Positions 1-64,000 of a DNA stretch of 64,000 nt are shown piece by piece (the first letter of the stretch is position 1; each line of letters begins with the position of its first letter). The DNA comes from Azospirillaceae bacterium (GTDB lineage: Bacteria > Pseudomonadota > Alphaproteobacteria > Azospirillales > Azospirillaceae), in the NCBI GenBank assembly GCA_031291675.1, contig JARLIO010000034.1, positions 186,001 to 250,000 on the forward strand, written 5' to 3'. The position numbers and the translations under genes are program-made. The notes under the pieces were generated by a model that saw only the letters and a list, made by a program, of their open reading frames with translations, did not search any database and had not been told where the DNA came from.

Positions 1-1323
1 ACCGGCCAACGGCCCGTCATGATCGGGGATCTGTGAAACCGCAATGCCCAGCCGCTCGAACAGCGCCGGCCGTCCCAATGCCACCGCCTGATCGCCAATC
101 CTGGCCGTCACACCGAAACCCTGGGTTTCACGGGCCTCGACCAGGGGCAGCCGGGCGCCATCGGGCGCCAACCCGGCCAGGGCACGGCTGACCGGGTGAT
201 TGCTGGTCGCGCCGATTGCGGCGGCGAGCTGGGCCAGGGTCTCCCGGCTTTGACCAGCCGACGGTACAACGCCGACCACGGTCAACTGGCCTCGCGTCAC
301 GGTACCGGTCTTGTCGAACACGATCGAGGTCACTTCGGCCAGGCGTTCGAGAAATCCCGAGCCTTTGATCAGGATGCCATGCCGCGCGGCGACCGCGATC
401 GCAGCAATTGCCGTCGCCGGCGCGGCGAGGATCAGCGCACAGGGGCACGACGCCACCAGCACCGCCAGCATCGCCGCGGTATCCGCGGAGGCAAACCAGA
501 CGCCCGCCGCGATGATCAGAATCAGGGTGATATAGGCACCGGCATAGCGTTCCAGCAACCGGGTGATCGGGGGCTTGGCCTGTTCGGCCTGCCGCATCAA
601 CGCGATGATCTTGCCAAGGGTGGTCTCGCCGCCGACCCGTGTGACGTTGACCACCAAACGGCCATCGAGATTGATCGAACCCGCGAGGACCGGATCCCCG
701 GCAACGACATCAACCGGCACGGATTCACCGGTCAGCGACGCCGTGTCGATACTGGACGTGCCGTCCCGGACGATGCCGTCGGCCGGGATGCGGTCACCGG
801 CGCGGAGTTCGATCGCATCGCCCGCCGCGAGGCGTCGGGTGGATACCACCTCAACGGCGCCATCGTCGCCAACAAGACGCCGTGCCGACGCCTCGACCAG
901 CCGGCCCAGGCTGCGAATGGCCGCCTGCGAGCTCAGCAGGCTTCGTTCCTCCAGAACATGGGCCAAAATCATGACGATGGGCAACACCGCCGCTGTCGTC
1001 ATGTCACCGGTCGCCGCCGCGGCAATGAAGGCGATCGCCACCAGCCGATCGGTGATTCCGTGAAGATCGGGCGATATCAGGCTGCTGACGCCGGCCGAGA
1101 GCACGGGAACGGCAACGACAGTCGCCGCGACACCGGCAATCAGCGCCGCGACTTCGGTTTCGGCGGGGAACAGCACGCGCCAGACGACGGTGACAGCCAG
1201 CAGGCCGGCTGCGATCATCGACAGCGTCAGGCGAAATGCGAGCGCCGCGTGCGGTCCGGGGCGCGGCAGCCGCCAGGGCCAAAAAGCACGCTGTGTCGCA
1301 GCCGCAATGCCGCTATCCGTCAT
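1..1323 (-). CDS. Heavy-metal P-type ATPase, C-terminus beyond window
   Basis: Membrane pump that moves a soft or transition metal cation across the inner membrane using ATP. The 441 residues present carry membrane segments at about 30-50, 55-80 and 90-120, the actuator motif TGES at 198-201, the CPC metal-binding motif in a transmembrane helix at 293-295, and the phosphorylation motif DKTGT at 337-341. There is no N-terminal HMA metal-binding domain: the protein begins with about 30 residues before the first helix. The nucleotide-binding domain and last helices lie off the left edge. The ATG overlaps the stop of the preceding SPFH gene (ATGA), which fixes the start and makes it the last visible gene of a four-gene operon. 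CPC (rather than SPC or CPH) is compatible with Cu, Zn, Cd or Co; the metal cannot be chosen from this. Confidence 0.95.
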   Translation of the reverse strand, partial: MTDSGIAAATQRAFWPWRLPRPGPHAALAFRLTLSMIAAGLLAVTVVWRVLFPAETEVAALIAGVAATVVAVPVLSAGVSSLISPDLHGITDRLVAIAFIAAAATGDMTTAAVLPIVMILAHVLEERSLLSSQAAIRSLGRLVEASARRLVGDDGAVEVVSTRRLAAGDAIELRAGDRIPADGIVRDGTSSIDTASLTGESVPVDVVAGDPVLAGSINLDGRLVVNVTRVGGETTLGKIIALMRQAEQAKPPITRLLERYAGAYITLILIIAAGVWFASADTAAMLAVLVASCPCALILAAPATAIAAIAVAARHGILIKGSGFLERLAEVTSIVFDKTGTVTRGQLTVVGVVPSAGQSRETLAQLAAAIGATSNHPVSRALAGLAPDGARLPLVEARETQGFGVTARIGDQAVALGRPALFERLGIAVSQIPDHDGPLAG

Positions 1324-2444
1324 GGCGTCGGTCCCGGGAAAATGAGTTGCCGCGTGCCGCGATGATCGATCACCGTCACGTCGCCGGCCTTTCGCAGGAT
1401 TGCCGCAATCTGTTCGCGGTAATATTGCGCCAGGACATTGTTATGGCTGGCGGTGGTCGTGTGGATTTCCAGGGCCGAGATCGCGGCGGTGTCGGTCATG
1501 GCATTCCGGACTCGCTCCTCGGCGACGGCGCGGCCATCGCTGAGGATCCGGTCGCGCTCGCTGGCCGCCTCCCGCGCCGCGCGTGCCGCGTCGGTCCGCG
1601 CGGCCGCGGCGGCCTGATCGGCGGTCTGCGCCGCGGTCAGGACGGCATCGAAGGCGGATTTGGCAATCGGCGGCAGGTCCGCCACGATATCAACGCGCGA
1701 GACGGTGACGCCAAGATCGTCGCCTTGTTCCTTGAGGGCGTCGAGGCGCGCGTTGATCGCACGCAGAAGATCGCCGCGCAGCGCCGCCCGCTGGGCTTCG
1801 GTGCCGACATCCGGCGCCCGGGTGCGGCGCCCCGCGACCCGGTCCTGGTCGGGCCGGGCAACCAGGAAATCATCGAGATCGCGGCTCGCGGCCAGGGCGA
1901 CCGCGCTGGTCTGATAAAGCCGGCGCAGCGCCGGCTCGACATGGGTTTCGGCGAGAAGATAGGCGGCAGGATCCGTGATTTCATAAAACAGCGTGGTATC
2001 CAGTTCGACGACACTGCCGTCACCGGTCAGAAGGTACCCGGCGTTATCCGCGTCCTTTTGCGAACGAAGTTGAATGACGTCGTCGCTGGGCGTGATCTCG
2101 AGATCGGTTTCGGGAGACAAGGGCCGTCCCGCGTTGATCGGTTCGGTGACCGAAACACCGGCCAGGTTGACGGCGGGTTCCGAACCGGCAATCCGCAACG
2201 CAATCTGCCGTTCCCGCGCGGGCAGCAGGCGGACCCGTTCGACCGGCTGGGGCCAGACCAGCAGCAACCCGGCCTCGCGAACCCGATCGATCCGCCCGAA
2301 ACGGAGCACCACGGCCCGGCTGTCCGCGGCGACCTGGCGAATATTGCTGGTCAGCCACCCCAGCGCGAGCAGCGCCGTCGCGGCATAGAGCAGGCGAAAA
2401 CCGATCTTGACCGATTGCGCCAGCGGATCGATCGGGCGGGTCAC
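1320..2444 (-). CDS. SPFH-domain membrane protein, HflK/HflC-like (third SPFH gene)
   Basis: A 374-residue stomatin/prohibitin/flotillin/HflK-C family protein. One transmembrane helix lies at about 16-35, then the SPFH domain (a typical VLRFGRID turn near 47-54, then the proline-rich VWPQPVERV), and a long Ala/Arg-rich helical region around 240-310 like the coiled coil of HflK and HflC. In Escherichia coli, HflK and HflC form a periplasmic-side cage around the FtsH protease. Here the gene overlaps both neighbours by 4 bases (ATGA) and lies between another SPFH gene and the metal ATPase. No ftsH or hflX is near. Whether it modulates a protease or organises the ATPase is unknown. Confidence 0.88.
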   Translation of the reverse strand: MTRPIDPLAQSVKIGFRLLYAATALLALGWLTSNIRQVAADSRAVVLRFGRIDRVREAGLLLVWPQPVERVRLLPARERQIALRIAGSEPAVNLAGVSVTEPINAGRPLSPETDLEITPSDDVIQLRSQKDADNAGYLLTGDGSVVELDTTLFYEITDPAAYLLAETHVEPALRRLYQTSAVALAASRDLDDFLVARPDQDRVAGRRTRAPDVGTEAQRAALRGDLLRAINARLDALKEQGDDLGVTVSRVDIVADLPPIAKSAFDAVLTAAQTADQAAAAARTDAARAAREAASERDRILSDGRAVAEERVRNAMTDTAAISALEIHTTTASHNNVLAQYYREQIAAILRKAGDVTVIDHRGTRQLIFPGPTP

Positions 2445-3502
2445 CGGGCGGCCTCCGCCGCCGCCGCCGCCGCCGATGACGGCAGCGACCCGGCTTCGGA
2501 TTCAAGCGCCGACGGTCCCTGGACCAGAGCCTGGAATGGTGCGGCATCGGTGCGCAGGATCATGCGGGTCCGGGTGCCGACGATGGCGTTGATGGCATCG
2601 AGCGATCGCACCAGGGTGTAGAGCTGCGGATCAAGGTCATAGGCCTTGGCATAGATTGCCGCGGCCTGCTGACGTGATTGGGCTTCGATCGCTGCCGCCT
2701 CGGTCTTGGCCTGGGCGCCGGTGATCCGGGCATCACGGGCGGCGTCGGAGCGAATTTCGGCTGCGATGCGCAACCCCTCGGCGGTGCGCTGGGCCGCGAC
2801 CGTTTCGCGTTCGGTGCGCATCCGGGCAACCGTTGCCGCCAGCGTTTCCGCCGGAAGGCTGAGACGTTCGACCCCGACCTGCCGGATCGTGACGCCATAG
2901 ATATCGAGAACCTGACGCGCCAGATCATCCTGCAACCGCTGTTCGAAGGCTGACAGTTGGGCCTTGGCGGGGTCGGTATTGACCAGATCGGTCAGATCGA
3001 AGTGGCTGGCGGTCACTTGCAGCGCGGATCCGACCAGACTGCGCAACTGGCGCGCCGCCTCGTCGGGATTATTGCGCGCCGCGCGAAGGAACTGGCGGAT
3101 TCGCGCCGGATCGTCCGGCACCTGCCAGGCGACATAGGCCTGGATCAGGATGCGCAAACCGTCGCGCGTCCCAACATCCTGCAACCCGCTGCTGGTGGTG
3201 CGCAAACGAAGATCGACCTGGATCGTCCCCTCGATCGGCGCCGGCGCTTTCCACGCCAATCCGGGTTCGGTCAGGACGCGGACCGGATCGCCGAAGGCGG
3301 TCACGACCACGGCCTGCCCGGCCCCGACCATGACCAGACACGACACCGCGATCGCACCCAGCACGATGATACCGGCCAGACCAATGCGGATGATCCGTCC
3401 CAGCATGACCGATCCCCCGGGCCGGGCCGTGATATCGAATTCATCCGGATCCGGACCGCCCTGGTCGCGGCGATCCCGATCAGCGGTGCCCTGGGGCATC
3501 AT
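2441..3502 (-). CDS. SPFH-domain membrane protein, HflC-like (second SPFH gene)
   Basis: A 353-residue HflC-like protein. A single membrane helix at about 36-58 follows a short polar, Asp/Arg-rich tail. The SPFH domain begins VVVTAFGDPVRVLTEPGLAW, a close match to the HflC signature of a turn followed by a glycine-leucine stretch. A helical Arg/Glu/Ala region at about 220-290 and the usual HflC-like C-terminal stretch on residues around YTLVRSLDAINAIV follow. The C-terminus ends in an alanine run. The first of two adjacent ATG codons overlaps the stop of the upstream gene, so that start was chosen. It is the middle member of the three-SPFH operon; paralogy to both neighbours suggests a hetero-oligomer, which is inference. 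Confidence 0.9.
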   Translation of the reverse strand: MMPQGTADRDRRDQGGPDPDEFDITARPGGSVMLGRIIRIGLAGIIVLGAIAVSCLVMVGAGQAVVVTAFGDPVRVLTEPGLAWKAPAPIEGTIQVDLRLRTTSSGLQDVGTRDGLRILIQAYVAWQVPDDPARIRQFLRAARNNPDEAARQLRSLVGSALQVTASHFDLTDLVNTDPAKAQLSAFEQRLQDDLARQVLDIYGVTIRQVGVERLSLPAETLAATVARMRTERETVAAQRTAEGLRIAAEIRSDAARDARITGAQAKTEAAAIEAQSRQQAAAIYAKAYDLDPQLYTLVRSLDAINAIVGTRTRMILRTDAAPFQALVQGPSALESEAGSLPSSAAAAAAEAAR

Positions 3503-5448
3503 GGACTCTGGCCTCCCTTTCCGTTCCTGGGTTCCGGGCCTGCCGCAGCGGTGGCCCCGAACGAGCGCAAATCGATCGTCGCCGCGTCGGCACCGTCGAG
3601 TCGGTTGTCGATGATTTCCAGCGGCATGTTGGCGAGCGCGCCCCGCAGGTTCGTGAAAAAGCGCTCCATCAAAAACGGCCGGCGGCCGGCGCGATAGGCC
3701 TGGTGATCGGCCTGAAAATCGCTCGCGTCCACCGCTGCGGCACCGGTTCGCTCGGCGGCCGCGGCGCGCGCGGCATCGGTCGCGCCATGGGCGTCGCGCC
3801 GCGCGATCTGGGTCAGCGATTCCGCCTTGCCGCGTTCTGTTGCGATCGCGGTCATGGCGGCGATCTCCGCAGCCTGGACATTGTGATAGGCGACGGCGGC
3901 GCCACCAGGCGGACGGATCGCCTCGATGACCACAGCCACGATTTCAACCCCGCCGCCGAGGCGATCAAGGGCGGCCTGCAATTGGGCCCGCGCGGTTTCG
4001 GCCAAGGTTTCACGATCGGCGCTCAAAGCATCGCTCAAGGTTTCCGTCGCAAAGAAATGGACGAATTGCCGCCCGGCGACCGCGCGGATCACCGGTTCAA
4101 CGGCCACCGCGCCGTACAAGGCCCGGCGCGCCGCGGCATCGTCGAGGCCGATGCGATAGAGGACGTGCAGGGTCACCCCGATCGTCTCGAAACTTTGCCG
4201 TCCCGCCTCCGCCCGGGCAATGATGGTGGAAGCCTCGGCGTTCTGGACCTGATCCCAGAGCCGGTTTGCGCTGGGCGGCGGCGGATCCTCGGCGCCGCGA
4301 CGCTCGGGCGGACTCGTGTCGGTCCCACCCTGAGGCGGCGCGACATCATCGCCGCCGATGACAATGGAATGGACGATGCCCAGTTCGGCGCGCCGGATCA
4401 CGGCGAACGGCCAGGGCAAGACGAGATGCAGCCCCGGCGCAAGCATCGCGACCGGGGCCCCGAAACGTTCGTACGATCCCCGTTCGTCGAGGCCGATCAC
4501 CACCACGCCGGTGAGGAGCCAACACAGCAGCAACAAGCCGAAGATCACCGGTACCGTCGCCCGCCGGAGATAGGTCAACGCCCAGCTCCGGGAAAAATCG
4601 ATGCCAAACCGGTCCCGGATCGTCTGCGCCAGCGCCTGCGGCGACGCATCATGCGGTCTCAGGCCGGCAGCGACCAGGCTTGCTATCGCCGGCTGGGCGG
4701 GATCGGCCGGCGGCAGGAACCAGACGGCCAGGTTCCGTACTGCCAACTCGCCGGCCAGGATGAACACGAACGCGGCCAGCATCAACCGAACCCCATAGAC
4801 CCAACCAAACCCCAGCCCCGCCAGGATTTCGAGCCCGCCGGCGACAGCGAAGGTGCAGACCGGAACAAAGAGCAGGACCGCCAATACCGGAGCTTCGGCC
4901 AACTGTGCCCCCGGGATGGCCGCGACGCGCCGCTCGATCACCAGAACCGGAAAAATCGCCCCCATCAGCAGGCTGGCGGTCACAAGATGCTGTTGCAGCG
5001 AGAGCGGATCGGGCCCAAGAGCCAACACCGGCCGGAACCGCCATTGCAGAATGGTCGCCAGGCCCGAAAACACGATCAGGATCATCGATTGGATACGGGG
5101 CCGACCGATGCCCCGACGCGCCACCCGCAGGATCCGCGATCGGGCGGCGGCGCGCGGATCGCCGTGCCGCGAAGCCGCGCCCCAGACCAGCAGCGTCGCG
5201 GCCCCGGCAATGATCAGCGTCGCCGGCCCCGATCCCGCCAGCCCGGCCTCCCGAGCCGCCATCGCCACAACGCCGACGGTCCCGGCCCAGGGCAGAGACA
5301 CTGCGGCCGGCAGGATGATCGCGAGCGCGAAGTAAATCAGTGTTGCCCCCGCCAGTAGGGCTTTCAGCGGCGGAGCCGCCCCATCACGGGCCGGTGGCAA
5401 AACACGGGCCGCAACGGCGGCCGTGCCCTGAGAGCGTTTCGATAGCAT
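3499..5448 (-). CDS. Polytopic membrane protein fused to an HflK-like SPFH domain
   Basis: First gene of the SPFH/P-type ATPase operon, 649 residues. The N-terminal half is a polytopic membrane domain with hydrophobic segments at about 30-50, 74-92, 120-135, 156-172, 186-212, 219-244 and 299-318; the C-terminal half (from about 320) is an SPFH domain with the HflK-type turn VLPWPFAVI and an Ala/Glu-rich helical tail. A proline/glycine linker interrupts the SPFH domain near 372-392. Ordinary HflK has one transmembrane helix, so the extra membrane domain is unusual. The family is sometimes labelled protease modulator HflK in metal-ATPase neighbourhoods. Its stop overlaps the next gene's start by 4 bases. 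Function is unproven. Confidence 0.85.
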   Translation of the reverse strand: MLSKRSQGTAAVAARVLPPARDGAAPPLKALLAGATLIYFALAIILPAAVSLPWAGTVGVVAMAAREAGLAGSGPATLIIAGAATLLVWGAASRHGDPRAAARSRILRVARRGIGRPRIQSMILIVFSGLATILQWRFRPVLALGPDPLSLQQHLVTASLLMGAIFPVLVIERRVAAIPGAQLAEAPVLAVLLFVPVCTFAVAGGLEILAGLGFGWVYGVRLMLAAFVFILAGELAVRNLAVWFLPPADPAQPAIASLVAAGLRPHDASPQALAQTIRDRFGIDFSRSWALTYLRRATVPVIFGLLLLCWLLTGVVVIGLDERGSYERFGAPVAMLAPGLHLVLPWPFAVIRRAELGIVHSIVIGGDDVAPPQGGTDTSPPERRGAEDPPPPSANRLWDQVQNAEASTIIARAEAGRQSFETIGVTLHVLYRIGLDDAAARRALYGAVAVEPVIRAVAGRQFVHFFATETLSDALSADRETLAETARAQLQAALDRLGGGVEIVAVVIEAIRPPGGAAVAYHNVQAAEIAAMTAIATERGKAESLTQIARRDAHGATDAARAAAAERTGAAAVDASDFQADHQAYRAGRRPFLMERFFTNLRGALANMPLEIIDNRLDGADAATIDLRSFGATAAAGPEPRNGKGGQSP

Positions 5449-5528
5449 TGACGATCCTGTGCGGCGACCGCGTGTTCCGGCGCGGACGCCGGGTCCCCAT
5501 CACCCTGTCGAAGCGGCATCACGGGACC

Positions 5529-5553
5529 GTCACCCCGGCTTGACCGGGGCGAC
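5529..5553. terminator. GC-rich stem-loop between phosphoesterase and SPFH operon
   Basis: Ten-base arms (one mismatch) GTCACCCCGG / CCGGGGCGAC around the 5-base loop CTTGA. It lies 14 bases past the stop of the phosphoesterase gene on the minus strand and upstream of the SPFH operon, so it probably ends phosphoesterase transcription. There is no clear U-run. Confidence 0.5.
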
Positions 5554-5566
5554 GGCCGGCGTGCGG

Positions 5567-7489
5567 TTACGGGGCCGCGGTGAAGTCGAACAGATCGGTC
5601 AAATCGCCGATGGCCGGGCTGTTGACCGGGACATAGGGATTGCCGCTCAACGCCTGCGGATTGGGCAGATTGTCCCGGGAATCGGCGGACACCGGCTTCA
5701 AGCCCCAGTTCCGCTCGACGAATTTGAGGAACGAAACATGGTCGCCATAGACATGCGATACCCGGCCGCCCTTGGAATACGCAGAGACCATGATCGCGGG
5801 AATGCGCGTGCCGTCGCCGAAGAAGTCCAGCGGCTGGACATAACCCGAATCCCAGGAACCACCGCCTTCATCCATGGTGATCAGGATTGCCGTGCTGGCC
5901 CACAGCGCCGGATTGGCCTGAACCTCGTCGACGATGCGCCGCGTGAAAGCCTCGAACAGATTCAGCTTCGACGATGCCGGATGGCCATCGGTCAATCCAT
6001 CCGGCTTGACATAGGACACCGCCGGCAGCGTCCCCGACTTGATGTCGCTATCGAGATCGGGAATGTCCTTCATGTGTTCCTGACGCTGATCTGCCTGCGT
6101 CATGACCGATTTGGAATACTGGAACGGATTACAGATATTGCAATAAAGCGGGCTTGATGGATCCTTGACATAGGCATCCCAGCCCGCACCGTAATACCGC
6201 CACGAGATGCTACGGTTGCTGAGTTCGTCCGCGATCGTCGGCATCGTCGACGGCGGGATGGTGAATGTTGCCGTATTCACGGTGCCATCACCAAGATAAC
6301 CCGGGTTGTAGTTGTTGAGGAGATAATAGGCGCCTTTTTCGCAATGCGGGTTCGGCTTGTAGGGCAACGACGACAAATAATCCAGAATCGGCTTCACGCC
6401 CGGCTGCGCCGGATCGGAACAATTGCTGTAGGACCCACCAGAATATCCGTCCTGCGAATAATAATTGTTGGTCCCGGCCTGTGGCCGCGGGTCCTCGATT
6501 TCATTGGCCGGAGGCGTTGCGGGATTGCCCTGGTCGTCGCTATAATACATTGCGAGACCCGTCCCAAGGACGATATGATTGGCCCCGGTCCCTCCCTGGA
6601 CCGACTGGTGGAAATTATCACTGCTGGTATAGCGATCCGCCAGATCCTTGAAATACGGCGCATCGCCCGCGCTGATATTGAAGAATCCCATCGCCGTGTT
6701 GCCTTCACCGGTCGAGCGATCGGTGAAATTGGCCGGCTGCGCCTTGCCGTTGCTTCCGGCGCCGATCGTGACCTCGACCCAGGGGAACAGATCGCTGAGG
6801 CAACCGGACGGATTGTCAGCCGTGGCATGGCTGACCGAGCAATCGAGCTGTTGCCACATCTGATAGAAGCGGTGGACCGGGCTCGGCGTGTAGGAATCGT
6901 AGGGGATCTTGGCGTTGGTGATGGGGAACGGCCCGTTCGCCATCGTCTGGGCATCGGGATAGCGCGTATCGACGCTGTGGCTGGCAATGCCGCTGGCCCC
7001 GGTTGTCAGCAGGGGCAGATCCACCGGAGACAACGCATTTTCCGCTTTGGCGGCGACCGCGATGCTGACAAAAGGCGGCCCGTTGGCATCACTGGCCGCC
7101 GTCGGAACACCATCGGTCATGGCCGGCGGCAACACCGAATAGGGCGTCTTGTCGGCCGGCGCGATCGAAAAGTCGCCGGTGACCGTGGCCGAATATTGCG
7201 CGGCCCGGGCGAAATGCGGCCCGGGCGTACCATCGGCATTGACGATACCCTTGGACAGCAGGTTCGACACCGTCTGACCAGCGACCGGTTTGTAGGTCGC
7301 ATAGATGTTATCGTAAGTATGGTTTTCGCCGATGATGATGATGACGTGCTTGATCGGCGTCGTGGTTTCCGCGTCGGCCGCCTGGGCCAAACCCGGCACC
7401 AGCGGTGCGAACACGACCGATGCGCTGACCGCAGCGCGAAGCGCCCAACGCAACCGCTGCTTTGCACGAGTCAGACTGTCCTGACACAT
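5567..7489 (-). CDS. Secreted phosphoesterase (acid phosphatase/phospholipase C superfamily)
   Basis: A 640-residue exported hydrolase of the alkaline-phosphatase-like phosphoesterase family that includes acid phosphatase AcpA and bacterial phospholipases C. A signal peptide ends at AQA near residue 37. The metal-binding GENHTYDNI motif follows directly, and a late block MDEGGGSWD ... YGDHVSFLKFVE supplies further predicted metal ligands, the standard arrangement of this family. No twin-arginine motif is present, so Sec export is likely. I chose the ATG at 7489 because it gives a clean signal peptide; an in-frame ATG at 7540 and the longer frame would place polar residues in front of it. It would act in the periplasm or outside the cell on phosphate esters. 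Substrate is not predictable. It stands alone. Confidence 0.9.
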   Translation of the reverse strand: MCQDSLTRAKQRLRWALRAAVSASVVFAPLVPGLAQAADAETTTPIKHVIIIIGENHTYDNIYATYKPVAGQTVSNLLSKGIVNADGTPGPHFARAAQYSATVTGDFSIAPADKTPYSVLPPAMTDGVPTAASDANGPPFVSIAVAAKAENALSPVDLPLLTTGASGIASHSVDTRYPDAQTMANGPFPITNAKIPYDSYTPSPVHRFYQMWQQLDCSVSHATADNPSGCLSDLFPWVEVTIGAGSNGKAQPANFTDRSTGEGNTAMGFFNISAGDAPYFKDLADRYTSSDNFHQSVQGGTGANHIVLGTGLAMYYSDDQGNPATPPANEIEDPRPQAGTNNYYSQDGYSGGSYSNCSDPAQPGVKPILDYLSSLPYKPNPHCEKGAYYLLNNYNPGYLGDGTVNTATFTIPPSTMPTIADELSNRSISWRYYGAGWDAYVKDPSSPLYCNICNPFQYSKSVMTQADQRQEHMKDIPDLDSDIKSGTLPAVSYVKPDGLTDGHPASSKLNLFEAFTRRIVDEVQANPALWASTAILITMDEGGGSWDSGYVQPLDFFGDGTRIPAIMVSAYSKGGRVSHVYGDHVSFLKFVERNWGLKPVSADSRDNLPNPQALSGNPYVPVNSPAIGDLTDLFDFTAAP

Positions 7490-8007
7490 GATGGATCTCG
7501 CAAATGAGGTTAAGGGGCAATCTGCTGCGTTGAGAGGCATCGCGGTTTGCCCAAGCCACAACTACGGGACAGCGACACCTCCAAACCGGCGCGAAATATC
7601 GGGCAGATCCGTGCACAATTAATTTCAACATGGTTAATTATTTATTAATAACGCATTATTTGACAATAACTCACAGGTGATGGAATAGATTTATTTATGA
7701 TTAATCCTTAATACCCCCGCATGTATTTTCTTTATTGTGAACAGCCTTCAACGGCAAGGCCGGAGAACCATGGAACGTGGCGTCCCGGCATCGTGGATCC
7801 TGATGTCGGAGCAACCTTTCCTGGAATGCCCGTGATGGCGCCGGGGGCTCCTAATCACCGGCCTGAAGCGGATCCGCTCAATCGCAATCCGCCATTGGGC
7901 GCGTGCTAATATCGAAACGGGCCGGCATGACAGCGCATCGCCGGTGGCCCCGGACCGGAATTCCGCTATGCTGCCATTCATTGCAGGCGATGATATCGGT
8001 GTCGGGA
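7490..8007. other. Intergenic region with AT-rich core
   Basis: About 518 bases between divergent genes with no convincing coding frame. The stretch from about 7615 to 7735 is markedly AT-rich for this genome (TAATTATTTATTAATAAC and similar) and probably holds the divergent promoters of the phosphoesterase and the PAS protein. I could not define -10/-35 pairs with confidence. Confidence 0.5.
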
Positions 8008-10011
8008 ATGGACAAGGGGTCTTGGGATAACTGGTTGACGTCGTTCATCGGCGATATGGACGAAGCCGCCCTGGTCACCGACACGACACCGGGGCAACCC
8101 GTGATCCGCCACGTCAATCGGGCGGCGATCGACCTGACCGGATTTCCAATCAAGGATTTGCTGAATCACGGTTTGCGGACGCTGTTTGGTCCGGACACCG
8201 ATCCGTTGACCGTGGCCCGGATCGATCAGGCCATCGCCCAGGGCGAAGCGGTCCATGCGGAGCTGGCACTGCGCCACCACAATGGCGGCGACCTGTGGGC
8301 CGACCTGCGCATCGTCCCGGTGCCCAACATCGAGGGTGGCACCGGGAATTTCATGGTGCTGTTGCGCGATCTCAGCGAATCACGCAAATCGATGCAGCAG
8401 AAGCTGGTGCTGGAACGGCTGCTGGCCTCGGTGTTCGCCGCGGTCGACCACGGCCTGATGATCCTCGACGAGGACGGCCGGTTCATCGCGATCAATAAAG
8501 CCTTCTCGCAGCTCAGCGGCTGGCGCGACGTCGATTTGCTGGGACGCCCCTATACCGAATTGCTGGTCGATCCCGAGGGGGCGTTGACGCCGCGAAAGGC
8601 CGGCCGTTTCGAAAGCCGCTTCCCCTTGAAGCTGCGACGCCACGACCGGACGGAAATTCAGATCGTGGCCAAGTCATCGATCATCCGGCCGGAGGGGTCG
8701 GCGCACTATCACCTGATCGTGGTCGAGAACGCGCCGGCCGCGGAACGGCCGTTTCTGGCGTCGGTTTCCGCACCGCCCGGCGACATTGTTCCCGAACAGA
8801 TCGGGGCGACGCAGGAATTTGGTCGCGCCCTGGCCAGCGGGGCGCTCGACCCCGAAGATTTCGCGGCCTCGGCGGCGGCCCGTCTGGCAGCGCAGCAGGA
8901 ACCGCGAACGCTGGTGGCCGGCAGCCTGAAGCTGATCGGGCTGAACGATATCCGGGAAAGCCTGGGCGCGCGCTGGGACCAGGTCGCCGATCAGGTGCGC
9001 GAGACGGCAACGCGAATCGTCGAAAGCAGTCTTGATCCTGACGATAATTTCTCACTGAACGGCGAGGACAATTTCGTCATCTGCTTTTACGAGCTGACCG
9101 AACAGGAAGCCGTGATCAAGGCCGGCGCCATCGCCCGCGAAATCAAGGCAACGCTGGCGCGCGACCTCGGTCTGGCCACCGAGCCGCGGATCGCCGCCAA
9201 CGCCTCGAAGATCAGTTTCAGCAACGCCGACATGCAAAGTGGCGTCAATGTCCTGGACATGATCCTGGGCAAGCTGGAAGAAGCGCGCAAGGCCCTGGAA
9301 GCGAGCTACGACGATGTCATCCGTGAAGCGATGGAGAATGCCGAGATTGAAATCGGCCCGGTGGTGACGCGGGCCGGTGAGCGCGCCCCGATGGTTCAGG
9401 CGATGCTGGTCCGCGATGTCCGCGCCAAACTCGATGAGGTCCGCATTGCCCGCGGTGAGGACGAGGCGATGATCGCGGAAATCGACCTGCTGCTGCTGGG
9501 ATCGACCGCGCGTCATCTCTACAAGACCATCGCCACGGGCAAGCCGCCGGTTTTCATCGTTCCCCTGGCCTTCAGTACGCTGGCCGCCCGACGAACCGGA
9601 ACCAAGGCGATCACGCTGTGCCGTTCGCTCAGCGCGGCCGTGCGTCAGCATCTGATCTTCGACCTGGTCGAGGTGCCCGCCGATATCGCGCCGATGCGCA
9701 TGGAGGAGGTCGTCGGTCAATTGAAGCCATTTTGTCGTGCCGTGATGCTGCGTCCGGCGCGACCGGAATCCCGCCTGGTCGATTTTGCCCGCCAGCGCCT
9801 GAGCATGGTCTCGACGCGGTTTTCCAGCATCGGGACCAGCGACCAGGAATTGACCCGGTTCGGCAAGTTTCTTGAGAACGCCCATCTCCACCGCTGTCGC
9901 GTTCTCGTCGATGCGGTGCCGACGATGGCCGATGCCCACCATCTGGGCGCCATTGGCGTCGATCTGATGGCCGGCCCCGGGGTTACCGGGTCACAAGCCC
10001 CGGCCCAATAG
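8008..10011 (+). CDS. PAS-PAS signalling protein with degenerate GGDEF/EAL-like C-terminus
   Basis: A soluble 667-residue protein. Two PAS domains are visible: about 15-130 (asparagine in VNRAAIDLTG, LRDLSESRK end) and about 140-240 (LMILDEDGRFIAINKAFSQLSGW). The rest, about 265-660, resembles diguanylate cyclase/phosphodiesterase tails in length and helix pattern: DNFVICFYELTEQEA and the I-A-REI-K segment recall a GGDEF-like fold without the GG(D/E)EF motif, and the C-terminal FGKFLENAHLHRCRVLVDAVPT recalls the end of an EAL fold without EAL. It probably senses through PAS and signals by protein contact rather than by cyclic-di-GMP catalysis. Start codon is uncertain: ATG at 8008 or 7990. 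Confidence 0.75.
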   Translation: MDKGSWDNWLTSFIGDMDEAALVTDTTPGQPVIRHVNRAAIDLTGFPIKDLLNHGLRTLFGPDTDPLTVARIDQAIAQGEAVHAELALRHHNGGDLWADLRIVPVPNIEGGTGNFMVLLRDLSESRKSMQQKLVLERLLASVFAAVDHGLMILDEDGRFIAINKAFSQLSGWRDVDLLGRPYTELLVDPEGALTPRKAGRFESRFPLKLRRHDRTEIQIVAKSSIIRPEGSAHYHLIVVENAPAAERPFLASVSAPPGDIVPEQIGATQEFGRALASGALDPEDFAASAAARLAAQQEPRTLVAGSLKLIGLNDIRESLGARWDQVADQVRETATRIVESSLDPDDNFSLNGEDNFVICFYELTEQEAVIKAGAIAREIKATLARDLGLATEPRIAANASKISFSNADMQSGVNVLDMILGKLEEARKALEASYDDVIREAMENAEIEIGPVVTRAGERAPMVQAMLVRDVRAKLDEVRIARGEDEAMIAEIDLLLLGSTARHLYKTIATGKPPVFIVPLAFSTLAARRTGTKAITLCRSLSAAVRQHLIFDLVEVPADIAPMRMEEVVGQLKPFCRAVMLRPARPESRLVDFARQRLSMVSTRFSSIGTSDQELTRFGKFLENAHLHRCRVLVDAVPTMADAHHLGAIGVDLMAGPGVTGSQAPAQ

Positions 10012-10039
10012 CCGCGACGATCGGCGCCAACCGGGGCGC

Positions 10040-10165
10040 GTCCCGGCCGCAACCGTCGAAATCACTTTGCGAAGTGACAAATTGTAACGGAACAGTCGGT
10101 TCAACCTCGCCTCTGGAGGCCAGCGGTGAACCGCATCGCGATGATCGACGATCTGCCGAAGAATG
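10040..10165 (+). pseudogene. Broken copy of the 5' end and leader of the gene at 11584
   Basis: This stretch repeats about 11500-11620: similar leader, a GGAGG ribosome site, then GTG-started MNRIAMIDDLPK against MNRITMIDYLLK in the intact gene. After about 12 codons similarity stops, and the frame runs antisense into the 3' end of the neighbouring minus gene to end at 10326. It reads as the remnant of a duplicated unit. Confidence 0.65.
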
Positions 10166-10207
10166 TTGAAAACCCGCAACCGGTCGTCAATCTCCATTCG
10201 TCGGAGA

Positions 10208-10756
10208 TCACTGTTCAACCTTTGCCAATTTCATTCCCGCAAAGACTTTTTCGAGGACTCGATGCCATTTTGCGTAATTTCCATTCTTATACATTACATG
10301 AATCATGCAGACAACCCAATTACTGACATCTTCGTTAGCGCGCGAACGGAGAGATACATATACTCTATCATTCAATTTTCTATATTTTTCAATTATGGAG
10401 CATACGCGAAATTTCAAGCCACCGATATTGTAGGCTGTCGTTCTTGAAAGCTTCTTGTCACAATACTTCTTTGAGAAATTCGTCGTCGACGATGCGTCAT
10501 AAGGGATATTGTACGCTGTAAAGAAATCAATCCGCTCTCGATCGTCGTCGTCACAATCTGACGTTTGATCCGACAATGCAAATCCGTGATTTGGACCAGG
10601 TGGTGGCGTAACGCAAAGGCGCATGCCGGGCGGTAACGTCACTTCGAAGCCATAATTGAAATTCTCATAGGCTCTTGCCTGCGCCGTCGTTCCGGCTGCG
10701 ATCACCACCACGCACAACGCCAGGCCGAGCGAAATTCGAGCAATGAGCCGCACCAT
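10208..10756 (-). CDS. Secreted cysteine-containing protein of unknown family, copy 1
   Basis: A 182-residue protein with a signal peptide (hydrophobic LGLALCVVVIAAG, cleavage near AQA/RAY at about 29). The mature part starts YENFNYGFEVTLPPGMRL and has four cysteines shared with copy 2 (in SDCD, YCDK, VCSI and VCMI), which would suit two disulfides in the periplasm. The C-terminal YAKWHRVLEKVFAGMKLAKVEQ is nearly identical in both copies. Base composition is lower in GC than flanking genes, which suggests acquisition. I do not recognise the family. The small, secreted, duplicated form next to another unknown gene would fit a periplasmic immunity or inhibitor protein, but nothing proves that. 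Confidence 0.75.
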   Translation of the reverse strand: MVRLIARISLGLALCVVVIAAGTTAQARAYENFNYGFEVTLPPGMRLCVTPPPGPNHGFALSDQTSDCDDDDRERIDFFTAYNIPYDASSTTNFSKKYCDKKLSRTTAYNIGGLKFRVCSIIEKYRKLNDRVYVSLRSRANEDVSNWVVCMIHVMYKNGNYAKWHRVLEKVFAGMKLAKVEQ

Positions 10757-10855
10757 AACGTAATTCTCTTCTCGTTAAGATGACACCGCCGATACTGAAT
10801 GACCACCTAACACGACGGCGCCCCACAACCGATCACCAATTCGTGTTCGCCGGAA

Positions 10856-11404
10856 TCACTGTTCGACCTTTGCCAATTTCATTCCCACAAAAATTTTCTC
10901 GAGCACTCGATGCCATTTCGCATAATTCTCATTTTTACACACGATATCAATCATACAAATAATCCAGTTGCTGATGTCTTCGCCTGGACGCGGACGCAGC
11001 GCGACAAATTTTACATCGATCAATTTTCCAAATCTCCCTATCACCGAACACTTGCGAAATTTTAAACCACCTACATTGTATTTTGTCGGATTCGAAGATC
11101 CATTCGCGCAATATATCTTTGACAATTCTACCGCCGATGACGCATCATCACCCGCATTGTATGCCGCGAAGAACTCGATTCCCTCTTGATCGTCTGCATC
11201 GCAATCTGACGATTTGTTCAACAATGTAAACCCATGGTTTGGACCAGGCGGCTCTGTGATGAAAAGGCGCATGCCCGGCGGCAACATCACTTCGAAGCCA
11301 TAATTGAAATTCTCATAGGCTCTCGCCTGCGCCGTCGTTCCGACTGCGATCACCGCGACGCACAACGCCAGGCCGAGCAAAATTCGAGCAATGAATCGAG
11401 CCAT
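10856..11404 (-). CDS. Secreted cysteine-containing protein of unknown family, copy 2
   Basis: A 182-residue tandem paralogue of the next gene downstream, same length and colinear throughout, about two thirds identical by eye. The signal peptide, the YENFNYGFEV start of the mature chain, GPNHGF, the four shared cysteines and the KLAKVEQ end are all kept; the centre (residues 80-125) has diverged most. It also has one extra cysteine (DIVCKN). A good ribosome site (AAGGAA, 7 bases before ATG) supports the start. Around 100 bases separate the two copies. It is divergent from the unknown gene at 11584, with which it may share a regulatory region. Function unknown. Confidence 0.78.
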   Translation of the reverse strand: MARFIARILLGLALCVAVIAVGTTAQARAYENFNYGFEVMLPPGMRLFITEPPGPNHGFTLLNKSSDCDADDQEGIEFFAAYNAGDDASSAVELSKIYCANGSSNPTKYNVGGLKFRKCSVIGRFGKLIDVKFVALRPRPGEDISNWIICMIDIVCKNENYAKWHRVLEKIFVGMKLAKVEQ

Positions 11405-11583
11405 GGCATAATTCCTTTCCCATCAAACCCACCGCGTCGGGCACGTGGCACGACCACCACAATCAGTGGCAACAACGACGCCACCGGTATGCCAGATTAT
11501 CCCGCCCGCAATCGTCGAGATTCCCTTGTGGTGGAGAAGTCGTGACGGAAGAGTCGGCTCAACCTTTTCTGGGGAGACCGACG

Positions 11584-12078
11584 ATGAACCGCATCACGAT
11601 GATTGATTATCTGCTGAAATACAATAGGTCTGTCAACGCATTGGCGACCGATGAGCAACTCAGGGCGGCGACCGCCCTGACCCACAACCTCATTGACAAG
11701 ACGCCGACCGGACGAGACGTGGCGAAATACAACCACGACGAGAAAGGCCGATTCGCGGTCGCGGCCGATGCGACGGACGAACAAGCGGGCCGGAGCAATA
11801 TCGGCTTCCACTCGGTCGACGACGCCATCGCCTACTGGAAACAACACTATGCCGATCAGGTCAGGGGAGCCACCAGCGCGCGAGACTTCGCCAATAGGAT
11901 GCAGGGAATACTGAAAGGTAAACGAATAGCCGAGTGGCATCGCTACAACTCAGTAAATCCAGATTGGATACCGGTCTTGGTGAACATCATCAATTCGATG
12001 GAAAGCCACAAACAGAAATGGTTGCAGCAACGGGCACGGCCGGTGCCGGCGTCCCGGCAGCGAAGCCGCCTCGGGTGA
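11584..12078 (+). CDS. Unknown 164-residue protein next to the secreted tandem pair
   Basis: A soluble, charged protein without signal peptide or membrane segment. I chose the ATG at 11584 because GGGGAG lies 8 bases before it; an in-frame GTG at 11542 lacks such a site. The middle (GFHSVDDAIAYWKQHY ... ATSARDFANRMQ) and end (WIPVLVNIINSM) resemble in pattern the C-terminal half of glucosaminidase/FlgJ-like proteins (a Y/W-rich segment, then a YA-D-Y-like helix), but the catalytic glutamate region is not visible, so this is only a weak lead. The C-terminal tail is Arg/Gln/Pro-rich. A damaged copy of its 5' end occurs at 10040-10165. It is divergent from copy 2 of the secreted pair. Confidence 0.65.
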   Translation: MNRITMIDYLLKYNRSVNALATDEQLRAATALTHNLIDKTPTGRDVAKYNHDEKGRFAVAADATDEQAGRSNIGFHSVDDAIAYWKQHYADQVRGATSARDFANRMQGILKGKRIAEWHRYNSVNPDWIPVLVNIINSMESHKQKWLQQRARPVPASRQRSRLG

Positions 12079-12273
12079 CCCTCCCCGGCATGGCGCAACA
12101 TCAAGCCTCGGGAGGTTGCCCGCTCGATCCAAACCGCGGAAGCCGTCGCTTTACCAGCCCCCGATCACGTTAACCGCTTCCCGGTCCCCGAGGGGCGGGC
12201 AGGGACGCCCACCCCACCCAAGATCAGCAGCCGGCGATGCGCCAAGGTCATCGCCGGCTGCTTTGACGACAGG
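12079..12273. other. Intergenic region ending in a strong stem-loop
   Basis: No coding frame is convincing here. The only clear structure is the perfect stem-loop at 12226-12262. Confidence 0.5.
12226..12262. terminator. Perfect 14-bp stem-loop terminator between convergent genes
   Basis: Arms AGCAGCCGGCGATG and CATCGCCGGCTGCT are exact reverse complements around a 9-base loop, followed on the plus strand by TTT. It sits between the end of the plus-strand unknown gene and the end of the minus-strand MORN region, so it can serve both. Confidence 0.8.
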
Positions 12274-12360
12274 TCAGTTCTGCGAGGAGAAGGCCACAGG
12301 CTCCGCCACAAGAACGCCCGGCTGGCAGCGGGCGATCGAGAAATCCTGCGGCACCGTCAT
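12274..12360 (-). CDS. Possible 28-residue peptide downstream of the MORN gene
   Basis: An ATG-started frame (MTVPQDFSIARCQPGVLVAE...) begins 18 bases past the MORN stop and stops just before the stem-loop at 12226-12262. Its codons show the same G/C third-position bias as real genes here. No clear ribosome site. It could be a small gene or the old C-terminus of the MORN protein lost by frameshift. Confidence 0.3.
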   Translation of the reverse strand: MTVPQDFSIARCQPGVLVAEPVAFSSQN

Positions 12361-12377
12361 CGAATCGGTGGCGGTTC

Positions 12378-12992
12378 TCAGGGCTGCACCAGTTGATTGT
12401 CGTGCCACAGGCCGCGGCGCACCTCACCATTGGGCATGGTCATGGTTCCCGCCCCTTCGAAACGGCCATTGGCCATCGCGCCATCATAGCGCTGCCCCGC
12501 GCTGGTGACATAGGTGCCCATGCCGTTGGGCTGGTTATCCCGGAAATCACCGTCATAGTGATCGCCATTGGCCATCGCCAGACTGCCCTGGCCGTTGAAT
12601 TCGCCATTGGCAAAGGCACCGTTATACTGGCTGCCATCCGGGAACTTGGCCGAGCCCTGCCCCTGGTAGCGACCGGCGGCAAAGCCGCCCTGGTAGCGAA
12701 AACCGTCCGGTTTGGTCAACACACCCTGGCCTTCGGGGACGCCGTGACGGAACTCGCCTTCATAGCGATCGTCATTGGTCCAGGAATAAACACCGTGGCC
12801 GGTCATCTCGCCACCGATCACGTCGCCTTCATAGACGCCGTCGCGCAACGGGATACGCAACCGAAGGCGGACGTCAGGTGCCAGCGCCGCATCTGCGGGC
12901 GATACCGGCTTGCTCTGATCCAGGGATGCGGCAAGGGCCGCGGGACTGGCCAGCGACATCAGGAGCAGGGCCGCAAAGACGTGCAAGCGCAT
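12378..12992 (-). CDS. Secreted MORN-repeat protein
   Basis: A 204-residue protein with a signal peptide (MRLHVFAALLLMSLASPAALA) followed by about 15 residues and then six to seven MORN repeats of 23 residues with the YxGxFxxGxxxGxG pattern (for example YEGEFRHGVPEGQGVLTKPDG, YNGAFANGEFNGQG, YDGDFRDNQPNGMG). MORN repeats fold as beta-hairpin ladders used for binding or scaffolding, not catalysis. The ATG at 12992 was chosen because CGAGG lies 9 bases before it and it gives a clean signal peptide; the open frame continues upstream without these features. It is probably periplasmic or outer-envelope. No operon partner except the possible peptide downstream. Confidence 0.88.
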   Translation of the reverse strand: MRLHVFAALLLMSLASPAALAASLDQSKPVSPADAALAPDVRLRLRIPLRDGVYEGDVIGGEMTGHGVYSWTNDDRYEGEFRHGVPEGQGVLTKPDGFRYQGGFAAGRYQGQGSAKFPDGSQYNGAFANGEFNGQGSLAMANGDHYDGDFRDNQPNGMGTYVTSAGQRYDGAMANGRFEGAGTMTMPNGEVRRGLWHDNQLVQP

Positions 12993-13224
12993 GATAAGCC
13001 TCGACAGGATTTGAAAGCCCCGACTGCAGCGACGACTGTCCGTCCTGCGGCCGGTCCAACCCCCGGTCCTTCGGAACCAGGCAGCGGACGGGCGACAGCA
13101 TAGCGCCAACGCCTTGCCCGGCAACCCCTTTCGGCTCGCTGCCCCCTTTTCGACCGGCGGGCGCCCTCCGGCGGCGGCCTTGTCAACCGCGCCGGGCGAC
13201 GGCCCCTGTCGATCCGGGATCAGG

Positions 13225-13428
13225 TCAATGATGCGCCGCTTGCCGGGCTTCCGCCTTCAGGACAAAGCGGCGACTGCAATAAGGACACTCGACAACACCA
13301 TCCCGGTCCAGGGTCAGATAGACCAGGGGATGGCCCAGGGCGCCACCGCCACCATCGCATCCCACCTTGGTGTCCGTCACTTCGACTGTCTCGATCGGCT
13401 TCATCAGCGGTTGATCCTTGTTTTGCAT
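13225..13428 (-). CDS. Small CHCC zinc-finger protein
   Basis: A 67-residue protein with one zinc-binding module: Cys in VGCDGGGG, His in GHPLVYL, and the pair CPYC near the C-terminus, the order found in the bacterial zf-CHCC family related to mitochondrial complex I subunit NDUFS6. In alphaproteobacteria such proteins occur as stand-alone small genes; their role is not settled, and a part in complex I assembly is possible by homology only. The first methionine is used; a second (MKPIETVEV) eight residues on is also possible. Confidence 0.85.
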   Translation of the reverse strand: MQNKDQPLMKPIETVEVTDTKVGCDGGGGALGHPLVYLTLDRDGVVECPYCSRRFVLKAEARQAAHH

Positions 13429-13474
13429 CCGGGCGCGACGATCATAACCATCGCCGGCACCGGATCAACATCAT

Positions 13475-13504
13475 TGCCAATGTCCCGGGGTGCCAATGTC
13501 CCGG
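13475..13504. repeat. Two direct copies of a 14-bp repeat
   Basis: TGCCAATGTCCCGG occurs at 13475-13488 and again at 13491-13504, period 16, in the region upstream of both the zinc-finger gene (minus) and the ABC ATPase gene (plus). It could be a paired regulator site. Confidence 0.5.
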
Positions 13505-13594
13505 TGGGCCGGAGCCGGGCAAAACGCACCGCCCGGCCCACCGGCGCGACGGGACCTTGCCGAATCACCCGGACCACGCCATTGTCTGGTCACC

Positions 13595-14584
13595 ATGATT
13601 ATCACCGCGCCCAAGCTTCCGTCCGCCCGTCCGTTGCCCGCCGACGCTGTCCGCGTGATCGGATTGACCAAAACCTATCGCGCCAGCGGCCAGACCCCGG
13701 CCAAGCAGGCGCTGAAAGGCGTCGATCTCGCGATCCCGCGCGGTTCGCTGTTCGGATTGCTGGGCCCCAATGGCGCCGGCAAGTCGACCCTGATCAATAT
13801 CCTGGCCGGCCTGGTCACCAAGACCAGTGGCGACGCTGTGATCTGGGGCCATGAGATCGCCGCCGAGCCCCGGGCGGCACACGCGTCGATCGGCGTCGTG
13901 CCCCAGGAACTCAACATGGACCCGTTCTTCACGCCGCGGGAATTGTTGAATCTTCATGCCGGACTGTACGGCGTGCCGGCCCGCGAACGGCAGACCGAGG
14001 CGCTGCTGGAAGCGGTCGGGCTCAGCGCCCAGGCCGATGCCTATGCCCGGACGCTGTCGGGCGGCATGCGCCGGCGCCTGATGGTCGCCAAGGCGATGGT
14101 ACATAATCCGCCGGTTCTGGTGCTCGACGAACCCACCGCCGGCGTCGATGTCGAATTGCGCCAATCGCTGTGGGCTCATGTGCGGGAATTGAACCGGCTG
14201 GGCACCACGATCCTGTTGACGACCCACTATCTTGAGGAAGCCCAGGAACTTTGCGATCATATCGCCATTATCAATCACGGCCAGGTCATCGCCAACGACA
14301 GTACCGAGGCGCTGGTGGGCCGAATCGACCGCAAGGTGCTGATCCTGACCCTGGATCGTGACCTGGCCGCGGTGCCGCCGACGCTGGCGGGGATCCACGC
14401 CGAATTGTCGACGCCGCGGCGGCTTTCGATCCGCTATCAGCCCAGCCGGATCCGCGCCGATCGCATCCTGAGCGCCGTCCAGTCCACCGGCGTCGGGATC
14501 CTCGACCTCAGCACCGAGGACGGCGATCTCGAGGACATCTTCCTGCAACTGATCCATCGCCCGGATGCCGGCGCGGCCGACTAG
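13595..14584 (+). CDS. ABC-2 type transporter ATP-binding protein
   Basis: A 329-residue nucleotide-binding subunit. Walker A GPNGAGKST lies at 57-65, the signature LSGGMRRR and Walker B VLVLDEPTAGVD follow, with the switch histidine in LLTTHYLEEA. The C-terminal 90 residues after the ATPase core, ending DLEDIFLQLI, match the YadG/DrrA/CcmA-like class that pairs with ABC-2 permeases exporting drugs or cell-surface lipids and glycans. No permease gene is adjacent; the next gene, 31 bases on, is a lipoprotein hydrolase. So the partner must be elsewhere. Start ATG at 13595 follows from where similarity to the family begins; the open frame goes further upstream without a better start. Confidence 0.9.
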   Translation: MIITAPKLPSARPLPADAVRVIGLTKTYRASGQTPAKQALKGVDLAIPRGSLFGLLGPNGAGKSTLINILAGLVTKTSGDAVIWGHEIAAEPRAAHASIGVVPQELNMDPFFTPRELLNLHAGLYGVPARERQTEALLEAVGLSAQADAYARTLSGGMRRRLMVAKAMVHNPPVLVLDEPTAGVDVELRQSLWAHVRELNRLGTTILLTTHYLEEAQELCDHIAIINHGQVIANDSTEALVGRIDRKVLILTLDRDLAAVPPTLAGIHAELSTPRRLSIRYQPSRIRADRILSAVQSTGVGILDLSTEDGDLEDIFLQLIHRPDAGAAD

Positions 14585-14615
14585 GCACGCCCCGGGGCGC
14601 CGGGGCGAACGGGCT

Positions 14616-15596
14616 ATGCGACTGTCCGTCGCCGCCGGCCTGCTGGCGCTGATGCTGGCGGGCTGCGCGGCAACCTTGCAGCCGATGGGGCCACCGGTGA
14701 CGGCGCCCCGGCTCGACAGTGACGGTCTGGTCAGCGATGCCCTGATCACCGCCGACGGCGTTCGCCTGCCGCTGCGCCACTGGCTGCCGGCAAAGCCGCC
14801 GCGGGCGGTAATTCTGGCGCTGCACGGTTTCAATGACTACAGCCGGTCCTTCGCCTGGCCCGGGGCGTATTTCGCGGCGCATGGCATTGCCAGCTATGCC
14901 TACGATCAGCGCGGCTTTGGCAATGCGCCGCGGCCGGGCATCTGGCCGGGAACGGCGACCCTGGTCGGTGATCTGCGCTGTGCCGCAGCACTGCTCCACG
15001 AGCGCTATCCCGGGGTGCCGCTGTTCGTGCTCGGGGAAAGCATGGGCGGGGCCGTGGTGACGCTGGCGCTGACCAGCCCGACACCGGCCGATCAACCGGC
15101 GCTGGATGTCGCCGGCGCCGTGCTGGTATCGCCCGCGCTGTGGGGACGCGCGGTGATGAACCCGTTTTACCGCTTCACCCTGTGGCTGGGATCGAACACC
15201 GTGCCCGGCCTGACGGTCACCGCGCCCCGCGGGCTGGAGATCTGGCCGTCGGACAATATCGAGATGCTGCGCGCCTTGTCCCGGGATCCGTTGGTGATCA
15301 AGGAAACACGAATCGACGCGATCAGCGGCCTGGTCGACCTGATGAGCGATGCGCTGGAACAGGAGCCTCGGGTGACGACGCCGAGCCTGGTGCTCTATGG
15401 CGAGCATGAACAGGTTCTGCCCCCCGGTGCCGTCGACGCCGCCATCGCCCGCCTCGGCCCCGCCGCACAGCTCAAGCGTTACCGGGACGGCTACCATATG
15501 CTGCTGCGCGACCGCGGCCGCCTCGTGGTCTGGCGCGACATCGTCGCCTGGATCGAAAGCCGGATTCCCCCCGCGGCACGTGCCGCCGGGTCTTGA
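14616..15596 (+). CDS. Lipoprotein alpha/beta hydrolase, monoacylglycerol-lipase-like
   Basis: A 326-residue hydrolase anchored as a lipoprotein: signal peptide with lipobox LAGC, lipidated cysteine 17. The alpha/beta-hydrolase core shows the oxyanion strand VILALHGFNDYSRSF, the nucleophile elbow GESMGG, a late acid in the YGEHEQVLP loop, and the histidine in DGYHMLLRD. The lysophospholipase/monoglyceride lipase family (Hydrolase_4) fits best. It would act at the outer side of the inner membrane or the inner leaflet of the outer membrane on acylglycerols or lysophospholipids. It follows the ABC ATPase gene by 31 bases and is likely co-transcribed, which hints at a shared envelope-lipid role. 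Confidence 0.9.
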   Translation: MRLSVAAGLLALMLAGCAATLQPMGPPVTAPRLDSDGLVSDALITADGVRLPLRHWLPAKPPRAVILALHGFNDYSRSFAWPGAYFAAHGIASYAYDQRGFGNAPRPGIWPGTATLVGDLRCAAALLHERYPGVPLFVLGESMGGAVVTLALTSPTPADQPALDVAGAVLVSPALWGRAVMNPFYRFTLWLGSNTVPGLTVTAPRGLEIWPSDNIEMLRALSRDPLVIKETRIDAISGLVDLMSDALEQEPRVTTPSLVLYGEHEQVLPPGAVDAAIARLGPAAQLKRYRDGYHMLLRDRGRLVVWRDIVAWIESRIPPAARAAGS

Positions 15597-15602
15597 CCCC
15601 CC

Positions 15603-16850
15603 TCACTCGGCGGCGGGTTTGGGTCCATGGCGCAGCAGGCGGAGCAGACGCCGTGCCATCAACAAGGCCGGCGACGACCCGGCGCCGGCGGTGCAATCAA
15701 CCTTCCCTGGCATCAGAATCGTCGCCAGCACCGCGGCGCGGGTGCGCCATCGCGTGCTGAAGACCAGATTATCCGCCAGAATTCGCCAGGGCCCGCGGGA
15801 ACCGCGCCCTGCGTGGCGCTCCGGGTCGGCCAGCAGCGGCGCAACACAACGGCGCAACAGCCACCGCGCCGGAGGATCGAGCGCCGGCAGGCCGGCCGGG
15901 ATCGCGGCGTCCAGCAATCCCGCGGCCATATGGCAGGCCACCGCCAAAGGCCGGACGATCCCCAGCGCCACGGCCCGCTGCGCGACGATTTGGGCGTCGG
16001 CCGCGGTCATGCGCCGCAGATTGGCCGCGATGTCGCAAAGCCAGGCCAGTTGGGTCCAGCCATGTTTGCCACCATGGGTACACAGAAACAGAAACCGCTC
16101 CGGAAACGGCAGGGTCGGAATCCCGACCGACGCGACCGGAACAACAACCGCCCGCGCCAGCATCGGCGGGAGGTCGAGCGGAAACAGCGCCCCCGGATTG
16201 CCGAATCGCCAATGCAGTTCGACGACACTGCCTTTGCTCCGGTCACGAAACACGGCCTCGGCCGGATTGACCCAGGCGGAACCGACGGCCTCAAGCACCA
16301 ACGGCTCGACCGGCTCCAACCCCTGGGCCCGCAACACAGCGACGGCCTGCTGCGCCTGGGCCGGCGCGACATAGAGGTCGATGTCGCCCGCGGTGCGCAG
16401 GGCGATCGCGTCCCAACTGGCGGCGCCCTCGACCGTCCCCTTGAGCACCAGGACATCGATGCCGGCCTCGTTCAGAGCCCGGACCAGCAGCATGGTTTCC
16501 CGGGCCATCATCAGGGAGCGGCGCGCAACCCGGGCGGTAACCCGGGCCAATTTCGCCAGACCGGGATGATCGCCGGCCGGCACCGCCGCGACCAGTCCCA
16601 GTCCCCGCGAGGCCAGGGGTGACACCCGATGCAGACGGGCGAGCTCGGCGAACCGATCCCAATCCACGCCGGCCGCGATCGCCCGCCGGGCCCGCGCGAC
16701 ATCGGGCCGATGCCGGGCCACGGCCAGCAGCAGGGCGAAAGTCGGATCAGGAACCGGCAACCCGGCCAGCGACCAGCCGTCACCGACGATCACAAACGTC
16801 GCGCGGGATCGACCCGGTTCGATTTCGCGGTGCCGTCGCATCGATGTCAA
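15603..16850 (-). CDS. Nucleotidyltransferase-fold protein (uncharacterised, PF14907-like)
   Basis: About 415 residues. The core carries a nucleotidyltransferase-like motif: LKGTVEGAASW ... RTAGDIDLYV, where the G-D-I-D supplies the two metal-binding aspartates, followed by VELHWRFGNPGALFPLD, typical of the family found next to polysaccharide and PqqD-type genes. Substrate unknown. The start is uncertain: I prefer a TTG at 16850, because AGGAG lies 5 bases upstream of it; the next in-frame ATG is at 16841 with poor spacing. The frame is open further upstream but unlike the family. It is convergent with the lipase gene (6 bases apart) and divergent from the DivL-like gene. Confidence 0.78.
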   Translation of the reverse strand: MTSMRRHREIEPGRSRATFVIVGDGWSLAGLPVPDPTFALLLAVARHRPDVARARRAIAAGVDWDRFAELARLHRVSPLASRGLGLVAAVPAGDHPGLAKLARVTARVARRSLMMARETMLLVRALNEAGIDVLVLKGTVEGAASWDAIALRTAGDIDLYVAPAQAQQAVAVLRAQGLEPVEPLVLEAVGSAWVNPAEAVFRDRSKGSVVELHWRFGNPGALFPLDLPPMLARAVVVPVASVGIPTLPFPERFLFLCTHGGKHGWTQLAWLCDIAANLRRMTAADAQIVAQRAVALGIVRPLAVACHMAAGLLDAAIPAGLPALDPPARWLLRRCVAPLLADPERHAGRGSRGPWRILADNLVFSTRWRTRAAVLATILMPGKVDCTAGAGSSPALLMARRLLRLLRHGPKPAAE

Positions 16851-17038
16851 CAGGTCTCCTGAGTCCGGTCGCAACCGATGGCCGCGCCGCATATCCTGCC
16901 GGAAAACATTGCGATGGCGCAACCCCATGTGCCATCGACGTAAAATGCGCCGGCCATGCGCCGTGATCGGGCATGGCCTGCCACCGCCCAGGCACCAGCC
17001 GGTTTCCCCTGCGTTCGAAAATGCTCTAAGCTCTTGCC

Positions 17039-19525
17039 ATGAAGTCGACGATCGGGAAAGCCGCCCCCTTGCTGGTGGCATCGGGATTGGCCGCCGTGGC
17101 GCTGCCCGTGCTCGTGTTTGTGCTGCTCGGGCAGATGTCAGGGACAGCCCCGCTATGGCGCTGGCTGATCAGCATTGCGGTGCCGGGCACAGCCGCGGTC
17201 GCCATCCTGTTTTGGCGCCAATTCCGTCACTGCGGTCGTTTGCGCGCCACGCTCGCCAACCAGAATGCCGAAATCGCCCGGCTGGAAGCTTTTCTCAGCG
17301 CGGCGCCGGATCCCTATTTTGGCTGGAGCGGTTCCGGAGCCCAGGCGATCGCGCCCGCGCTTGCCGCCCTGCTCGGCATTGAACGGTGCACCCGTCACGA
17401 CGATATCGAAACCGCCCTGGAACCGGGCGACGCTGCAGCGCTTCATGGCGCGTCCCAGCATTTGCGCCAAACCGGCAGCGGCTTTCGCCTGGTGGTCCAC
17501 AGTGCCATCGGACGCCGCAGCCTGGAGGTCACCGGCCACCGCGGCACCGCATCGAGCGGTGCGGAGAGCTTTGACGTCCTGTGGTTTCGCGACTTCAGCG
17601 CCGTGGCCGACCAGTTGCAGCAACAGGCCGACGCCACCAGCGCCGCGAAAGCCGCTCAAGCCGAACTGCGAACCGCGCTCGATGCCCTGCCGGTTCTGGT
17701 CTGGCTGCGCCGCCGCGACCTTTCGATGATCTGGTGCAACAAGGCTTATGCCGCCGCGGTCGAGTTGTCCCCCACCGCCGTCATCACGACCCAGCAGGAG
17801 CTATCGAGCGGCCTCGGCCGATCCCTGGCCGACCGGGCACGACGCCACGGCATCGCGCAGTCGGAAAAGGTCCATATGGTCATCGCCGGGGCCCGGCGGT
17901 TTCTCGATATCGTCGAAGCTCCCCTGCCGGCACAGCTTGACGCCCCCGAACTGATCGTCGGCTACGCCCTGGATATCACCGATCGCGAGGATCTGGAGAC
18001 CGAGCTGAACCGCCATATCGTCGCCCACGCCCAGGTTCTGGAACAGCTGGGAACCGCGATCGCGATCTACGGCGCGGACACCAGGCTGAAATTCTTCAAT
18101 CAGACCTATGTCACCCTGTGGGAACTCGACGAAAGCTGGCTGCGTTCCGAGCCGCTCTATTCGGAAGTTCTGGAAGACCTGAGGACCCGGCGCCGTTTGC
18201 CGGAATATGCCGATTTCGTCCGGTTCAAGCGCGAACAACTGGCGGAATTCACGTCGTTGCTGGAACCGAGTGAAGATCTGCTCCATCTGCCCGACGGCAC
18301 GACATTGCGAAAATTGACGGTTCCCCATCCCTTCGGCGGGCTGATGTATGTGATGGAAGATGTCACCAACGCGCTGGCGCTGGAAACCTCGTACAACACG
18401 CTGATGGCCGTCCAGCAGGAGACACTGGACAACCTGGCCGAAGGGATCGCGGTGTTCGGCGGCGACGGACGCCTGAAACTGGCAAACCCGGCGTTCGCCC
18501 GGATCTGGCATCTGCAACGCGCCGACCTGCAATTGGAGCCGCATGCGTCCACGATCCTCGACAAAACGCGGCATCTGTATTTCCACGGCGACGATTGGGC
18601 GGAATTCCGCGAGGAGATGATCGCCAATACCCTGGATCGGGCGATGCGCACCGGCCGACTGGTCCGGACCGATGGCTCCGTGGTCGAGTTCGCCAATGTC
18701 CCGCTCCCCGACGGCGCGGTGCTGACCAGCTATGTCGACATTACCGACAGCGTCCGGGTCGAGAAGGCCCTGCGCGAACGGACCGCGGCGCTCGATACCG
18801 CCGATCGCCTCAAGGCCGAATTCGTCGACGGCATCGCGGCGCAGTTGCGCATGGCGCTGGTCGCGATCAACAGCGGATCCGAGATTCTGGCGGAGGCCTG
18901 CTACCGCTCGCTGACCCCGCGACAGCATCAGGGGGTTCGCAGCGTCGCCGATTGCGGCGGCAACCTGACCCGGCTGATCGAGGATCTGCTTGATCTGGCA
19001 ACCGCGGATGCCGGATCGATGGTCCTGAAACGCGGCCCGACCGCGGTTCCGGCACTGCTGGCCGAGGTCGCCGCCTTGACCAACCTGTGGGCGCGACATC
19101 GCGGGGTGACCCTGACTGTCGATTGCCCACCCGACTTCGACAGCGTGGAACTCGACGCCAGGCGGGTCAGACAGGCCCTGTTCAACCTGGTTGCCAACGC
19201 CCTTTGTCGCACCGACAGCGGCGGCACGGTCCGGCTGTCGGCGCATCGGACCTCTGATCGGCTGATCCTGTCGGTCGAGGATCACGACGCGCCCGTGCCG
19301 GCTGTCGCCGCCTGGGTTGGCGTCGATGGTACCCGCCCCGCTGACGGCGCGGGCGCGCCGATCACGCCGGCCGTCCTGGCAACCGCCGAGCTCGCGCTGG
19401 TTCGGCGCTTCATCGAGCTTCACGGCGCCACGGTTGACGCCACGCCGACCGAAGGCGGCAGAATGCGGGTGCAATGCGAGATCCCGATCGCGACCGACGA
19501 CGGACCGCCGCACGATCCAGCATAG
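17039..19525 (+). CDS. DivL-like multi-PAS sensor protein lacking the phospho-acceptor histidine
   Basis: An 828-residue inner-membrane protein: two helices (about 11-31 and 41-60), three or four PAS domains (about 80-190, 210-315, 330-445, 460-575, the last with LAEGIAVFGGDGRLKLANPAFARIW), then a histidine-kinase-like region. At the H-box, FVDGIAAQLRMAL, alanine 601 stands where histidine is expected; Caulobacter DivL has tyrosine there in a similar YQLR context. The N-box (ALFNLVANAL) is partly kept but the glycine-rich G1/G2 ATP lid (DxGxG, GLGL) is missing. So it should be a pseudokinase. In Caulobacter, DivL controls the CckA-CtrA phosphorelay through DivK binding; a comparable role is inference. 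No cckA or ctrA is nearby. Confidence 0.82.
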   Translation: MKSTIGKAAPLLVASGLAAVALPVLVFVLLGQMSGTAPLWRWLISIAVPGTAAVAILFWRQFRHCGRLRATLANQNAEIARLEAFLSAAPDPYFGWSGSGAQAIAPALAALLGIERCTRHDDIETALEPGDAAALHGASQHLRQTGSGFRLVVHSAIGRRSLEVTGHRGTASSGAESFDVLWFRDFSAVADQLQQQADATSAAKAAQAELRTALDALPVLVWLRRRDLSMIWCNKAYAAAVELSPTAVITTQQELSSGLGRSLADRARRHGIAQSEKVHMVIAGARRFLDIVEAPLPAQLDAPELIVGYALDITDREDLETELNRHIVAHAQVLEQLGTAIAIYGADTRLKFFNQTYVTLWELDESWLRSEPLYSEVLEDLRTRRRLPEYADFVRFKREQLAEFTSLLEPSEDLLHLPDGTTLRKLTVPHPFGGLMYVMEDVTNALALETSYNTLMAVQQETLDNLAEGIAVFGGDGRLKLANPAFARIWHLQRADLQLEPHASTILDKTRHLYFHGDDWAEFREEMIANTLDRAMRTGRLVRTDGSVVEFANVPLPDGAVLTSYVDITDSVRVEKALRERTAALDTADRLKAEFVDGIAAQLRMALVAINSGSEILAEACYRSLTPRQHQGVRSVADCGGNLTRLIEDLLDLATADAGSMVLKRGPTAVPALLAEVAALTNLWARHRGVTLTVDCPPDFDSVELDARRVRQALFNLVANALCRTDSGGTVRLSAHRTSDRLILSVEDHDAPVPAVAAWVGVDGTRPADGAGAPITPAVLATAELALVRRFIELHGATVDATPTEGGRMRVQCEIPIATDDGPPHDPA

Positions 19526-19637
19526 CCCGGCTTGGGGCGAAGCTTCGGCCGACCCGGCCGGGCGCCTGGCTCCGCGTCACGGGGGCGCGGGTCGCATTTC
19601 CGGCATCCAAACGGAATTCACCGGACCGGAAAATGTT

Positions 19638-21797
19638 TCAGGCCACGCGACGGATCACACGCTCGGCGGGCAGCCAGACCCGGGCCGTTGTGCCGCTACC
19701 GAGCGCGCTCTCGAGCGAAAAAGCGCCACCATGAAGCTCGACCAGGGAGACGACCAGGGGCAACCCCAAGCCGGTTCCCTGCGTCTTGCTGGACAGCGAG
19801 CTTTCAATCTGACCGAATGGCGCCAGGGCCTTATCCATATCCTCCGAGGCAATGCCAATCCCGGTATCGGCGACCGCCAGCAACATCCGGCCATCATTTT
19901 CGATTCGTGCCGAGATCGTCACCCTTCCCCCTTCCGGGGTGAATTTGACGGCGTTGCTCAGCAGGTTGGTCAGGATCTGTTTCAGCGACAATTCCTCGGC
20001 ACGGACATAGGGCAAATTGGCCGGCAGATCGACCTGAAGCGCAATATTGCTGGCCTCGGCACGCGCGCGGACCAGACGCAGGCAACTGCGAATCACCCGT
20101 GCCGCATCGACGACCGAATCCCGGATTTCCTTCTTCCCGGCCTCGATCTTCGACATGTCCAGAATATCGTTGATCAACGCCAACAGCAGCTTGCCACTGT
20201 CATAAATATCCCGCGCATAGTCGACATAGACCCGCTCTGCGATCGCGCCAAACATCTGCTCCTTGATGATTTCCGAAAAACCGATGATCGCATTCAACGG
20301 TGTCCGGAGTTCATGGCTCATATTGGCCAGAAACTCGCTCTTGGCCCGGCTAGCCAAATCCGCCTGCTCCTTGGCGTTGACCAGAACGACTTCCGCCCGT
20401 TTGCGCTCGGTGATGTCCTCGACATAGCTCTCGATGTAAAGTAACGCCCCGCCTTCGTCACGGACGGCGCGCGCGGTTTCGGTAATCCAAATCACCGTGC
20501 CATCCTTGCGACGGATCTGGGTTTCGAAACCGACGACCTGCCCGGCCGTGGTGAGTTGCGTCATGAATTCAGCGCGCGCGGCGGGATCAACATAGAGCTG
20601 ACGATCGACATCGTGCAGCATGTCGATGATTTCTTGCGCACTGGCATAGCCATAAATCCCGGCCAGGGCGGGATTGGCGGTCAGGATCCGCCCCCCGGGC
20701 AATGTCTGCGAAATGCCCTCGATCGCATTCTCGTAGATGTCGCGATACTTGTTTTCGCTGTGCCACAGGGCTTCCGCGAACATTTCATTTTCGACGATCC
20801 GCCGACGCAACTCTTGATTGACGCCGCGCAACGATGATGCCAGCTCGGCAACGGCGATGTTGCGCCGATGGCTGTTGCGCAGGTGAAAGGCGATAACCGC
20901 CGTAAAGACCAACCCCAGAACCAGCATGGCGAAAGGGGCCGCGCTGAGCGCCATGATCTGCGGGGTCAACGGTATCTGAAACGCGACGATCAGACGAAGG
21001 TCGCCCACATGCAGCGGGGTTGTGATCTCTTCGCGCGGCTGCCACCAGGAAATGGGCCGGGGCGCAACCGCGGCACTGCTGAAGACCGTCCGCTCCCCAT
21101 GATCGCTTTCGGCCGCGCGGACCTCGAAATACGGAACCGGCCCATCCCAGCCGTCGTCCGCCGCAAACAGCGACGAAACCCGGGAAAAGGCAATCACGAT
21201 GCTCTGATCGCCGAACGTCCCCGCCGCCAGGCGCCGGGCAACAACGCCCAGGACCGGGCCCGGCACCTCACCAAAATCACCGCCATCGGCCCAAAGGGTG
21301 CGGCTGATGTCACGGCGGCCCTCACCCGGCACGGCCGACAAGGCCGGAACGGCGGTCCATGCCACCGCATCGTTGCGCAATTGGAACTGATCGGGCGGCA
21401 ACCAGCGCAACACCGCCAGCGGATGTGTCGGTGCGCTCGCCCAGGCCAGGAAATCGACCTCCTGGTGTTGTGATAACAGGCGTGCCGAAAAAAAACCGAC
21501 CTGTTCGGGCATCGATGTCGACGCGAAGATCGTGAAATCATGGACGCCCTGCGCGACTTCAACGAGATGATCAAGTCGACGCTGGATGATCTCGTTAAGA
21601 TGGATCGCCCGACCGGCCAATCGGCCATCGATGAAATTGACAACGGCCGCGCGGAGGTAGAAACAGAAACCGATGGAAAGCAGCAGCCCCATCAGAACGA
21701 CGGCAATCGTGGCATTGCCTTGGCGTGTTGTGCTTTTACGCTCGTCCGGTGACGCGGCGTCCCCTGTTTCAGCGTCGGCGATCGGCTTGTCCGTCAA
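19638..21797 (-). CDS. CHASE-PAS sensor histidine kinase
   Basis: A 719-residue membrane sensor. Helices at about 27-50 and 283-305 bracket a CHASE-type periplasmic domain (about 55-275). A PAS domain with PAC tail (about 345-465, DITERKRAE) leads to HisKA with H495 in FLANMSHELRTPLNAI, then a full ATPase domain with NLLSNAVKFT, DTGIGI and TGLGLPLV. No receiver domain is attached and no response regulator is adjacent. The frame has a TTG start with GGAA six bases upstream; an in-frame stop lies two codons further back and the next Met is inside the first helix, so TTG is the only reasonable start. Its ligand is unknown. Confidence 0.92.
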   Translation of the reverse strand: MTDKPIADAETGDAASPDERKSTTRQGNATIAVVLMGLLLSIGFCFYLRAAVVNFIDGRLAGRAIHLNEIIQRRLDHLVEVAQGVHDFTIFASTSMPEQVGFFSARLLSQHQEVDFLAWASAPTHPLAVLRWLPPDQFQLRNDAVAWTAVPALSAVPGEGRRDISRTLWADGGDFGEVPGPVLGVVARRLAAGTFGDQSIVIAFSRVSSLFAADDGWDGPVPYFEVRAAESDHGERTVFSSAAVAPRPISWWQPREEITTPLHVGDLRLIVAFQIPLTPQIMALSAAPFAMLVLGLVFTAVIAFHLRNSHRRNIAVAELASSLRGVNQELRRRIVENEMFAEALWHSENKYRDIYENAIEGISQTLPGGRILTANPALAGIYGYASAQEIIDMLHDVDRQLYVDPAARAEFMTQLTTAGQVVGFETQIRRKDGTVIWITETARAVRDEGGALLYIESYVEDITERKRAEVVLVNAKEQADLASRAKSEFLANMSHELRTPLNAIIGFSEIIKEQMFGAIAERVYVDYARDIYDSGKLLLALINDILDMSKIEAGKKEIRDSVVDAARVIRSCLRLVRARAEASNIALQVDLPANLPYVRAEELSLKQILTNLLSNAVKFTPEGGRVTISARIENDGRMLLAVADTGIGIASEDMDKALAPFGQIESSLSSKTQGTGLGLPLVVSLVELHGGAFSLESALGSGTTARVWLPAERVIRRVA

Positions 21798-22107
21798 TTT
21801 CTATTCCGTCAACGCACGTTTTTCTGCTCGGAGCGGCGACACCCATCGCCACAATAGCGGCAGCTTACACTTCGGACGGTGCGAATACCAACGGCTTCAC
21901 GGCCAATGACCACAGGCCAGCTTCCCCTCGACGCGCCGGCGACGTCGGCCGACAATGCCGCCACCCGATCAACCCCGCCGGATCAATGCCACCGGATCAA
22001 CCCCACCGGATTTACCATCGAGGTTTCATTTTGCGCCCCCTTCGACACCCGTCCCGGTGCCTGCCGTTCGCTGCAAGCCGAGGCCGCCGCGCCCCCGGGA
22101 ACTGTCC

Positions 22108-22869
22108 ATGACCCCGCTTGCCGCCTTCTGGATGATGCCCCTCTGGATCCCACTGATCATCGCGCCGTTCATCGGCAGCTTCCTGGGCGTCGTCGCGGAC
22201 CGTTTGCCCCACGGTGAAACCGTGATCCGCGGCCGGTCCCATTGTGATCATTGTGGCCGGTCCCTGAAAGCCGCCGATCTGGTGCCGTTGCTGTCGTGGC
22301 TGTGGCTGCGCGGCCGCTGCCGCACCTGCGGCGGTGCCATTGGCATCGACAAACCGCTCATCGAGTTGGCGGCAACCGCGGTGGCACTGTGGGCGCTGTG
22401 GGCGTTGCCGGCCGCGCGGGTCTGGCCCGGTTGTATTCTGGGCTGGACCCTGCTGCCGCTTGCCGTGATCGATATGCGGCACCTGTTGCTGCACGATGTC
22501 CTGACATTGCCGCTTTTGCTGGCCGGTCTCGCGGTCGAGGCCTGGCATTGGCAGACCTGGCCGGTCGATGGCGCCGTTGGCGCCATCCTGGCCGGCCTGC
22601 TGCTGGGGGGCGTGGCCCTGACCTATCAGCGGATCCGCCGACGCCCGGGATTGGGGTGGGGTGACGTCAAGTTGCTGAGCGCCGGCGGCGCCTGGGTCGG
22701 CTGGCTCGGTCTGCCGACAATCCTGCTGGTCGCGGCGACCACGGGTCTGGCGTGGGTCCTGGTGCGCTCCCTGCTTTGCCGCACCACGGTTCAGCAACCG
22801 ATCCCCTTCGGACCGGCTCTAGCGCTCGGGATCTGGCTGGTCTGGCTCTACGGCCCCCTGCGATTTTAA
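22108..22869 (+). CDS. Prepilin peptidase (type IV leader peptidase)
   Basis: A 253-residue polytopic aspartic protease of the PilD/GspO type, which cleaves and usually N-methylates type IV pilin or type II secretion pseudopilin precursors at the cytoplasmic face of the inner membrane. It has the N-terminal GSFLGVVADRLP motif, the two zinc-binding CxxC pairs (CDHCGRSL and CRTCGG), the first catalytic aspartate in VIDMRH, and the second in GLGWGDVKLL. Seven or so hydrophobic segments follow. The ATG at 22108 starts at the family's usual position. No pilin or secretion gene is adjacent. Its last 51 bases overlap the convergent TPR gene. Confidence 0.93.
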   Translation: MTPLAAFWMMPLWIPLIIAPFIGSFLGVVADRLPHGETVIRGRSHCDHCGRSLKAADLVPLLSWLWLRGRCRTCGGAIGIDKPLIELAATAVALWALWALPAARVWPGCILGWTLLPLAVIDMRHLLLHDVLTLPLLLAGLAVEAWHWQTWPVDGAVGAILAGLLLGGVALTYQRIRRRPGLGWGDVKLLSAGGAWVGWLGLPTILLVAATTGLAWVLVRSLLCRTTVQQPIPFGPALALGIWLVWLYGPLRF

Positions 22870-24942
22870 TATCAAACGGCCCAGGGCTTCACCAATTCGG
22901 GCGATGACCGGGGTCCAGTCGCCGGGAGCCGGCTGGCGGAACAGGCGCGCCGACGGATACCAGGGGCTGTCGTCGCGGTCCTCCAGCCACCGCCAACACC
23001 CGTCGAAACGCGACAGGATCCAGACCGGAACCGCCAGAGCCCCGGCAAGGTGGACCACCGAGGTATCGACGGAGATCAAGAGATCGAGCGTACTCAGGGC
23101 CACCGCGGTGTCGGCGAAATCATGGAACGTCGCGCCCCAGTCGGCAAGAACACCGCCAACGTCCCATCCGTTCCCACCCTGACCCGCCGCGGCGCCTTTT
23201 TGCAGGGACACCCATTCGATCCCGGGGATCCCGGCCCACGATGCCAATTGCTCCAGCCGCAGGGAGCGGCGCCGATCAATGGCATGGGCCGCGCGCTGCT
23301 GCAGGCGCGGGTTGCCGGCCCAGACCAGACCAACCCGCATCCGGCCGTCGGCCGGGTGAAGGCGGCGCCACGCCTGCACCGCCGCGGCGTCCGCAGCCAG
23401 ATAGGGGACGTCGGCGGGAATCGTGTCCAGGCTCGTACCCAGCCGAAACGGCAGGCTCAGCAGCGGGCAATGCGCGTCGACCGGCGGCAAACCGGCGCCA
23501 CCGGGATAGTTTGCCGCCAACGGCACCACCTGGACCGTGGCGCCACCGAGGCTTTGATCCAGCAGCCGGACCAGCTCCTTCTGAACCTCCAGCACCACCC
23601 GCGCGCCGCGCGCGACCAGGAGCGGCACATAGCGAACGAACTGGAGCGTATCGCCCAGCCCCTGCTCGGCATAGACCAGCAACGTTCGTCCGCGTAACGC
23701 CTCCCCCTGCCACAACGGTGCCTCCAGGCGCCGGACCACGCCCCGGCCGCCGGGAAGGCCGACGCGCCATCCCCATTCATATTCGGCAAAACCGGCGGCC
23801 AGTTCGCCGCGACGCAGCTGCAGCAGGGAAAGATTATAGTGAGCCGGCCCATCCTCCGGGTTCAGCCGGATCGCCCGGCGACATGCCGCCAGGGCCCGGT
23901 CGATCGCATCCGGCTCCGCGATCTCGGGCAGCACCGTGGCCAGATTGACCAGCGATTCGGCATGGTCCGGATCGATCACCAGCGCCCGGCGATACCGGTT
24001 CGCGGCAACCAAAGGCTGATCGGCATCGCGGGCCCCGTTGCCGAGAACGCACCAGGGATCGGCACCACCCGGATCAAGCACCGCCGCATTGGCCGCCGCC
24101 GCCGCACTGCCGCCGACCGCGCCCAAATTCCGCCAGGCCTGGACCGCTTCAACGTCGACGTTCAGGGCGCGCCGCCAGGCCACGATGCCACCCACCACGT
24201 CACCCTGTCGGTGCCGCGCCGTGCCCAGATTGACCCAGGCACCGGCGTGGGCGGGGGCCAGACTCAGGGCCTGGTGCAACGCCGGAACCGGATCATCCCT
24301 GACATTCGCCAGATCGAACCAGGCGTCCGCCGCCGTGGGATCACAGCACAGCGCCCGGTAGCGGGCTCTGCGCGCCGCCGGTCCCGGTTCCCGCGCCGTT
24401 ACCGCCCAATTGGTCCAGGTCGGGCCATGGGCGGGCCGCAAGACCAGGGCGTTGCGATAAGCGACGCGCGCATCCCGACCCAGGCGCGACGCCAGATTGC
24501 CAAAATTGAAATGGGCCGCGGCCAGGGTTGGCTCGACCTGGGTGGCACGGCGATAAGCCGCCAGAGCCGTCGGTGCCGCGCCGGCCGCGAGGAGCAATGC
24601 TGAATTGTACCACGCGATGGTCAGGGTCGGGTCACAGGTCAGGACGCGCCGATAGACACGCAAAGCCATGTCCGCACGTCCCGCCGTCTCGAACGCCAAC
24701 GCCAGATCCAGCGCCACGTCGCAGCGCTGCGGCGCCTGGGCGACCGCCTTGGTCAGCAATGCCAACGCCGCCGTCGCGTCATTGACGGCAAGGCGCAGCA
24801 CGGCGAGGCCATGGAGGGCGTCGATTCGCCCGGGATCAGCCGCGAGAGCCTGCTGATAGGCCGTATCGGCCTGGCCGAGAACGCCAAGCCGATGAAATTG
24901 ATGAGCCAACGCCAGAAAATCGGTCGCGAGATCGCTTGCCAT
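22819..24942 (-). CDS. Tetratricopeptide-repeat protein with glycosyltransferase-9-like C-terminus
   Basis: A 707-residue protein. Residues 1 to about 370 are TPR-like repeats (A-Y-Q-A-L-A-DP-R-DALH-L type units). From about 400 a nucleotide-sugar-transferase-like region follows: LVYAEQGLGDTLQFVRYVPLLVARGARVVLEV, and later ISVDTSVVHLAGALAVPVWIL, the hallmark of the heptosyltransferase/GT9-like tail often found after TPRs in alphaproteobacteria. It may glycosylate a protein or polysaccharide; the acceptor is unknown. AAGGA sits 5 bases before the ATG. No signal peptide, so cytoplasmic. The 3' end overlaps the convergent prepilin peptidase gene by 51 bases. Confidence 0.85.
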   Translation of the reverse strand: MASDLATDFLALAHQFHRLGVLGQADTAYQQALAADPGRIDALHGLAVLRLAVNDATAALALLTKAVAQAPQRCDVALDLALAFETAGRADMALRVYRRVLTCDPTLTIAWYNSALLLAAGAAPTALAAYRRATQVEPTLAAAHFNFGNLASRLGRDARVAYRNALVLRPAHGPTWTNWAVTAREPGPAARRARYRALCCDPTAADAWFDLANVRDDPVPALHQALSLAPAHAGAWVNLGTARHRQGDVVGGIVAWRRALNVDVEAVQAWRNLGAVGGSAAAAANAAVLDPGGADPWCVLGNGARDADQPLVAANRYRRALVIDPDHAESLVNLATVLPEIAEPDAIDRALAACRRAIRLNPEDGPAHYNLSLLQLRRGELAAGFAEYEWGWRVGLPGGRGVVRRLEAPLWQGEALRGRTLLVYAEQGLGDTLQFVRYVPLLVARGARVVLEVQKELVRLLDQSLGGATVQVVPLAANYPGGAGLPPVDAHCPLLSLPFRLGTSLDTIPADVPYLAADAAAVQAWRRLHPADGRMRVGLVWAGNPRLQQRAAHAIDRRRSLRLEQLASWAGIPGIEWVSLQKGAAAGQGGNGWDVGGVLADWGATFHDFADTAVALSTLDLLISVDTSVVHLAGALAVPVWILSRFDGCWRWLEDRDDSPWYPSARLFRQPAPGDWTPVIARIGEALGRLILKSQGAVEPDQPDPER

Positions 24943-25120
24943 GAAAATCCTTCGATCGCGGTTTTTTCAAGCGGCGCCACCCCGCGCAGGGCTCAAGGAT
25001 AGCACAAGTGCGGGATCGTGACGCCGGAGATCCTCATCGGTGGTTGCATCGGATGCGGTAGCAGCGTTCACACAATACCGCTACCGTGCGCACCGTGATC
25101 GATCGCAGCAGGGCTTTGAC

Positions 25121-25723
25121 ATGGATAACGAAGTGAGCCCGTGGACCATCCTGTCAAAGCAGGTCGTCTACGACAATCCCTGGGTCCGAGTTGAGGACCA
25201 CCAAGTTCTAACCCCTGCCGGAAAGCCGGGGATCTATGGCACGGTCCATTTCAAGAATCTGGCGATCGGTGTTGTCCCGATCGATCGCGACGGCTGTGTG
25301 CCGCTGGTTGGCCAGTATCGCTTCCCGCTCGCCACCTATAGCTGGGAGTTGCCGGAGGGGGGCGGTGCGCGCGACGTCGCCCCGCTGGACTCGGCACAAC
25401 GCGAATTGCGGGAGGAAACCGGGCTGACCGCGGCGCATTGGCGGCCGATCGTCGAGATGGATACCTCCAACAGCGTCACCGACGAGCGGGCATTCCTGTT
25501 CCTGGCCTGGGACCTGAGCCCGGGTCCCACCGCTCCCGACGAAACGGAACAGCTCCAGGTCCGCCACGTGCCCTTCTGGACCGTTGTGGCAATGATCGAG
25601 AGCGGTGAAATCCGCGACTCGCTGACCGTCGTCGGCATTCTCCGGGTCGTCCTGATGGTGGTGCGTCATCAGCTCCCCCCGACCGTCGCGACAGCGATCG
25701 GCACGCCACCACCACCCCGGTGA
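25121..25723 (+). CDS. Nudix hydrolase, ADP-ribose-pyrophosphatase-like
   Basis: A 200-residue Nudix protein. The Nudix core REXXEEXG is intact (RELREETG at 94-101), with glycine 80 in place, but the outer glutamate of the G-x5-E consensus is valine 86. The N-terminal strand region (VVYDNPWVRVEDHQVL ... VHFKNLAIGVVPID) is that of ADP-ribose/ADP-sugar pyrophosphatases. It would cleave a nucleoside diphosphate sugar such as ADP-ribose to AMP and sugar phosphate. The macrodomain gene follows on the same strand 130 bases later, which suits ADP-ribose metabolism. ATG at 25121 precedes the conserved region by the usual distance. Confidence 0.88.
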   Translation: MDNEVSPWTILSKQVVYDNPWVRVEDHQVLTPAGKPGIYGTVHFKNLAIGVVPIDRDGCVPLVGQYRFPLATYSWELPEGGGARDVAPLDSAQRELREETGLTAAHWRPIVEMDTSNSVTDERAFLFLAWDLSPGPTAPDETEQLQVRHVPFWTVVAMIESGEIRDSLTVVGILRVVLMVVRHQLPPTVATAIGTPPPPR

Positions 25724-25853
25724 CCCGGGCCCCCCCCTCAGACTATCGGATCGCTTCCCATGACCCGGTTGGAAGGATCAAATTGAACCGGTCCGCATCG
25801 ATCATCCCCTTTGTCGACAGGAATGGCGCGAGGACAACGGAGGAACGGCAACC

Positions 25854-26453
25854 ATGACATCAGTGTTCCCGGTCTCACGTGACGCTCTATTGCCGCTGTT
25901 TGTCGTCGAAGGTGACATCACGACCATGGCGGTCGATGCCATCGTCAATGCCGCCAATACCACGCTGCTGGGCGGTGGCGGGGTCGATGGCGCGATTCAC
26001 CGCGCCGCGGGCCCCGATCTGCTGGTGGCGTGCCGAAGCCTCGGCGGATGTGCCACCGGCGATGCCAAGGCGACCCGCGGCTACCGGCTTCCGGCGTCCT
26101 GGATCATCCATACCGTGGGGCCGGTCTGGGCGGACTATCGGCCCGAACAGGCCGATGCGCTGCTGGCCAGCGCCTATCGCCGCTCGATCGAGGAGGCGGC
26201 CCGTGTCGGCGCGCGCACCATCGCCTTTCCGGCGATCTCGACCGGGATTTACGGCTTTCCGATCGATCGGGCCGCCGCGGTCGCGGTCGATGCCGTCGTC
26301 GCGGCGTTGGATCGCCCACCCGGTCTCGGGTCGCAGCCGGCCCCGGACATCACCGCGGTTTATTTCGTCGGCTTCAGCGCCGCCGCCACGGCGGCTCTCA
26401 CCGCGGCCATCGCCAGAACCGAAACCCGGTGCCAGCTTCATCCCGCCCGGTGA
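25854..26453 (+). CDS. Macrodomain protein, O-acetyl-ADP-ribose deacetylase-like
   Basis: A 199-residue single macrodomain of the YmdB/MacroD class. It shows [34 protein letters not shown], the classic MacroD active-site segment with the ADP-ribose-binding asparagines and glycine loop, then [10 protein letters not shown] and [13 protein letters not shown]. Such enzymes remove acetyl from O-acetyl-ADP-ribose or mono-ADP-ribose from acidic residues. It lies just downstream of a Nudix hydrolase of the ADP-ribose type, so the pair could release and then break down ADP-ribose. It ends convergent to rpiB. Confidence 0.93.
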
Positions 26454-26462
26454 CGCCCGGGC
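26445..26462. terminator. Short GC stem-loop at convergent gene ends
   Basis: GCCCGG and CCGGGC around TGACGC, overlapping the macrodomain stop and lying just past the rpiB stop. A modest two-way terminator candidate. Confidence 0.35.
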
Positions 26463-26469
26463 CGGGACC

Positions 26470-26952
26470 TCAGGTCACGGCTGCGGCGGCGAGATCCTGC
26501 GTCGTCTCGATTTCCGCGATCATATCGAGGCGCCGCTGGTGCCGCCCGCCCTCATACTCACCCTCCAGGAACGTTCTGACGATCATCAGTGCCAGATCGC
26601 TGCCCACGACGCGGGCGCCGAAGGCCAGCATGTTGGCGTCGTTGTGCTGACGTGCCAGGAGCGCCGAATAGGGTTCCGAGCACGGAACGCAGCGAATGCC
26701 GTGGACTTTGTTGGCCGACAGCGAGATCCCGATTCCGGTTCCGCAGATGACGATGCCGAAACGGCAATCCCCGGACTGAACCCGACGCGCCGCTTTGAAG
26801 CCGAACAGGGGATAATCGGTCCGCTCTTCGCTATCCGCACCCAGATCGACAACCGTCCAGCCGTGCCCGGCCAGCCAGCCGTTAACGATGCGCCGCAACG
26901 GCAGACCGACATGGTCGCTGGCCAATGCAATTCTCATGTTGGTGGACATCAT
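26470..26952 (-). CDS. rpiB: RpiB/LacAB-family sugar-phosphate isomerase
   Basis: A 160-residue isomerase. RpiB-type features include the N-terminal IALASDHVGLPLR, the catalytic cysteine in VICGTGIGISLSANK, and AFGARVVGSDLA near the C-terminus. E. coli RpiB converts ribose-5-phosphate and ribulose-5-phosphate, and also allose-6-phosphate and allulose-6-phosphate. As the last gene of the allose operon here it most likely supplies the allose-6-phosphate isomerase step between AlsK and AlsE. The ATG overlaps the alsK stop (ATGA), so the start with two extra N-terminal codons (MMSTNMRIA) is favoured. Confidence 0.9.
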   Translation of the reverse strand: MMSTNMRIALASDHVGLPLRRIVNGWLAGHGWTVVDLGADSEERTDYPLFGFKAARRVQSGDCRFGIVICGTGIGISLSANKVHGIRCVPCSEPYSALLARQHNDANMLAFGARVVGSDLALMIVRTFLEGEYEGGRHQRRLDMIAEIETTQDLAAAAVT

Positions 26953-27854
26953 GGTGCTACGCTTTCCTTGTCAGAATGTTCAGCATAGAGGCAGGCACCG
27001 CGCGCACCGCTGTCGGAGAGATGCGATGCCAGACGGATCTCAAGGCCATCGCGCGGAAATGGCGCCCGGATATGGCGCCTTGTCTGTTCCAGCAACCGTT
27101 CCCGGGGGAAGCCCGCGAGTTCCAGCACGCCACCGCCCAGGAACATCAGGTCCGGGTCAAACAGGTTCAAGCCGGTCGCGATCACCTGTGCCGCGATGTC
27201 AACGAAGGTCCGCAAATCCGGATGATCGCCATGGACCTCGAACAGGTCGGTGATCGCCGTCCCGGGCGCGTGGCGCTGTTGCCAGGTGCCGAGCCAACGA
27301 CCGCAGCAGACCGTTTCAGCGCAACCGATCTTGCCGCAACCACAAACACCGAGGGCGCCATTGACCGGAATATGACCCAACTCGGCGGCACTGCCGTGCG
27401 CCCCGGCATAGAACCCGTTGATCCAGACCGCATTGCCAATCCCGGTGCCGATATAGACGCCCATTCCCACCTTGCACGGGATGCCGCCGGTGTGCAGATC
27501 GTGGAAGAATTGGAAATTCACGTCGCGTTCCGCGATGACCGGGATCTGCAACGCCGCCTGCAAAATGTCGACGATCGCGATCCCGTTCAGCGCCGGAACA
27601 TTGGGGCTGGACAGAATCGTTCGCCGCACCCGATCCAATGTCACCGGCAGTCCGATCGCCAGCAACCGCGGATGCGCCCCATGGGCGGCGAGCCGCGCCG
27701 CCACCCAGGCCACCAGGGCTTCGATCGGTCGATCGCCGCTGATGATCGCGGCGGTCTTGCATTTCTCGGAAACCAGGAACTGCCCGTCCTGGTAGAGGCA
27801 GAAGCGGGTATGCGTTCCCCCCAGATCGATTCCGGCATAGAGCGGTCGGGTCAC
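26949..27854 (-). CDS. alsK: ROK-family kinase, D-allose kinase AlsK
   Basis: A 301-residue sugar kinase. It opens with the ATP-binding ROK signature LYAGIDLGGTHTRFCLY, has the phosphate loop GTGIGNAVWINGFYAGAHGSAAELGH, and a zinc-type cysteine cluster VCGCGKIGCAETVCCGRWL. It would phosphorylate allose at C6. The start is GTG at 27854, overlapping the alsE stop by four bases (GTGA); the open frame continues 19 codons upstream inside alsE, which I reject. ROK kinases are hard to assign by sequence alone, but gene order with alsE, alsBAC and rpiB supports allose. Confidence 0.88.
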   Translation of the reverse strand: MTRPLYAGIDLGGTHTRFCLYQDGQFLVSEKCKTAAIISGDRPIEALVAWVAARLAAHGAHPRLLAIGLPVTLDRVRRTILSSPNVPALNGIAIVDILQAALQIPVIAERDVNFQFFHDLHTGGIPCKVGMGVYIGTGIGNAVWINGFYAGAHGSAAELGHIPVNGALGVCGCGKIGCAETVCCGRWLGTWQQRHAPGTAITDLFEVHGDHPDLRTFVDIAAQVIATGLNLFDPDLMFLGGGVLELAGFPRERLLEQTRRHIRAPFPRDGLEIRLASHLSDSGARGACLYAEHSDKESVAP

Positions 27855-28543
27855 GCCGGCCTCGCCAGGCTGGCTTCGGCGCGTTCCACATCGCCGCGCA
27901 TCTCGGTCCATGCCGTGGCGATATCGGGATTCAGGCTGAACAGCCCCGACGTGCCGACGATCAAGACATCCGCCCCGGCGCGCAGCAGGTTCTCGTAGGT
28001 CCTTTTGTTGCAGGAACCATCGATCTCGATCAGGAAGTTCGCCCCCTTGTCATCACGGAACCGCCGGGCGTCGGCGATCTTCTCGATCATTTCCGGAATG
28101 AATTTTTGCCCGGCATAACCCGGATCGACGGTCAGAATCGTCAGCTTGTCGACCAGATGCAGATAGTGCTTCACCGCGTCGATCGGTGTCGCCGGGTTGA
28201 GCACCAGGCCCGGGCGGCAGCCCAGATCCCGGATGTTCCCGATCACCCGGAACGCGTCGCGATTGATGGTTTCGGCGTGCGGCGAGATCCATTGCGCCCC
28301 CGCCTTGGCCATCGCCGCCAGAAAATGGGTCGGTTCCGTCACCATCAGGTGCGTGTCCATCGGCACCCGTGACAGTGCGGCGACCTCGGTCATGAAATAG
28401 GTGGACAGAGCGAAATTGCGCACATAGTGCCCATCCATGATGTCGATATGAAGGAAATCCGCGGCCTGATTCATAAAGGCGATCTGTTCGCTGAACCGGG
28501 CGAGGCTCATGCACATCAGCGACGGGGCTATCTTGACATTCAT
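27851..28543 (-). CDS. alsE: D-allulose-6-phosphate 3-epimerase AlsE
   Basis: A 230-residue TIM-barrel epimerase of the ribulose-phosphate 3-epimerase family. It reads SPSLMCM-type (APSLMCMSLARFSEQIAFMN), HIDIMDGHYV with the metal-binding His/Asp, HLMVTEP, TVDPGYAGQKFIPEM, EIDGSCNKRTYE and GADVLIVGTSGLF. These, above all DGSCN and GTSGLF, match E. coli AlsE rather than Rpe. It converts allulose-6-phosphate to fructose-6-phosphate. A ribosome site AAGGA lies 8 bases ahead of the ATG, immediately after a 14-bp tandem repeat. It overlaps alsK by 4 bases. Confidence 0.93.
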   Translation of the reverse strand: MNVKIAPSLMCMSLARFSEQIAFMNQAADFLHIDIMDGHYVRNFALSTYFMTEVAALSRVPMDTHLMVTEPTHFLAAMAKAGAQWISPHAETINRDAFRVIGNIRDLGCRPGLVLNPATPIDAVKHYLHLVDKLTILTVDPGYAGQKFIPEMIEKIADARRFRDDKGANFLIEIDGSCNKRTYENLLRAGADVLIVGTSGLFSLNPDIATAWTEMRGDVERAEASLARPA

Positions 28544-28556
28544 TGGTCGGGTCCTT

Positions 28557-28626
28557 CCGATGTTTCCGGGCCGATGTTTCCGGGCCGATTTCTCCGGGCC
28601 GGTATTTCCAGGCCGATTGTCCCAAG
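28557..28626. repeat. Five tandem 14-bp repeats between alsC and alsE
   Basis: Units start at 28557, 28571, 28585, 28599 and 28613. The first two are identical (CCGATGTTTCCGGG); the third differs at three positions, the fourth and fifth more. On the transcript strand the unit reads CCCGGAAACATCGG. The array fills most of the alsC-alsE gap and ends just upstream of the alsE ribosome site. Confidence 0.9.
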
Positions 28627-28638
28627 TGCTGGCGCCCT

Positions 28639-29586
28639 CTATCGGGCGCGGGCGATCATGCGGTCCAGCGCGACCGCGGCGATGATCAGGCTGCCCATCA
28701 CGACAAGTTGGTAGAAGGTCTGAATTTTCAGCAGATTAAGACCGTTGCTGATGGTGCCGATGATCAGGCCGCCGACAACGACCGAGGGAATGCGGCCCTT
28801 GCCGCCAAAGAAGCTGGTGCCACCGATAATGGCGGAGGCAATGGCGTAGGTTTCGAAGCTGATCCCGGCCGTGGGTTCGGCCGCGCCAAGGCGCGCGGTG
28901 GTCAGGACGCCGGCCAGACCGGCGCACAGGCCGGAGATCATGAAAACGATCAGGGTGTGCAATTTGATATCAACGCCCGAGAAGTAGGCGGACTCACGAT
29001 TGCCGCCGAGGGCATAGATGTTACGCCCGACCCGGGTATTGGTGGTGATGAACCACAGGATCACCGCCATCGACAGCGCCAGCACCACCGGGGCCGGGAA
29101 GATCCAGATATTTCCCCCCAGGCCGTCGATGAAGCTGAAGGGCAGACCAAACACCGGGTTGGCGCCGGAAATGATCATCGTGACACCGCGGAAGATCGCG
29201 TTGGTTCCCAGCGTGATGATGAAAGGATGCAGGCCGGTGTAGTTGACGAGCATGCCGTTGAAGGCCCCGAGGACGATGCCGACCAGAACGCCGCCGATCA
29301 GAACCGACAGCAGCGGATCCATCCCGGCAACCATCAGCTTGGCGGTCAAGATACCGGCCAACGCCACAATCGAGCCAATCGATAGATCGATACCGGCGAT
29401 CAGGATCGCGAAGAATTCTCCCAGAGCGGTCAAGATCGTGATCGAGCTCTGTACAAAAATCTGAACGATATTGTCAGACTGCAGGAAATACGTTGGGCTC
29501 AACGCCCCGAACAGGACGACTATGACAAGCAGAATACAGACGGTTCCATAGTAATCCCAAAATTTTATGAGTTTTTCTCTGGTCAT
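28639..29586 (-). CDS. alsC: Allose ABC transporter permease AlsC
   Basis: A 315-residue inner-membrane permease of the RbsC/AraH family with eight to ten hydrophobic segments. It includes the conserved EFFAILIAGIDLSIGSIVALAG loop and the cytoplasmic coupling segment NTRVGRNIYALGGNRESAYFSGVDI, both typical of ribose/allose-type permeases. It forms the channel for AlsA and AlsB. ATG follows the alsA stop by 6 bases, so the two are translationally close. Immediately downstream is the 14-bp repeat array before alsE. Confidence 0.92.
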   Translation of the reverse strand: MTREKLIKFWDYYGTVCILLVIVVLFGALSPTYFLQSDNIVQIFVQSSITILTALGEFFAILIAGIDLSIGSIVALAGILTAKLMVAGMDPLLSVLIGGVLVGIVLGAFNGMLVNYTGLHPFIITLGTNAIFRGVTMIISGANPVFGLPFSFIDGLGGNIWIFPAPVVLALSMAVILWFITTNTRVGRNIYALGGNRESAYFSGVDIKLHTLIVFMISGLCAGLAGVLTTARLGAAEPTAGISFETYAIASAIIGGTSFFGGKGRIPSVVVGGLIIGTISNGLNLLKIQTFYQLVVMGSLIIAAVALDRMIARAR

Positions 29587-29592
29587 TTTCCG

Positions 29593-31164
29593 TTACCGCC
29601 CGTTAAGCGCGAAGTGTAAAATCTGTTCTTCGGTGGCAGAGTGGCTATCGATAATCTTGACAATCTGACCTGCCCGGAAAATCGCGATGCGATCGCAAAC
29701 GGCCAGAATCTCCGGCAGTTCAGAAGACACCATGATGATCGCCTTGCCCGCCTTGGACAGGTTACGCATGATCGCGTAGATCTCTGATTTGGCGCCGACA
29801 TCGATGCCTCTTGTCGGCTCGTCGAAGATGAACAGATCCGGATTGGTGGCCAGCCATTTTCCGATCAGCACTTTTTGTTGATTGCCGCCGGACAATTCCG
29901 TGATGTTCTGGTGGATCGACGCGCATTTGATCGACAGGTTCTTATGCTGCTGACGGGCACTCTCCGTTTCCGGGCCGGGATGGATCAATCCCCAGATGCC
30001 CCGCAGCGGGGCCGCCTTCAGGCATTGCGAAATGACAATATTGTCCTTGATCGAGAAATTCGGCATGAACCCGGTCTGGCGTCGGGCTTCGGTGATATAG
30101 GCCATGCCGCTTTTCAGCGCTTCGATCGGCCCCTTGGGCGTGACGTCGCGGCCGTTGAGCTCGATCCGGCCCGAAGCCCGCGCCATCGTGCCGAACAGGC
30201 AATTCATCAGTTCGGTGCGTCCCGACCCCACCAGGCCGGCAAAACCCAGAATCTCACCGGAATAGACGTCAAAACCGACATCGACGACCCGTTTGCGATC
30301 GACACTGGTGACATCGCGAACCCGCAACACCGGTTGGGCCCCGCGATCGACGGCGCCTTCGTTGAGGAAAGTCCGTTTGACGTCACGACCGACCATCTTG
30401 CGCACCAGATCGTCGTTCGTCGTGTCGGCGACCATTCCGGTGCCGCTGGTGACACCGTCCTTCAGCACCGAGAAGCGGTCACCGATCGTCCGAACTTCGT
30501 CGAGCTTGTGCGAAATGAAAAGAATGGCGGTGCCATCGGCGCGAAGCTGTCTGACCAGGGCAAAAAGCCGCTCGACCTCGACATTGGTCAGCGACGAGGT
30601 CGGTTCGTCCATCACCAGGATACGGGCGTCACGCATCAGGGACTTGGCGATCTCGATCATCTGGCGATGGGCGATCGGCAGTTCACCGACCGGGGTCTCC
30701 AGATCAATGTCCAGGCCCAGGCGGGTCAGGACCGTCGCCGCTTCGCGGCGCATCCGCCGCCAGTCCACCGTGGGCACGCCAAAGCGGCGCAGCACCGGGA
30801 TCCGTCCGACGAACAGATTCTCCAACGCCGACAATTCATTGATGACGCTGAGTTCCTGATAGATGATCGAGATCCCGGCATGAGCCGCCTGGCCGGGGGT
30901 CAGCGCCGCATAGGGTTTGTCATCGATCGTGATCGTCCCCGCGCTCGGCGCATGAATGCCCGACAGAATCTTCATCAGCGTCGATTTTCCGGCGCCGTTC
31001 TCGCCGAGGATCGCATGAACCTCACCGGGATAGATATCGAGGTCGACACCACCCAGGGCCGTGATGCCACCAAAAATCTTGACAATACCGCGCATCGTGA
31101 CGAGCGGGATGCCCATCGCCGGTTTGTCGGGCAGGCGCACCGCGACTGTTGATGGAACAATCAT
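29593..31164 (-). CDS. alsA: Allose ABC transporter ATP-binding protein AlsA
   Basis: A 523-residue double nucleotide-binding protein of the RbsA/AlsA sugar-importer type. The first half has Walker [10 protein letters not shown] at 54-62, ELPIAHRQMIEIAKSL as signature region and LVMDEPTSSLT as Walker B. The second half has the degenerate loop GFAGLVGSGRTEL, ELSGGNQQKV signature and FIFDEPTRGIDVGAK. Import of allose (and perhaps ribose) is driven by its ATP hydrolysis. ATG at 31164 is preceded by GGGGAA 5 bases away; an upstream frame continues but enters the alsB-alsA stem-loop region. Confidence 0.92.
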   Translation of the reverse strand: MIVPSTVAVRLPDKPAMGIPLVTMRGIVKIFGGITALGGVDLDIYPGEVHAILGENGAGKSTLMKILSGIHAPSAGTITIDDKPYAALTPGQAAHAGISIIYQELSVINELSALENLFVGRIPVLRRFGVPTVDWRRMRREAATVLTRLGLDIDLETPVGELPIAHRQMIEIAKSLMRDARILVMDEPTSSLTNVEVERLFALVRQLRADGTAILFISHKLDEVRTIGDRFSVLKDGVTSGTGMVADTTNDDLVRKMVGRDVKRTFLNEGAVDRGAQPVLRVRDVTSVDRKRVVDVGFDVYSGEILGFAGLVGSGRTELMNCLFGTMARASGRIELNGRDVTPKGPIEALKSGMAYITEARRQTGFMPNFSIKDNIVISQCLKAAPLRGIWGLIHPGPETESARQQHKNLSIKCASIHQNITELSGGNQQKVLIGKWLATNPDLFIFDEPTRGIDVGAKSEIYAIMRNLSKAGKAIIMVSSELPEILAVCDRIAIFRAGQIVKIIDSHSATEEQILHFALNGR

Positions 31165-31244
31165 GTTATTCCCCGCAAAAGGAGATAGGCGCGTCAGGAT
31201 TGCCGGCCCCGGGCGATCGCCAGGATCCATGGCCACGGGCGGAT

Positions 31245-31289
31245 GGCACGGGCGCGCCGCGGGCTTGCCGCCGCGGCTGCGCCCGTGCC
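31245..31289 (-). terminator. Large stem-loop between alsB and alsA
   Basis: Stems GGCACGGGCGC/GCGCCCGTGCC (11 bp) and inner CCGCGG/CCGCGG (6 bp) with an 8-base loop, starting 9 bases after the alsB stop. No U-run. Such hairpins after binding-protein genes usually protect the 3' end of the upstream message and lower expression of downstream genes. Confidence 0.75.
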
Positions 31290-31297
31290 GCTCCCGC

Positions 31298-32239
31298 TTA
31301 TTCCTTCGTCACCAGGATCGAGTCGATCAGCACCAGCTTCGGCACGGCGCCCACGGCGGTCTGCTTGCCATTCTTGACCGCTTCAACCAGCAGATCGAGG
31401 CCGGTGGCACCGATCTTCGCCGGGTCCTGGGCGACGGTTGCCGTCATGCGACCCGCTTTGATCATGGCCAGCGCTTCCGGATCACCGTCGGTGCCGACAA
31501 CCATGACTTTCCCGCCTTTGCCGGCATTCTGCACCGCCTGCATCGCGCCCAACGCCATGGTGTCATTGGCACAGTAGATCGCCTTCAACGCCGGTGAGGT
31601 CTGCAGGGTGTTGGTGGCGACGTCGAGGGCGCGCAGACGATCCCAATCGGCCGGCTGGCTGGCCACCAGCTCGATATTCGCCGCCGCCTTGAAGGCACCG
31701 CTCGCCCCGTTCTTGCGCGCCTCGCCCGACGCGGTGCCGGCCTTGCCTTCGATAATCGCGACCTGGCCGCCGGCAGCGCCCAGCTTGTTGATGATGAAGT
31801 CGGCACCTTTCTTGCCGACCGCGACATTGTTGGTCGTGATGAAGGCTTCAACGTTGGCCCCGGCCTGCTTCAGGCCCTCCATATCGACCTTTTCATCGAT
31901 ATTGACGAGGAACATGCCCTTCTTATAGGCCTTTGCGATCGGCTGAATCAGGTTGTTCGCCGAAATCGGCGCAAAGGCGATGCCTTTGTAGGGTTTGTTC
32001 AACAGATCTTCAAATAATTGCAACTGGGCCTGCAAGTCACCCTCGGATGGCGAGGAGACGATATCGACCTCAACGCCAAGTTTCTTGGCCTCGGCTTCAA
32101 TCCCATCCTTCATGTTGACCCAGAAGGGGTTGGCCAGTGTTTTCAGAACCACGGCGTAGTCTGCCGCCATGACCGTGGCAGGCGCTGCCGCGAGGGCAGC
32201 CCCGAACATCGCGGCCATCATCGTTTTCTTGACGCTCAT
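31298..32239 (-). CDS. alsB: D-allose periplasmic binding protein AlsB
   Basis: A 313-residue periplasmic binding protein, signal peptide ending AMA-like at VMA/ADY near 25. The mature sequence tracks E. coli AlsB closely: YAVVLKTLANPFWVNMKDGIE, SPSEGDLQAQLQLFEDL, NKPYKGIAFAPIS, DEKVDMEGLKQAG, IIEGKAGTASGEARKNGA, LVASQPADWDR, AIYCANDTMALG and VLIDSILVTKE. It captures allose for AlsC/AlsA. It is the first transporter gene, downstream of the regulator and a stem-loop at 32266-32291, and is separated from alsA by another stem-loop, which would give it the highest expression. Confidence 0.95.
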   Translation of the reverse strand: MSVKKTMMAAMFGAALAAAPATVMAADYAVVLKTLANPFWVNMKDGIEAEAKKLGVEVDIVSSPSEGDLQAQLQLFEDLLNKPYKGIAFAPISANNLIQPIAKAYKKGMFLVNIDEKVDMEGLKQAGANVEAFITTNNVAVGKKGADFIINKLGAAGGQVAIIEGKAGTASGEARKNGASGAFKAAANIELVASQPADWDRLRALDVATNTLQTSPALKAIYCANDTMALGAMQAVQNAGKGGKVMVVGTDGDPEALAMIKAGRMTATVAQDPAKIGATGLDLLVEAVKNGKQTAVGAVPKLVLIDSILVTKE

Positions 32240-32265
32240 TGTTTCCCCCCAAAGTTCACAAAATC

Positions 32266-32291
32266 ACATCGGCTTCACAAGAAGCCGATGT
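32266..32291 (-). terminator. Perfect 11-bp stem-loop upstream of alsB
   Basis: ACATCGGCTTC and GAAGCCGATGT around loop ACAA, 26 bases before the alsB start codon. On the minus strand it is followed by GATTTTG. It may end transcription from the regulator gene or act in the alsB leader. Confidence 0.65.
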
Positions 32292-32485
32292 CCCTGAGAA
32301 CACCGGGTCCGCGAACCGGGGTGGCGGCGATCGAACCGCAACCCCGCCACATCCCCGCTTGCCCCGATGTCTCCCTCTCCCGGCCGCCGCGCCATGGCGG
32401 AACCAGAAAGATCCGCTCCAAACCACCCGGTCCCTCTGCATCCAAGCGGCCACCGCGGTCGCGTTGGCCGTCCCGGACGGAACGA

Positions 32486-33415
32486 TCAATTGCGGGGCTT
32501 TGCCCGCCCCTTCCTGACACCGGTCCACGGAAAACAGTGAATCGATGACATCGTCTTGTTCAGATTGGCCTCGGCCAGATCGTAATTTTTGCGCGCCAGG
32601 CACATGAAGAAAGAATCGATCAAGGTAAGCTGCGCGATCCGGGCGGTTGCATTCTGACCAATCAAGGGCGAATCCTTGGCCGGCGCGCACAGGACAAAGT
32701 CCGAGGCCTTCGCCAGATCCGAGGCAAACGAATTTGTCAGGGCGATGATCCGGGCGCCGTTGGTCCGGGCCAAATCAATCGCCCCGAGCAGCTCCATGGT
32801 CTGGCCAGAGTGCGAAACCGCAAGAACGACGTCCTCTTTCGACAGCAGCGATGCCGACATCATCATCATGTGCGTGTCGGAAAAGACCGTACTGCGGATG
32901 CCGATCCGCAGGAATTTGTGGGAGGCATCATGGCAAACCGTCGCCGACCCCCCGACACCATAAATATCCCGCTGCTTGCCGGCGTAAAACGCCTCGGCCG
33001 CCTCCTCGATGACTTCAGAGGGCGTGATGCTCTGGACCTCGTCGAGAACCTGGCGCGTCGCCTGAAAGATCTTGCGCTTGATCTCGCTGACGCTGTCATC
33101 CCGCGACAGATCCTGATGCATCTCAATCTGAGGTATGCTGTGATAGGCGAGCAGCGCCGTGCGCAGAGCCTTGAATCCCGGATAACCCAGGCGCCGCGCC
33201 ACCTTCACCAAAAAGGGCTCGGAGACACCAAGAGCCGTCGCAACTTCACCAATCGTCGGGCTCTTTGTAAAGTTTTCGCGCCTTAGGAACCAGTCAGCCA
33301 CCGTCCACTCGGCCGGCGTGAGCGTGGGCAGCAGCATGCGCAATTGTGGCCCCACCGCCATAGGGTCGCGACCCACAGCTGGATGGTCGTCGACGCCGTC
33401 GTCGATTACCCCCAT
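32486..33415 (-). CDS. MurR/RpiR-family regulator, likely allose-operon repressor
   Basis: A 309-residue regulator. The N-terminal helix-turn-helix (TKSPTIGEVATALGVSEPFLVKVARRLGYPGF, about 50-85) and C-terminal SIS sugar-phosphate domain (DIYGVGGSATVCHDASHKFLRIG, VVLAVSHSGQTMELL) are the family plan. It probably senses allose-6-phosphate or allulose-6-phosphate and represses alsBACEK-rpiB. ATG at 33415 has AGGAGG nine bases upstream; in-frame starts at 33478 and beyond lack one and would run through the operator candidate. In E. coli the same regulator type (AlsR/RpiR) controls allose genes and rpiB. Confidence 0.9.
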   Translation of the reverse strand: MGVIDDGVDDHPAVGRDPMAVGPQLRMLLPTLTPAEWTVADWFLRRENFTKSPTIGEVATALGVSEPFLVKVARRLGYPGFKALRTALLAYHSIPQIEMHQDLSRDDSVSEIKRKIFQATRQVLDEVQSITPSEVIEEAAEAFYAGKQRDIYGVGGSATVCHDASHKFLRIGIRSTVFSDTHMMMMSASLLSKEDVVLAVSHSGQTMELLGAIDLARTNGARIIALTNSFASDLAKASDFVLCAPAKDSPLIGQNATARIAQLTLIDSFFMCLARKNYDLAEANLNKTMSSIHCFPWTGVRKGRAKPRN

Positions 33416-33453
33416 GTCCCGCCCCCTCCTCAAGCCACGTCCGACAATCGCAA

Positions 33454-33499
33454 ACTTCACAGGATCAGACTTTACCATGAAGTACGATTCTGTAAAGTC
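33454..33499. promoter_or_regulatory. Two interleaved inverted repeats before the RpiR-type regulator
   Basis: GACTTTAC (33468-33475) is inverted as GTAAAGTC (33492-33499), and ACTTCA (33454-33459) as TGAAGT (33478-33483). Both pairs have half-sites 24 bases apart, the second pair shifted by about 15. All four half-sites share (G)T(A/G)AAGT. The block lies 39-84 bases before the regulator's ATG, so it suits an autoregulatory operator. Confidence 0.6.
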
Positions 33500-33561
33500 G
33501 ATTTCGCCGGTTCCGTCGCGCGGCCGCGCGCGGTCCGTTCGGCGTGGCGCGAACGGGACGA

Positions 33562-34482
33562 TCAGGAGGAAGCGAGCAGGGCCTCGACCTCGGCAAGAAC
33601 CGGGGCCGCATCCGATGCGCCCCGCCGGGTCGTCGCCAGAGCGCCGCATGCCGCGGCGAAACGCACCGCCTGCGCCAGACCGTCACCGCGCGCCATCGCA
33701 ACGGCCAAACCACCGTTGAAACAATCGCCGGCGGCAACGGTATCGATCGCGGTGACCGGGAAGCGCGGCCAATAGCCCTCGACGTCCGGACCGCGAAAAT
33801 AGACGCCGTTGGCCCCCATCTTGACGATGGCGATCGCGATGCCCCGATCGGTCAAGGCCCGCGCCGCCTGCGCCGCCTGCGCCGCGGTGGCGGGCCGGAT
33901 CCCCACCAGCGCCTCGGTCTCCAGTTCATTGGGCGTCATGACATCGACCAGACCGAACACCGCATCGGGAAGCGGGCAATCGGGAATCGGTGCCGGATCC
34001 AGGACGACGAGAGCGCCCGCGGCGCGCGCCCGCCGCGCGGCGATCAGGCTGGCATCCAGCGGAACCTCAAGCTGCATCAACAAGACTTTTGTCGCATCCA
34101 GCAGCGGTGCGATCCCGGCGACACAATCCGGATCGACCGCCTGGTTGGCACCGGCGATCACCGTGATGAAGTTCTCACCGCTCGCGATGACATTGATCGC
34201 GGCAAGGCCGGTCGGATGCTGTGGATCGACCTGCAAATACCGGGTCGCGACCCCTAATTCCGACAAGCGCCGCTCGGCCAGGGCCCCGAACGGATCGCCG
34301 CCGACCCGGCCAACCAGATCCACCCGGGCACCAAGCCGGGCGGCCGCAACCGCTTGGTTTGCCCCTTTGCCACCGAGCACCATGGCATACCGGTCCCCTT
34401 TGAACGACTCTCCGGGGCGCGGCAATCGCCGGGCATAGGTGACGACATCAATGTTGACGCTGCCAATCACAAGAATCGACAT
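33562..34482 (-). CDS. rbsK: Ribokinase
   Basis: A 306-residue PfkB-family sugar kinase. It has the substrate motif GSVNIDVV, the GGKGANQAVAAARLGA signature, NELETEALVG, and the C-terminal catalytic DTVAAGDCFNGGLAVAMARG with the anion hole and catalytic aspartate. These fit ribokinase, which makes ribose-5-phosphate. Placed just upstream of the regulator and allose genes on the same strand, 146 bases from the regulator, it suggests the same uptake system may also serve ribose, as E. coli AlsBAC can. rpiB at the operon's end would link ribose-5-phosphate to the pentose phosphate pathway. Confidence 0.92.
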   Translation of the reverse strand: MSILVIGSVNIDVVTYARRLPRPGESFKGDRYAMVLGGKGANQAVAAARLGARVDLVGRVGGDPFGALAERRLSELGVATRYLQVDPQHPTGLAAINVIASGENFITVIAGANQAVDPDCVAGIAPLLDATKVLLMQLEVPLDASLIAARRARAAGALVVLDPAPIPDCPLPDAVFGLVDVMTPNELETEALVGIRPATAAQAAQAARALTDRGIAIAIVKMGANGVYFRGPDVEGYWPRFPVTAIDTVAAGDCFNGGLAVAMARGDGLAQAVRFAAACGALATTRRGASDAAPVLAEVEALLASS

Positions 34483-34534
34483 GATGATTTCACCCGCTCT
34501 GCCACAGCCACGACGGGGAAAGGACGCCGCCCCC

Positions 34535-36457
34535 TCAGATCGCGACCTGAATTCCGATTTCCATCACCTGATCGATCGGCAATTTCAGGAAGCTGGTCGG
34601 CTTGCTCGCGTTGCGCGACATGAAGGCGTAGAAGCCTTCCCAGCTCAAGCGACCCTGCGGCGGCACCAGGGTCTCATGACCGACATAGTAGGTCACCGTG
34701 TCGGTATCGATGATCAAACCCTCGGTCGCACAGCGCCGGACCGCGATCGGCAGGTCCGGTGCCTGCATGAAACCATAGCGGACGGTGACCCGCCAAAAGC
34801 CGTCGCCCTCGTCGACAATGGTTAAACGGTCCCGCCCGGGAACCCGTGGCACCTCGTCGGTGACCACCGTCAAGAGCACGACCCGTTCCGCCAGCGCCCG
34901 GTTGTGGCGGATATGGTGCTGCAGCATCGCCGGAATGCCCTTGGGCGTCTTGGTCAGAACCAGCACGGTGCCCGGGGTGCGCACCGTCTGGGTCAGCGCC
35001 AACCGCCAGATGAAATTCTCCCGGCTTTCGATCCGCGCGTCCAGTTGCCGCTGCAGGCGCTTCGAACCGGCATCCCAGATCCGCATCATGACCAGCAAGG
35101 CGACGCCCCCCACCAGCGGCAGCCAGCCACCCTCGGGGATCTTCATCAGATTGGCGACGCAGAACGAGCCGTCGATCGCCACGAACACGCCGCACAGCGC
35201 CACGGCACCCGGCACCGGCCAGTGCCAACGCCGGATCATCACCCAATATAGCAGCAGGGCGGTGATCAGCATGGTGCTCGACACCGCGACGCCATAGGCC
35301 GCCGCCAGGGCATCGGAGGTGCGAAACGACAAAACCAGGGCGACGGTCAGGACCGCCAGCACCCAATTGACCATCGGCACGTAAATCTGGCCATACTCGT
35401 CGGCCGAGGTCTGCATGATCCGCATCCGCGGCCACTGCTGCAGCTGAATCGCCTGCCGCGTCAGCGAAAACACGCCCGAGATCACCGCCTGGCTGGCGAT
35501 GATCGTGGCGAACGTCGACAGGATCACCAGCGGCAGCACGAGGGCCGTGGGCACCAGTTCGAAAAACGGCGCCGTGATCTTTTGCGGATTGTTCAGCAAC
35601 AGCCCGCCCTGGCCCAGGTAATTCAACGCCAAGGCCGGAAACACCGGGCCGAACCAGGCCAGCTTGATCGACCGTCGTCCGACATGCCCCATATCGGCGT
35701 ACAGTGCCTCGCCACCGGTGATCGCCAGGAACACGCTGCCAAACACGGCAAAGCCGATCCAGCCGTGGCTGATCAGGTACAGCAGACCGGCCAGCGGATT
35801 GAGCGCCCACAGCACCCGGGGCGCCATGGCGATGCCCCACAGACCCGACAAGGCGATGGCGACGAACCAGGCCACCATCACCGGACCGAACAGCCGGCCA
35901 ATCTGGGCGGTGCCGCGGCACTGAATCGCGAACAGACCGATCAGGATGACCACCGTCAGCGGTACGACATAAGGCGCCAGCGACGACCAGACCACCTCGG
36001 TACCCTCGACCGCGGACAGCACCGACACCGCCGGCGTAATCACCGCATCACCGACCAGCAGCGCGGCCCCGGCCAGTCCCAGCAGCGCCACCGCGGCGCG
36101 CCGGCCGCTGCCGCTCTGCCAGGGATTGAGCAGCGATGCCAGGGCCAGAATCCCGCCCTCGCCCCGGTTATCGGCACGCATCACAAAGGTGACATATTTT
36201 ACCGAGATCACCAGGGTCAGCGACCATAGGATCAGGGAGATCACCCCGATGACATCATCCGGCGATGGGACCGCATCCCCCGTCGCCTGAAGCGCGACAC
36301 GCAAGGCATAGATCGGGCTGGTGCCGATGTCACCGAACACGATCCCCAGCGCGGTCAGAACCAAAAGCCAGGAACCGTCACGTTCGTTGGGGATCTCGAC
36401 CTCGACGGCGCCGATGGTGGCCGCGCTGTCAAATCTCTCGGCGCTATCGTTTGTCAT
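34535..36457 (-). CDS. kup: Low-affinity potassium transporter Kup
   Basis: A 640-residue KUP/HAK potassium:proton symporter. The N-terminal membrane region carries ALGIVFGDIGTSPIYALRVALQ and later ITGGEALYADMGHVGRRSIKLAWF, both Kup hallmarks. About 12 membrane helices run to residue 440; the C-terminal soluble domain ends with the typical YFLGHETL-like stretch (VTYYVGHETLVPPQGRLSWEGFYAFMSRNASKPTSFLKLPIDQVMEIGIQVAI). Start ATG at 36457 gives the standard length; the frame is open 26 codons further. It is monocistronic, divergent from serA. Confidence 0.96.
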   Translation of the reverse strand: MTNDSAERFDSAATIGAVEVEIPNERDGSWLLVLTALGIVFGDIGTSPIYALRVALQATGDAVPSPDDVIGVISLILWSLTLVISVKYVTFVMRADNRGEGGILALASLLNPWQSGSGRRAAVALLGLAGAALLVGDAVITPAVSVLSAVEGTEVVWSSLAPYVVPLTVVILIGLFAIQCRGTAQIGRLFGPVMVAWFVAIALSGLWGIAMAPRVLWALNPLAGLLYLISHGWIGFAVFGSVFLAITGGEALYADMGHVGRRSIKLAWFGPVFPALALNYLGQGGLLLNNPQKITAPFFELVPTALVLPLVILSTFATIIASQAVISGVFSLTRQAIQLQQWPRMRIMQTSADEYGQIYVPMVNWVLAVLTVALVLSFRTSDALAAAYGVAVSSTMLITALLLYWVMIRRWHWPVPGAVALCGVFVAIDGSFCVANLMKIPEGGWLPLVGGVALLVMMRIWDAGSKRLQRQLDARIESRENFIWRLALTQTVRTPGTVLVLTKTPKGIPAMLQHHIRHNRALAERVVLLTVVTDEVPRVPGRDRLTIVDEGDGFWRVTVRYGFMQAPDLPIAVRRCATEGLIIDTDTVTYYVGHETLVPPQGRLSWEGFYAFMSRNASKPTSFLKLPIDQVMEIGIQVAI

Positions 36458-36992
36458 GACGTCTTTCAGGAGAGGCCTCAATAAAATATCGATCGGCGCA
36501 CAGGGACCGGTTCGGCGACGATGACGCAAAATCATGTATCAATGATGAGCAGGCCGGAATGATAGCGCGACCGCAACCCGGACCGGCCCCCGAATATCGC
36601 TGCTCAGGCATGAACGCCACCAGCTTTGGCGCAACCTGCGGCAATTCGTCAAGGTCTGCGCCGCGGCGGCAGCGGTTCTCGTTTTGGCGACGACGCGTTG
36701 GGCTTTCGCCCAAACCCAACGAGGGCAATGCCCCAGACCCCTTTGTTTTTGTCAAAATAGCGGGGGATTCGGGGTTCATCCCGGGCGGGTGCGGGCGGCA
36801 GCCCGCGGGCCAACAGCCAAAATGAGAACGGCTGCCGCGGCGATCATCGCGAAACCCGCGCCGTGGCCAGGAAAGATTTGCGGATCCGGCCCGAGATGGG
36901 TTGCGCTTGCGGGGGCCGCAGGGCCAAATCTGCGGTGCAACGACGGCCGCACCCCGCCAACCGGCAGCGCCGACACGATACGACAGGGTCCC
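36458..36992. other. Divergent kup-serA intergenic region with REP-like hairpins
   Basis: About 535 bases with no gene. At 36698-36713 TTGGGC-TTTC-GCCCAA forms a hairpin, then GGGC-AAT-GCCC at 36723-36733, then a T-rich run (CCCTTTGTTTTTGTC) at 36738-36752. This looks like a repeated extragenic element or a plus-strand terminator, though no plus gene precedes it. The rest shows only GC-rich inverted bits. Confidence 0.45.
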
Positions 36993-38234
36993 ATGTCCAA
37001 GCTTTCGCTTTCCAAAGAACGCATCTCGATCCTGCTGCTCGAAGGGATCCACGACACCGCGATCGCGGATTTTTCGGCCGCCGGCTACGACAACGTCGTC
37101 CGCCTGCCGAAGGCCTTGTCCGAGGACGAGTTGATCGCGCGCATCCCCAGCGTCCATATGCTGGGGATCCGCTCGCGCACCCAGTTGACCGAACGGGTGT
37201 TGCGCGCCGCCGACCGGCTGATTTGCGTCGGCTGCTTTTGCATTGGCACCAACCAGGTCGATCTGACCGCGGCGGAGCGCCTGGCGATCCCTGTGTTCAA
37301 CGCCCCGTTTTCCAATACCCGCAGCGTCGCCGAACTCGTGCTGGGCGAAATTGTGATGCTGATGCGCGGCATTCCGCAAAAATCGGCCTCAGCCCATCGC
37401 GGCGAATGGATCAAATCCGCCGCTGACAGCGTCGAGGTCCGCGGCAAGACGCTGGGGATCATCGGCTACGGCCATATCGGCACCCAGCTCGGCATCCTGG
37501 CCGAAGCTTTCGGCATGCGGGTGATTTTTCACGACGTCGTCAACAAGCTGTCGCTGGGCAACGCCCGCCCGTCGGAGTCCCTCGACGCCCTGTTGGCCGA
37601 AGCCGACGTCGTCAGCCTGCATGTCCCGGAGACACCGGAGACCCGCACCATGATCGGCGCCGCCCAGTTGGCGACGATGCGCCGCGGCGGTTACCTGATC
37701 AACGCCTCGCGCGGGACCGTCGTTGATATCGACGCCTTGAGCGACGCGCTGCGCCGCGGTCATCTGCTGGGTGCCGCCATCGACGTGTTCCCGGTCGAGC
37801 CCACCGGCGCCGCCGAGGAGTTCGTCTCGCCGCTGCGCGGCCTGGCCAACGTCATCCTGACCCCGCATATCGGTGGTTCGACCGGCGAAGCGCAGGAGCG
37901 AATCGGCAACGAGGTCGCCCGCAAGCTGATCGACTATTCCGATGTCGGCACCACCCTGGGCGCGGTCAACTTCCCCGAGGTCCAGTTGCCGGTGGGCCGG
38001 GGCACCCGCTTCATCCATATCCACAAGAACATGCCGGGCGTCCTGCGTCAGGTTCAGGACGTGTTCGCCTCGCACGACGTCAACATCGTCGCCCAGTATC
38101 TCCAGACCAACGCCGAAATCGGCTATGTCGTGATCGACGCCGAGGGCGATACCGAAGCGCCCGATATCCTCGACGCGCTGAAGGCGATCGGCGGCACCCT
38201 GAAGACCCGGTTCCTCTACGACCATCGCCTGTGA
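36993..38234 (+). CDS. serA: D-3-phosphoglycerate dehydrogenase
   Basis: A 413-residue NAD-dependent enzyme that starts serine synthesis from 3-phosphoglycerate. It is of the short E. coli type: substrate/NAD domains with LGIIGYGHIGTQLGILAEAFGM as NAD loop, catalytic Arg in NASRGTVVDI, Glu in DVFPVEP and His in LTPHIGGSTGEAQ, then a C-terminal ACT domain (about 340-413, IHIHKNMPGVLRQVQDVFASHDVNIVAQYLQT) for serine feedback. ATG at 36993 matches the E. coli start. The methyltransferase gene follows 69 bases later. Confidence 0.96.
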   Translation: MSKLSLSKERISILLLEGIHDTAIADFSAAGYDNVVRLPKALSEDELIARIPSVHMLGIRSRTQLTERVLRAADRLICVGCFCIGTNQVDLTAAERLAIPVFNAPFSNTRSVAELVLGEIVMLMRGIPQKSASAHRGEWIKSAADSVEVRGKTLGIIGYGHIGTQLGILAEAFGMRVIFHDVVNKLSLGNARPSESLDALLAEADVVSLHVPETPETRTMIGAAQLATMRRGGYLINASRGTVVDIDALSDALRRGHLLGAAIDVFPVEPTGAAEEFVSPLRGLANVILTPHIGGSTGEAQERIGNEVARKLIDYSDVGTTLGAVNFPEVQLPVGRGTRFIHIHKNMPGVLRQVQDVFASHDVNIVAQYLQTNAEIGYVVIDAEGDTEAPDILDALKAIGGTLKTRFLYDHRL

Positions 38235-38303
38235 GCACAGTGCCGGGGGCCACGGCGCCCCCGGCACCGACGCCAGCCCCAAACCGGCAAAGGACTGATT
38301 TCG

Positions 38304-39113
38304 ATGGTGATCCCGATTCCCTACCAGCCGCACCGCTTCGAATCCGCGGCGGCCTATTACCGCCGCGGTCGTCCGCCTTATGCCGCCACCCTGATCAATC
38401 GGGTCGTCGCGATCTGTGGCCTGACCGCCGAGCACCACCTGCTCGACCTGGGCTGTGGTCCCGGGCCGCTGGCGATCGCCTTCGCGCCGGTGGTCGGTTC
38501 GGTGCTGGCCCTGGATCCGGAACCGCGGATGCTGCAAGCGGCCACCACCGCGGCCGCCGAGGCCGGGGTCGCGGCGAAGATCCGCTTCGCCGAGGGCAGC
38601 TCCTACCAGCTTGGACCCGAACTCGGCCGCTTTCGCGTCACGACGATCGGCCGCGCCTTCCATTGGATGGATCGGCCCGACACCTTGCGGCGCCTCGACA
38701 CGATGATCGAGCCCGACGGCGCCGTCGTCCTGTTCGACGACCACCATCCCGCGGTCCCGGACAATGCCTGGTATGTCGACTTCAAGACGCTGATCGAGCG
38801 CTACAGCGATGACGATCCGATCCGCCAACAGCGCAAGGCACCGTCCTGGCAGTACCATGAAGCCGTCCTGCTGCGCTCGCCCTTCGAACGGCTGGAGCGC
38901 GCCGCGGTGATCGAACGTCGCCAGACCGCCGTCGCGGACCTGATCGACCGGGCGCTGTCGATGTCCAGCACCTCGCCCCAACGCCTGGGCGACCGCACCA
39001 CGGCGCTGGTCGACGCGCTCCAGACCTTGCTGGCGGGCGTCGCGGTTGACGGTCTTCTGACCGAGATCGTCGAAACCAGCGCCCTGATCGCCCGCCGGCC
39101 GGGGGCCGAATAA
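38304..39113 (+). CDS. Class I SAM-dependent methyltransferase
   Basis: A 269-residue Rossmann-fold methyltransferase. SAM-binding motif I is LLDLGCGPGPLA at about 46-57, motif II VLALDPEPRML, and a late VTTIGRAFHWMDRPDTLRRLDTMIEPDGAVVLFDD as motifs post-II/III; the FHWMD segment is common in UbiE/ACDMT-like proteins acting on small molecules. Substrate unknown. It may be co-transcribed with serA. Confidence 0.88.
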   Translation: MVIPIPYQPHRFESAAAYYRRGRPPYAATLINRVVAICGLTAEHHLLDLGCGPGPLAIAFAPVVGSVLALDPEPRMLQAATTAAAEAGVAAKIRFAEGSSYQLGPELGRFRVTTIGRAFHWMDRPDTLRRLDTMIEPDGAVVLFDDHHPAVPDNAWYVDFKTLIERYSDDDPIRQQRKAPSWQYHEAVLLRSPFERLERAAVIERRQTAVADLIDRALSMSSTSPQRLGDRTTALVDALQTLLAGVAVDGLLTEIVETSALIARRPGAE

Positions 39114-39198
39114 ACAACACCCACCGCCCCGCCACAAAGATTAGCGCGGGTTGTTCGAGCGAAATCCGTCGCTCCGTGGTCGCCCTTTGGAGTCGATG

Positions 39199-40011
39199 AT
39201 GGATTTACGATTGAACGGCAAGCGCGCGCTGATCACGGGCAGCAGCATCGGGATCGGCGAGGCCATCGCCCATGGGCTGGCGGCTGAAGGCGTGGCTGTG
39301 GCCGTCCATGGACGGGACCAGAGGCGTGCCGACCAGGTGGCAAAGGAGATTGCGGCAGCGGGCGGCAAGGCGGTCGTCGTGCTTGGAGATTTGACGAACG
39401 ATGACGACGTCAGGCGTATGGCCGACGAGGCTCTGCGCCTGCTCGGCGGCATCGACATCCTTGTCAACAACGCGGGCGGGTCCGGCGACAAGCAAATCTG
39501 GGAGAGCACGCCGGTCAGCGACTGGGCGACGGCCTATGATCGCAACGTCCTGGCGGCCGTTCGCGTCACCCGGATCCTGTTGCCGAAGATGAGGGCGGCG
39601 GGATGGGGCCGCGTGGTCAACGTGTCGAGTTTGGCCGGGATGATGCCCCCGGCAACCGGTCCCGATTATTCCGCCGCAAAAGCAGCAATGAATAATATGA
39701 CCGTCTCGCTGTCCAAGGCCGCAGCCGGTGATGGCGTGACCGTCAACGCCATCTCGCCGGGCACAATCTTTACGCCCCGGTTGGAGGCTGCCTTTCGCAA
39801 GATGGCGGCATCGAACGGCTGGGTCGACGGCAACGCGGCCTGGCCGGACATCGAACGCGCGGTGCTGCCCCATGTCGTCCAGGTGCCCATGGGAAAGGTT
39901 GGACAGGCCGCCGACATCGCCCACGCCGTCGCCTTCTTATGTAGCCCGCTGGCCGGATACATCACCGGTGTCGATCTGCGGATCGATGGTGGCGTGCTGC
40001 CGAGCCTGTGA
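39199..40011 (+). CDS. Short-chain dehydrogenase/reductase
   Basis: A 270-residue SDR oxidoreductase. NAD(P)-binding TGSSIGIGEA, NNAG, catalytic serine in NVSSLAG and the Y-x3-K pair in YSAAKAAMN, with the C-terminal GYITGVDLRIDGGVLPSL. SDR of this type reduce ketones or oxidise alcohols; the substrate is not predictable. GGAG sits 6 bases before the second of two adjacent ATGs (39199), so that start was chosen. It is convergent with the reductase gene below. Confidence 0.92.
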   Translation: MDLRLNGKRALITGSSIGIGEAIAHGLAAEGVAVAVHGRDQRRADQVAKEIAAAGGKAVVVLGDLTNDDDVRRMADEALRLLGGIDILVNNAGGSGDKQIWESTPVSDWATAYDRNVLAAVRVTRILLPKMRAAGWGRVVNVSSLAGMMPPATGPDYSAAKAAMNNMTVSLSKAAAGDGVTVNAISPGTIFTPRLEAAFRKMAASNGWVDGNAAWPDIERAVLPHVVQVPMGKVGQAADIAHAVAFLCSPLAGYITGVDLRIDGGVLPSL

Positions 40012-40149
40012 TTGTCGCCCGGCAGAATCGGACTTTCTTGCCGCCCCGCCCGATACCGAAATCGGATCGCCGATCGCGCCGATCAATGCGGCTGGATCTC
40101 TTTGCCGGCAAGCCAAGAGCGAACCGTCATGCACGATGCCCGGCTATGA

Positions 40150-41178
40150 TCATTTCAGCAGCCCAAGTTCCAACAGGCTGCGGGCCGTGGCGAGAGCCGC
40201 ATCCGCCGCGCTCCTCGGTGTCCAACCCAGCAGGCGGCGCGCCTTTTCATTGGATGCGTTCTTGTGTTTGCCGAGTTCCGGCACCACCGCTCTGACCTGG
40301 GCATCAAACAGCGCGATGACGCGCATCAGCCAGGTGGGCACGGCGCGGGTTGGAACCTTGCCGCCAGCGGTGCCGGCGCCCGCCTTGAGGATTTGGGCGA
40401 GCTGGCGGACACTGATGAAGTCCCCGGCCGTGGCGAGAAACCGTTCGCCGCGCGCCGCCGGGCTGGTCATCGCCTTGAGATGCAGCTCGGCGACGTCACG
40501 CGCATCGACCGCGCCGAACCAGAGATCGGGGCAGCCCGGCAGCGAACCGTCCAGCAGGCGCTTCACGAGCAGGATCGAGGTCGAATAGTCCGGTCCCAGC
40601 ACGGGTCCGAAAACGCCGACCGGATTGACCACGGCCAGTTCCAGCCCGCCCCTTTCGCGCGCCATGAAATCCCAGGCCGCCCTCTCGGCGATCGTCTTCG
40701 ATTTCGCGTAGGGTTGCACGCGCGGATCATTGAGGTTGGTCCAATCCTCTTCCGTGAAGGCGGTTGTCCGCCCCCGGGCACCATAGCCGATCGCCGCGAA
40801 GGACGAGGTCAGCACCACGCGCTTGACACCGGCGTCGCGCGCCGCCCGCAATACGCGCAGCGTCCCGTCTCGGGCCGGCGCAATCAGCTCATTCTCGTCC
40901 CGGGGCACCGTGCTCGGAAAGGGCGAGGCGACATGGAGAACATAGTCGCAACCAGCTACCGCTTCGGCCCAACCCGCGTCAGCATTGAGATCGGCGCCGA
41001 ACAGGGCAAGGCGCTCGCCGGCCTCGCCGGCTCCACCCTGGCGCAGCATGGCCCGCACGGTCGCTTCGGGCGCCATGCTGCGGACCGTGGTGCGCGCTTC
41101 ATGCCCCGCCGCCAGGAGCTGGATCAGACAATGGGCGCCGACAAATCCCGTGCCCCCCGTGACCAAGACGCGTGCCAT
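40150..41178 (-). CDS. NAD(P)-dependent epimerase/aldehyde-type reductase
   Basis: A 342-residue extended-SDR protein of the dihydroflavonol-4-reductase-like group. It has MARVLVTGGTGFVGAHCLIQLLAAGH as cofactor loop, VLHVASPFP, the catalytic SSFAAIG and YAKSK, and NPVGVFGPVLG. Such bacterial enzymes reduce aldehydes or ketones with NADPH. AGAGGAG lies 9 bases before the ATG at 41178. Its stop faces the SDR gene to the left; the SDR/TetR unit lies upstream, so the three may form one regulated operon. Confidence 0.92.
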   Translation of the reverse strand: MARVLVTGGTGFVGAHCLIQLLAAGHEARTTVRSMAPEATVRAMLRQGGAGEAGERLALFGADLNADAGWAEAVAGCDYVLHVASPFPSTVPRDENELIAPARDGTLRVLRAARDAGVKRVVLTSSFAAIGYGARGRTTAFTEEDWTNLNDPRVQPYAKSKTIAERAAWDFMARERGGLELAVVNPVGVFGPVLGPDYSTSILLVKRLLDGSLPGCPDLWFGAVDARDVAELHLKAMTSPAARGERFLATAGDFISVRQLAQILKAGAGTAGGKVPTRAVPTWLMRVIALFDAQVRAVVPELGKHKNASNEKARRLLGWTPRSAADAALATARSLLELGLLK

Positions 41179-41293
41179 CCTGCAATTCTCCTCTGGCCGA
41201 TAGGTGATAGCGGTAACGTCGGCAAAGACGCCGGGACCGCCGGTTTTCTCGATCGGGGATCGGTGGGGACCCCGACGGAGCGCCCACGGTCCG

Positions 41294-42055
41294 TCAGATG
41301 ACGATCCCGCCGCTGACCTCGATGCGCTGCGCATTGACCCAACGGCTTTCTTCCGAAAGCAGAGAGGCGATCACAGGTCCGAGATCGTCCGCAACACCGG
41401 CCCGGCCGAGTGCCGTATTATCGGCGATCATTTTATTGACAACCGGGTTGTCGCGAACGATGCCACCGCTGAAATCGGTCGCGACAGGGCCCGGGGCAAC
41501 AACATTGACCGCAATCCGGCGCGAGCCCAACTCCACGGCCAAATGCCGCGACAGCACCTCAACAGCCCCCTTCATCGAAGCGTAAACCGCCCCTCCGGGT
41601 GAAGCGACCCGGGTCCGTACCGTCGATACGTTGATGATCCGCCCGCCGTCACGCATGAGGGGGAGAAGCTTCTGCGTCAGGAAGAATACGCCTTTGAAAT
41701 GGACGTTGTAGATGCTGTCGAGCTCTTGCTCGGTAGCCTTTTCGAACGGCATGTTGTGGTGACTGTTGCCCCCATTGTTGACCAAAAAATCGAAATGAGC
41801 GGCGCCAAGCCGGGCGAGCGCGTCTTTCACGCCATCGGCAAAGGCGTCGAACGAAGCGATATCACCGGTATCCAGTTGCAGCGCGACGGCTTTCGCCCCC
41901 GCATCCGTCACCTCAGCAACGACTTCTGCCGCGTTCGCGCTGTGGCTGTGATAGGTGAAGATCGAGGGAACGCCGCGCTTCGCAAGGCTCACGACGGTAT
42001 TGCGGCCAATGCCGCGGCTTCCGCCGGTGACGATAGCAATCCTGGAATCAGGCAT
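41294..42055 (-). CDS. Short-chain dehydrogenase/reductase, TetR-linked
   Basis: A 253-residue SDR with TGGSRGIGRNTVVSLAKRG as cofactor loop, NNGGN, the catalytic serine in NVSTVRT, YASMK and a C-terminal SRWVNAQRIEVSGGIVI. GGGAG lies 7 bases ahead of the ATG at 42055. It is transcribed after the TetR gene, and a 14-base operator candidate lies between them, so it is probably the main target of that repressor. Substrate unknown; likely detoxification of a carbonyl compound. Confidence 0.92.
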   Translation of the reverse strand: MPDSRIAIVTGGSRGIGRNTVVSLAKRGVPSIFTYHSHSANAAEVVAEVTDAGAKAVALQLDTGDIASFDAFADGVKDALARLGAAHFDFLVNNGGNSHHNMPFEKATEQELDSIYNVHFKGVFFLTQKLLPLMRDGGRIINVSTVRTRVASPGGAVYASMKGAVEVLSRHLAVELGSRRIAVNVVAPGPVATDFSGGIVRDNPVVNKMIADNTALGRAGVADDLGPVIASLLSEESRWVNAQRIEVSGGIVI

Positions 42056-42079
42056 TTTTGCGCTCCCAGTTTTGATGAG

Positions 42080-42093
42080 TGTCTGGTCAGACA
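42080..42093. promoter_or_regulatory. TetR-type operator candidate before the SDR gene
   Basis: TGTCTGGTCAGACA: perfect six-base arms around GT. It matches the site at 42718-42731 at 11 of 14 positions and lies 25 bases before the SDR start. Confidence 0.65.
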
Positions 42094-42110
42094 TTAAATA
42101 GGCAAAGAAA

Positions 42111-42677
42111 TCAGTTGAGCATGCGCCACATGGCGTCAAAGCCCGCCTGAGCATAGTGTTCGTTGTTGTTCGGATCTTGCAGCATGGTGTCGATCGTGGC
42201 TTCGGCCAACACGCTCATCAGCGTGACCACGAAACTCAGTGGCATATCGCGCATCGGGCCAACCGCCCGGCTTCTCTCCAGCAAATCGGCGACAGGCGCC
42301 ATTGCCTGCCGCGACGCCTGGCGGCTCTGGGCCGTGATTTCGTCCGCAACACCCAGATGGGTCAAGGCACGGCGCTTCTCCGGATTTGTCATCGTCCAGA
42401 CGAGCCAATGAGACCACACCGAATGTAGTTGAGCTTTCACGTCACCTTTGGCCGGAAAGTCGGCCAAGGCGGTCCCCGCCATTTCGACCTTGAGACCGAC
42501 ATAGAGTTGGTTCAGCAGGTCGGTTTTTGTCGGAAAATAGGTGAAGAGCGAGCCGTTCGAGATGCCAGCCTCCTTGGCGATGAGCGCGGTTGGGGCGCTC
42601 AATCCCTGAACGGCGATGACACGAACCGCCGCCGCCATGATGGCCTCGCGCCTGTCTTCGCTTCTCGGCCTCGCCAT
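42111..42677 (-). CDS. TetR/AcrR-family repressor
   Basis: A 188-residue regulator with the N-terminal TetR helix-turn-helix (VRVIAVQGLSAPTALIAKEAGISNGSLFTYFPTKTDLLNQLY) and a ligand-binding C-terminal domain with LAEATIDTML. It likely represses itself and the SDR and reductase genes behind it; the two matched palindromes flanking it support this. ATG at 42677 has AGAGG 8 bases upstream; a GTG three codons earlier is less well placed. Confidence 0.93.
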   Translation of the reverse strand: MARPRSEDRREAIMAAAVRVIAVQGLSAPTALIAKEAGISNGSLFTYFPTKTDLLNQLYVGLKVEMAGTALADFPAKGDVKAQLHSVWSHWLVWTMTNPEKRRALTHLGVADEITAQSRQASRQAMAPVADLLERSRAVGPMRDMPLSFVVTLMSVLAEATIDTMLQDPNNNEHYAQAGFDAMWRMLN

Positions 42678-42717
42678 GCCCGACACCTCTTGTGGTGCGC
42701 GAAGCTATAAAGAAAAG

Positions 42718-42731
42718 TGACTAGTCAGTCA
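42718..42731. promoter_or_regulatory. TetR-type operator candidate upstream of the tetR gene
   Basis: TGACTAGTCAGTCA, containing the perfect palindrome TGACTAGTCA (42718-42727), 41 bases before the TetR start. Shares the pattern TGWCTRGTCAGWCA with 42080-42093. Confidence 0.65.
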
Positions 42732-42796
42732 ACAACCAGAAAGGCGCGACCCCTGATGCGGTTCACCGGGCATCGAATGGGGCCGGGTCGTGGCAA

Positions 42797-43141
42797 CTAT
42801 TCCCCCAGGATTTCGGGCTGGCGTTCCCAGACCAGCAGGGCCAGGCAGCCCTCTTCGCTATAGACGTCATGTTCCGTGCCCGGGGCATTGGTGGCAACGC
42901 TGCCGGCGCGCAACATGCCGGTGGCATCACGCTGGCTGCCGCGCAGCAGGATCACCTGCTCCCAGCCGACATGGCGGTGCCGGGGCACCCGCGCCCCCGG
43001 CTGATAGCGCAGCACCGCCGAGGCCGGTCCGCCATCGGGGCTGCGATAGAGCCAGGCGGCGGTGATGCCATCGCGGAACGGCTCGAACACCAGAGCCTCC
43101 AGCCCCTCCGGGTTGGTCAGGAGATCGGTATAACTGGTCAT
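42797..43141 (-). CDS. Small cupin-domain protein in the biuret operon
   Basis: A 114-residue single-cupin protein, ChrR-like in pattern: [28 protein letters not shown] gives two histidines and a glutamate of the metal site, and a late [20 protein letters not shown] supplies the last histidine. It may be a metal enzyme or sensor. The ATG overlaps the stop of the hydrolase gene before it (ATGA), so it is the last gene of the operon. A role in amide breakdown is inferred from position only. Confidence 0.8.
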
Positions 43142-43800
43142 AGCACCTCCAGAAGCTGGGAAACCGACGCGGTCCAACCGACGATGCCGCCCTGGGCGAC
43201 CACCATGTCGAGCACCGCCTGCTTGAACGCCGGGAAATAGCTGGCGGTGGCGTCTTCGGCCAGCACGCAGTCATAGCCCCGGTCGTTCGCCTCGCGCAGC
43301 GTCGTCTGGACACAGACTTCGGTGGTCACACCGGCAATGACGAGGTGGCTCACCGACCAGGCCCGAAGCTGCTGCTGCAGCGACGTCGCGTGGAACGCGC
43401 CTTTGCCGGGCTTGTCGATCACGATTTCGCCGGGACGCGGCGCCAGGTCGTCGATGATCTCGACCCCCGGCTCGCCCGCGATCAGAATGCGTCCCATCGG
43501 TCCCGGATCGCCGATGCGCAGCGGGCCGCGGCCGCGGCCCCGCTTGGCCGGCGGGCAGTCCGACAGGTCGGGACGATGGCATTCACGGGTGTGGACGATC
43601 GGCAGGCCGGCCCGGCGAAATCCGGCCAGCAGCCGCGCCGCCGGTTCGATGCACGGTGCCAGAAGCGTGACATCGTTGCCCAGCGCCGCGCCAAACCCGC
43701 CGGGTTCCAGGAAATCGCGCTGCATATCGATCATCACCAGGGCGATTGCCCCGGCGGGGGCGAGATAGGGATAGGGCCGGGCTGCAGCGATCTCAAGCAT
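43138..43800 (-). CDS. Second isochorismatase-fold cysteine hydrolase (triuret hydrolase candidate)
   Basis: A 220-residue cysteine hydrolase. The triad is present: D25 in [10 protein letters not shown]130 in IDKPGKGAF and C163 in TTEVCVQTT. It is clearly paralogous to the biuret hydrolase in the same operon (shared HTRExHRPDLSD, GRILxxGEPGxxII, APRPGE), but lacks the biuret enzyme's [15 protein letters not shown] stretch, where it has a shorter Arg/Gly-rich segment, so its substrate should differ. Triuret hydrolase (TrtA) belongs to this same family and works just ahead of biuret hydrolase, which makes triuret a good guess, unproven. ATG at 43800 has GGAG nine bases upstream. Confidence 0.85.
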
Positions 43801-43827
43801 GACCATCAACTCCGTCGTTGCGGGCTC

Positions 43828-45357
43828 TCAATGTCCGGCCATGGCGCGGCCGATGGCCGTGCGGTCGGCGCTGGCGATCGGGGTTTCGTGGACGATATGG
43901 CCTTCCGACATCACCAGAATCCGGTCGGAAAGCTCCAGCAGCTCGTCGAGATCCTCGCTGACCAGCAGCACCGCGGCACCACGGTTGCGGGCGGCCACGA
44001 TCTGGGCATGAATGTCGGCGACGGCGGCAAAATCGAGACCAAACACCGGATTGGCCGCAACCAGGATATGCACGATACCGCCCAGTTCCCGGCCCAGCAC
44101 CGCCCGTTGCACATTGCCCCCGGACAGGGACGCGATCGGCGTGTCCGGCGACGGGGTCTTGACGCGATAGCGGGTAATCAGATCGCGCGCCGCGGCCCGG
44201 ATCACCGCCTGGGACAGCCAGAAACCCTTGGCATAGGGCGCCCGGTCGAATTGCCGGAACGCCATGTTGTCAGCGACGCTCATCCGGCCGACACAGGCAT
44301 TGCGCAATGGTTCCTCGGGCAGCAGCGCGAGGTGATGGCGCTGGGTCTCGGCGCGGCGCCCGCGATAGACCTCGCCCTCGACCACAACCGTCCCGGCGCT
44401 GGCCGGGCGCTGACCGGCCAGGACCTCGACCAACTCGCTCTGGCCGTTGCCCGAAACCCCGGCGATTCCGACGATCTCACCGGCCCGCACCGTCAGGCTG
44501 ACACCCCGGACCGCCGGCATGCCATCGGCGTCGGCGACGGCCAGATCGGTGATGGCCAAACGGACGGCACCGGGGCCGGTCCCCGACATCGTCCGTTCCG
44601 TCACCGCCGCGACCCGGTCATCGCCGATCATCAGGGCGGCCATCTGATCGACACTGAGCGCACCGACCGCCCCGCCACCCGCCAGACGGCCCCGGCGCAG
44701 CACGGTCACGACATCGGCATAGGCCAGGACCTCACGAAACTTGTGGGTGATGATCAGGATCGTCAGCCGCCCGGCCGCCGCCATGCCACGCACCAGCCCC
44801 AGGATCTCGTCCGCCTCCTGCGGGGTCAGGACCGAGGTCGGCTCGTCCAGGATCAGGAAGCGGGCATCGAGGTAAAGTTGCTTGAGGATCTCCGCCTTCT
44901 GCTTCTCACCCGCCGCCAGACCCGAAACCGGGGTGTCCAGCGCCACCCGGAACGGCATGGTATCGAGGAAGCGGTTGAGCCGCGCCCGCTCGGCGCGCCA
45001 GTCGATCACCGCGGGAACGTCGGCGCGGGCCATGACCAGATTTTCCAGCACCGTCATCGAGGGGACCAGCGTGAAATGCTGATAGACCATGCCGATGCCC
45101 AGCCGGGCGGCATCGCGGGGATTGCGAACCTCGACGACATGGCCATCGACCATCAAATCGCCCTGGTCGGCGTGATAGAAGCCCATGATGCATTTGACCA
45201 GGGTCGATTTTCCGGCACCATTCTCGCCCAGCAGGGCGTGGACGGTCCCCGACCGCACCCGCAGCGATACGGCATCGAGTGCCGTCAACGCCCCGAAATG
45301 CTTGGACATCGCGGCGACCTCGATCGACAGCGCACCGGCCGGCGCGGTCGCGCTCAT
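43828..45357 (-). CDS. BMP-type ABC importer ATP-binding protein
   Basis: A 509-residue double ATPase of the nucleoside/BMP importer class. The first half has Walker [10 protein letters not shown] (about 45-53) and [17 protein letters not shown]; the second half has the typical degenerate loop [13 protein letters not shown] and [10 protein letters not shown]. With the two permeases and the BMP binding protein it would import a small nitrogenous solute, most likely biuret or a related ureide. ATG overlaps the biuret hydrolase stop. Note the transporter genes are split by the two hydrolase genes, which ties them to one function. Confidence 0.93.
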
Positions 45358-46046
45358 GACGCGACCGCCGGCGGCAGCGCGGCCAGGAGATCGCCCGAAC
45401 AGGACACCGCGCCGAAGACGCCGCCCTGCATCTTGATCATCTTGAGCGCATGGTCATGGTTGCTGCGATCGGTAGCACCGCAGCAGTCTTCCAGCAGCAG
45501 GCATTCGAAACCGCGATCATTGGCTTCGCGCATCGTGGTGTGAACGCAAACATCGGTCGTGATCCCGGTCAGGACGAGATTGCGGATGCCCTGGGTGTGC
45601 AGGATCAACTCCAGGTCGGTGGCGCAGAACGAACCTTTGCCGGGCTTGTCGATGATCGGCTCCCCCGGCCGGGGCGCCAGTTCGGCAATGATCTGCCACC
45701 CCGGTTCGCCCCGGACCAGGATGCGGCCGCAAGGCCCGGCATCGCCGATCCCGGCCCCGATGCGTTGCGAACGCCAGCGCTTGTTGGCCGGCAGATCGGA
45801 CAGGTCGGGGCGATGGCCCTCGCGGGTATGCAGCACGGGATAGCCCCGGGCCCGGAACGCCGCCAGGACCCGGGAAATCGGTTCGATCGGAGCCCGGGTC
45901 AGGGACAGATCATAGCCCATGTGATCGACATAACCGCCGACACCGCAGAAATCCGTCTGCATGTCGATAATGATCAGCGCGGTGTTGTCGGCGCGCAACT
46001 GGCCATCGAACGGCCAGGGATAGGGATCGGCTTGGATCAGGGTCAT
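45354..46046 (-). CDS. biuH: Biuret hydrolase (isochorismatase-fold cysteine hydrolase)
   Basis: A 230-residue amidohydrolase that cleaves biuret to allophanate and ammonia. The triad D28 (IIIDMQTDF), K134 (IDKPGKGSF) and C167 (TTDVCVHTT) is complete. The long stretches around [29 protein letters not shown] and [14 protein letters not shown] closely match the Rhizobium biuret hydrolase as I recall it, and the offsets between triad residues agree. The allophanate hydrolase gene in the divergent arm completes the pathway. It lies between permease and ATPase genes, overlapping the latter. Confidence 0.88.
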
Positions 46047-46061
46047 GGGCGGCCTCCGGGC

Positions 46062-47000
46062 TTAACGGGTCACGCTGAGTTCGCCCGGCGCCCCGGCGAT
46101 GCGGTGGCGCGAGGACGAGGACAGAATCAGAATCACGAGCGTCAGAATGTACGGGGCGGCATTGAACAGATAGGCGCCCGCGGTCACGCCGACCGCCTGC
46201 AAGGCCGGCCCCAGCGCCACGGCGCCACCGAACAACAGCGAGGCCAGGAAGCAGCCCACCGGGTTCCAGCGCGCGAAGATCACCAGCGCGACCGCGGTGA
46301 TGCCCTGGCCGCTGGACAGGCCCTCGTTCCAGCTGCCGGGGTAATAGAGCGACAGGAAGGAGCCGCCGACGCCGGCCATGAAGCCGCCGAAACAGGTCGC
46401 TGCCAGACGCACCCGCAGTGGCGAATAGCCCAGCGCCCGCGCCGCCTCGGCCGAATCACCAACCATGCGCACGATCATGCCCCAGCGGGTGTTGCTCAGG
46501 GCCCAACGCAGCAGCGGCGTCAGCACCAGCCCGATCACGAACAGGCCGTTGACCTCCAGCGCGGCGCGGATCTGCGGGATGTCGCTCCACCACCCCAACG
46601 GCAGCGCCGGCAGGGTCGGCGCCTTGGGCTGCACCAGCGGCTTGCCCAGATAGAAAGCAAGGCCGGTGCCGAACAGCATCAGGGCAATGCCCACCGCGAT
46701 ATCGTTGACCCGCGGCAGGGAACAAATCCCGGCATGCAGCGCGCCCAGGGCGATCCCGACCAGCCCGGCCAGCAGCACCCCCAGCCAGGGCGACCCGCTG
46801 AGCCAGGCCCCGGCGAAGCCGCTCATCGCCCCCATCACCAGGGTGCCTTCCAGCCCCAGATTGATGCGGCCGCTTTTCTCGGTGACCAGCTCGCCCAGGC
46901 TGACGAACAGAAAAGGCGTCGAGACCCGGATCGCGCCACCGACCACGGCGATCGGCACCGTCCACAGCCCCAGATTGGCTGCCAAAGCCACGTCACTCAT
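46062..47000 (-). CDS. BMP-type ABC importer permease 2
   Basis: A 312-residue permease of the BPD_transp_2 family, NupQ/YufQ-like. About eight hydrophobic segments; the N-terminal STPFLFVSLGELVTEKSGRINLGLEGTLVMGAMSGF is the family marker, and the GDSAEAARALGYSPLRVRL loop couples to the ATPase. ATG at 47000 overlaps the stop of permease 1 (ATGA); the frame is open far upstream inside that gene, which is not used. Fifteen bases separate it from the biuret hydrolase gene. Confidence 0.93.
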   Translation of the reverse strand: MSDVALAANLGLWTVPIAVVGGAIRVSTPFLFVSLGELVTEKSGRINLGLEGTLVMGAMSGFAGAWLSGSPWLGVLLAGLVGIALGALHAGICSLPRVNDIAVGIALMLFGTGLAFYLGKPLVQPKAPTLPALPLGWWSDIPQIRAALEVNGLFVIGLVLTPLLRWALSNTRWGMIVRMVGDSAEAARALGYSPLRVRLAATCFGGFMAGVGGSFLSLYYPGSWNEGLSSGQGITAVALVIFARWNPVGCFLASLLFGGAVALGPALQAVGVTAGAYLFNAAPYILTLVILILSSSSRHRIAGAPGELSVTR

Positions 47001-48070
47001 CGTACGATCCTCGCCCGGAACTCGCTCCATCGCGGCAGGCCCTCGCCAGCCAGCAGGGCCACGAACAGAATGCCTTGCAGCACCAGAACCACGGCATCCG
47101 GCAGATCGAGGCGCCGTTGCAGCAGCCCGCCGCTGGCACCAATGCCGCCCAGGATCACCGCCACCGGGATCACCGCCAGGGGATTCTGGCGCGCCAGAAA
47201 GGCCACCAGAATGCCGCTGACGCCGTAGCCGGCGACGATATTGGCGTTGGCACGGGCCTGAACCGCGGCGACCTCGACCATTCCGGCCAGGCCGGCGCAG
47301 GCACCGGCGAGCGCGGTGACAATGACGATCATCGGCCCCACCGGCAGGCCCACCAGGCGCGCCGCCCGCAGATTGCCGCCGACAAGGCGGACGGCAAAAC
47401 CAAAGGTCGTGCGGGTCATCAGCAGCCAGGTGGCGACGCAGACCACCAGGCCGGCCGCCAATCCGACATGGACATCCATGCCCGGCATCGTGCCCAGCAT
47501 GTCGGGATCGGGCAGGGCGCGGGTCGATGGCTTGTTGAGGCTGGTCGGGTCGCGCATCACGCCCTCGACCAGTTGGTTCATCACCGCGATCGCGATGCTG
47601 GACAACAGCAGCGAGGAAATCGTCTCGTTGACACCGCGCCAGTGCCGCAAGGCTCCTGCGGTCGCGATCAAGGCGCCGCCGGCGGCCATGCCCGCCAGCG
47701 CCATCACCGCCTGGATCACCAGAGGCGGCAGCCCGGCATCGACCAGCGGCAGCCCCGCAGCCATCGCCGCCAAGCCACCGATCACGAACGCGCCCTCGCC
47801 ACCGATGATGACCAAACCCATCCGCGCCGGCAAGGCGGTGCACAGCGCGGTCAGCAGCAAGGGGGCCGCGCGCTGCAAGGTGTTTTGGCAGGAGAACCAG
47901 GAGCCGAACGCCCCCACGCCCATCAGGCGGTAGACCTCCAGCGGGTTATGCCCGGCCAACGCCATGAAGGCGCCGAACAGGACCAGCGTGGCCGCGACCG
48001 CGACCAGGGGTGCGGCCAGGGGTTCCATGATCCGGTCGGACCAGGCGGCGGGTTCAGGCCTGTCAGCCAT
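46997..48070 (-). CDS. BMP-type ABC importer permease 1
   Basis: A 357-residue permease, NupP/YufP-like, with about nine hydrophobic segments, the LQRAAPLLLTALCTALPARMGLVIIGGEGAFVIGGLAA region and the coupling loop TTFGFAVRLVGGNLRAARLVGLPV. It pairs with permease 2 as a heterodimer. It starts 18 bases after the binding-protein stop and overlaps permease 2 by 4 bases. Confidence 0.93.
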   Translation of the reverse strand: MADRPEPAAWSDRIMEPLAAPLVAVAATLVLFGAFMALAGHNPLEVYRLMGVGAFGSWFSCQNTLQRAAPLLLTALCTALPARMGLVIIGGEGAFVIGGLAAMAAGLPLVDAGLPPLVIQAVMALAGMAAGGALIATAGALRHWRGVNETISSLLLSSIAIAVMNQLVEGVMRDPTSLNKPSTRALPDPDMLGTMPGMDVHVGLAAGLVVCVATWLLMTRTTFGFAVRLVGGNLRAARLVGLPVGPMIVIVTALAGACAGLAGMVEVAAVQARANANIVAGYGVSGILVAFLARQNPLAVIPVAVILGGIGASGGLLQRRLDLPDAVVLVLQGILFVALLAGEGLPRWSEFRARIVR

Positions 48071-48087
48071 CGCGGGCGCTCCCCGGT

Positions 48088-49200
48088 TCAGGCGGCAGCG
48101 CCGATGACGCCCTCGACCAGATAGCTCATTTTTTCGAGTTCGATGTCGGTCTGGCCCCGCACCGTTCCCGCCGGGATCACCACCGCCCCCTTGTTATCCT
48201 TGATCTCGCCGGCGAAAATCGCGAAACCGTCACCCATGAACTTCGCCTTGATCGCCTCGGCCGCAGCCCGGGCCGCGTCGGGAACCACCGCGCCATAGGG
48301 CGAAAGCTTGACGAAACCGGCCTTGAGCCCGCCCCGCACCAGCCCCGGGATCGGCTTGCCGGCCTGGAACATGCCGATCAGCGTGGGGTACAGCGATTCC
48401 CAATTCCATTCGGCCCCGGTCAAATAGCCCTTCGGCGCCAGAACCGCCTGATTGGCGTGATAGCCCGTGGTAAACAGGCCCCGCTTTTCCGCGGTTTCGA
48501 TCACGACCTTGGGGCTGTCGACATGGCAGGTCACGACATCGACCCCCTGATCGGCCAGGCTGTTGGTCGCCTCGGCCTCCTTGACCGGCATCGACCAGTC
48601 GCCGGTAAAAATGACCTGGGTGGTGATCGTCGGATCGATCGAACGGGCGCCCAGCGTGAACGCGTTGATGTTGCGCAGCACCTGCGGGATCGGCTTGGCC
48701 GCGACGAAACCGAACTTCCTGGTCTTGGTGACGTGGGCCGCGACGATTCCGGCGAGATACTCGGCCTCATCAATATAGCCGAAATAGCTGTGGGTGTTGG
48801 CGGGAAGCCCGTCATGCCATAACCCACCGCAATGCAGGAAGGTGACGTCCTGGTATTTCTTGGCCAGTTTGAGGATGTGCGGGTCGAAATAACCGAATGA
48901 CGTGGGAAACAACAGGGCGGCACCGTCGAGATTGATCATGCTTTCCATCGTTTTCTCGACATCGATCGTCTCGGGGACCCGCTCCTCCTCCACAACCTTG
49001 ATGCCAAGGGCCTTGACCGCCGCCGCACCGGCGGCATGGGCCTGGTTGTAGCCATAATCGTCCCGGGCCCCGACATAGATGAAACCAACGGTCAATCCGC
49101 CGGCCGCGCGGCCCCGCGCCAACGGCAAGGCGGCGGCGGCAACGCCGGCAGACAGTCCAGCCAGAACGGCACGGCGGGAAAACGAGGGCACAAAGGTCAT
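48088..49200 (-). CDS. BMP-family periplasmic binding protein (biuret/ureide uptake)
   Basis: A 370-residue binding protein of the BMP/PnrA-like family with a twin-arginine-type leader (SFSRRAVLAGLSAGVAAAALPLARGRA). The mature part has VGFIYVGARDDYGYNQAHAAGAAAVK, typical of BMP proteins (D-x-G-Y/W-x-x-H-x-x-G), and a C-terminal IPAGTVRGQTDIELEKMSYLVEGVIG. Family members usually bind nucleosides; this operon suggests biuret or a ureide. First gene of the minus-strand operon, so it responds directly to the divergent control region. Export by Tat is likely from the RR motif. Confidence 0.92.
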   Translation of the reverse strand: MTFVPSFSRRAVLAGLSAGVAAAALPLARGRAAGGLTVGFIYVGARDDYGYNQAHAAGAAAVKALGIKVVEEERVPETIDVEKTMESMINLDGAALLFPTSFGYFDPHILKLAKKYQDVTFLHCGGLWHDGLPANTHSYFGYIDEAEYLAGIVAAHVTKTRKFGFVAAKPIPQVLRNINAFTLGARSIDPTITTQVIFTGDWSMPVKEAEATNSLADQGVDVVTCHVDSPKVVIETAEKRGLFTTGYHANQAVLAPKGYLTGAEWNWESLYPTLIGMFQAGKPIPGLVRGGLKAGFVKLSPYGAVVPDAARAAAEAIKAKFMGDGFAIFAGEIKDNKGAVVIPAGTVRGQTDIELEKMSYLVEGVIGAAA

Positions 49201-49260
49201 CGGATCTGCCTTTCAACAAGTGCGGAAGCCGCGACGAGGCGGTCGTGCGGCGGATTGATT

Positions 49261-49270
49261 ATGCATGCAA
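49261..49270. promoter_or_regulatory. GntR operator candidate, site 1
   Basis: ATGCATGCAA, 61 bases upstream of the BMP gene's ATG, sharing the TGCATGCA core with site 3 at 49532-49543. Confidence 0.55.
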
Positions 49271-49382
49271 GATCCAAGATTCATGCCACACCCGATATCG
49301 TCGCATAATACACTTGTTTTCAATAACTTAATCAACAGCAACGACCTCGCGACGCTCATCGGGCGCCGGTGATGGCGACAAA

Positions 49383-49392
49383 ATATGCATAT
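49383..49392. promoter_or_regulatory. GntR operator candidate, site 2
   Basis: Perfect palindrome ATATGCATAT in the middle of the AT-rich divergent region. Confidence 0.45.
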
Positions 49393-49500
49393 CACGAAGG
49401 CAATGAGCGAATTTTCATCATATTCGCGGCAAAAATGACAAGGCCTTGTCGCCATAAATCCGATACTTCCACAAATCTCGTTTTATCATAATATGTTATC

Positions 49501-49529
49501 TTGACGAACCGAGGCCATCTTTGCATACT
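49501..49529 (+). promoter_or_regulatory. Promoter candidate of the GntR gene
   Basis: TTGACG (49501-49506), 17-base spacer, CATACT (49524-49529). A start site about 7 bases on would fall at or next to the ATG at 49537, implying a leaderless message. Confidence 0.45.
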
Positions 49530-49531
49530 TT

Positions 49532-49543
49532 TTTGCATGCAAA
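49532..49543. promoter_or_regulatory. GntR operator candidate, site 3, overlapping the start codon
   Basis: Perfect 12-base palindrome TTTGCATGCAAA; the gntR ATG (49537-49539) is inside it. Confidence 0.6.
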
Positions 49544-50259
49544 CTCAAAACCCGGCACTTGCGGCGGCGTCCCGCCGCTCAACAACGCAGACCCGCACCA
49601 CCGAACTGGTGGCCACGCTGGCGGATGACATCATCCATGGCCGCCTCGCCCCGGGCGTCCGCCTCGACGAACAGGATCTGGCGGCACGCTTTGGCGTGTC
49701 ACGCACCCCGGTGCGTGAGGCTCTGGGGCATCTGGTCGCCACGGGCCTGGCCGAACACCGCCCGCGCCGCGGCGTCATCGTCACCGTGATTTCCCCGGAA
49801 CGGCTGCGCGACATGTTCCTGGTGATGGCGGAATTGGAGGCCTCGGCGGCGCGGCTGGCCGCCAGCGCCATGACCGCGCTCGAACGCCGCGAACTCGCCC
49901 TGTTTCACCAGGGCACGCAAGTGGCGGTCCGCCATGGCCGGATCACGGACTACGAACAGCTCAACGACCAGTTCCATTCGCTGCTCTATGTCGGGTGCCA
50001 TAACAGCTATCTGTTTGACCTGTTGAACGCGACCCGGGCCCGCCTCGCCCCGTTTCGCCACGCCCAGTTCAATCTGCTGGGGCGGCTGGCAGCGTCATGG
50101 CGTGAGCATGACGTCGTGGTCCAGGCGATTCTGCGCGGCGACAGCGACGCCGCCGCCCAGGGCATGCGCAGCCACCTGAGTACGGTCAGCGGTGCCGCTG
50201 CCGACTATGTCGCAATCCAGGTTCCGGTTCCGCCGGCCCCCCGCAATCCGGCCCGCTAA
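49537..50259 (+). CDS. GntR-family regulator (FCD type) of the biuret locus
   Basis: A 240-residue regulator. The winged helix-turn-helix (IIHGRLAPGVRLDEQDLAARFGVSRTPVREALGHLVATGLAEHRPRRGVIV) is followed by a helical FCD ligand-binding domain (MFLVMAELEASAARLAA ... LNDQFHSLLYVGCHN with metal-binding Asp/His). It lies between the divergent transport/hydrolase operon and the allophanate hydrolase gene, so it should control both. The ATG at 49537 has no ribosome site and is inside a palindrome; the frame is open upstream to a TTG at 49501, which overlaps the promoter candidate. Ligand may be biuret or allophanate. Confidence 0.9.
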   Translation: MQTQNPALAAASRRSTTQTRTTELVATLADDIIHGRLAPGVRLDEQDLAARFGVSRTPVREALGHLVATGLAEHRPRRGVIVTVISPERLRDMFLVMAELEASAARLAASAMTALERRELALFHQGTQVAVRHGRITDYEQLNDQFHSLLYVGCHNSYLFDLLNATRARLAPFRHAQFNLLGRLAASWREHDVVVQAILRGDSDAAAQGMRSHLSTVSGAAADYVAIQVPVPPAPRNPAR

Positions 50260-50294
50260 GCCAAGCCGGCCGCCCTGCCTGAGGAGAAACCGCC

Positions 50295-52112
50295 ATGTCG
50301 CTGCCCATCCATTCTATTGGTCTGTTGCGTGACGGCTACCGGAGCGGCCGCTGGACCCCCGCCGACGTCGTGGCCGACGTGTTCGCCCGCATCGAGATTG
50401 CCGCGCGGCTCGATCCGGCGATCTGGATCTCGTTGCGCGACCGCGACAGCGTGCTCGCCGAAGCCCAGGCGCTCGACCTCACCGCTTTGGCGGCTTTGCC
50501 GCTGTTGGGCATCCCCTTTGCGATCAAGGACAATATCGACGCCCTCGCGCTGCCGACCACCGCCGGCTGCCCGGCCTTCGCGACGGTTCCGGCGCGCGCC
50601 GCGACCGTGGTCGAGCGGTTGCAACAGGCCGGCGCCCTTCTGATCGGCAAAACCAACCTCGACCAGTTCGCCACCGGGCTGGTCGGCGTCCGTTCGCCCT
50701 ACGGCATCCCGCGCAGTCCGTTCGACCCCGACGCGATCTCCGGCGGCTCCAGTTCGGGCTCGGCGGTCGCCACGGCACGCGGCCTGGTCGGTTTCGCGCT
50801 CGGCACCGACACTGCGGGATCCGGACGGGTTCCCGCGGCCTTCTGCAATCTGATCGGCCTGAAGCCGACCCGCGGTCTGATCAGCGCCACGGGCGTCGTC
50901 CCTGCCTGTCAATCGCTCGACTGTGTTTCGATCTTCGCCAACACTGCCGACGACGCCGCCGCCGTCCTGGCGGTTGCCGCCGGCTACGATCCCGCCGATC
51001 CCTACAGCCGCGCCCCCGTGACACCGGTCCCGACATCGCTGCCCGGGGTTCCCGCAAGCTTCCGCTTTGGCGTGCCGCGGCCCGAGGATCTGACTTTCTG
51101 CGGTGACGCCGGTGCCGAGGCCCTGTTCGCCGCTTCGGTCGAACGCCTTTCTGCCCTGGGCGGGACGGCGGTCACTGTTGACCTGTCGCCGTTTCTGGCC
51201 GCCGCCCGGCTGCTCTATGAGGGCCCCTGGGTTGCCGAGCGCACCGCGGCCGTCGGTGACTTCCTCGACAGCCATCCTGATGCGGTCAACCCGGTCGTCG
51301 CCGCCATTATCGCCAGCGGCCGCACGATCACCGCCCCCGCGGCCTTCACCGCGCTGCATCGGCTGGAAACGCTGCGCCGCCGCTGCGCGCCGGTCTGGAC
51401 CGATATCGATGTGCTGCTGGTGCCCACCGCCCCCACGACCTATAGCGTTGCGGCCGTCGAAGCCGATCCGATCCGTCTCAACACCACGCTCGGCACCTAC
51501 ACCAACTTCGTCAACCTGCTCGATCTCGCGGCGCTGGCGGTGCCGGCCGGCTTCGGCAGCGACGGCCGGCCGTTCGGGGTATCCCTGATCGGCCCGGCTT
51601 TCAGCGATGCGGCCCTGCTGGGCCTGGGCGATGCCCTGCATCGCGCCGCCGGTGTTCCGGTCGGGGCCCTGGGCCTGGCGCTGCCACCGCCGGCCCCGCG
51701 CCGCGCCGCATTCGGCGCCACCGAAGGGCTCGACCTCCTCGTGGTCGGCGCCCACATGAGCGGGCTGGCGCTCAACGCCGAGCTGACCGCGGTCGGCGGC
51801 CGGCTGGTGGCGCCGACCCGCACCGCACCGTTTTACCGCTTGTTCGCGCTGACCACGCTCAACCCACCACGTCCCGGCCTGATCCGCGTTGCCGCAGACG
51901 GCAAGGCCATCGAAGCCGAGATCTGGCGCCTGCCCGCAGCCGCCTTCGGTGGCTTCGTCGCAACCGTCGAACCGCCGCACGCCATCGGCCGGATCGACCT
52001 CGCCGATGGCCGCTCGCTGCCTGGATTCGTGTGCGATCCCCGTGCGCTCGCGGGACAATGCGACATCACCGATCTGGGCGGCTGGCGCGGCTGGCTGCAA
52101 TCACAGGCTTGA
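50295..52112 (+). CDS. atzF: Allophanate hydrolase
   Basis: A 605-residue enzyme that turns allophanate into CO2 and ammonia. The amidase-signature domain has the triad K78 (FAIKDN), cis-Ser S152 (GGSSSGS) and nucleophile S176 (DTAGSGR), spaced as in the family. The C-terminal domain (about 475-605, LDLLVVGAHMSGLALNAEL ... CDITDLGGWRGWL) is the AtzF-type extra domain that finishes the reaction, so both steps are covered. It follows gntR by 35 bases with GAGGAG ahead of the ATG. It completes the biuret pathway with BiuH in the divergent operon. Confidence 0.95.
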   Translation: MSLPIHSIGLLRDGYRSGRWTPADVVADVFARIEIAARLDPAIWISLRDRDSVLAEAQALDLTALAALPLLGIPFAIKDNIDALALPTTAGCPAFATVPARAATVVERLQQAGALLIGKTNLDQFATGLVGVRSPYGIPRSPFDPDAISGGSSSGSAVATARGLVGFALGTDTAGSGRVPAAFCNLIGLKPTRGLISATGVVPACQSLDCVSIFANTADDAAAVLAVAAGYDPADPYSRAPVTPVPTSLPGVPASFRFGVPRPEDLTFCGDAGAEALFAASVERLSALGGTAVTVDLSPFLAAARLLYEGPWVAERTAAVGDFLDSHPDAVNPVVAAIIASGRTITAPAAFTALHRLETLRRRCAPVWTDIDVLLVPTAPTTYSVAAVEADPIRLNTTLGTYTNFVNLLDLAALAVPAGFGSDGRPFGVSLIGPAFSDAALLGLGDALHRAAGVPVGALGLALPPPAPRRAAFGATEGLDLLVVGAHMSGLALNAELTAVGGRLVAPTRTAPFYRLFALTTLNPPRPGLIRVAADGKAIEAEIWRLPAAAFGGFVATVEPPHAIGRIDLADGRSLPGFVCDPRALAGQCDITDLGGWRGWLQSQA

Positions 52113-52328
52113 GTCCGAGTCACAGCTCTCGCCCTAAACATTACATTGTCGAATCGCGCTCATTCCTCGCGATAGGCGACAGGAGTCGGCCCGAAACCGC
52201 CTTGCGGCCCAGGGGAGTCCCTGACCATCCTTGCCATCATCGCGCTATCGGATCTCCGACGCTTCCCGCAAGGGGCGCTTCACGCTAGTCTTGAACCCGC
52301 CCCTCAAAAGATAACAAGGCAAGCCATC

Positions 52329-52808
52329 ATGACCCCTGATTCACGCCGCCGAACCGGGCGCGTCCTCGCGGCCGCTTCCGTCTGCGCTCTGATCCTGATC
52401 GCCCCGGTTCGTGGCTTTGCTGCCGATGCCGCGGCGCCCGCGGACAGCGCCGCACCGCCGGCACACGCGCGGGCCAACCATGATCGCGGCATCGAGGCCC
52501 GGATCACGTCGCTTCACGACCAGCTTCAGATCACACCGGATCAGGAAGCCCAATGGGCGGGCATCGCCCAAGCTTTGCGCGACAGCGCGGCGGCGGCGCG
52601 CGGCGCCAATGCGGGCCGGCGGGGCGGCAGCCGCAACGCTGTCGAGACCCTGCGGGCCCAACAGGCCGCCGCCGCAGCGCGTGCCGAGGGCCTCAAGACG
52701 GTGCTGACCGCGTTCGAACCGTTTTACGCATCGCTGCCCGAGGCGCAGCAGAAACGCGCCGACACCGCGTTCAGCCACCACCGGGGTCCCCGAACCACCA
52801 CCCCGTGA
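52329..52808 (+). CDS. Periplasmic Spy/LTXXQ-type protein
   Basis: A 159-residue exported protein; signal peptide ends near FAADAAA (about 31). The LTXXQ-like stretch RITSLHDQLQITPDQEAQW and following helix, then ALKTVLTAFEPFYASLPEAQQKRAD, mark the Spy/CpxP-related family in which helical dimers act as envelope chaperones or stress sensors. Ala/Arg-rich throughout. It stands alone between the allophanate hydrolase and the ATC-hydrolase-type gene. Confidence 0.85.
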   Translation: MTPDSRRRTGRVLAAASVCALILIAPVRGFAADAAAPADSAAPPAHARANHDRGIEARITSLHDQLQITPDQEAQWAGIAQALRDSAAAARGANAGRRGGSRNAVETLRAQQAAAAARAEGLKTVLTAFEPFYASLPEAQQKRADTAFSHHRGPRTTTP

Positions 52809-52834
52809 TCCGGCCGGCGGCCGGCGGCGATCGC

Positions 52835-53338
52835 TCAGACCGCCGACGGATCGCCCGGGATCGGATCGGTCGCCCCACCCGCCGGCAGGCGATAGCGAAA
52901 ATCACAATGGCTGGCCCCGCCCATGATGGTCTGGGTTCTGGTCAGGGCGATCGCCGGATTATAGCCTTCGCAAAACGCTCCATCCCGGTTGCACGACAAC
53001 ACGGCGCCCAGTTCACCAACGCCGATCTCGCGATAGATCTCGGCATAGCGGCAGCGGGTCACGTTGAAATCCAATTGCTGCGGTTCGCGGACCAGGAAAT
53101 CGATCTCCAGCGCGTCATTCATGGTCCAGAACCGCAGTAATGCGGCGAAATCGGCCAGATCGGGCGGACCTTCCTGGACGGCTGCCGCGCTGCGGCCGGC
53201 CTGCTGTGCCATCTTGATGATGGCCTTGGTCAGGATCGCGCGTGCCCGGTCGACGCCAAGCTCCGCGCTCAGAGTCTCGAACAGGCCCTTGGCAAATTCC
53301 GCCTCGATCCGCCGCCGCTCCAGAATCGATTCCGTCAT
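52835..53338 (-). CDS. L-2-amino-thiazoline-4-carboxylic acid hydrolase family protein
   Basis: A 167-residue protein with the family block CRYAEIYREIGVGELGAVLSCNRDGAFCEGYNPAIALTRTQTIMGGASHCDFRY, including the conserved cysteines C-x-Y and SCNRD and the C-terminal HCDFR. The founding enzyme opens a thiazoline ring in cysteine synthesis; many members sit with amidohydrolase genes of unknown substrate. GGAGGG lies 9 bases before the ATG at 53338. It is not in the biuret operon but is close to it. Confidence 0.88.
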   Translation of the reverse strand: MTESILERRRIEAEFAKGLFETLSAELGVDRARAILTKAIIKMAQQAGRSAAAVQEGPPDLADFAALLRFWTMNDALEIDFLVREPQQLDFNVTRCRYAEIYREIGVGELGAVLSCNRDGAFCEGYNPAIALTRTQTIMGGASHCDFRYRLPAGGATDPIPGDPSAV

Positions 53339-53457
53339 TCTCGCCACCCTCCGCCCCTTCAGCCGCGGGGTTGGTCCCGCGGCGGTTCCGCAGACGATAG
53401 CGCAACAGAAACGCAAACGCCAAGCCGCCCCAGCCGCAACCGACCGGCCCCGGCCTT

Positions 53458-55422
53458 TCAGGCATTTTCGCGCAAACTGGCCAGAAAGGCGTCTACACCC
53501 GCGTACAAGGCGGTGGCGTGCTGGCTCAATTGGCCCGCGGCGACCAGCACATTGTCGGCGAGATGGTGCGATTGGGCCGCGGCGGCACTCGCCCCGATGA
53601 CGTTGAGCGAGACCTCGCTGGTGCCGGCGGCAGCCTGGTGGACATTGCGCGCGATCTCACGCGTCGCCGCATCCTGCTCCTCGACCGCAGCGGCGATCGC
53701 CACCGCGATCCCGCTGATTTCGCGGATCGTTGCGCTGATCCCACCGATCGCCGCGACGGAATGGCCGCTGATGGTCTGAATGGCGTTGACCTGGCTGGCG
53801 ATCACGTCGGTCGCCTTGGCGGTTTCGCTAGCGAGGGTCTTGACCTCGGCGGCGACCACGGCGAAACCCTTGCCCGCGGCGCCGGCACGCGCCGCCTCGA
53901 TCGTGGCATTGAGCGCCAGGAGGTTGGTCTGGCTGGCGATAGCGCTGATCAGCTGGAGCACCTCGGCGATTTTGACACCCGCGGTGGTGAGGCCCTCGAC
54001 GGTCACCGTGGTCTGCTCGGCCTTGATCACGGCATTATTGGCAACCACGGTCGAGCGGTTGGCCTGACGACCGATCTCGACAACCGACGCGGCCAACTCC
54101 TCGGCCGCGGCGGCGACGGTGTTGACGCTGGATGACGCCTCTTCCGACGCGACGGCGGCGGCGGCGGTCCGTTCCGAAGTGCCCGCGACACTGGTCGTGA
54201 TCTCCCTGGCGACACCCTGCATATCCTGGGTCGCCCGGGCGACGGCCTCGACCACGCTCTTGATTTCGGTTTCGAAGCGGTTGGCCATGACGTGCAGCAT
54301 CGCCCTCTTGTCGCAGTCGGCCTGCTGCTTCAGGGCTTCCTGAGCCTCGCGCATCGTGCGCGCCTCGATCATGCTCTCACGGAAGACGTCGACCGCCTTG
54401 GCCATGGTGCCGAGTTCGTCACTGCGGTCACGACCCGGAATCGCCACCGTCGTGTCGCCGCGCGAGAGGTGATTCATGACACCGGCGATTGCGACCATCG
54501 GGCGTGACAGACCACGACCGAAAAAGAGTGCGACCACAATGGCGACGGCGAGGATCGCGGCGGTGCCAAGAACGAGTGTGCGCTGGGCGTCGCTGGCGGC
54601 GGCCACATATTCGGTGGTGTCCCTGACAAGTTCGATCACCGCGACCGGTTCACCCGCAAAGTTCTTGATCCGGCCGAGATAGAGCGAGACAGGATGGCCG
54701 TTGAACATTGTGTCGCGGCGGATCGTGACACCGTCCAGGGCCGCCTTCAACTCGTCGTCAGTTGCGACCGCACCCTCGAAGGTTGAGGACAGGGTCTTGA
54801 TTGTCTTGCCGTCGAGCCAATGGACCGCCAGGTCGAGGCCAAGGCGCTGCTTGGCGCGATCGACAAACGGCTTGCCAAAATCGACGCCGACATCGGCGAC
54901 GGCAATGCTCTTGCCGTCGCGCAGGATCGGCGTGATCGCAAAGATCATGAGCGCGTCGCGTCCCGGCTCGACGCCGACGATCGCCTTTCCCGTGCTGTTT
55001 GCCGCGACCACGGTGTGGCGGCGCCCCGAAATGTCGTCGCCGAACGCCTTGGGATCGTGGGTACGCAGGAAGATGGTTGCCGGCGGCAGGGTCAGATTGA
55101 TGAAGGGAATTCCCAGGGCCTTCGTTGCCGCCGTCGGGGCGGCGAGCAGCGCCTGCAATCCGTCGCGGTCGCCCTTGAGGATGGCATCGCCGACCGGCGG
55201 CAGGGCCGCGATGACGGCGCTGACCGCGAGCCCGGCGCGCTCCTCATAATCGAGCGCGGCGATCACGCTGTCATATTGCAGCTTGAGCTGCTGGTCGAGG
55301 GCCAGCCGCGTCAGCGAACGCTGCTGAACCACCGAAAAGGTGCCGAGCACGCCGCAGGCAGCCGCGACGCTCAAAGAGATCGCCAAAATGAGGCGTACTG
55401 AAATCGATCGAAATTTGGACAT
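53458..55422 (-). CDS. Methyl-accepting chemotaxis protein with Cache-type sensor
   Basis: A 654-residue receptor. Helices at about 9-32 and 285-307 bracket a periplasmic dCache_3-like domain; a HAMP domain ([34 protein letters not shown]) leads to the signalling rod, whose hairpin tip is [39 protein letters not shown]. It binds CheA/CheW and steers the flagella. No pentapeptide CheR tether is seen at the C-terminus. ATG at 55422 starts directly before the first helix; an open frame upstream is AT-richer and unlike protein. Ligand unknown. Confidence 0.95.
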
Positions 55423-55964
55423 GAAAAACCACCATGCTGAAGACAAGCGCATTGTTGATGTTTTCACGGAGTTGCTAACAAAACATGAATTCATGCCATC
55501 ATCAATATTCCCGCAATACGCGAATATGTCGATAGCATCTGCGAAGTTTTGAGCTTCGGAAGCACCTGCCAGCGTGAATTGCGTTGTTATTTCATCTACT
55601 TTTGGGAATATCGGGATCAAAATGGCACCGCAATCTGTCAGAAGGGTACTGAATGCGCTCGGGATCTCGGTCGATCGACCGATACATACTTCTGAGCGGC
55701 TCGCATGATTGTCGTGGCGCCGTCGTCCACCATTGGCCGGCCGCACCAACCGCCCCGTGATCGGGCCGACGACAACCGCTCGGCCCTGGGGCTGGACCCG
55801 CGACGCTGGCGCGGACGATGACCCGACGGAAACGCAGACGCCAACCAGCGCTCACGGCGCCTCGCGCACGCTCTGAACGATTACAATAAATTCATCCGAT
55901 CCTGGCGGAATATCCGTTCAATTCCTGTCGTTCATTCAGATGTTATCATCCTTGGAGATCGGAA
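55423..55964. other. Intergenic region, no gene seen
   Basis: About 540 bases between divergent genes, somewhat AT-rich next to the chemotaxis gene (55425-55620) and GC-rich later (55690-55860). I see no convincing coding frame, RNA or repeat. Confidence 0.4.
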
Positions 55965-56195
55965 ATGCGTGCATCCTTTGTCTTACTTGTCTTCGCAGCT
56001 CTCGCGATTTCTTCGGGGAGTGCGCAGGCGCAAGATCGCGATCGATATATGAGGCATGTTTATTGGCAATGCCGGCAGGGTAATCCCTATGCGTGCGAGC
56101 AGCTCCATCATATCCGGGAGCACGAGCGGCATTGGCGGGAACGCGAAGCCTGGCGGGACCAGGGCTACCCCGGCTGGGATCGGCACGGTTGGTAA
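55965..56195 (+). CDS. Small secreted Trp/Arg/His-rich protein
   Basis: A 76-residue protein with a signal peptide cut near AQA/QDR at about 22. The mature 54 residues have two cysteines (WQCRQGNPYACEQ) that can form a disulfide, then a string of His, Arg, Glu and Trp (HHIREHERHWREREAWRDQGYPGW). TTGGAG lies 9 bases before the ATG. No known family comes to mind; similar small proteins are common in alphaproteobacteria without known function. Confidence 0.75.
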   Translation: MRASFVLLVFAALAISSGSAQAQDRDRYMRHVYWQCRQGNPYACEQLHHIREHERHWREREAWRDQGYPGWDRHGW

Positions 56196-56212
56196 GCCGG
56201 AGTCGACACGCG

Positions 56213-57754
56213 TCACGCAGACGGCATGTCCCGGCCGGCGATCACCCGCCGCAATCCGTCGAGCAGCGCCGGATCGGTGATTACCCGTGGTACCTTGTTC
56301 TGCCCACCGAGCTTGCCCCGGCCTTTCATCCACCGCGCGAAGCTACCGGGGGGCGCCGCTTCGATACGCGGTGGCGCCATCCCGAAATCACCGCTGCGAT
56401 GCGCGGCATAGTCCAGGTTGAGGGCGCTCAGGGTCCGATCCAGCACCGCCCCGAACCGGACCAGCCGCGTCGCGTCGGCGATCGGCGTCGCGAATTCGAC
56501 GATGAACACGTGGCGCCCCGGGCTGGATCCCGCCGGGAACTGGGGCGTCACCGTAAAGTCGGCAAGGGCGGCATCGATCGCGACCGCCGCCGCCGCAACC
56601 GCCTGTTCGATCTCGGCCCCGATCAGATGTTCGCCGAATGCGGACAGCGTCCAGGCGGTTCGCCCGGTGACCACCAGATGGCGCCGCGACCCGTCGACAA
56701 ACCGCACCGTGTCGCCCAGAATATAGGCCCACAGCCCGGCGCAACTGCTGACCACGACCGCGTACTGGATCCCCGGTTCGACGGTGGCGAGCCAGTGCCG
56801 GGTCGGTTGCCGATCGCCCAGTTCGGCGACCGGAACGAACTCCAGGAACAGGCCATTGTCGAGCATGACATGGAGCCCATCGTCGGGCCCGCGATCGGCC
56901 GCAGCGATGAAACCTTCGCTGGCCGGATAAACCTCCCGCGTTTCGGCGTGACTGCCGTGCAGCCAGCCCTCGAACCGGGTCCGATAGGGCGCGAAAGCGA
57001 CCCCGCCATGGACCAGCAGTTCCAGCCTGGGCCAATACGCGGCCAGCCGCCGCGGTCGCCCCGGGGCCAGCGCCGCCAGCCGGTCGAAAAACAGCAACAG
57101 CCAGCTCGGCGTGCCACTGATGCTGCGCAGGTCCTGGCTGGGGGCGCGACGCGCCAGTTGCGCGACCTTGTCCTCCCAGTCGGCGAGCAGCGCCAGGGCC
57201 GGTGGCGGGAAATAGCGCGGCCGCGCCCACCATGGGACCTCCCGCGCCGCGATGCCGCTAAGATCGCCGCTGAAGATACAAGGCGCCTGCATCGTCAGCG
57301 CCGTGCTGCCCCCCAACACGAAACCCGGCCCGCCGAAGACCCGGCTGTCGGGCCGGGCGCGAAGGTGAAAGGCCAGGACATCGAGCGCAGCGCGACGGTT
57401 GGCGCGCACCATCGCACCGGTCACCGGGATGAATTTGGTCGGCCCGCTGGTGGTTCCCGAACTGACGGCGAAATAGGGCACCAATCCGGGCCAGGTCAGA
57501 TCGTGAAGGCGCGGAAATGCCGCCTGCCAATAATCGGACCACAACTGTTCATAGGACCGCAGCGGCACCGCAGCCTGAAAATCGGCGACCGAGGCGATGC
57601 GGTCAAAACCGTGGTCGCGACCGAACCGGGTCGGCGCGGCGCGACGAACCAGCCGCAGCAACTGGTCCTGCTGCGCCGCGACCGGGTCCATCCGATCCAG
57701 GCGGCGCAAACGCCGGCGGGCATAGAACCGTAGCGCCGGCGTCGCGTCAATCAT
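56213..57754 (-). CDS. GH3-family acyl-acid amido synthetase-like protein
   Basis: A 513-residue adenylate-forming enzyme of the GH3 auxin-responsive family. It shows the ATP loop SSGTTSGPTKFIPVT, GGVAFAPYRTRFEGWLHG and YPASEGFIAAA, LEFVPVAEL, YAVVVSSCAGLWAYILGDTVRFVD, and the C-terminal KMGKLGGQNKVPR-like segment (RGKLGGQNKVPRV). Plant GH3 enzymes join an amino acid to a small carboxylic acid. The bacterial substrates are largely unknown. The ATG overlaps the stop of the acylase gene, so synthesis and hydrolysis of an amide may be paired. Confidence 0.92.
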   Translation of the reverse strand: MIDATPALRFYARRRLRRLDRMDPVAAQQDQLLRLVRRAAPTRFGRDHGFDRIASVADFQAAVPLRSYEQLWSDYWQAAFPRLHDLTWPGLVPYFAVSSGTTSGPTKFIPVTGAMVRANRRAALDVLAFHLRARPDSRVFGGPGFVLGGSTALTMQAPCIFSGDLSGIAAREVPWWARPRYFPPPALALLADWEDKVAQLARRAPSQDLRSISGTPSWLLLFFDRLAALAPGRPRRLAAYWPRLELLVHGGVAFAPYRTRFEGWLHGSHAETREVYPASEGFIAAADRGPDDGLHVMLDNGLFLEFVPVAELGDRQPTRHWLATVEPGIQYAVVVSSCAGLWAYILGDTVRFVDGSRRHLVVTGRTAWTLSAFGEHLIGAEIEQAVAAAAVAIDAALADFTVTPQFPAGSSPGRHVFIVEFATPIADATRLVRFGAVLDRTLSALNLDYAAHRSGDFGMAPPRIEAAPPGSFARWMKGRGKLGGQNKVPRVITDPALLDGLRRVIAGRDMPSA

Positions 57755-59937
57755 GGTGTCATGACGATGACGTGCCGGGCAAAGCCGGTGCGAACCGTTT
57801 CCGGCCGCAGCGGCACCCGGATCATGGCGCCCTGCTGCCACAACGCGACCTGGTCCAGATGGGTCGTGCTGCCGACCCAACCGTCCTGGCCGCCCAGCAG
57901 GACGAAGCGATTGTCATCCAGATCAGCCAGGTCGGAGACATGACGGGCACAGGCGCCGTAGCTGGCGCGGTGGCGGCCCGAGACCAGGCCGTGCGCCGTC
58001 TTGTGCAGGGTTTCGCTGCTGCCGGCGGCCGGAAGATCGCGGAAGCGCCAGCGCCGCCCCGCCCCGGGGATCGCCGCCAGGGGATGGGCCAGGCGCAGAC
58101 GATGGATCGCGCCCCAACTGCCGAACCCGGCATGGCGCAACGCGACCGCGGACAGGACCCGGCGCAGCACCGCCGCCACCGCCGCCGGATCCGCGGCCGT
58201 GATATCCTGCGCCATCAGGGCCCATCCCGCCCACGCCGTGCCATAGGCCGCCAAGCGATCCGCCGGGAAGAAAGCGGTGGCAAAGGCCTGCAGCAGCAAC
58301 TCGAACGCCAGGGCCCCGGCGGACGCGGCATCGTAGTTGCCGTCCCAGCCCGCCAGCGCGTCCAGGAAGCGACGCCACCGCCGTTCCGGCGGCCCCAGCG
58401 CCGCCAACATCACATCGCGCAGCGCCAGGGCGCGGTCGGCGTGCACATCCTGCTGAATTGCCACCAGATCGTCGGCAGAGAGTGGCGCCGGCCCGGCCAG
58501 CAAGGTGCGCAATCGCCGGATCCGGTCTTCGGGCGAAAACAGGAAGCCAATCGGAACGACGGCCGGCGGTGGCGGATTGTTGGCCGAGGCGACGAACCCG
58601 GACTCGGGGTCGACCTGCCACGGCAAGTCGGCCGCGGTCACCAGCCGGTTCCAGGACGCCAAGGCCTCGGGTGGCGCCACGAGGTCGGCCGGCACCATCA
58701 GCGGCCGGCGTGGCAAATGAGCCGCGATGGCCTGCCCGACCCGGCCGGTCGCCGTGGCGACAATCATGTTCTGGCCGGGCACCGCGATCCCAGCCATCGC
58801 CTGGCGATAGTCCTCCCAGCTGCGCGCCCGGTTCAGCGCCAGAAACGCCGACATCTCGTCGCTGGGCTGATGACCGGCCCAGCGCAGCGCCAGGGTGCGC
58901 CGGCCAGCGTCCCTCTGGCGCAACGCGTCGCTGATGATCGGTCCGTAACTTGTTTCGCGAATCGTGACGGTCTGCGCCGGCGCCCAGCGGACCTGCAGGC
59001 GAACCCGACGCCGGGCGATGCGTTCCGCCGGCAGGTCGGACACGTCAAACAGATCGCTGCTGGCGGCATGCAGACTGGTGCCACCCCAGGCGATCCAGGG
59101 GTTGCGGCCGATCGCGACGAAGGGCAGCGCCGGGATCATCAGCCCGACCATATGATACGAGGGCGACCGGCAGCCGGCGATCAGCCAGGGATTGGGCACC
59201 GTCAGCCCGAGATGCGGATCGCTGGCGATCAGGGCCCCGCCGGAGCTGCTGTGCGCCGCCGCGACCGCCATGCTGTTGCTGCCACCCGCCAGATGGCTTA
59301 CCGGTGGCGTCGCCTGATCCATCAGCCGCCGCCACCATGCCGGCCCGCCGGGGCGGTCATGGCCCGATGCCAGCCGCAGCCATGCCAGCCAGCTGACATC
59401 CGCCGCCGCCAACCGGCCCACCGTCAGCACGTCGGCCACCGTCCAGGGCTGACGGCGCAGCCCGAGCACCCGAAAATCCGGCGGCAGCGCCGTCGCCCGG
59501 GCGACATAATGGTTGATACCGGTGACGAAGCCATCGAGCCAGTCCCGCGTCGCGGCCGGCAATCCGGCCCCGATCGCCGGGACCGCCCGACCGAAATCGA
59601 TCGTCCGCAGCGCCCGGTCCACCGCAATGCCCAGCGGCCCGATCAAGGCGGCGACCTGCCCGGTCGCCAGCGCCCGCAGGATTTCCATCTGGGACAGGCG
59701 CAAATGGGCATGCACCATGCCCAGCACAACCGCGAGATCACGGTCATGATCGGCGTCAATGAAGGGGATCTGGTGCTCATCCCAGGAGACCGAGACCGCG
59801 GCCGAGACCGGAATACCGCGACAGGGCAGCATCGACAGCCTTTCGGCCAGATCGGGCGGACGCCGGGCACGGCGCGGCCACCGGTCGGAACCCGCGAGAT
59901 AAAGGGCCAGCATGCCGCTGCCGAGCATCGTTGTCAC
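57751..59937 (-). CDS. Penicillin acylase family Ntn-hydrolase
   Basis: A 728-residue precursor of an N-terminal-nucleophile amidase. After the A-chain part (VSVSWDEHQIPFIDADHDRDLAVVLGMVHAHLRLSQMEILR), processing should occur before S220 in HLAGGSNSMAV, the catalytic serine of the B chain; GALIASDPHLGLTVPNPW follows as expected. Family members hydrolyse penicillin, acyl-homoserine lactones or other N-acyl amides. A clear signal peptide is not visible at the N-terminus, though a short hydrophobic stretch is (MLALYLAG). It overlaps the GH3 gene by 4 bases and is first in the two-gene operon. Confidence 0.92.
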   Translation of the reverse strand: MTTMLGSGMLALYLAGSDRWPRRARRPPDLAERLSMLPCRGIPVSAAVSVSWDEHQIPFIDADHDRDLAVVLGMVHAHLRLSQMEILRALATGQVAALIGPLGIAVDRALRTIDFGRAVPAIGAGLPAATRDWLDGFVTGINHYVARATALPPDFRVLGLRRQPWTVADVLTVGRLAAADVSWLAWLRLASGHDRPGGPAWWRRLMDQATPPVSHLAGGSNSMAVAAAHSSSGGALIASDPHLGLTVPNPWLIAGCRSPSYHMVGLMIPALPFVAIGRNPWIAWGGTSLHAASSDLFDVSDLPAERIARRRVRLQVRWAPAQTVTIRETSYGPIISDALRQRDAGRRTLALRWAGHQPSDEMSAFLALNRARSWEDYRQAMAGIAVPGQNMIVATATGRVGQAIAAHLPRRPLMVPADLVAPPEALASWNRLVTAADLPWQVDPESGFVASANNPPPPAVVPIGFLFSPEDRIRRLRTLLAGPAPLSADDLVAIQQDVHADRALALRDVMLAALGPPERRWRRFLDALAGWDGNYDAASAGALAFELLLQAFATAFFPADRLAAYGTAWAGWALMAQDITAADPAAVAAVLRRVLSAVALRHAGFGSWGAIHRLRLAHPLAAIPGAGRRWRFRDLPAAGSSETLHKTAHGLVSGRHRASYGACARHVSDLADLDDNRFVLLGGQDGWVGSTTHLDQVALWQQGAMIRVPLRPETVRTGFARHVIVMTP

Positions 59938-60275
59938 AGAAGGAATGATCGCACCATCCTGGCGGTGGGCTCACGGCGGCGATCACAGATCGTTCCGGAA
60001 CCAAAGGGAAAGGCGGGGCACAGACCTCCGCCACGGCACGGCGTCATCCTGCCACAGCGCCCGCGTGATGTCTCATGCCCCGGGGGGGAACCAGCCCGTT
60101 GGTTCCCCCGGGCGCCGCGTCCCCGCCGCATGATGCGGCGCCACAAAATCACGGGGTAGCCGTTGAATCGACCGGTGGGGTCACCTCACATGTGACACCG
60201 GCATGAATGACAGCGACGCCGGTGCGAATCGCGTCGGTGTCGCTATCCGGTTCACGGGGTGGGGATGACAGGCGC
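59938..60275. promoter_or_regulatory. Divergent region with a stem-loop and a TCACATGTGA palindrome
   Basis: About 338 bases upstream of both the acylase and the DUF3108 gene. GGGGGAACCA (60084-60093) pairs with TGGTTCCCCC (60100-60109) around GCCCGT. TCACATGTGA (60186-60195) is a perfect palindrome, 81 bases before the DUF3108 start, and may bind a regulator. Confidence 0.45.
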
Positions 60276-61124
60276 ATGAAGAACCGTTTTCGATCACGGC
60301 CCGCAGTGCCCGCACTGTCCTGGCGGCGCGCCCTCACGGTCGCCGCCATTGCCACGGCGCTGTCAGCCCCGGCGACCCGGGCTCGGGCAACCGCGTATGA
60401 TATCGGTTTCGACGCCTATGGCGGCGGCTTGTTCCTGGCCCATGGGCTGCTGCAACTCACCCTGGGCCCGTTGCCGGAAGGGCGGCGTTATGATGCCCGC
60501 CTGGACGCGTCCGGCAACAGCATCATCACCTTCTTCACCGGCTTTTCCTATCAGGCGACCGCGACCGGCGCGATCGCCCGCCCGGCAGTGGCACCCGAGG
60601 CGTTCTGGAGCGAACGAACGCTCCATGCCCGCCACGACGTCATGGCCCTGCGTTTCAACGGCGACGATGTCGAGGTCGCGGCCGACCCCCCGTTGAGCCC
60701 GGAAAAAGCCGCGCGCGTTCCCGCCGAATCGCGGCGTGGCAGCGTCGACCCGCTCAGCGTCGGCATCGCCGTGATTGCCGCGGCCAGTTCGGCGACCCCG
60801 TGCCATGGCACCTACCCGATCTTCGACGGCAGACGGCGCTACGACCTGACCATGACGGCGGTGGGACCGACGGTCCTGGCACCGACATCGCGATCGATGG
60901 CGTCGGGCCCGGCACTGGAGTGTTCGGTCCTGCTGCACCCGGTCGCGGGGTTTCAGACCGATCAGGATCCCGGCAAATTCTTTGCCGACCATGTTGATCG
61001 CAGAGCCACTGTGTGGTTCGCGGCGCTACGCCCCGGGGATCCCGTCGTCCCGGTGCGGGTCCAGGTCGAAACCAATTTTGGTACTTTCTTTGTTCACGCC
61101 GTGTCGATCACAACGAAACAGTGA
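60276..61124 (+). CDS. Exported DUF3108-family protein
   Basis: A 282-residue protein with a signal peptide (about 1-38; WRRALTVAAIATALSAPATRARA) and the DUF3108 plan: YDIGFDAYGGGL at the start, the middle PAESRRGSVDPLSVGIAVI, and C-HGTYPIFDGRRRYDL. Such periplasmic beta-rich proteins are widespread in alphaproteobacteria and are of unknown role. GGGGA lies about 12 bases before the ATG at 60276. Confidence 0.85.
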   Translation: MKNRFRSRPAVPALSWRRALTVAAIATALSAPATRARATAYDIGFDAYGGGLFLAHGLLQLTLGPLPEGRRYDARLDASGNSIITFFTGFSYQATATGAIARPAVAPEAFWSERTLHARHDVMALRFNGDDVEVAADPPLSPEKAARVPAESRRGSVDPLSVGIAVIAAASSATPCHGTYPIFDGRRRYDLTMTAVGPTVLAPTSRSMASGPALECSVLLHPVAGFQTDQDPGKFFADHVDRRATVWFAALRPGDPVVPVRVQVETNFGTFFVHAVSITTKQ

Positions 61125-61242
61125 AGATCACAGGTCGCCACCGCGCATTGATCCGTCGCGCCCGGATCGTTATTATTTCCTTAGGTTTTTAAGGTATTCT
61201 GTTATGACTGCACCGGTTTTTTCGATGAGGTCGGAGTACAGA

Positions 61243-61866
61243 ATGAGTGATTGGTTTGAGGCAGAGGTTCGACAGCTGGAGCAACATCCTTTGCCCTCGC
61301 CAAACACGGCCATCGCCTTCTATGGCAGCTCGTCAATCCGGCTCTGGCAGACGCTGGAGCGGGATTTTGCGGGCCACACCGTCGCCAATCGCGGGTTCGG
61401 TGGTTCAACATTGCACGAATGCCTGCGCTGTTTTGACCGTTTGGTGACCCCTCTCAATCCCCGTGCCGTGCTGGTCTATGCCGGCGACAATGATCTGGCC
61501 CAGGGCGCTTCGCCCGAGCAGATCCACAGCGATGTCCGGTCCCTGGCCGAACGGCTGGCCCATCAGCTTCCCGGCACGCCCTGGGCGTTCGTGTCGATCA
61601 AACCCAGTCCGGCACGCCAGGCGCTGGTCGGTGCGGCACGCCGGGCCAATGAGCTGATCGAATCAGAACTGAGCGACACCGCCCACTCGACCTTCATCGA
61701 CGTGCTGTCGGAGATGCTGGATCACCATGGCAGCCCGCGCCGCGAGCTCTACAGCGATGACTGGTTGCACATGAACCCGGACGGCTATCGACTTTGGCAG
61801 GGATTGATTGAACCTTGGGTTGATCAGGTCGACCCAATTGTCGACGACGCCAGCATACCGGCATAA
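61243..61866 (+). CDS. SGNH/GDSL-type hydrolase
   Basis: A 207-residue esterase-fold protein. Block I serine in FYGSSSIRLW, block II glycine in NRGFGGSTLHE, block III asparagine in VLVYAGDNDLA and block V Asp/His in DDWLHMNPDGYRLW are all present, so it should be active. Without a signal peptide it would be cytoplasmic. It probably de-acylates a small molecule or sugar. GGAG lies 6-7 bases before the ATG at 61243; an earlier ATG at 61204 lacks a site. Confidence 0.9.
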   Translation: MSDWFEAEVRQLEQHPLPSPNTAIAFYGSSSIRLWQTLERDFAGHTVANRGFGGSTLHECLRCFDRLVTPLNPRAVLVYAGDNDLAQGASPEQIHSDVRSLAERLAHQLPGTPWAFVSIKPSPARQALVGAARRANELIESELSDTAHSTFIDVLSEMLDHHGSPRRELYSDDWLHMNPDGYRLWQGLIEPWVDQVDPIVDDASIPA

Positions 61867-62007
61867 CCACGGTCGCCCTCCTTTACCCTTTGCCCGCGCC
61901 GCGTTGGCGGCTACAACGGTGCCGATACGAAATGGCCGGTGCGGGTGATGCGTTGGTACCCCGCCCGGGCTCGGTGACACCGGACTCGGCAACGGGGTGG
62001 CGACGCG

Positions 62008-62736
62008 ATGCGGCGCGAGTATTGGAAATGGCATAGCCCGGCGTTGAACCGGGACATGGAAATATTGACTTTCGGTGACCACGGCACGCCGGTTCTGGTC
62101 TTTCCCACTCGCATGGGACGTTTCTACGAATACGAAGATCGGCATATGATCGACGTCCTGAGCCCGCAGATCGAGCATGGATTGCTTCAATTTTTCTGTG
62201 TCGACAGTATTGACAATGACAGCCTGTATTGCGACTGGCGCCACCCGCGCGACCGGATTGCCCGCCATCTCGACTATGAACGCTACATTCTGGACGAGGT
62301 CCTGCCCTTCATCGCCTGGCGCAATTCCACCCGCTTCCTGATGGTCCATGGCTGCAGTCTCGGGGCCTTTCACGCGGTCAATATTGCGTTTCGCCATCCG
62401 CAGCGCTTCAGCAAGATTGTCGCGTTCAGTGGCCGGTATGATTTGTGCCAACCTTCGTTCGGATTCGGCGATCTTTTCGGCGGCTATTACGACGAGACGA
62501 TCTATTTCAACACGCCCTGCCATTTCGTGCCGAACATCGGCGATCCGCACTTGCTAGCCGCGTTGCGGCAACTGGAAATCGTCCTGGCCATCGGCAGCGA
62601 CGATCCGTTCTTCGACAACAATCATCATTTCAGTTCGATTCTAACAGGCAAAGCAATCGGCCATACGCTGAGCGTCTGGCCGGGCCGGGCCCATGATTTT
62701 CACGCCTGGCGCGCCATGGCGACGGCGCTGCTTTAG
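62008..62736 (+). CDS. Esterase-like alpha/beta hydrolase
   Basis: A 242-residue protein of the esterase (PF00756-like) fold. It begins REYWKWHSPALNRDMEILTFGDHGTPVLVFPT, with the elbow HGCSLGAFHAVNIAFRHPQRF (G-x-S-x-G), a late acid in IGSDDPFFD and a histidine in GRAHDFHAWR, so a full triad is likely. No signal peptide. Such genes occur with polymer or ester degradation; the substrate is unknown. It lies in the same direction as the SGNH hydrolase 142 bases upstream. Confidence 0.88.
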   Translation: MRREYWKWHSPALNRDMEILTFGDHGTPVLVFPTRMGRFYEYEDRHMIDVLSPQIEHGLLQFFCVDSIDNDSLYCDWRHPRDRIARHLDYERYILDEVLPFIAWRNSTRFLMVHGCSLGAFHAVNIAFRHPQRFSKIVAFSGRYDLCQPSFGFGDLFGGYYDETIYFNTPCHFVPNIGDPHLLAALRQLEIVLAIGSDDPFFDNNHHFSSILTGKAIGHTLSVWPGRAHDFHAWRAMATALL

Positions 62737-62859
62737 TCGCGTACTCGGTCATTGCCCCGAAGGTAGCGCGGCGCTTCCCGGGACGAAGGTCTTTTGTCGG
62801 GGGTGGCACCGCCGGCCGCGGCGATCAAGGCCACGGCGCCGTGATTGCCGGCTTGCCCC

Positions 62860-63738
62860 TCACGCAATAATCGACATCAGGTTCACCGACGAGGACGAAC
62901 CATTCAACAAGCCAAGAGCGGTCTGCGCGCCGACGTTGTTATTCGCTCCGCCATTAGCATTTTGCGCATAGGAGAGAAGATAGCGTTCGACGAACCGGTC
63001 CAAACTCTGTTTATTCTTCAGCGAATGAATATTGATCTTCGCCTGGATTTCCTTCGCCTGTGTGCTGACGTCCTGATACACCAGCTCTGTCGGCAGATTC
63101 AACGCTGTCGTCAACACGCCCTTCAAGGTCCCATTCCCCATCAGCGTGTAAATCGCATCTGACGAGGTCAAATCCATCGTCGAAACCTGGCTGCGGAACT
63201 CCAGCGCTGCCGACAATCCAGGATACTGGCTTTCCAGACCCTGGTAGTATGATTGCTGTTCGAAGTCTGTGATCAGCGTCGAAATCATTGAAGACGTCTG
63301 AATAGTCGAAAGCCCCGATGTATTCAATGCCAACACGGATTGCGCCGATTTCAACTGGCTGTCGCTCAGTTTCGTCGCCAGATTCTTCGACCCCGACGTC
63401 TTGTCAAGAAGAGCTTTCTTGACCATGTTGGGCTCTGATGCCCAGGTCGTAATGCCCAGCGCCGTCGTTACGAAGCTATATAGTTTCTTGTTGGAAAAAA
63501 GCTGATCAACCGAGGTCAACGTCCCGATTTCTTTTTTGAAATACTGTACCGACGTCAACACCGATGGATGCAGCTTCAGAAAGCTGCTGACAGACGCCGT
63601 TGTATGACTTTCAATCGTGTTGTACTCGACAACCAGACTGCTTCCGCTGACTTTAGAAGCACTACTGGTCACACCGAACAGCGACAACGCCGACGTCGTG
63701 CCGGAAACGCCAAACAGGGACAAGACCGACGAGCTCAT
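62860..63738 (-). CDS. DUF1217-like flagellar-type protein, complete copy
   Basis: A 292-residue protein without a signal peptide, rich in Ser, Thr and Leu, with the DUF1217 pattern: YFKKEIGTLTSVDQLFSNKKLYSFVTTALG, TTWASEPNMVKKALLDKTSGSKNLATKLSD, and AKINIHSLKNKQSLDRFVERYLLSYAQ. The C-terminus is NGSSSSVNLMSIIA. DUF1217 proteins are found in alphaproteobacterial flagellar gene sets and are probably exported filament- or hook-related parts. It lies next to a second copy at the right edge. Confidence 0.8.
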   Translation of the reverse strand: MSSSVLSLFGVSGTTSALSLFGVTSSASKVSGSSLVVEYNTIESHTTASVSSFLKLHPSVLTSVQYFKKEIGTLTSVDQLFSNKKLYSFVTTALGITTWASEPNMVKKALLDKTSGSKNLATKLSDSQLKSAQSVLALNTSGLSTIQTSSMISTLITDFEQQSYYQGLESQYPGLSAALEFRSQVSTMDLTSSDAIYTLMGNGTLKGVLTTALNLPTELVYQDVSTQAKEIQAKINIHSLKNKQSLDRFVERYLLSYAQNANGGANNNVGAQTALGLLNGSSSSVNLMSIIA

Positions 63739-63942
63739 CGCATACCTCGTGGCAATAATGCCAAATCTCGTTCAAGGCGATTTTCGCCCGACCTGGAGGA
63801 TGAACCATCTTTCGGCAAAATGCCACAGCAAAAAATCGGGGGCCCCCGTTCGGCCTGCCGTCCTTGCCATTCCGTGATGGCGAGCTCTCTTCGTGTCGGC
63901 GGTGGGTAGGCATGCCGCCGGCGGTGATCGCCGGCACCGCCA

Positions 63943-64000
63943 TCAGGCAATGATCGAAAGCAGATTGACCGACGATGACGAACCGTTCAACAGGCTGAGA
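63943..64000 (-). CDS. Second DUF1217-like gene, 3' end only
   Basis: The last 58 bases encode, on the minus strand, LSLLNGSSSSVNLLSIIA followed by a TGA at 63943-63945, nearly identical to the C-terminus of the complete copy (LGLLNGSSSSVNLMSIIA). So a tandem paralogue begins beyond the window. The remaining gene cannot be judged from here. Confidence 0.8.
   Translation of the reverse strand, partial: LSLLNGSSSSVNLLSIIA

Follow-up and report, generated by a model that had tools for sequence, protein, structure and literature searches.

What would a bacterium do with three different SPFH proteins encoded in line with a single metal pump? The question arises at the start of the window, a stretch of 64,000 nucleotides from an Azospirillaceae bacterium, where four genes follow one another on the minus strand. 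SPFH1 (positions 3499–5448, an ORF of 649 amino acids), SPFH2 (2441–3502, 353 amino acids), and SPFH3 (1320–2444, 374 amino acids with a GTG start) lead into a P1B-type ATPase gene of the HmtA type. The N-terminal two thirds of the ATPase lie at positions 1–1323 (E1-E2_ATPase, TIGR01525) and the gene continues past the window edge; the whole minus-strand gene encodes 655 amino acids at contig C88:185356–187323 (L009 9356–11323). Each junction in the series is a 4-base ATGA overlap, and coding on the minus strand is backed by GC by codon position. On the same strand, 118 bases upstream of SPFH1, is a gene for a secreted phosphoesterase (5567–7561; PF04185, E 6e-52), and just beyond the window a TAT-signal Rieske gene (L009 8745–9356) overlaps the ATPase stop codon.

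A first-pass annotation made from the sequence alone had described four overlapping genes, three SPFH proteins, and a CPC P-type ATPase devoid of an HMA domain, and these descriptions all held up. It had also proposed that the SPFH proteins form a cage around the pump. The reading favored here, with a probability of just under 0.6, is that of an HmtA-type transporter with a dedicated hetero-oligomeric SPFH scaffold that would probably form a cage around the ATPase on the periplasmic side.

Gene order and co-inheritance

The first-pass annotation had held that an order confined to this genome would refute its proposal. A gene-neighborhood search found the order SPFH1–SPFH2–SPFH3–ATPase in 29 loci from alpha-, beta-, and gammaproteobacteria, a recurrence that rules out both confinement to this genome and chance. 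The 4-base overlap between SPFH3 and the ATPase gene is kept in most of them. The SPFH trio is not always complete, as in an Acidiferrales metagenome-assembled genome (L054) that has the last three genes only and lacks SPFH1; in L053 and L060 the cassette is cut by contig ends. Plasmid records also carry the cassette: seven are from Rhizobium, one is a conjugative plasmid of Klebsiella aerogenes, and others come from Paraburkholderia and Burkholderia ubonensis. Megablast against E. coli genomes found no close counterpart to the Klebsiella cassette.

The four genes are inherited as a unit in scattered Proteobacteria, moving and descending together. In an even draw of 398 Proteobacteria, SPFH2 was found in 11 genomes at E 1e-149 or better, with ordinary HflC proteins next, from 1e-45. 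With the ATPase as query, the identical 11 genomes came back, all at E 1e-200 or better, and no others down to 1e-88, such that no genome among the 398 had one gene without the other. Across 27 loci the four proteins show correlated pairwise identities (r 0.94–0.98), as would equally result from vertical descent or from joint transfer; co-inheritance alone does not prove contact. Four SPFH2 sequences run against 84,980 species genomes gave 12 close relatives, 3 of them contigs from the order-level search; this broader scan missed many members owing to its narrow peptide patterns.

Two irregular copies were seen along the way. In Acidisphaera sp. S103 (L051 6731–8867), SPFH1 is present as two overlapping ORFs, one for the polytopic part and one for the SPFH part, reflecting either a real split or a frameshift. 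The SPFH2 ORF of L112 (9712–10197) is only 161 amino acids long and is possibly interrupted.

The SPFH subunits and the ATPase

All three SPFH proteins combine a Band_7 domain (Pfam E-values of 5.7e-12, 3.4e-29, and 1.7e-15 for SPFH1, SPFH2, and SPFH3) with a coiled coil, as expected for the SPFH superfamily. They fall short of the NCBIfam cutoffs for HflK (TIGR01933; 85 and 49 bits versus 159) and HflC (TIGR01932; 98 versus 134). With family alignments as queries against PDB, SPFH1 and SPFH3 match HflK (E 1e-17 for SPFH3) and SPFH2 matches HflC (E 3e-30). SPFH1 has an unusual plan, with a polytopic N-terminal domain of about six transmembrane helices followed by a transmembrane helix at residues 289–313, an HflK-type SPFH domain, and a long coiled coil. 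An AlphaFold2 monomer that serves as a rough guide only (mean pLDDT 59.8) likewise places about six helices before residue 313, with the transmembrane helix next and the SPFH domain and a helix of 70 residues after it, and its best Foldseek matches are to HflK (9cz2/7vhq; HflK and HflC of the FtsH complex). The low-confidence SPFH3 monomer (pLDDT 64) resembles SPFH1 in its layout but has a single transmembrane helix, at 7–32, followed by an SPFH domain and a coiled-coil helix at 259–328. SPFH2 has a single transmembrane segment at 40–58, and by the positive-inside rule its N terminus would be cytosolic and its SPFH domain periplasmic.

In a phylogenetic tree, SPFH1, SPFH2, and SPFH3 each form one clade with 100% support, the SPFH1 clade standing beside HflK and the SPFH2 clade as sister to HflC (100% support). 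An RSWAL motif before the last SPFH1 transmembrane helix was considered as a cassette-wide feature and is kept in the window's branch only. Distant matches at 24–27% identity (L062–L066) were set aside as cassette members, as the two that were tested (L062 and L063) group with other HflC-type proteins. On a conjugative plasmid of Aquibium oceanicum (L072 3367–10798), a PPIase-like gene and a gene for an HMA-type P-type ATPase accompany an HflK–HflC–HflK trio; this trio falls with ordinary HflK/HflC and is a separate arrangement.

The resemblance to HflK and HflC raises the alternative that the trio is a version of HflK/HflC made in zinc starvation whose target is the zinc protease FtsH, and that it has only its regulation in common with the pump. 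Zinc papers indeed name the Pseudomonas SPFH genes as FtsH modulators or membrane protease subunits (PMC11761036, PMC4542158, PMC9431628), and in L054 an FtsH-like N terminus, read by eye, lies several genes downstream. The tie between ATPase and SPFH2 in all 11 genomes speaks against this idea, as does the lack of any noticed FtsH gene adjoining the cassette at the other loci. Two other hflK/hflC pairs are also present in the window genome, and the trio falls in clades apart from them, for which reason a role as the canonical FtsH modulators was rejected. Action on FtsH is considered unlikely. With the four genes a conserved unit, the link of the trio is to this ATPase and not to the FtsH of the genome, and to this extent the first-pass proposal is supported in part.

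The ATPase has ASCPCAL (CPC) in TM6 and HNFST in TM8 on a P1B core, and no HMA motif or domain was found in it. The cassette ATPases have neither the P1B-1 (CopA) signature of YN in TM7 and MxxSS in TM8, carrying WT and HNx[SG]T instead, nor the P1B-2 (ZntA) signature of a TM7 lysine and DxG in TM8. Both signatures are found elsewhere in the genome, in its own CopA-like (L124, YN/MALSS) and ZntA-like (L125, K/DTG) proteins. The window ATPase is 54–60% identical to Pseudomonas-type and other cassette ATPases, and these form a monophyletic group in a tree that has only four outgroup sequences. One cassette ATPase (L061 11030–12979) has CPS for CPC in TM6 and QNSSS for HNxST in TM8, and its metal site may differ.

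The hmtA operon and the metal context

The locus is very probably an HmtA-type operon, a conclusion based on layout, synteny, and the 57% identity of the ATPases from L134 and the window. The order of the hmtA operon, i.e., HflK-like, HflC, a third SPFH gene, and a P1B ATPase on a single strand, is also the order in the window, and the window ATPase belongs to the same discrete subfamily as the Pseudomonas-type ATPases, a comparison in which L134 stands in for PAO1. In L134, whose genome belongs to the genus of G522, SPFH1-2-3 are followed by a 162-amino-acid gene, the ATPase gene, and one for a DUF4946 protein, which is the PA2439–PA2434 layout, and the proteins of this locus are 41–62% identical to those of the window. 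Genes like glyA, sdaA, and gcvT and a LysR-type gene flank L134, as they do the operon in PAO1. From the layout and that gene order, L134 probably comes from a P. aeruginosa-group genome.

The literature on control by zinc starvation and on metal import concerns P. aeruginosa, and import is reported for PA2435 only. In a znuA mutant, PA2439 (HflK family), PA2438 (HflC), PA2437 (HflC family), and PA2435 (HmtA) were up 9.0-, 10.6-, 14.4-, and 5.6-fold (PMC4542158). The PA2439 promoter is bound by Zur in the presence of zinc; the same study saw no zinc repression or change of hmtA mRNA (PMC8531726), and in a later review hmtA is named as an exception to the genes bound by Zur (PMC10393844). The operon's proteins are up in zinc depletion (PMC11761036), and the SPFH genes are up under zinc chelation by N-acetylcysteine (PMC9431628). 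HmtA is reported to import zinc and copper, its overexpression having raised both metals in cells, though reviewers hold that import needs confirmation (PMC10393844). The first-pass annotation overlooked that the unit is this known type of Zur-regulated operon. HmtA being a reported importer, the metal-sensitivity test of deletions that the annotation had suggested may come out opposite to what an exporter would give.

The same SPFH genes appear in a second literature. PA2439, PA2438, and PA2437 correspond to PA14_33070, PA14_33080, and PA14_33110 (PMC9431628), which are PaFlo5, PaFlo6, and PaFlo7 in a 2026 SPFH study (PMC13086221). That study described a shared operon with a patchy distribution, and HmtA and P-type ATPases are absent from its main text; deletion of PaFlo5–7 gave only mild phenotypes, with slightly lower biofilm, under the conditions tested (PMC13086221). 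The biofilm effect would suit a flotillin-like trio with only a loose link to the ATPase, one that arranges membrane microdomains or lipids for a number of proteins. P1B pumps do not generally need SPFH proteins, as mycobacterial PacL1–CtpC platforms form without flotillin (PMC9374683), a further point for such a loose link. Exclusive gene linkage to one ATPase subfamily speaks against this arrangement, which is regarded as improbable, the least favored of the explanations considered. The operon type is already known in zinc biology, where its SPFH part is cast as protease modulators or is left without a client.

His-rich stretches bear on the missing HMA domain. An N-terminal stretch with 6–20 histidines is found on SPFH2 in Pseudomonas-type, Rhizobium, Burkholderia, and f199 loci and in some Rhodospirillales and Acetobacteraceae loci, and some cassette ATPases also have one. 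On SPFH2 the tail is probably cytosolic. None was found on SPFH2 in the window, L051, L054–L056, L061, or the Klebsiella copy. The idea that the SPFH part replaces the HMA domain draws indirect support from the tails in most relatives outside the window's branch and does not extend to the window copy, which has no tail.

Zur-like palindromes upstream of the cassette are strongest in L111/L112 (12–13 of 14 positions) and are also seen at several Pseudomonas-type loci. Upstream of SPFH1 in the window, the best match to a Zur box was 8/14, not above shuffled sequences, and the alphaproteobacterial box may differ; upstream of the phosphoesterase the best was 9/14, the shuffle comparison applying to the SPFH1 upstream region only. 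The window thus represents a divergent branch with neither His tail nor Zur box, and because of these two absences zinc as the metal of the window copy would be an extrapolation. Metal genes neighbor the cassette elsewhere. In Paraburkholderia they are a GTP-binding gene, ZnuACBB, and PCuAC; L060 has ZnuA with its ABC genes; and in L018/L019 an NRAMP gene lies directly upstream. Directly downstream in L105 (5159–6373) and L106 (5177–6391), on the same strand, are an MNIO gene (PF05114) and a small Cys-rich precursor that resemble a bufferin-type copper peptide cluster.

The unit could instead export metal to load periplasmic or secreted metalloenzymes, the role proposed for TerC proteins and Mn-type P1B pumps, with the SPFH chamber as the loading site. 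The neighbors in the window's branch lend themselves to this idea. PF04185 homologs lie directly upstream of the cassette in L050 and L051 (66% and 63%), and in L052 this place is taken by a phosphoesterase of the unrelated PF00149 family, such that secreted phosphoesterases of two families precede the cassette in this branch. The NRAMP gene that precedes the unit in L018/L019, the Rieske gene after the window ATPase, and the TM8 motif HNxST in place of ZntA-type DxG or CopA-type MxxSS point in the same direction. Most loci lack an adjoining secreted metalloenzyme, and the zinc-starvation induction in Pseudomonas, together with the rise in cellular zinc and copper on HmtA overexpression, runs counter to export (PMC10393844). 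Export fits the neighbors in the window better than those in Pseudomonas and overall is judged rather unlikely, at about the standing of action on FtsH; these two are the main rivals. The PF04185 phosphoesterase is a possible operon partner in the window's branch. Phosphate control was also considered, and pho boxes sought upstream of the phosphoesterase gave nothing above shuffles. The Rieske gene was dropped as a core part of the cassette, being near it only in the window's genome.

In gene types and order the P. aeruginosa operon PA2439–PA2434 and the window agree. The former has an extra gene between SPFH3 and the ATPase, His-rich tails, and reported Zur control, whereas the window lacks all three and instead has the PF04185 gene upstream and the Rieske gene downstream.

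A putative SPFH scaffold around a metal pump

To return to the favored reading of a transporter with its own SPFH scaffold, its parts carry different weight. The gene unit, its co-inheritance, the families, the motifs, and the neighbors were observed, whereas the cage, the contact, and, for the window copy, the metal and the direction of transport are inferences. Physical binding of the trio to the ATPase is somewhat more likely than not. A closed cage around the ATPase has slightly less than an even chance. The fullest version, in which a hetero-oligomeric cage serving one metal pump has a walled periplasmic compartment, a cytosolic His-rich metal relay, and the polytopic domain of SPFH1 in its wall, is more tentative still. 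In the favored reading, two HflK-type subunits (SPFH1 and SPFH3) and one HflC-type subunit (SPFH2) would form a hetero-oligomer working with the CPC/HNxST ATPase. An SPFH ring or dome on the periplasmic side would wall off the membrane patch holding the ATPase, and the wall would lend the pump stability and hold zinc (or copper) close by while it is moved. Metal for import would come from the walled compartment and pass to the cytosolic His tail. In most relatives outside the window's branch, such a tail, on SPFH2 and sometimes on the ATPase, would do the work of the absent HMA domain by taking over the metal or passing it on. The window copy, lacking the tail, may serve metal supply near the secreted phosphoesterase.

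Known systems resemble parts of this picture. HflK/C encloses FtsH (PDB 7wi3). SPFH1 and SPFH3 are like HflK and SPFH2 is like HflC by sequence, SPFH1 also by fold; the cassette differs from HflK/HflC–FtsH in having three subunits, one of them polytopic, and an ion pump as the partner gene. The human stomatin dome encloses aquaporin-1 (AQP1) and UT-B, an SPFH ring around a transporter as proposed for the cassette, but it is a homo-oligomer with passive channels and more than one partner (PMC12407830). Mycobacterial PacL1–CtpC shares with the cassette an operon-linked scaffold with a His-containing metal-binding motif, and PacL1 stabilizes its P1B ATPase; unlike the cassette, PacL1 is a small DUF1490 protein rather than an SPFH protein, flotillin is unneeded, and the system exports metal (PMC9374683, PMC13043812).

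That three SPFH subunits are inherited exclusively with one ATPase subfamily provides a concrete candidate client for bacterial SPFH proteins, and it joins two separate literatures, on HmtA zinc import and on PaFlo5–7. It may also shed light on how import by a P1B ATPase could work, an activity that reviewers still question. If the proposal is true, this would be to our knowledge the first SPFH cage of an ion-translocating ATPase. Elsewhere in the window's genome, NRAMP-like, TerC-like, HflK, and HflC genes, with families read from the sequence, run in one direction at C88:632391–636635 (L010 4392–8635) and may constitute a second operon tying SPFH proteins to metal transport.
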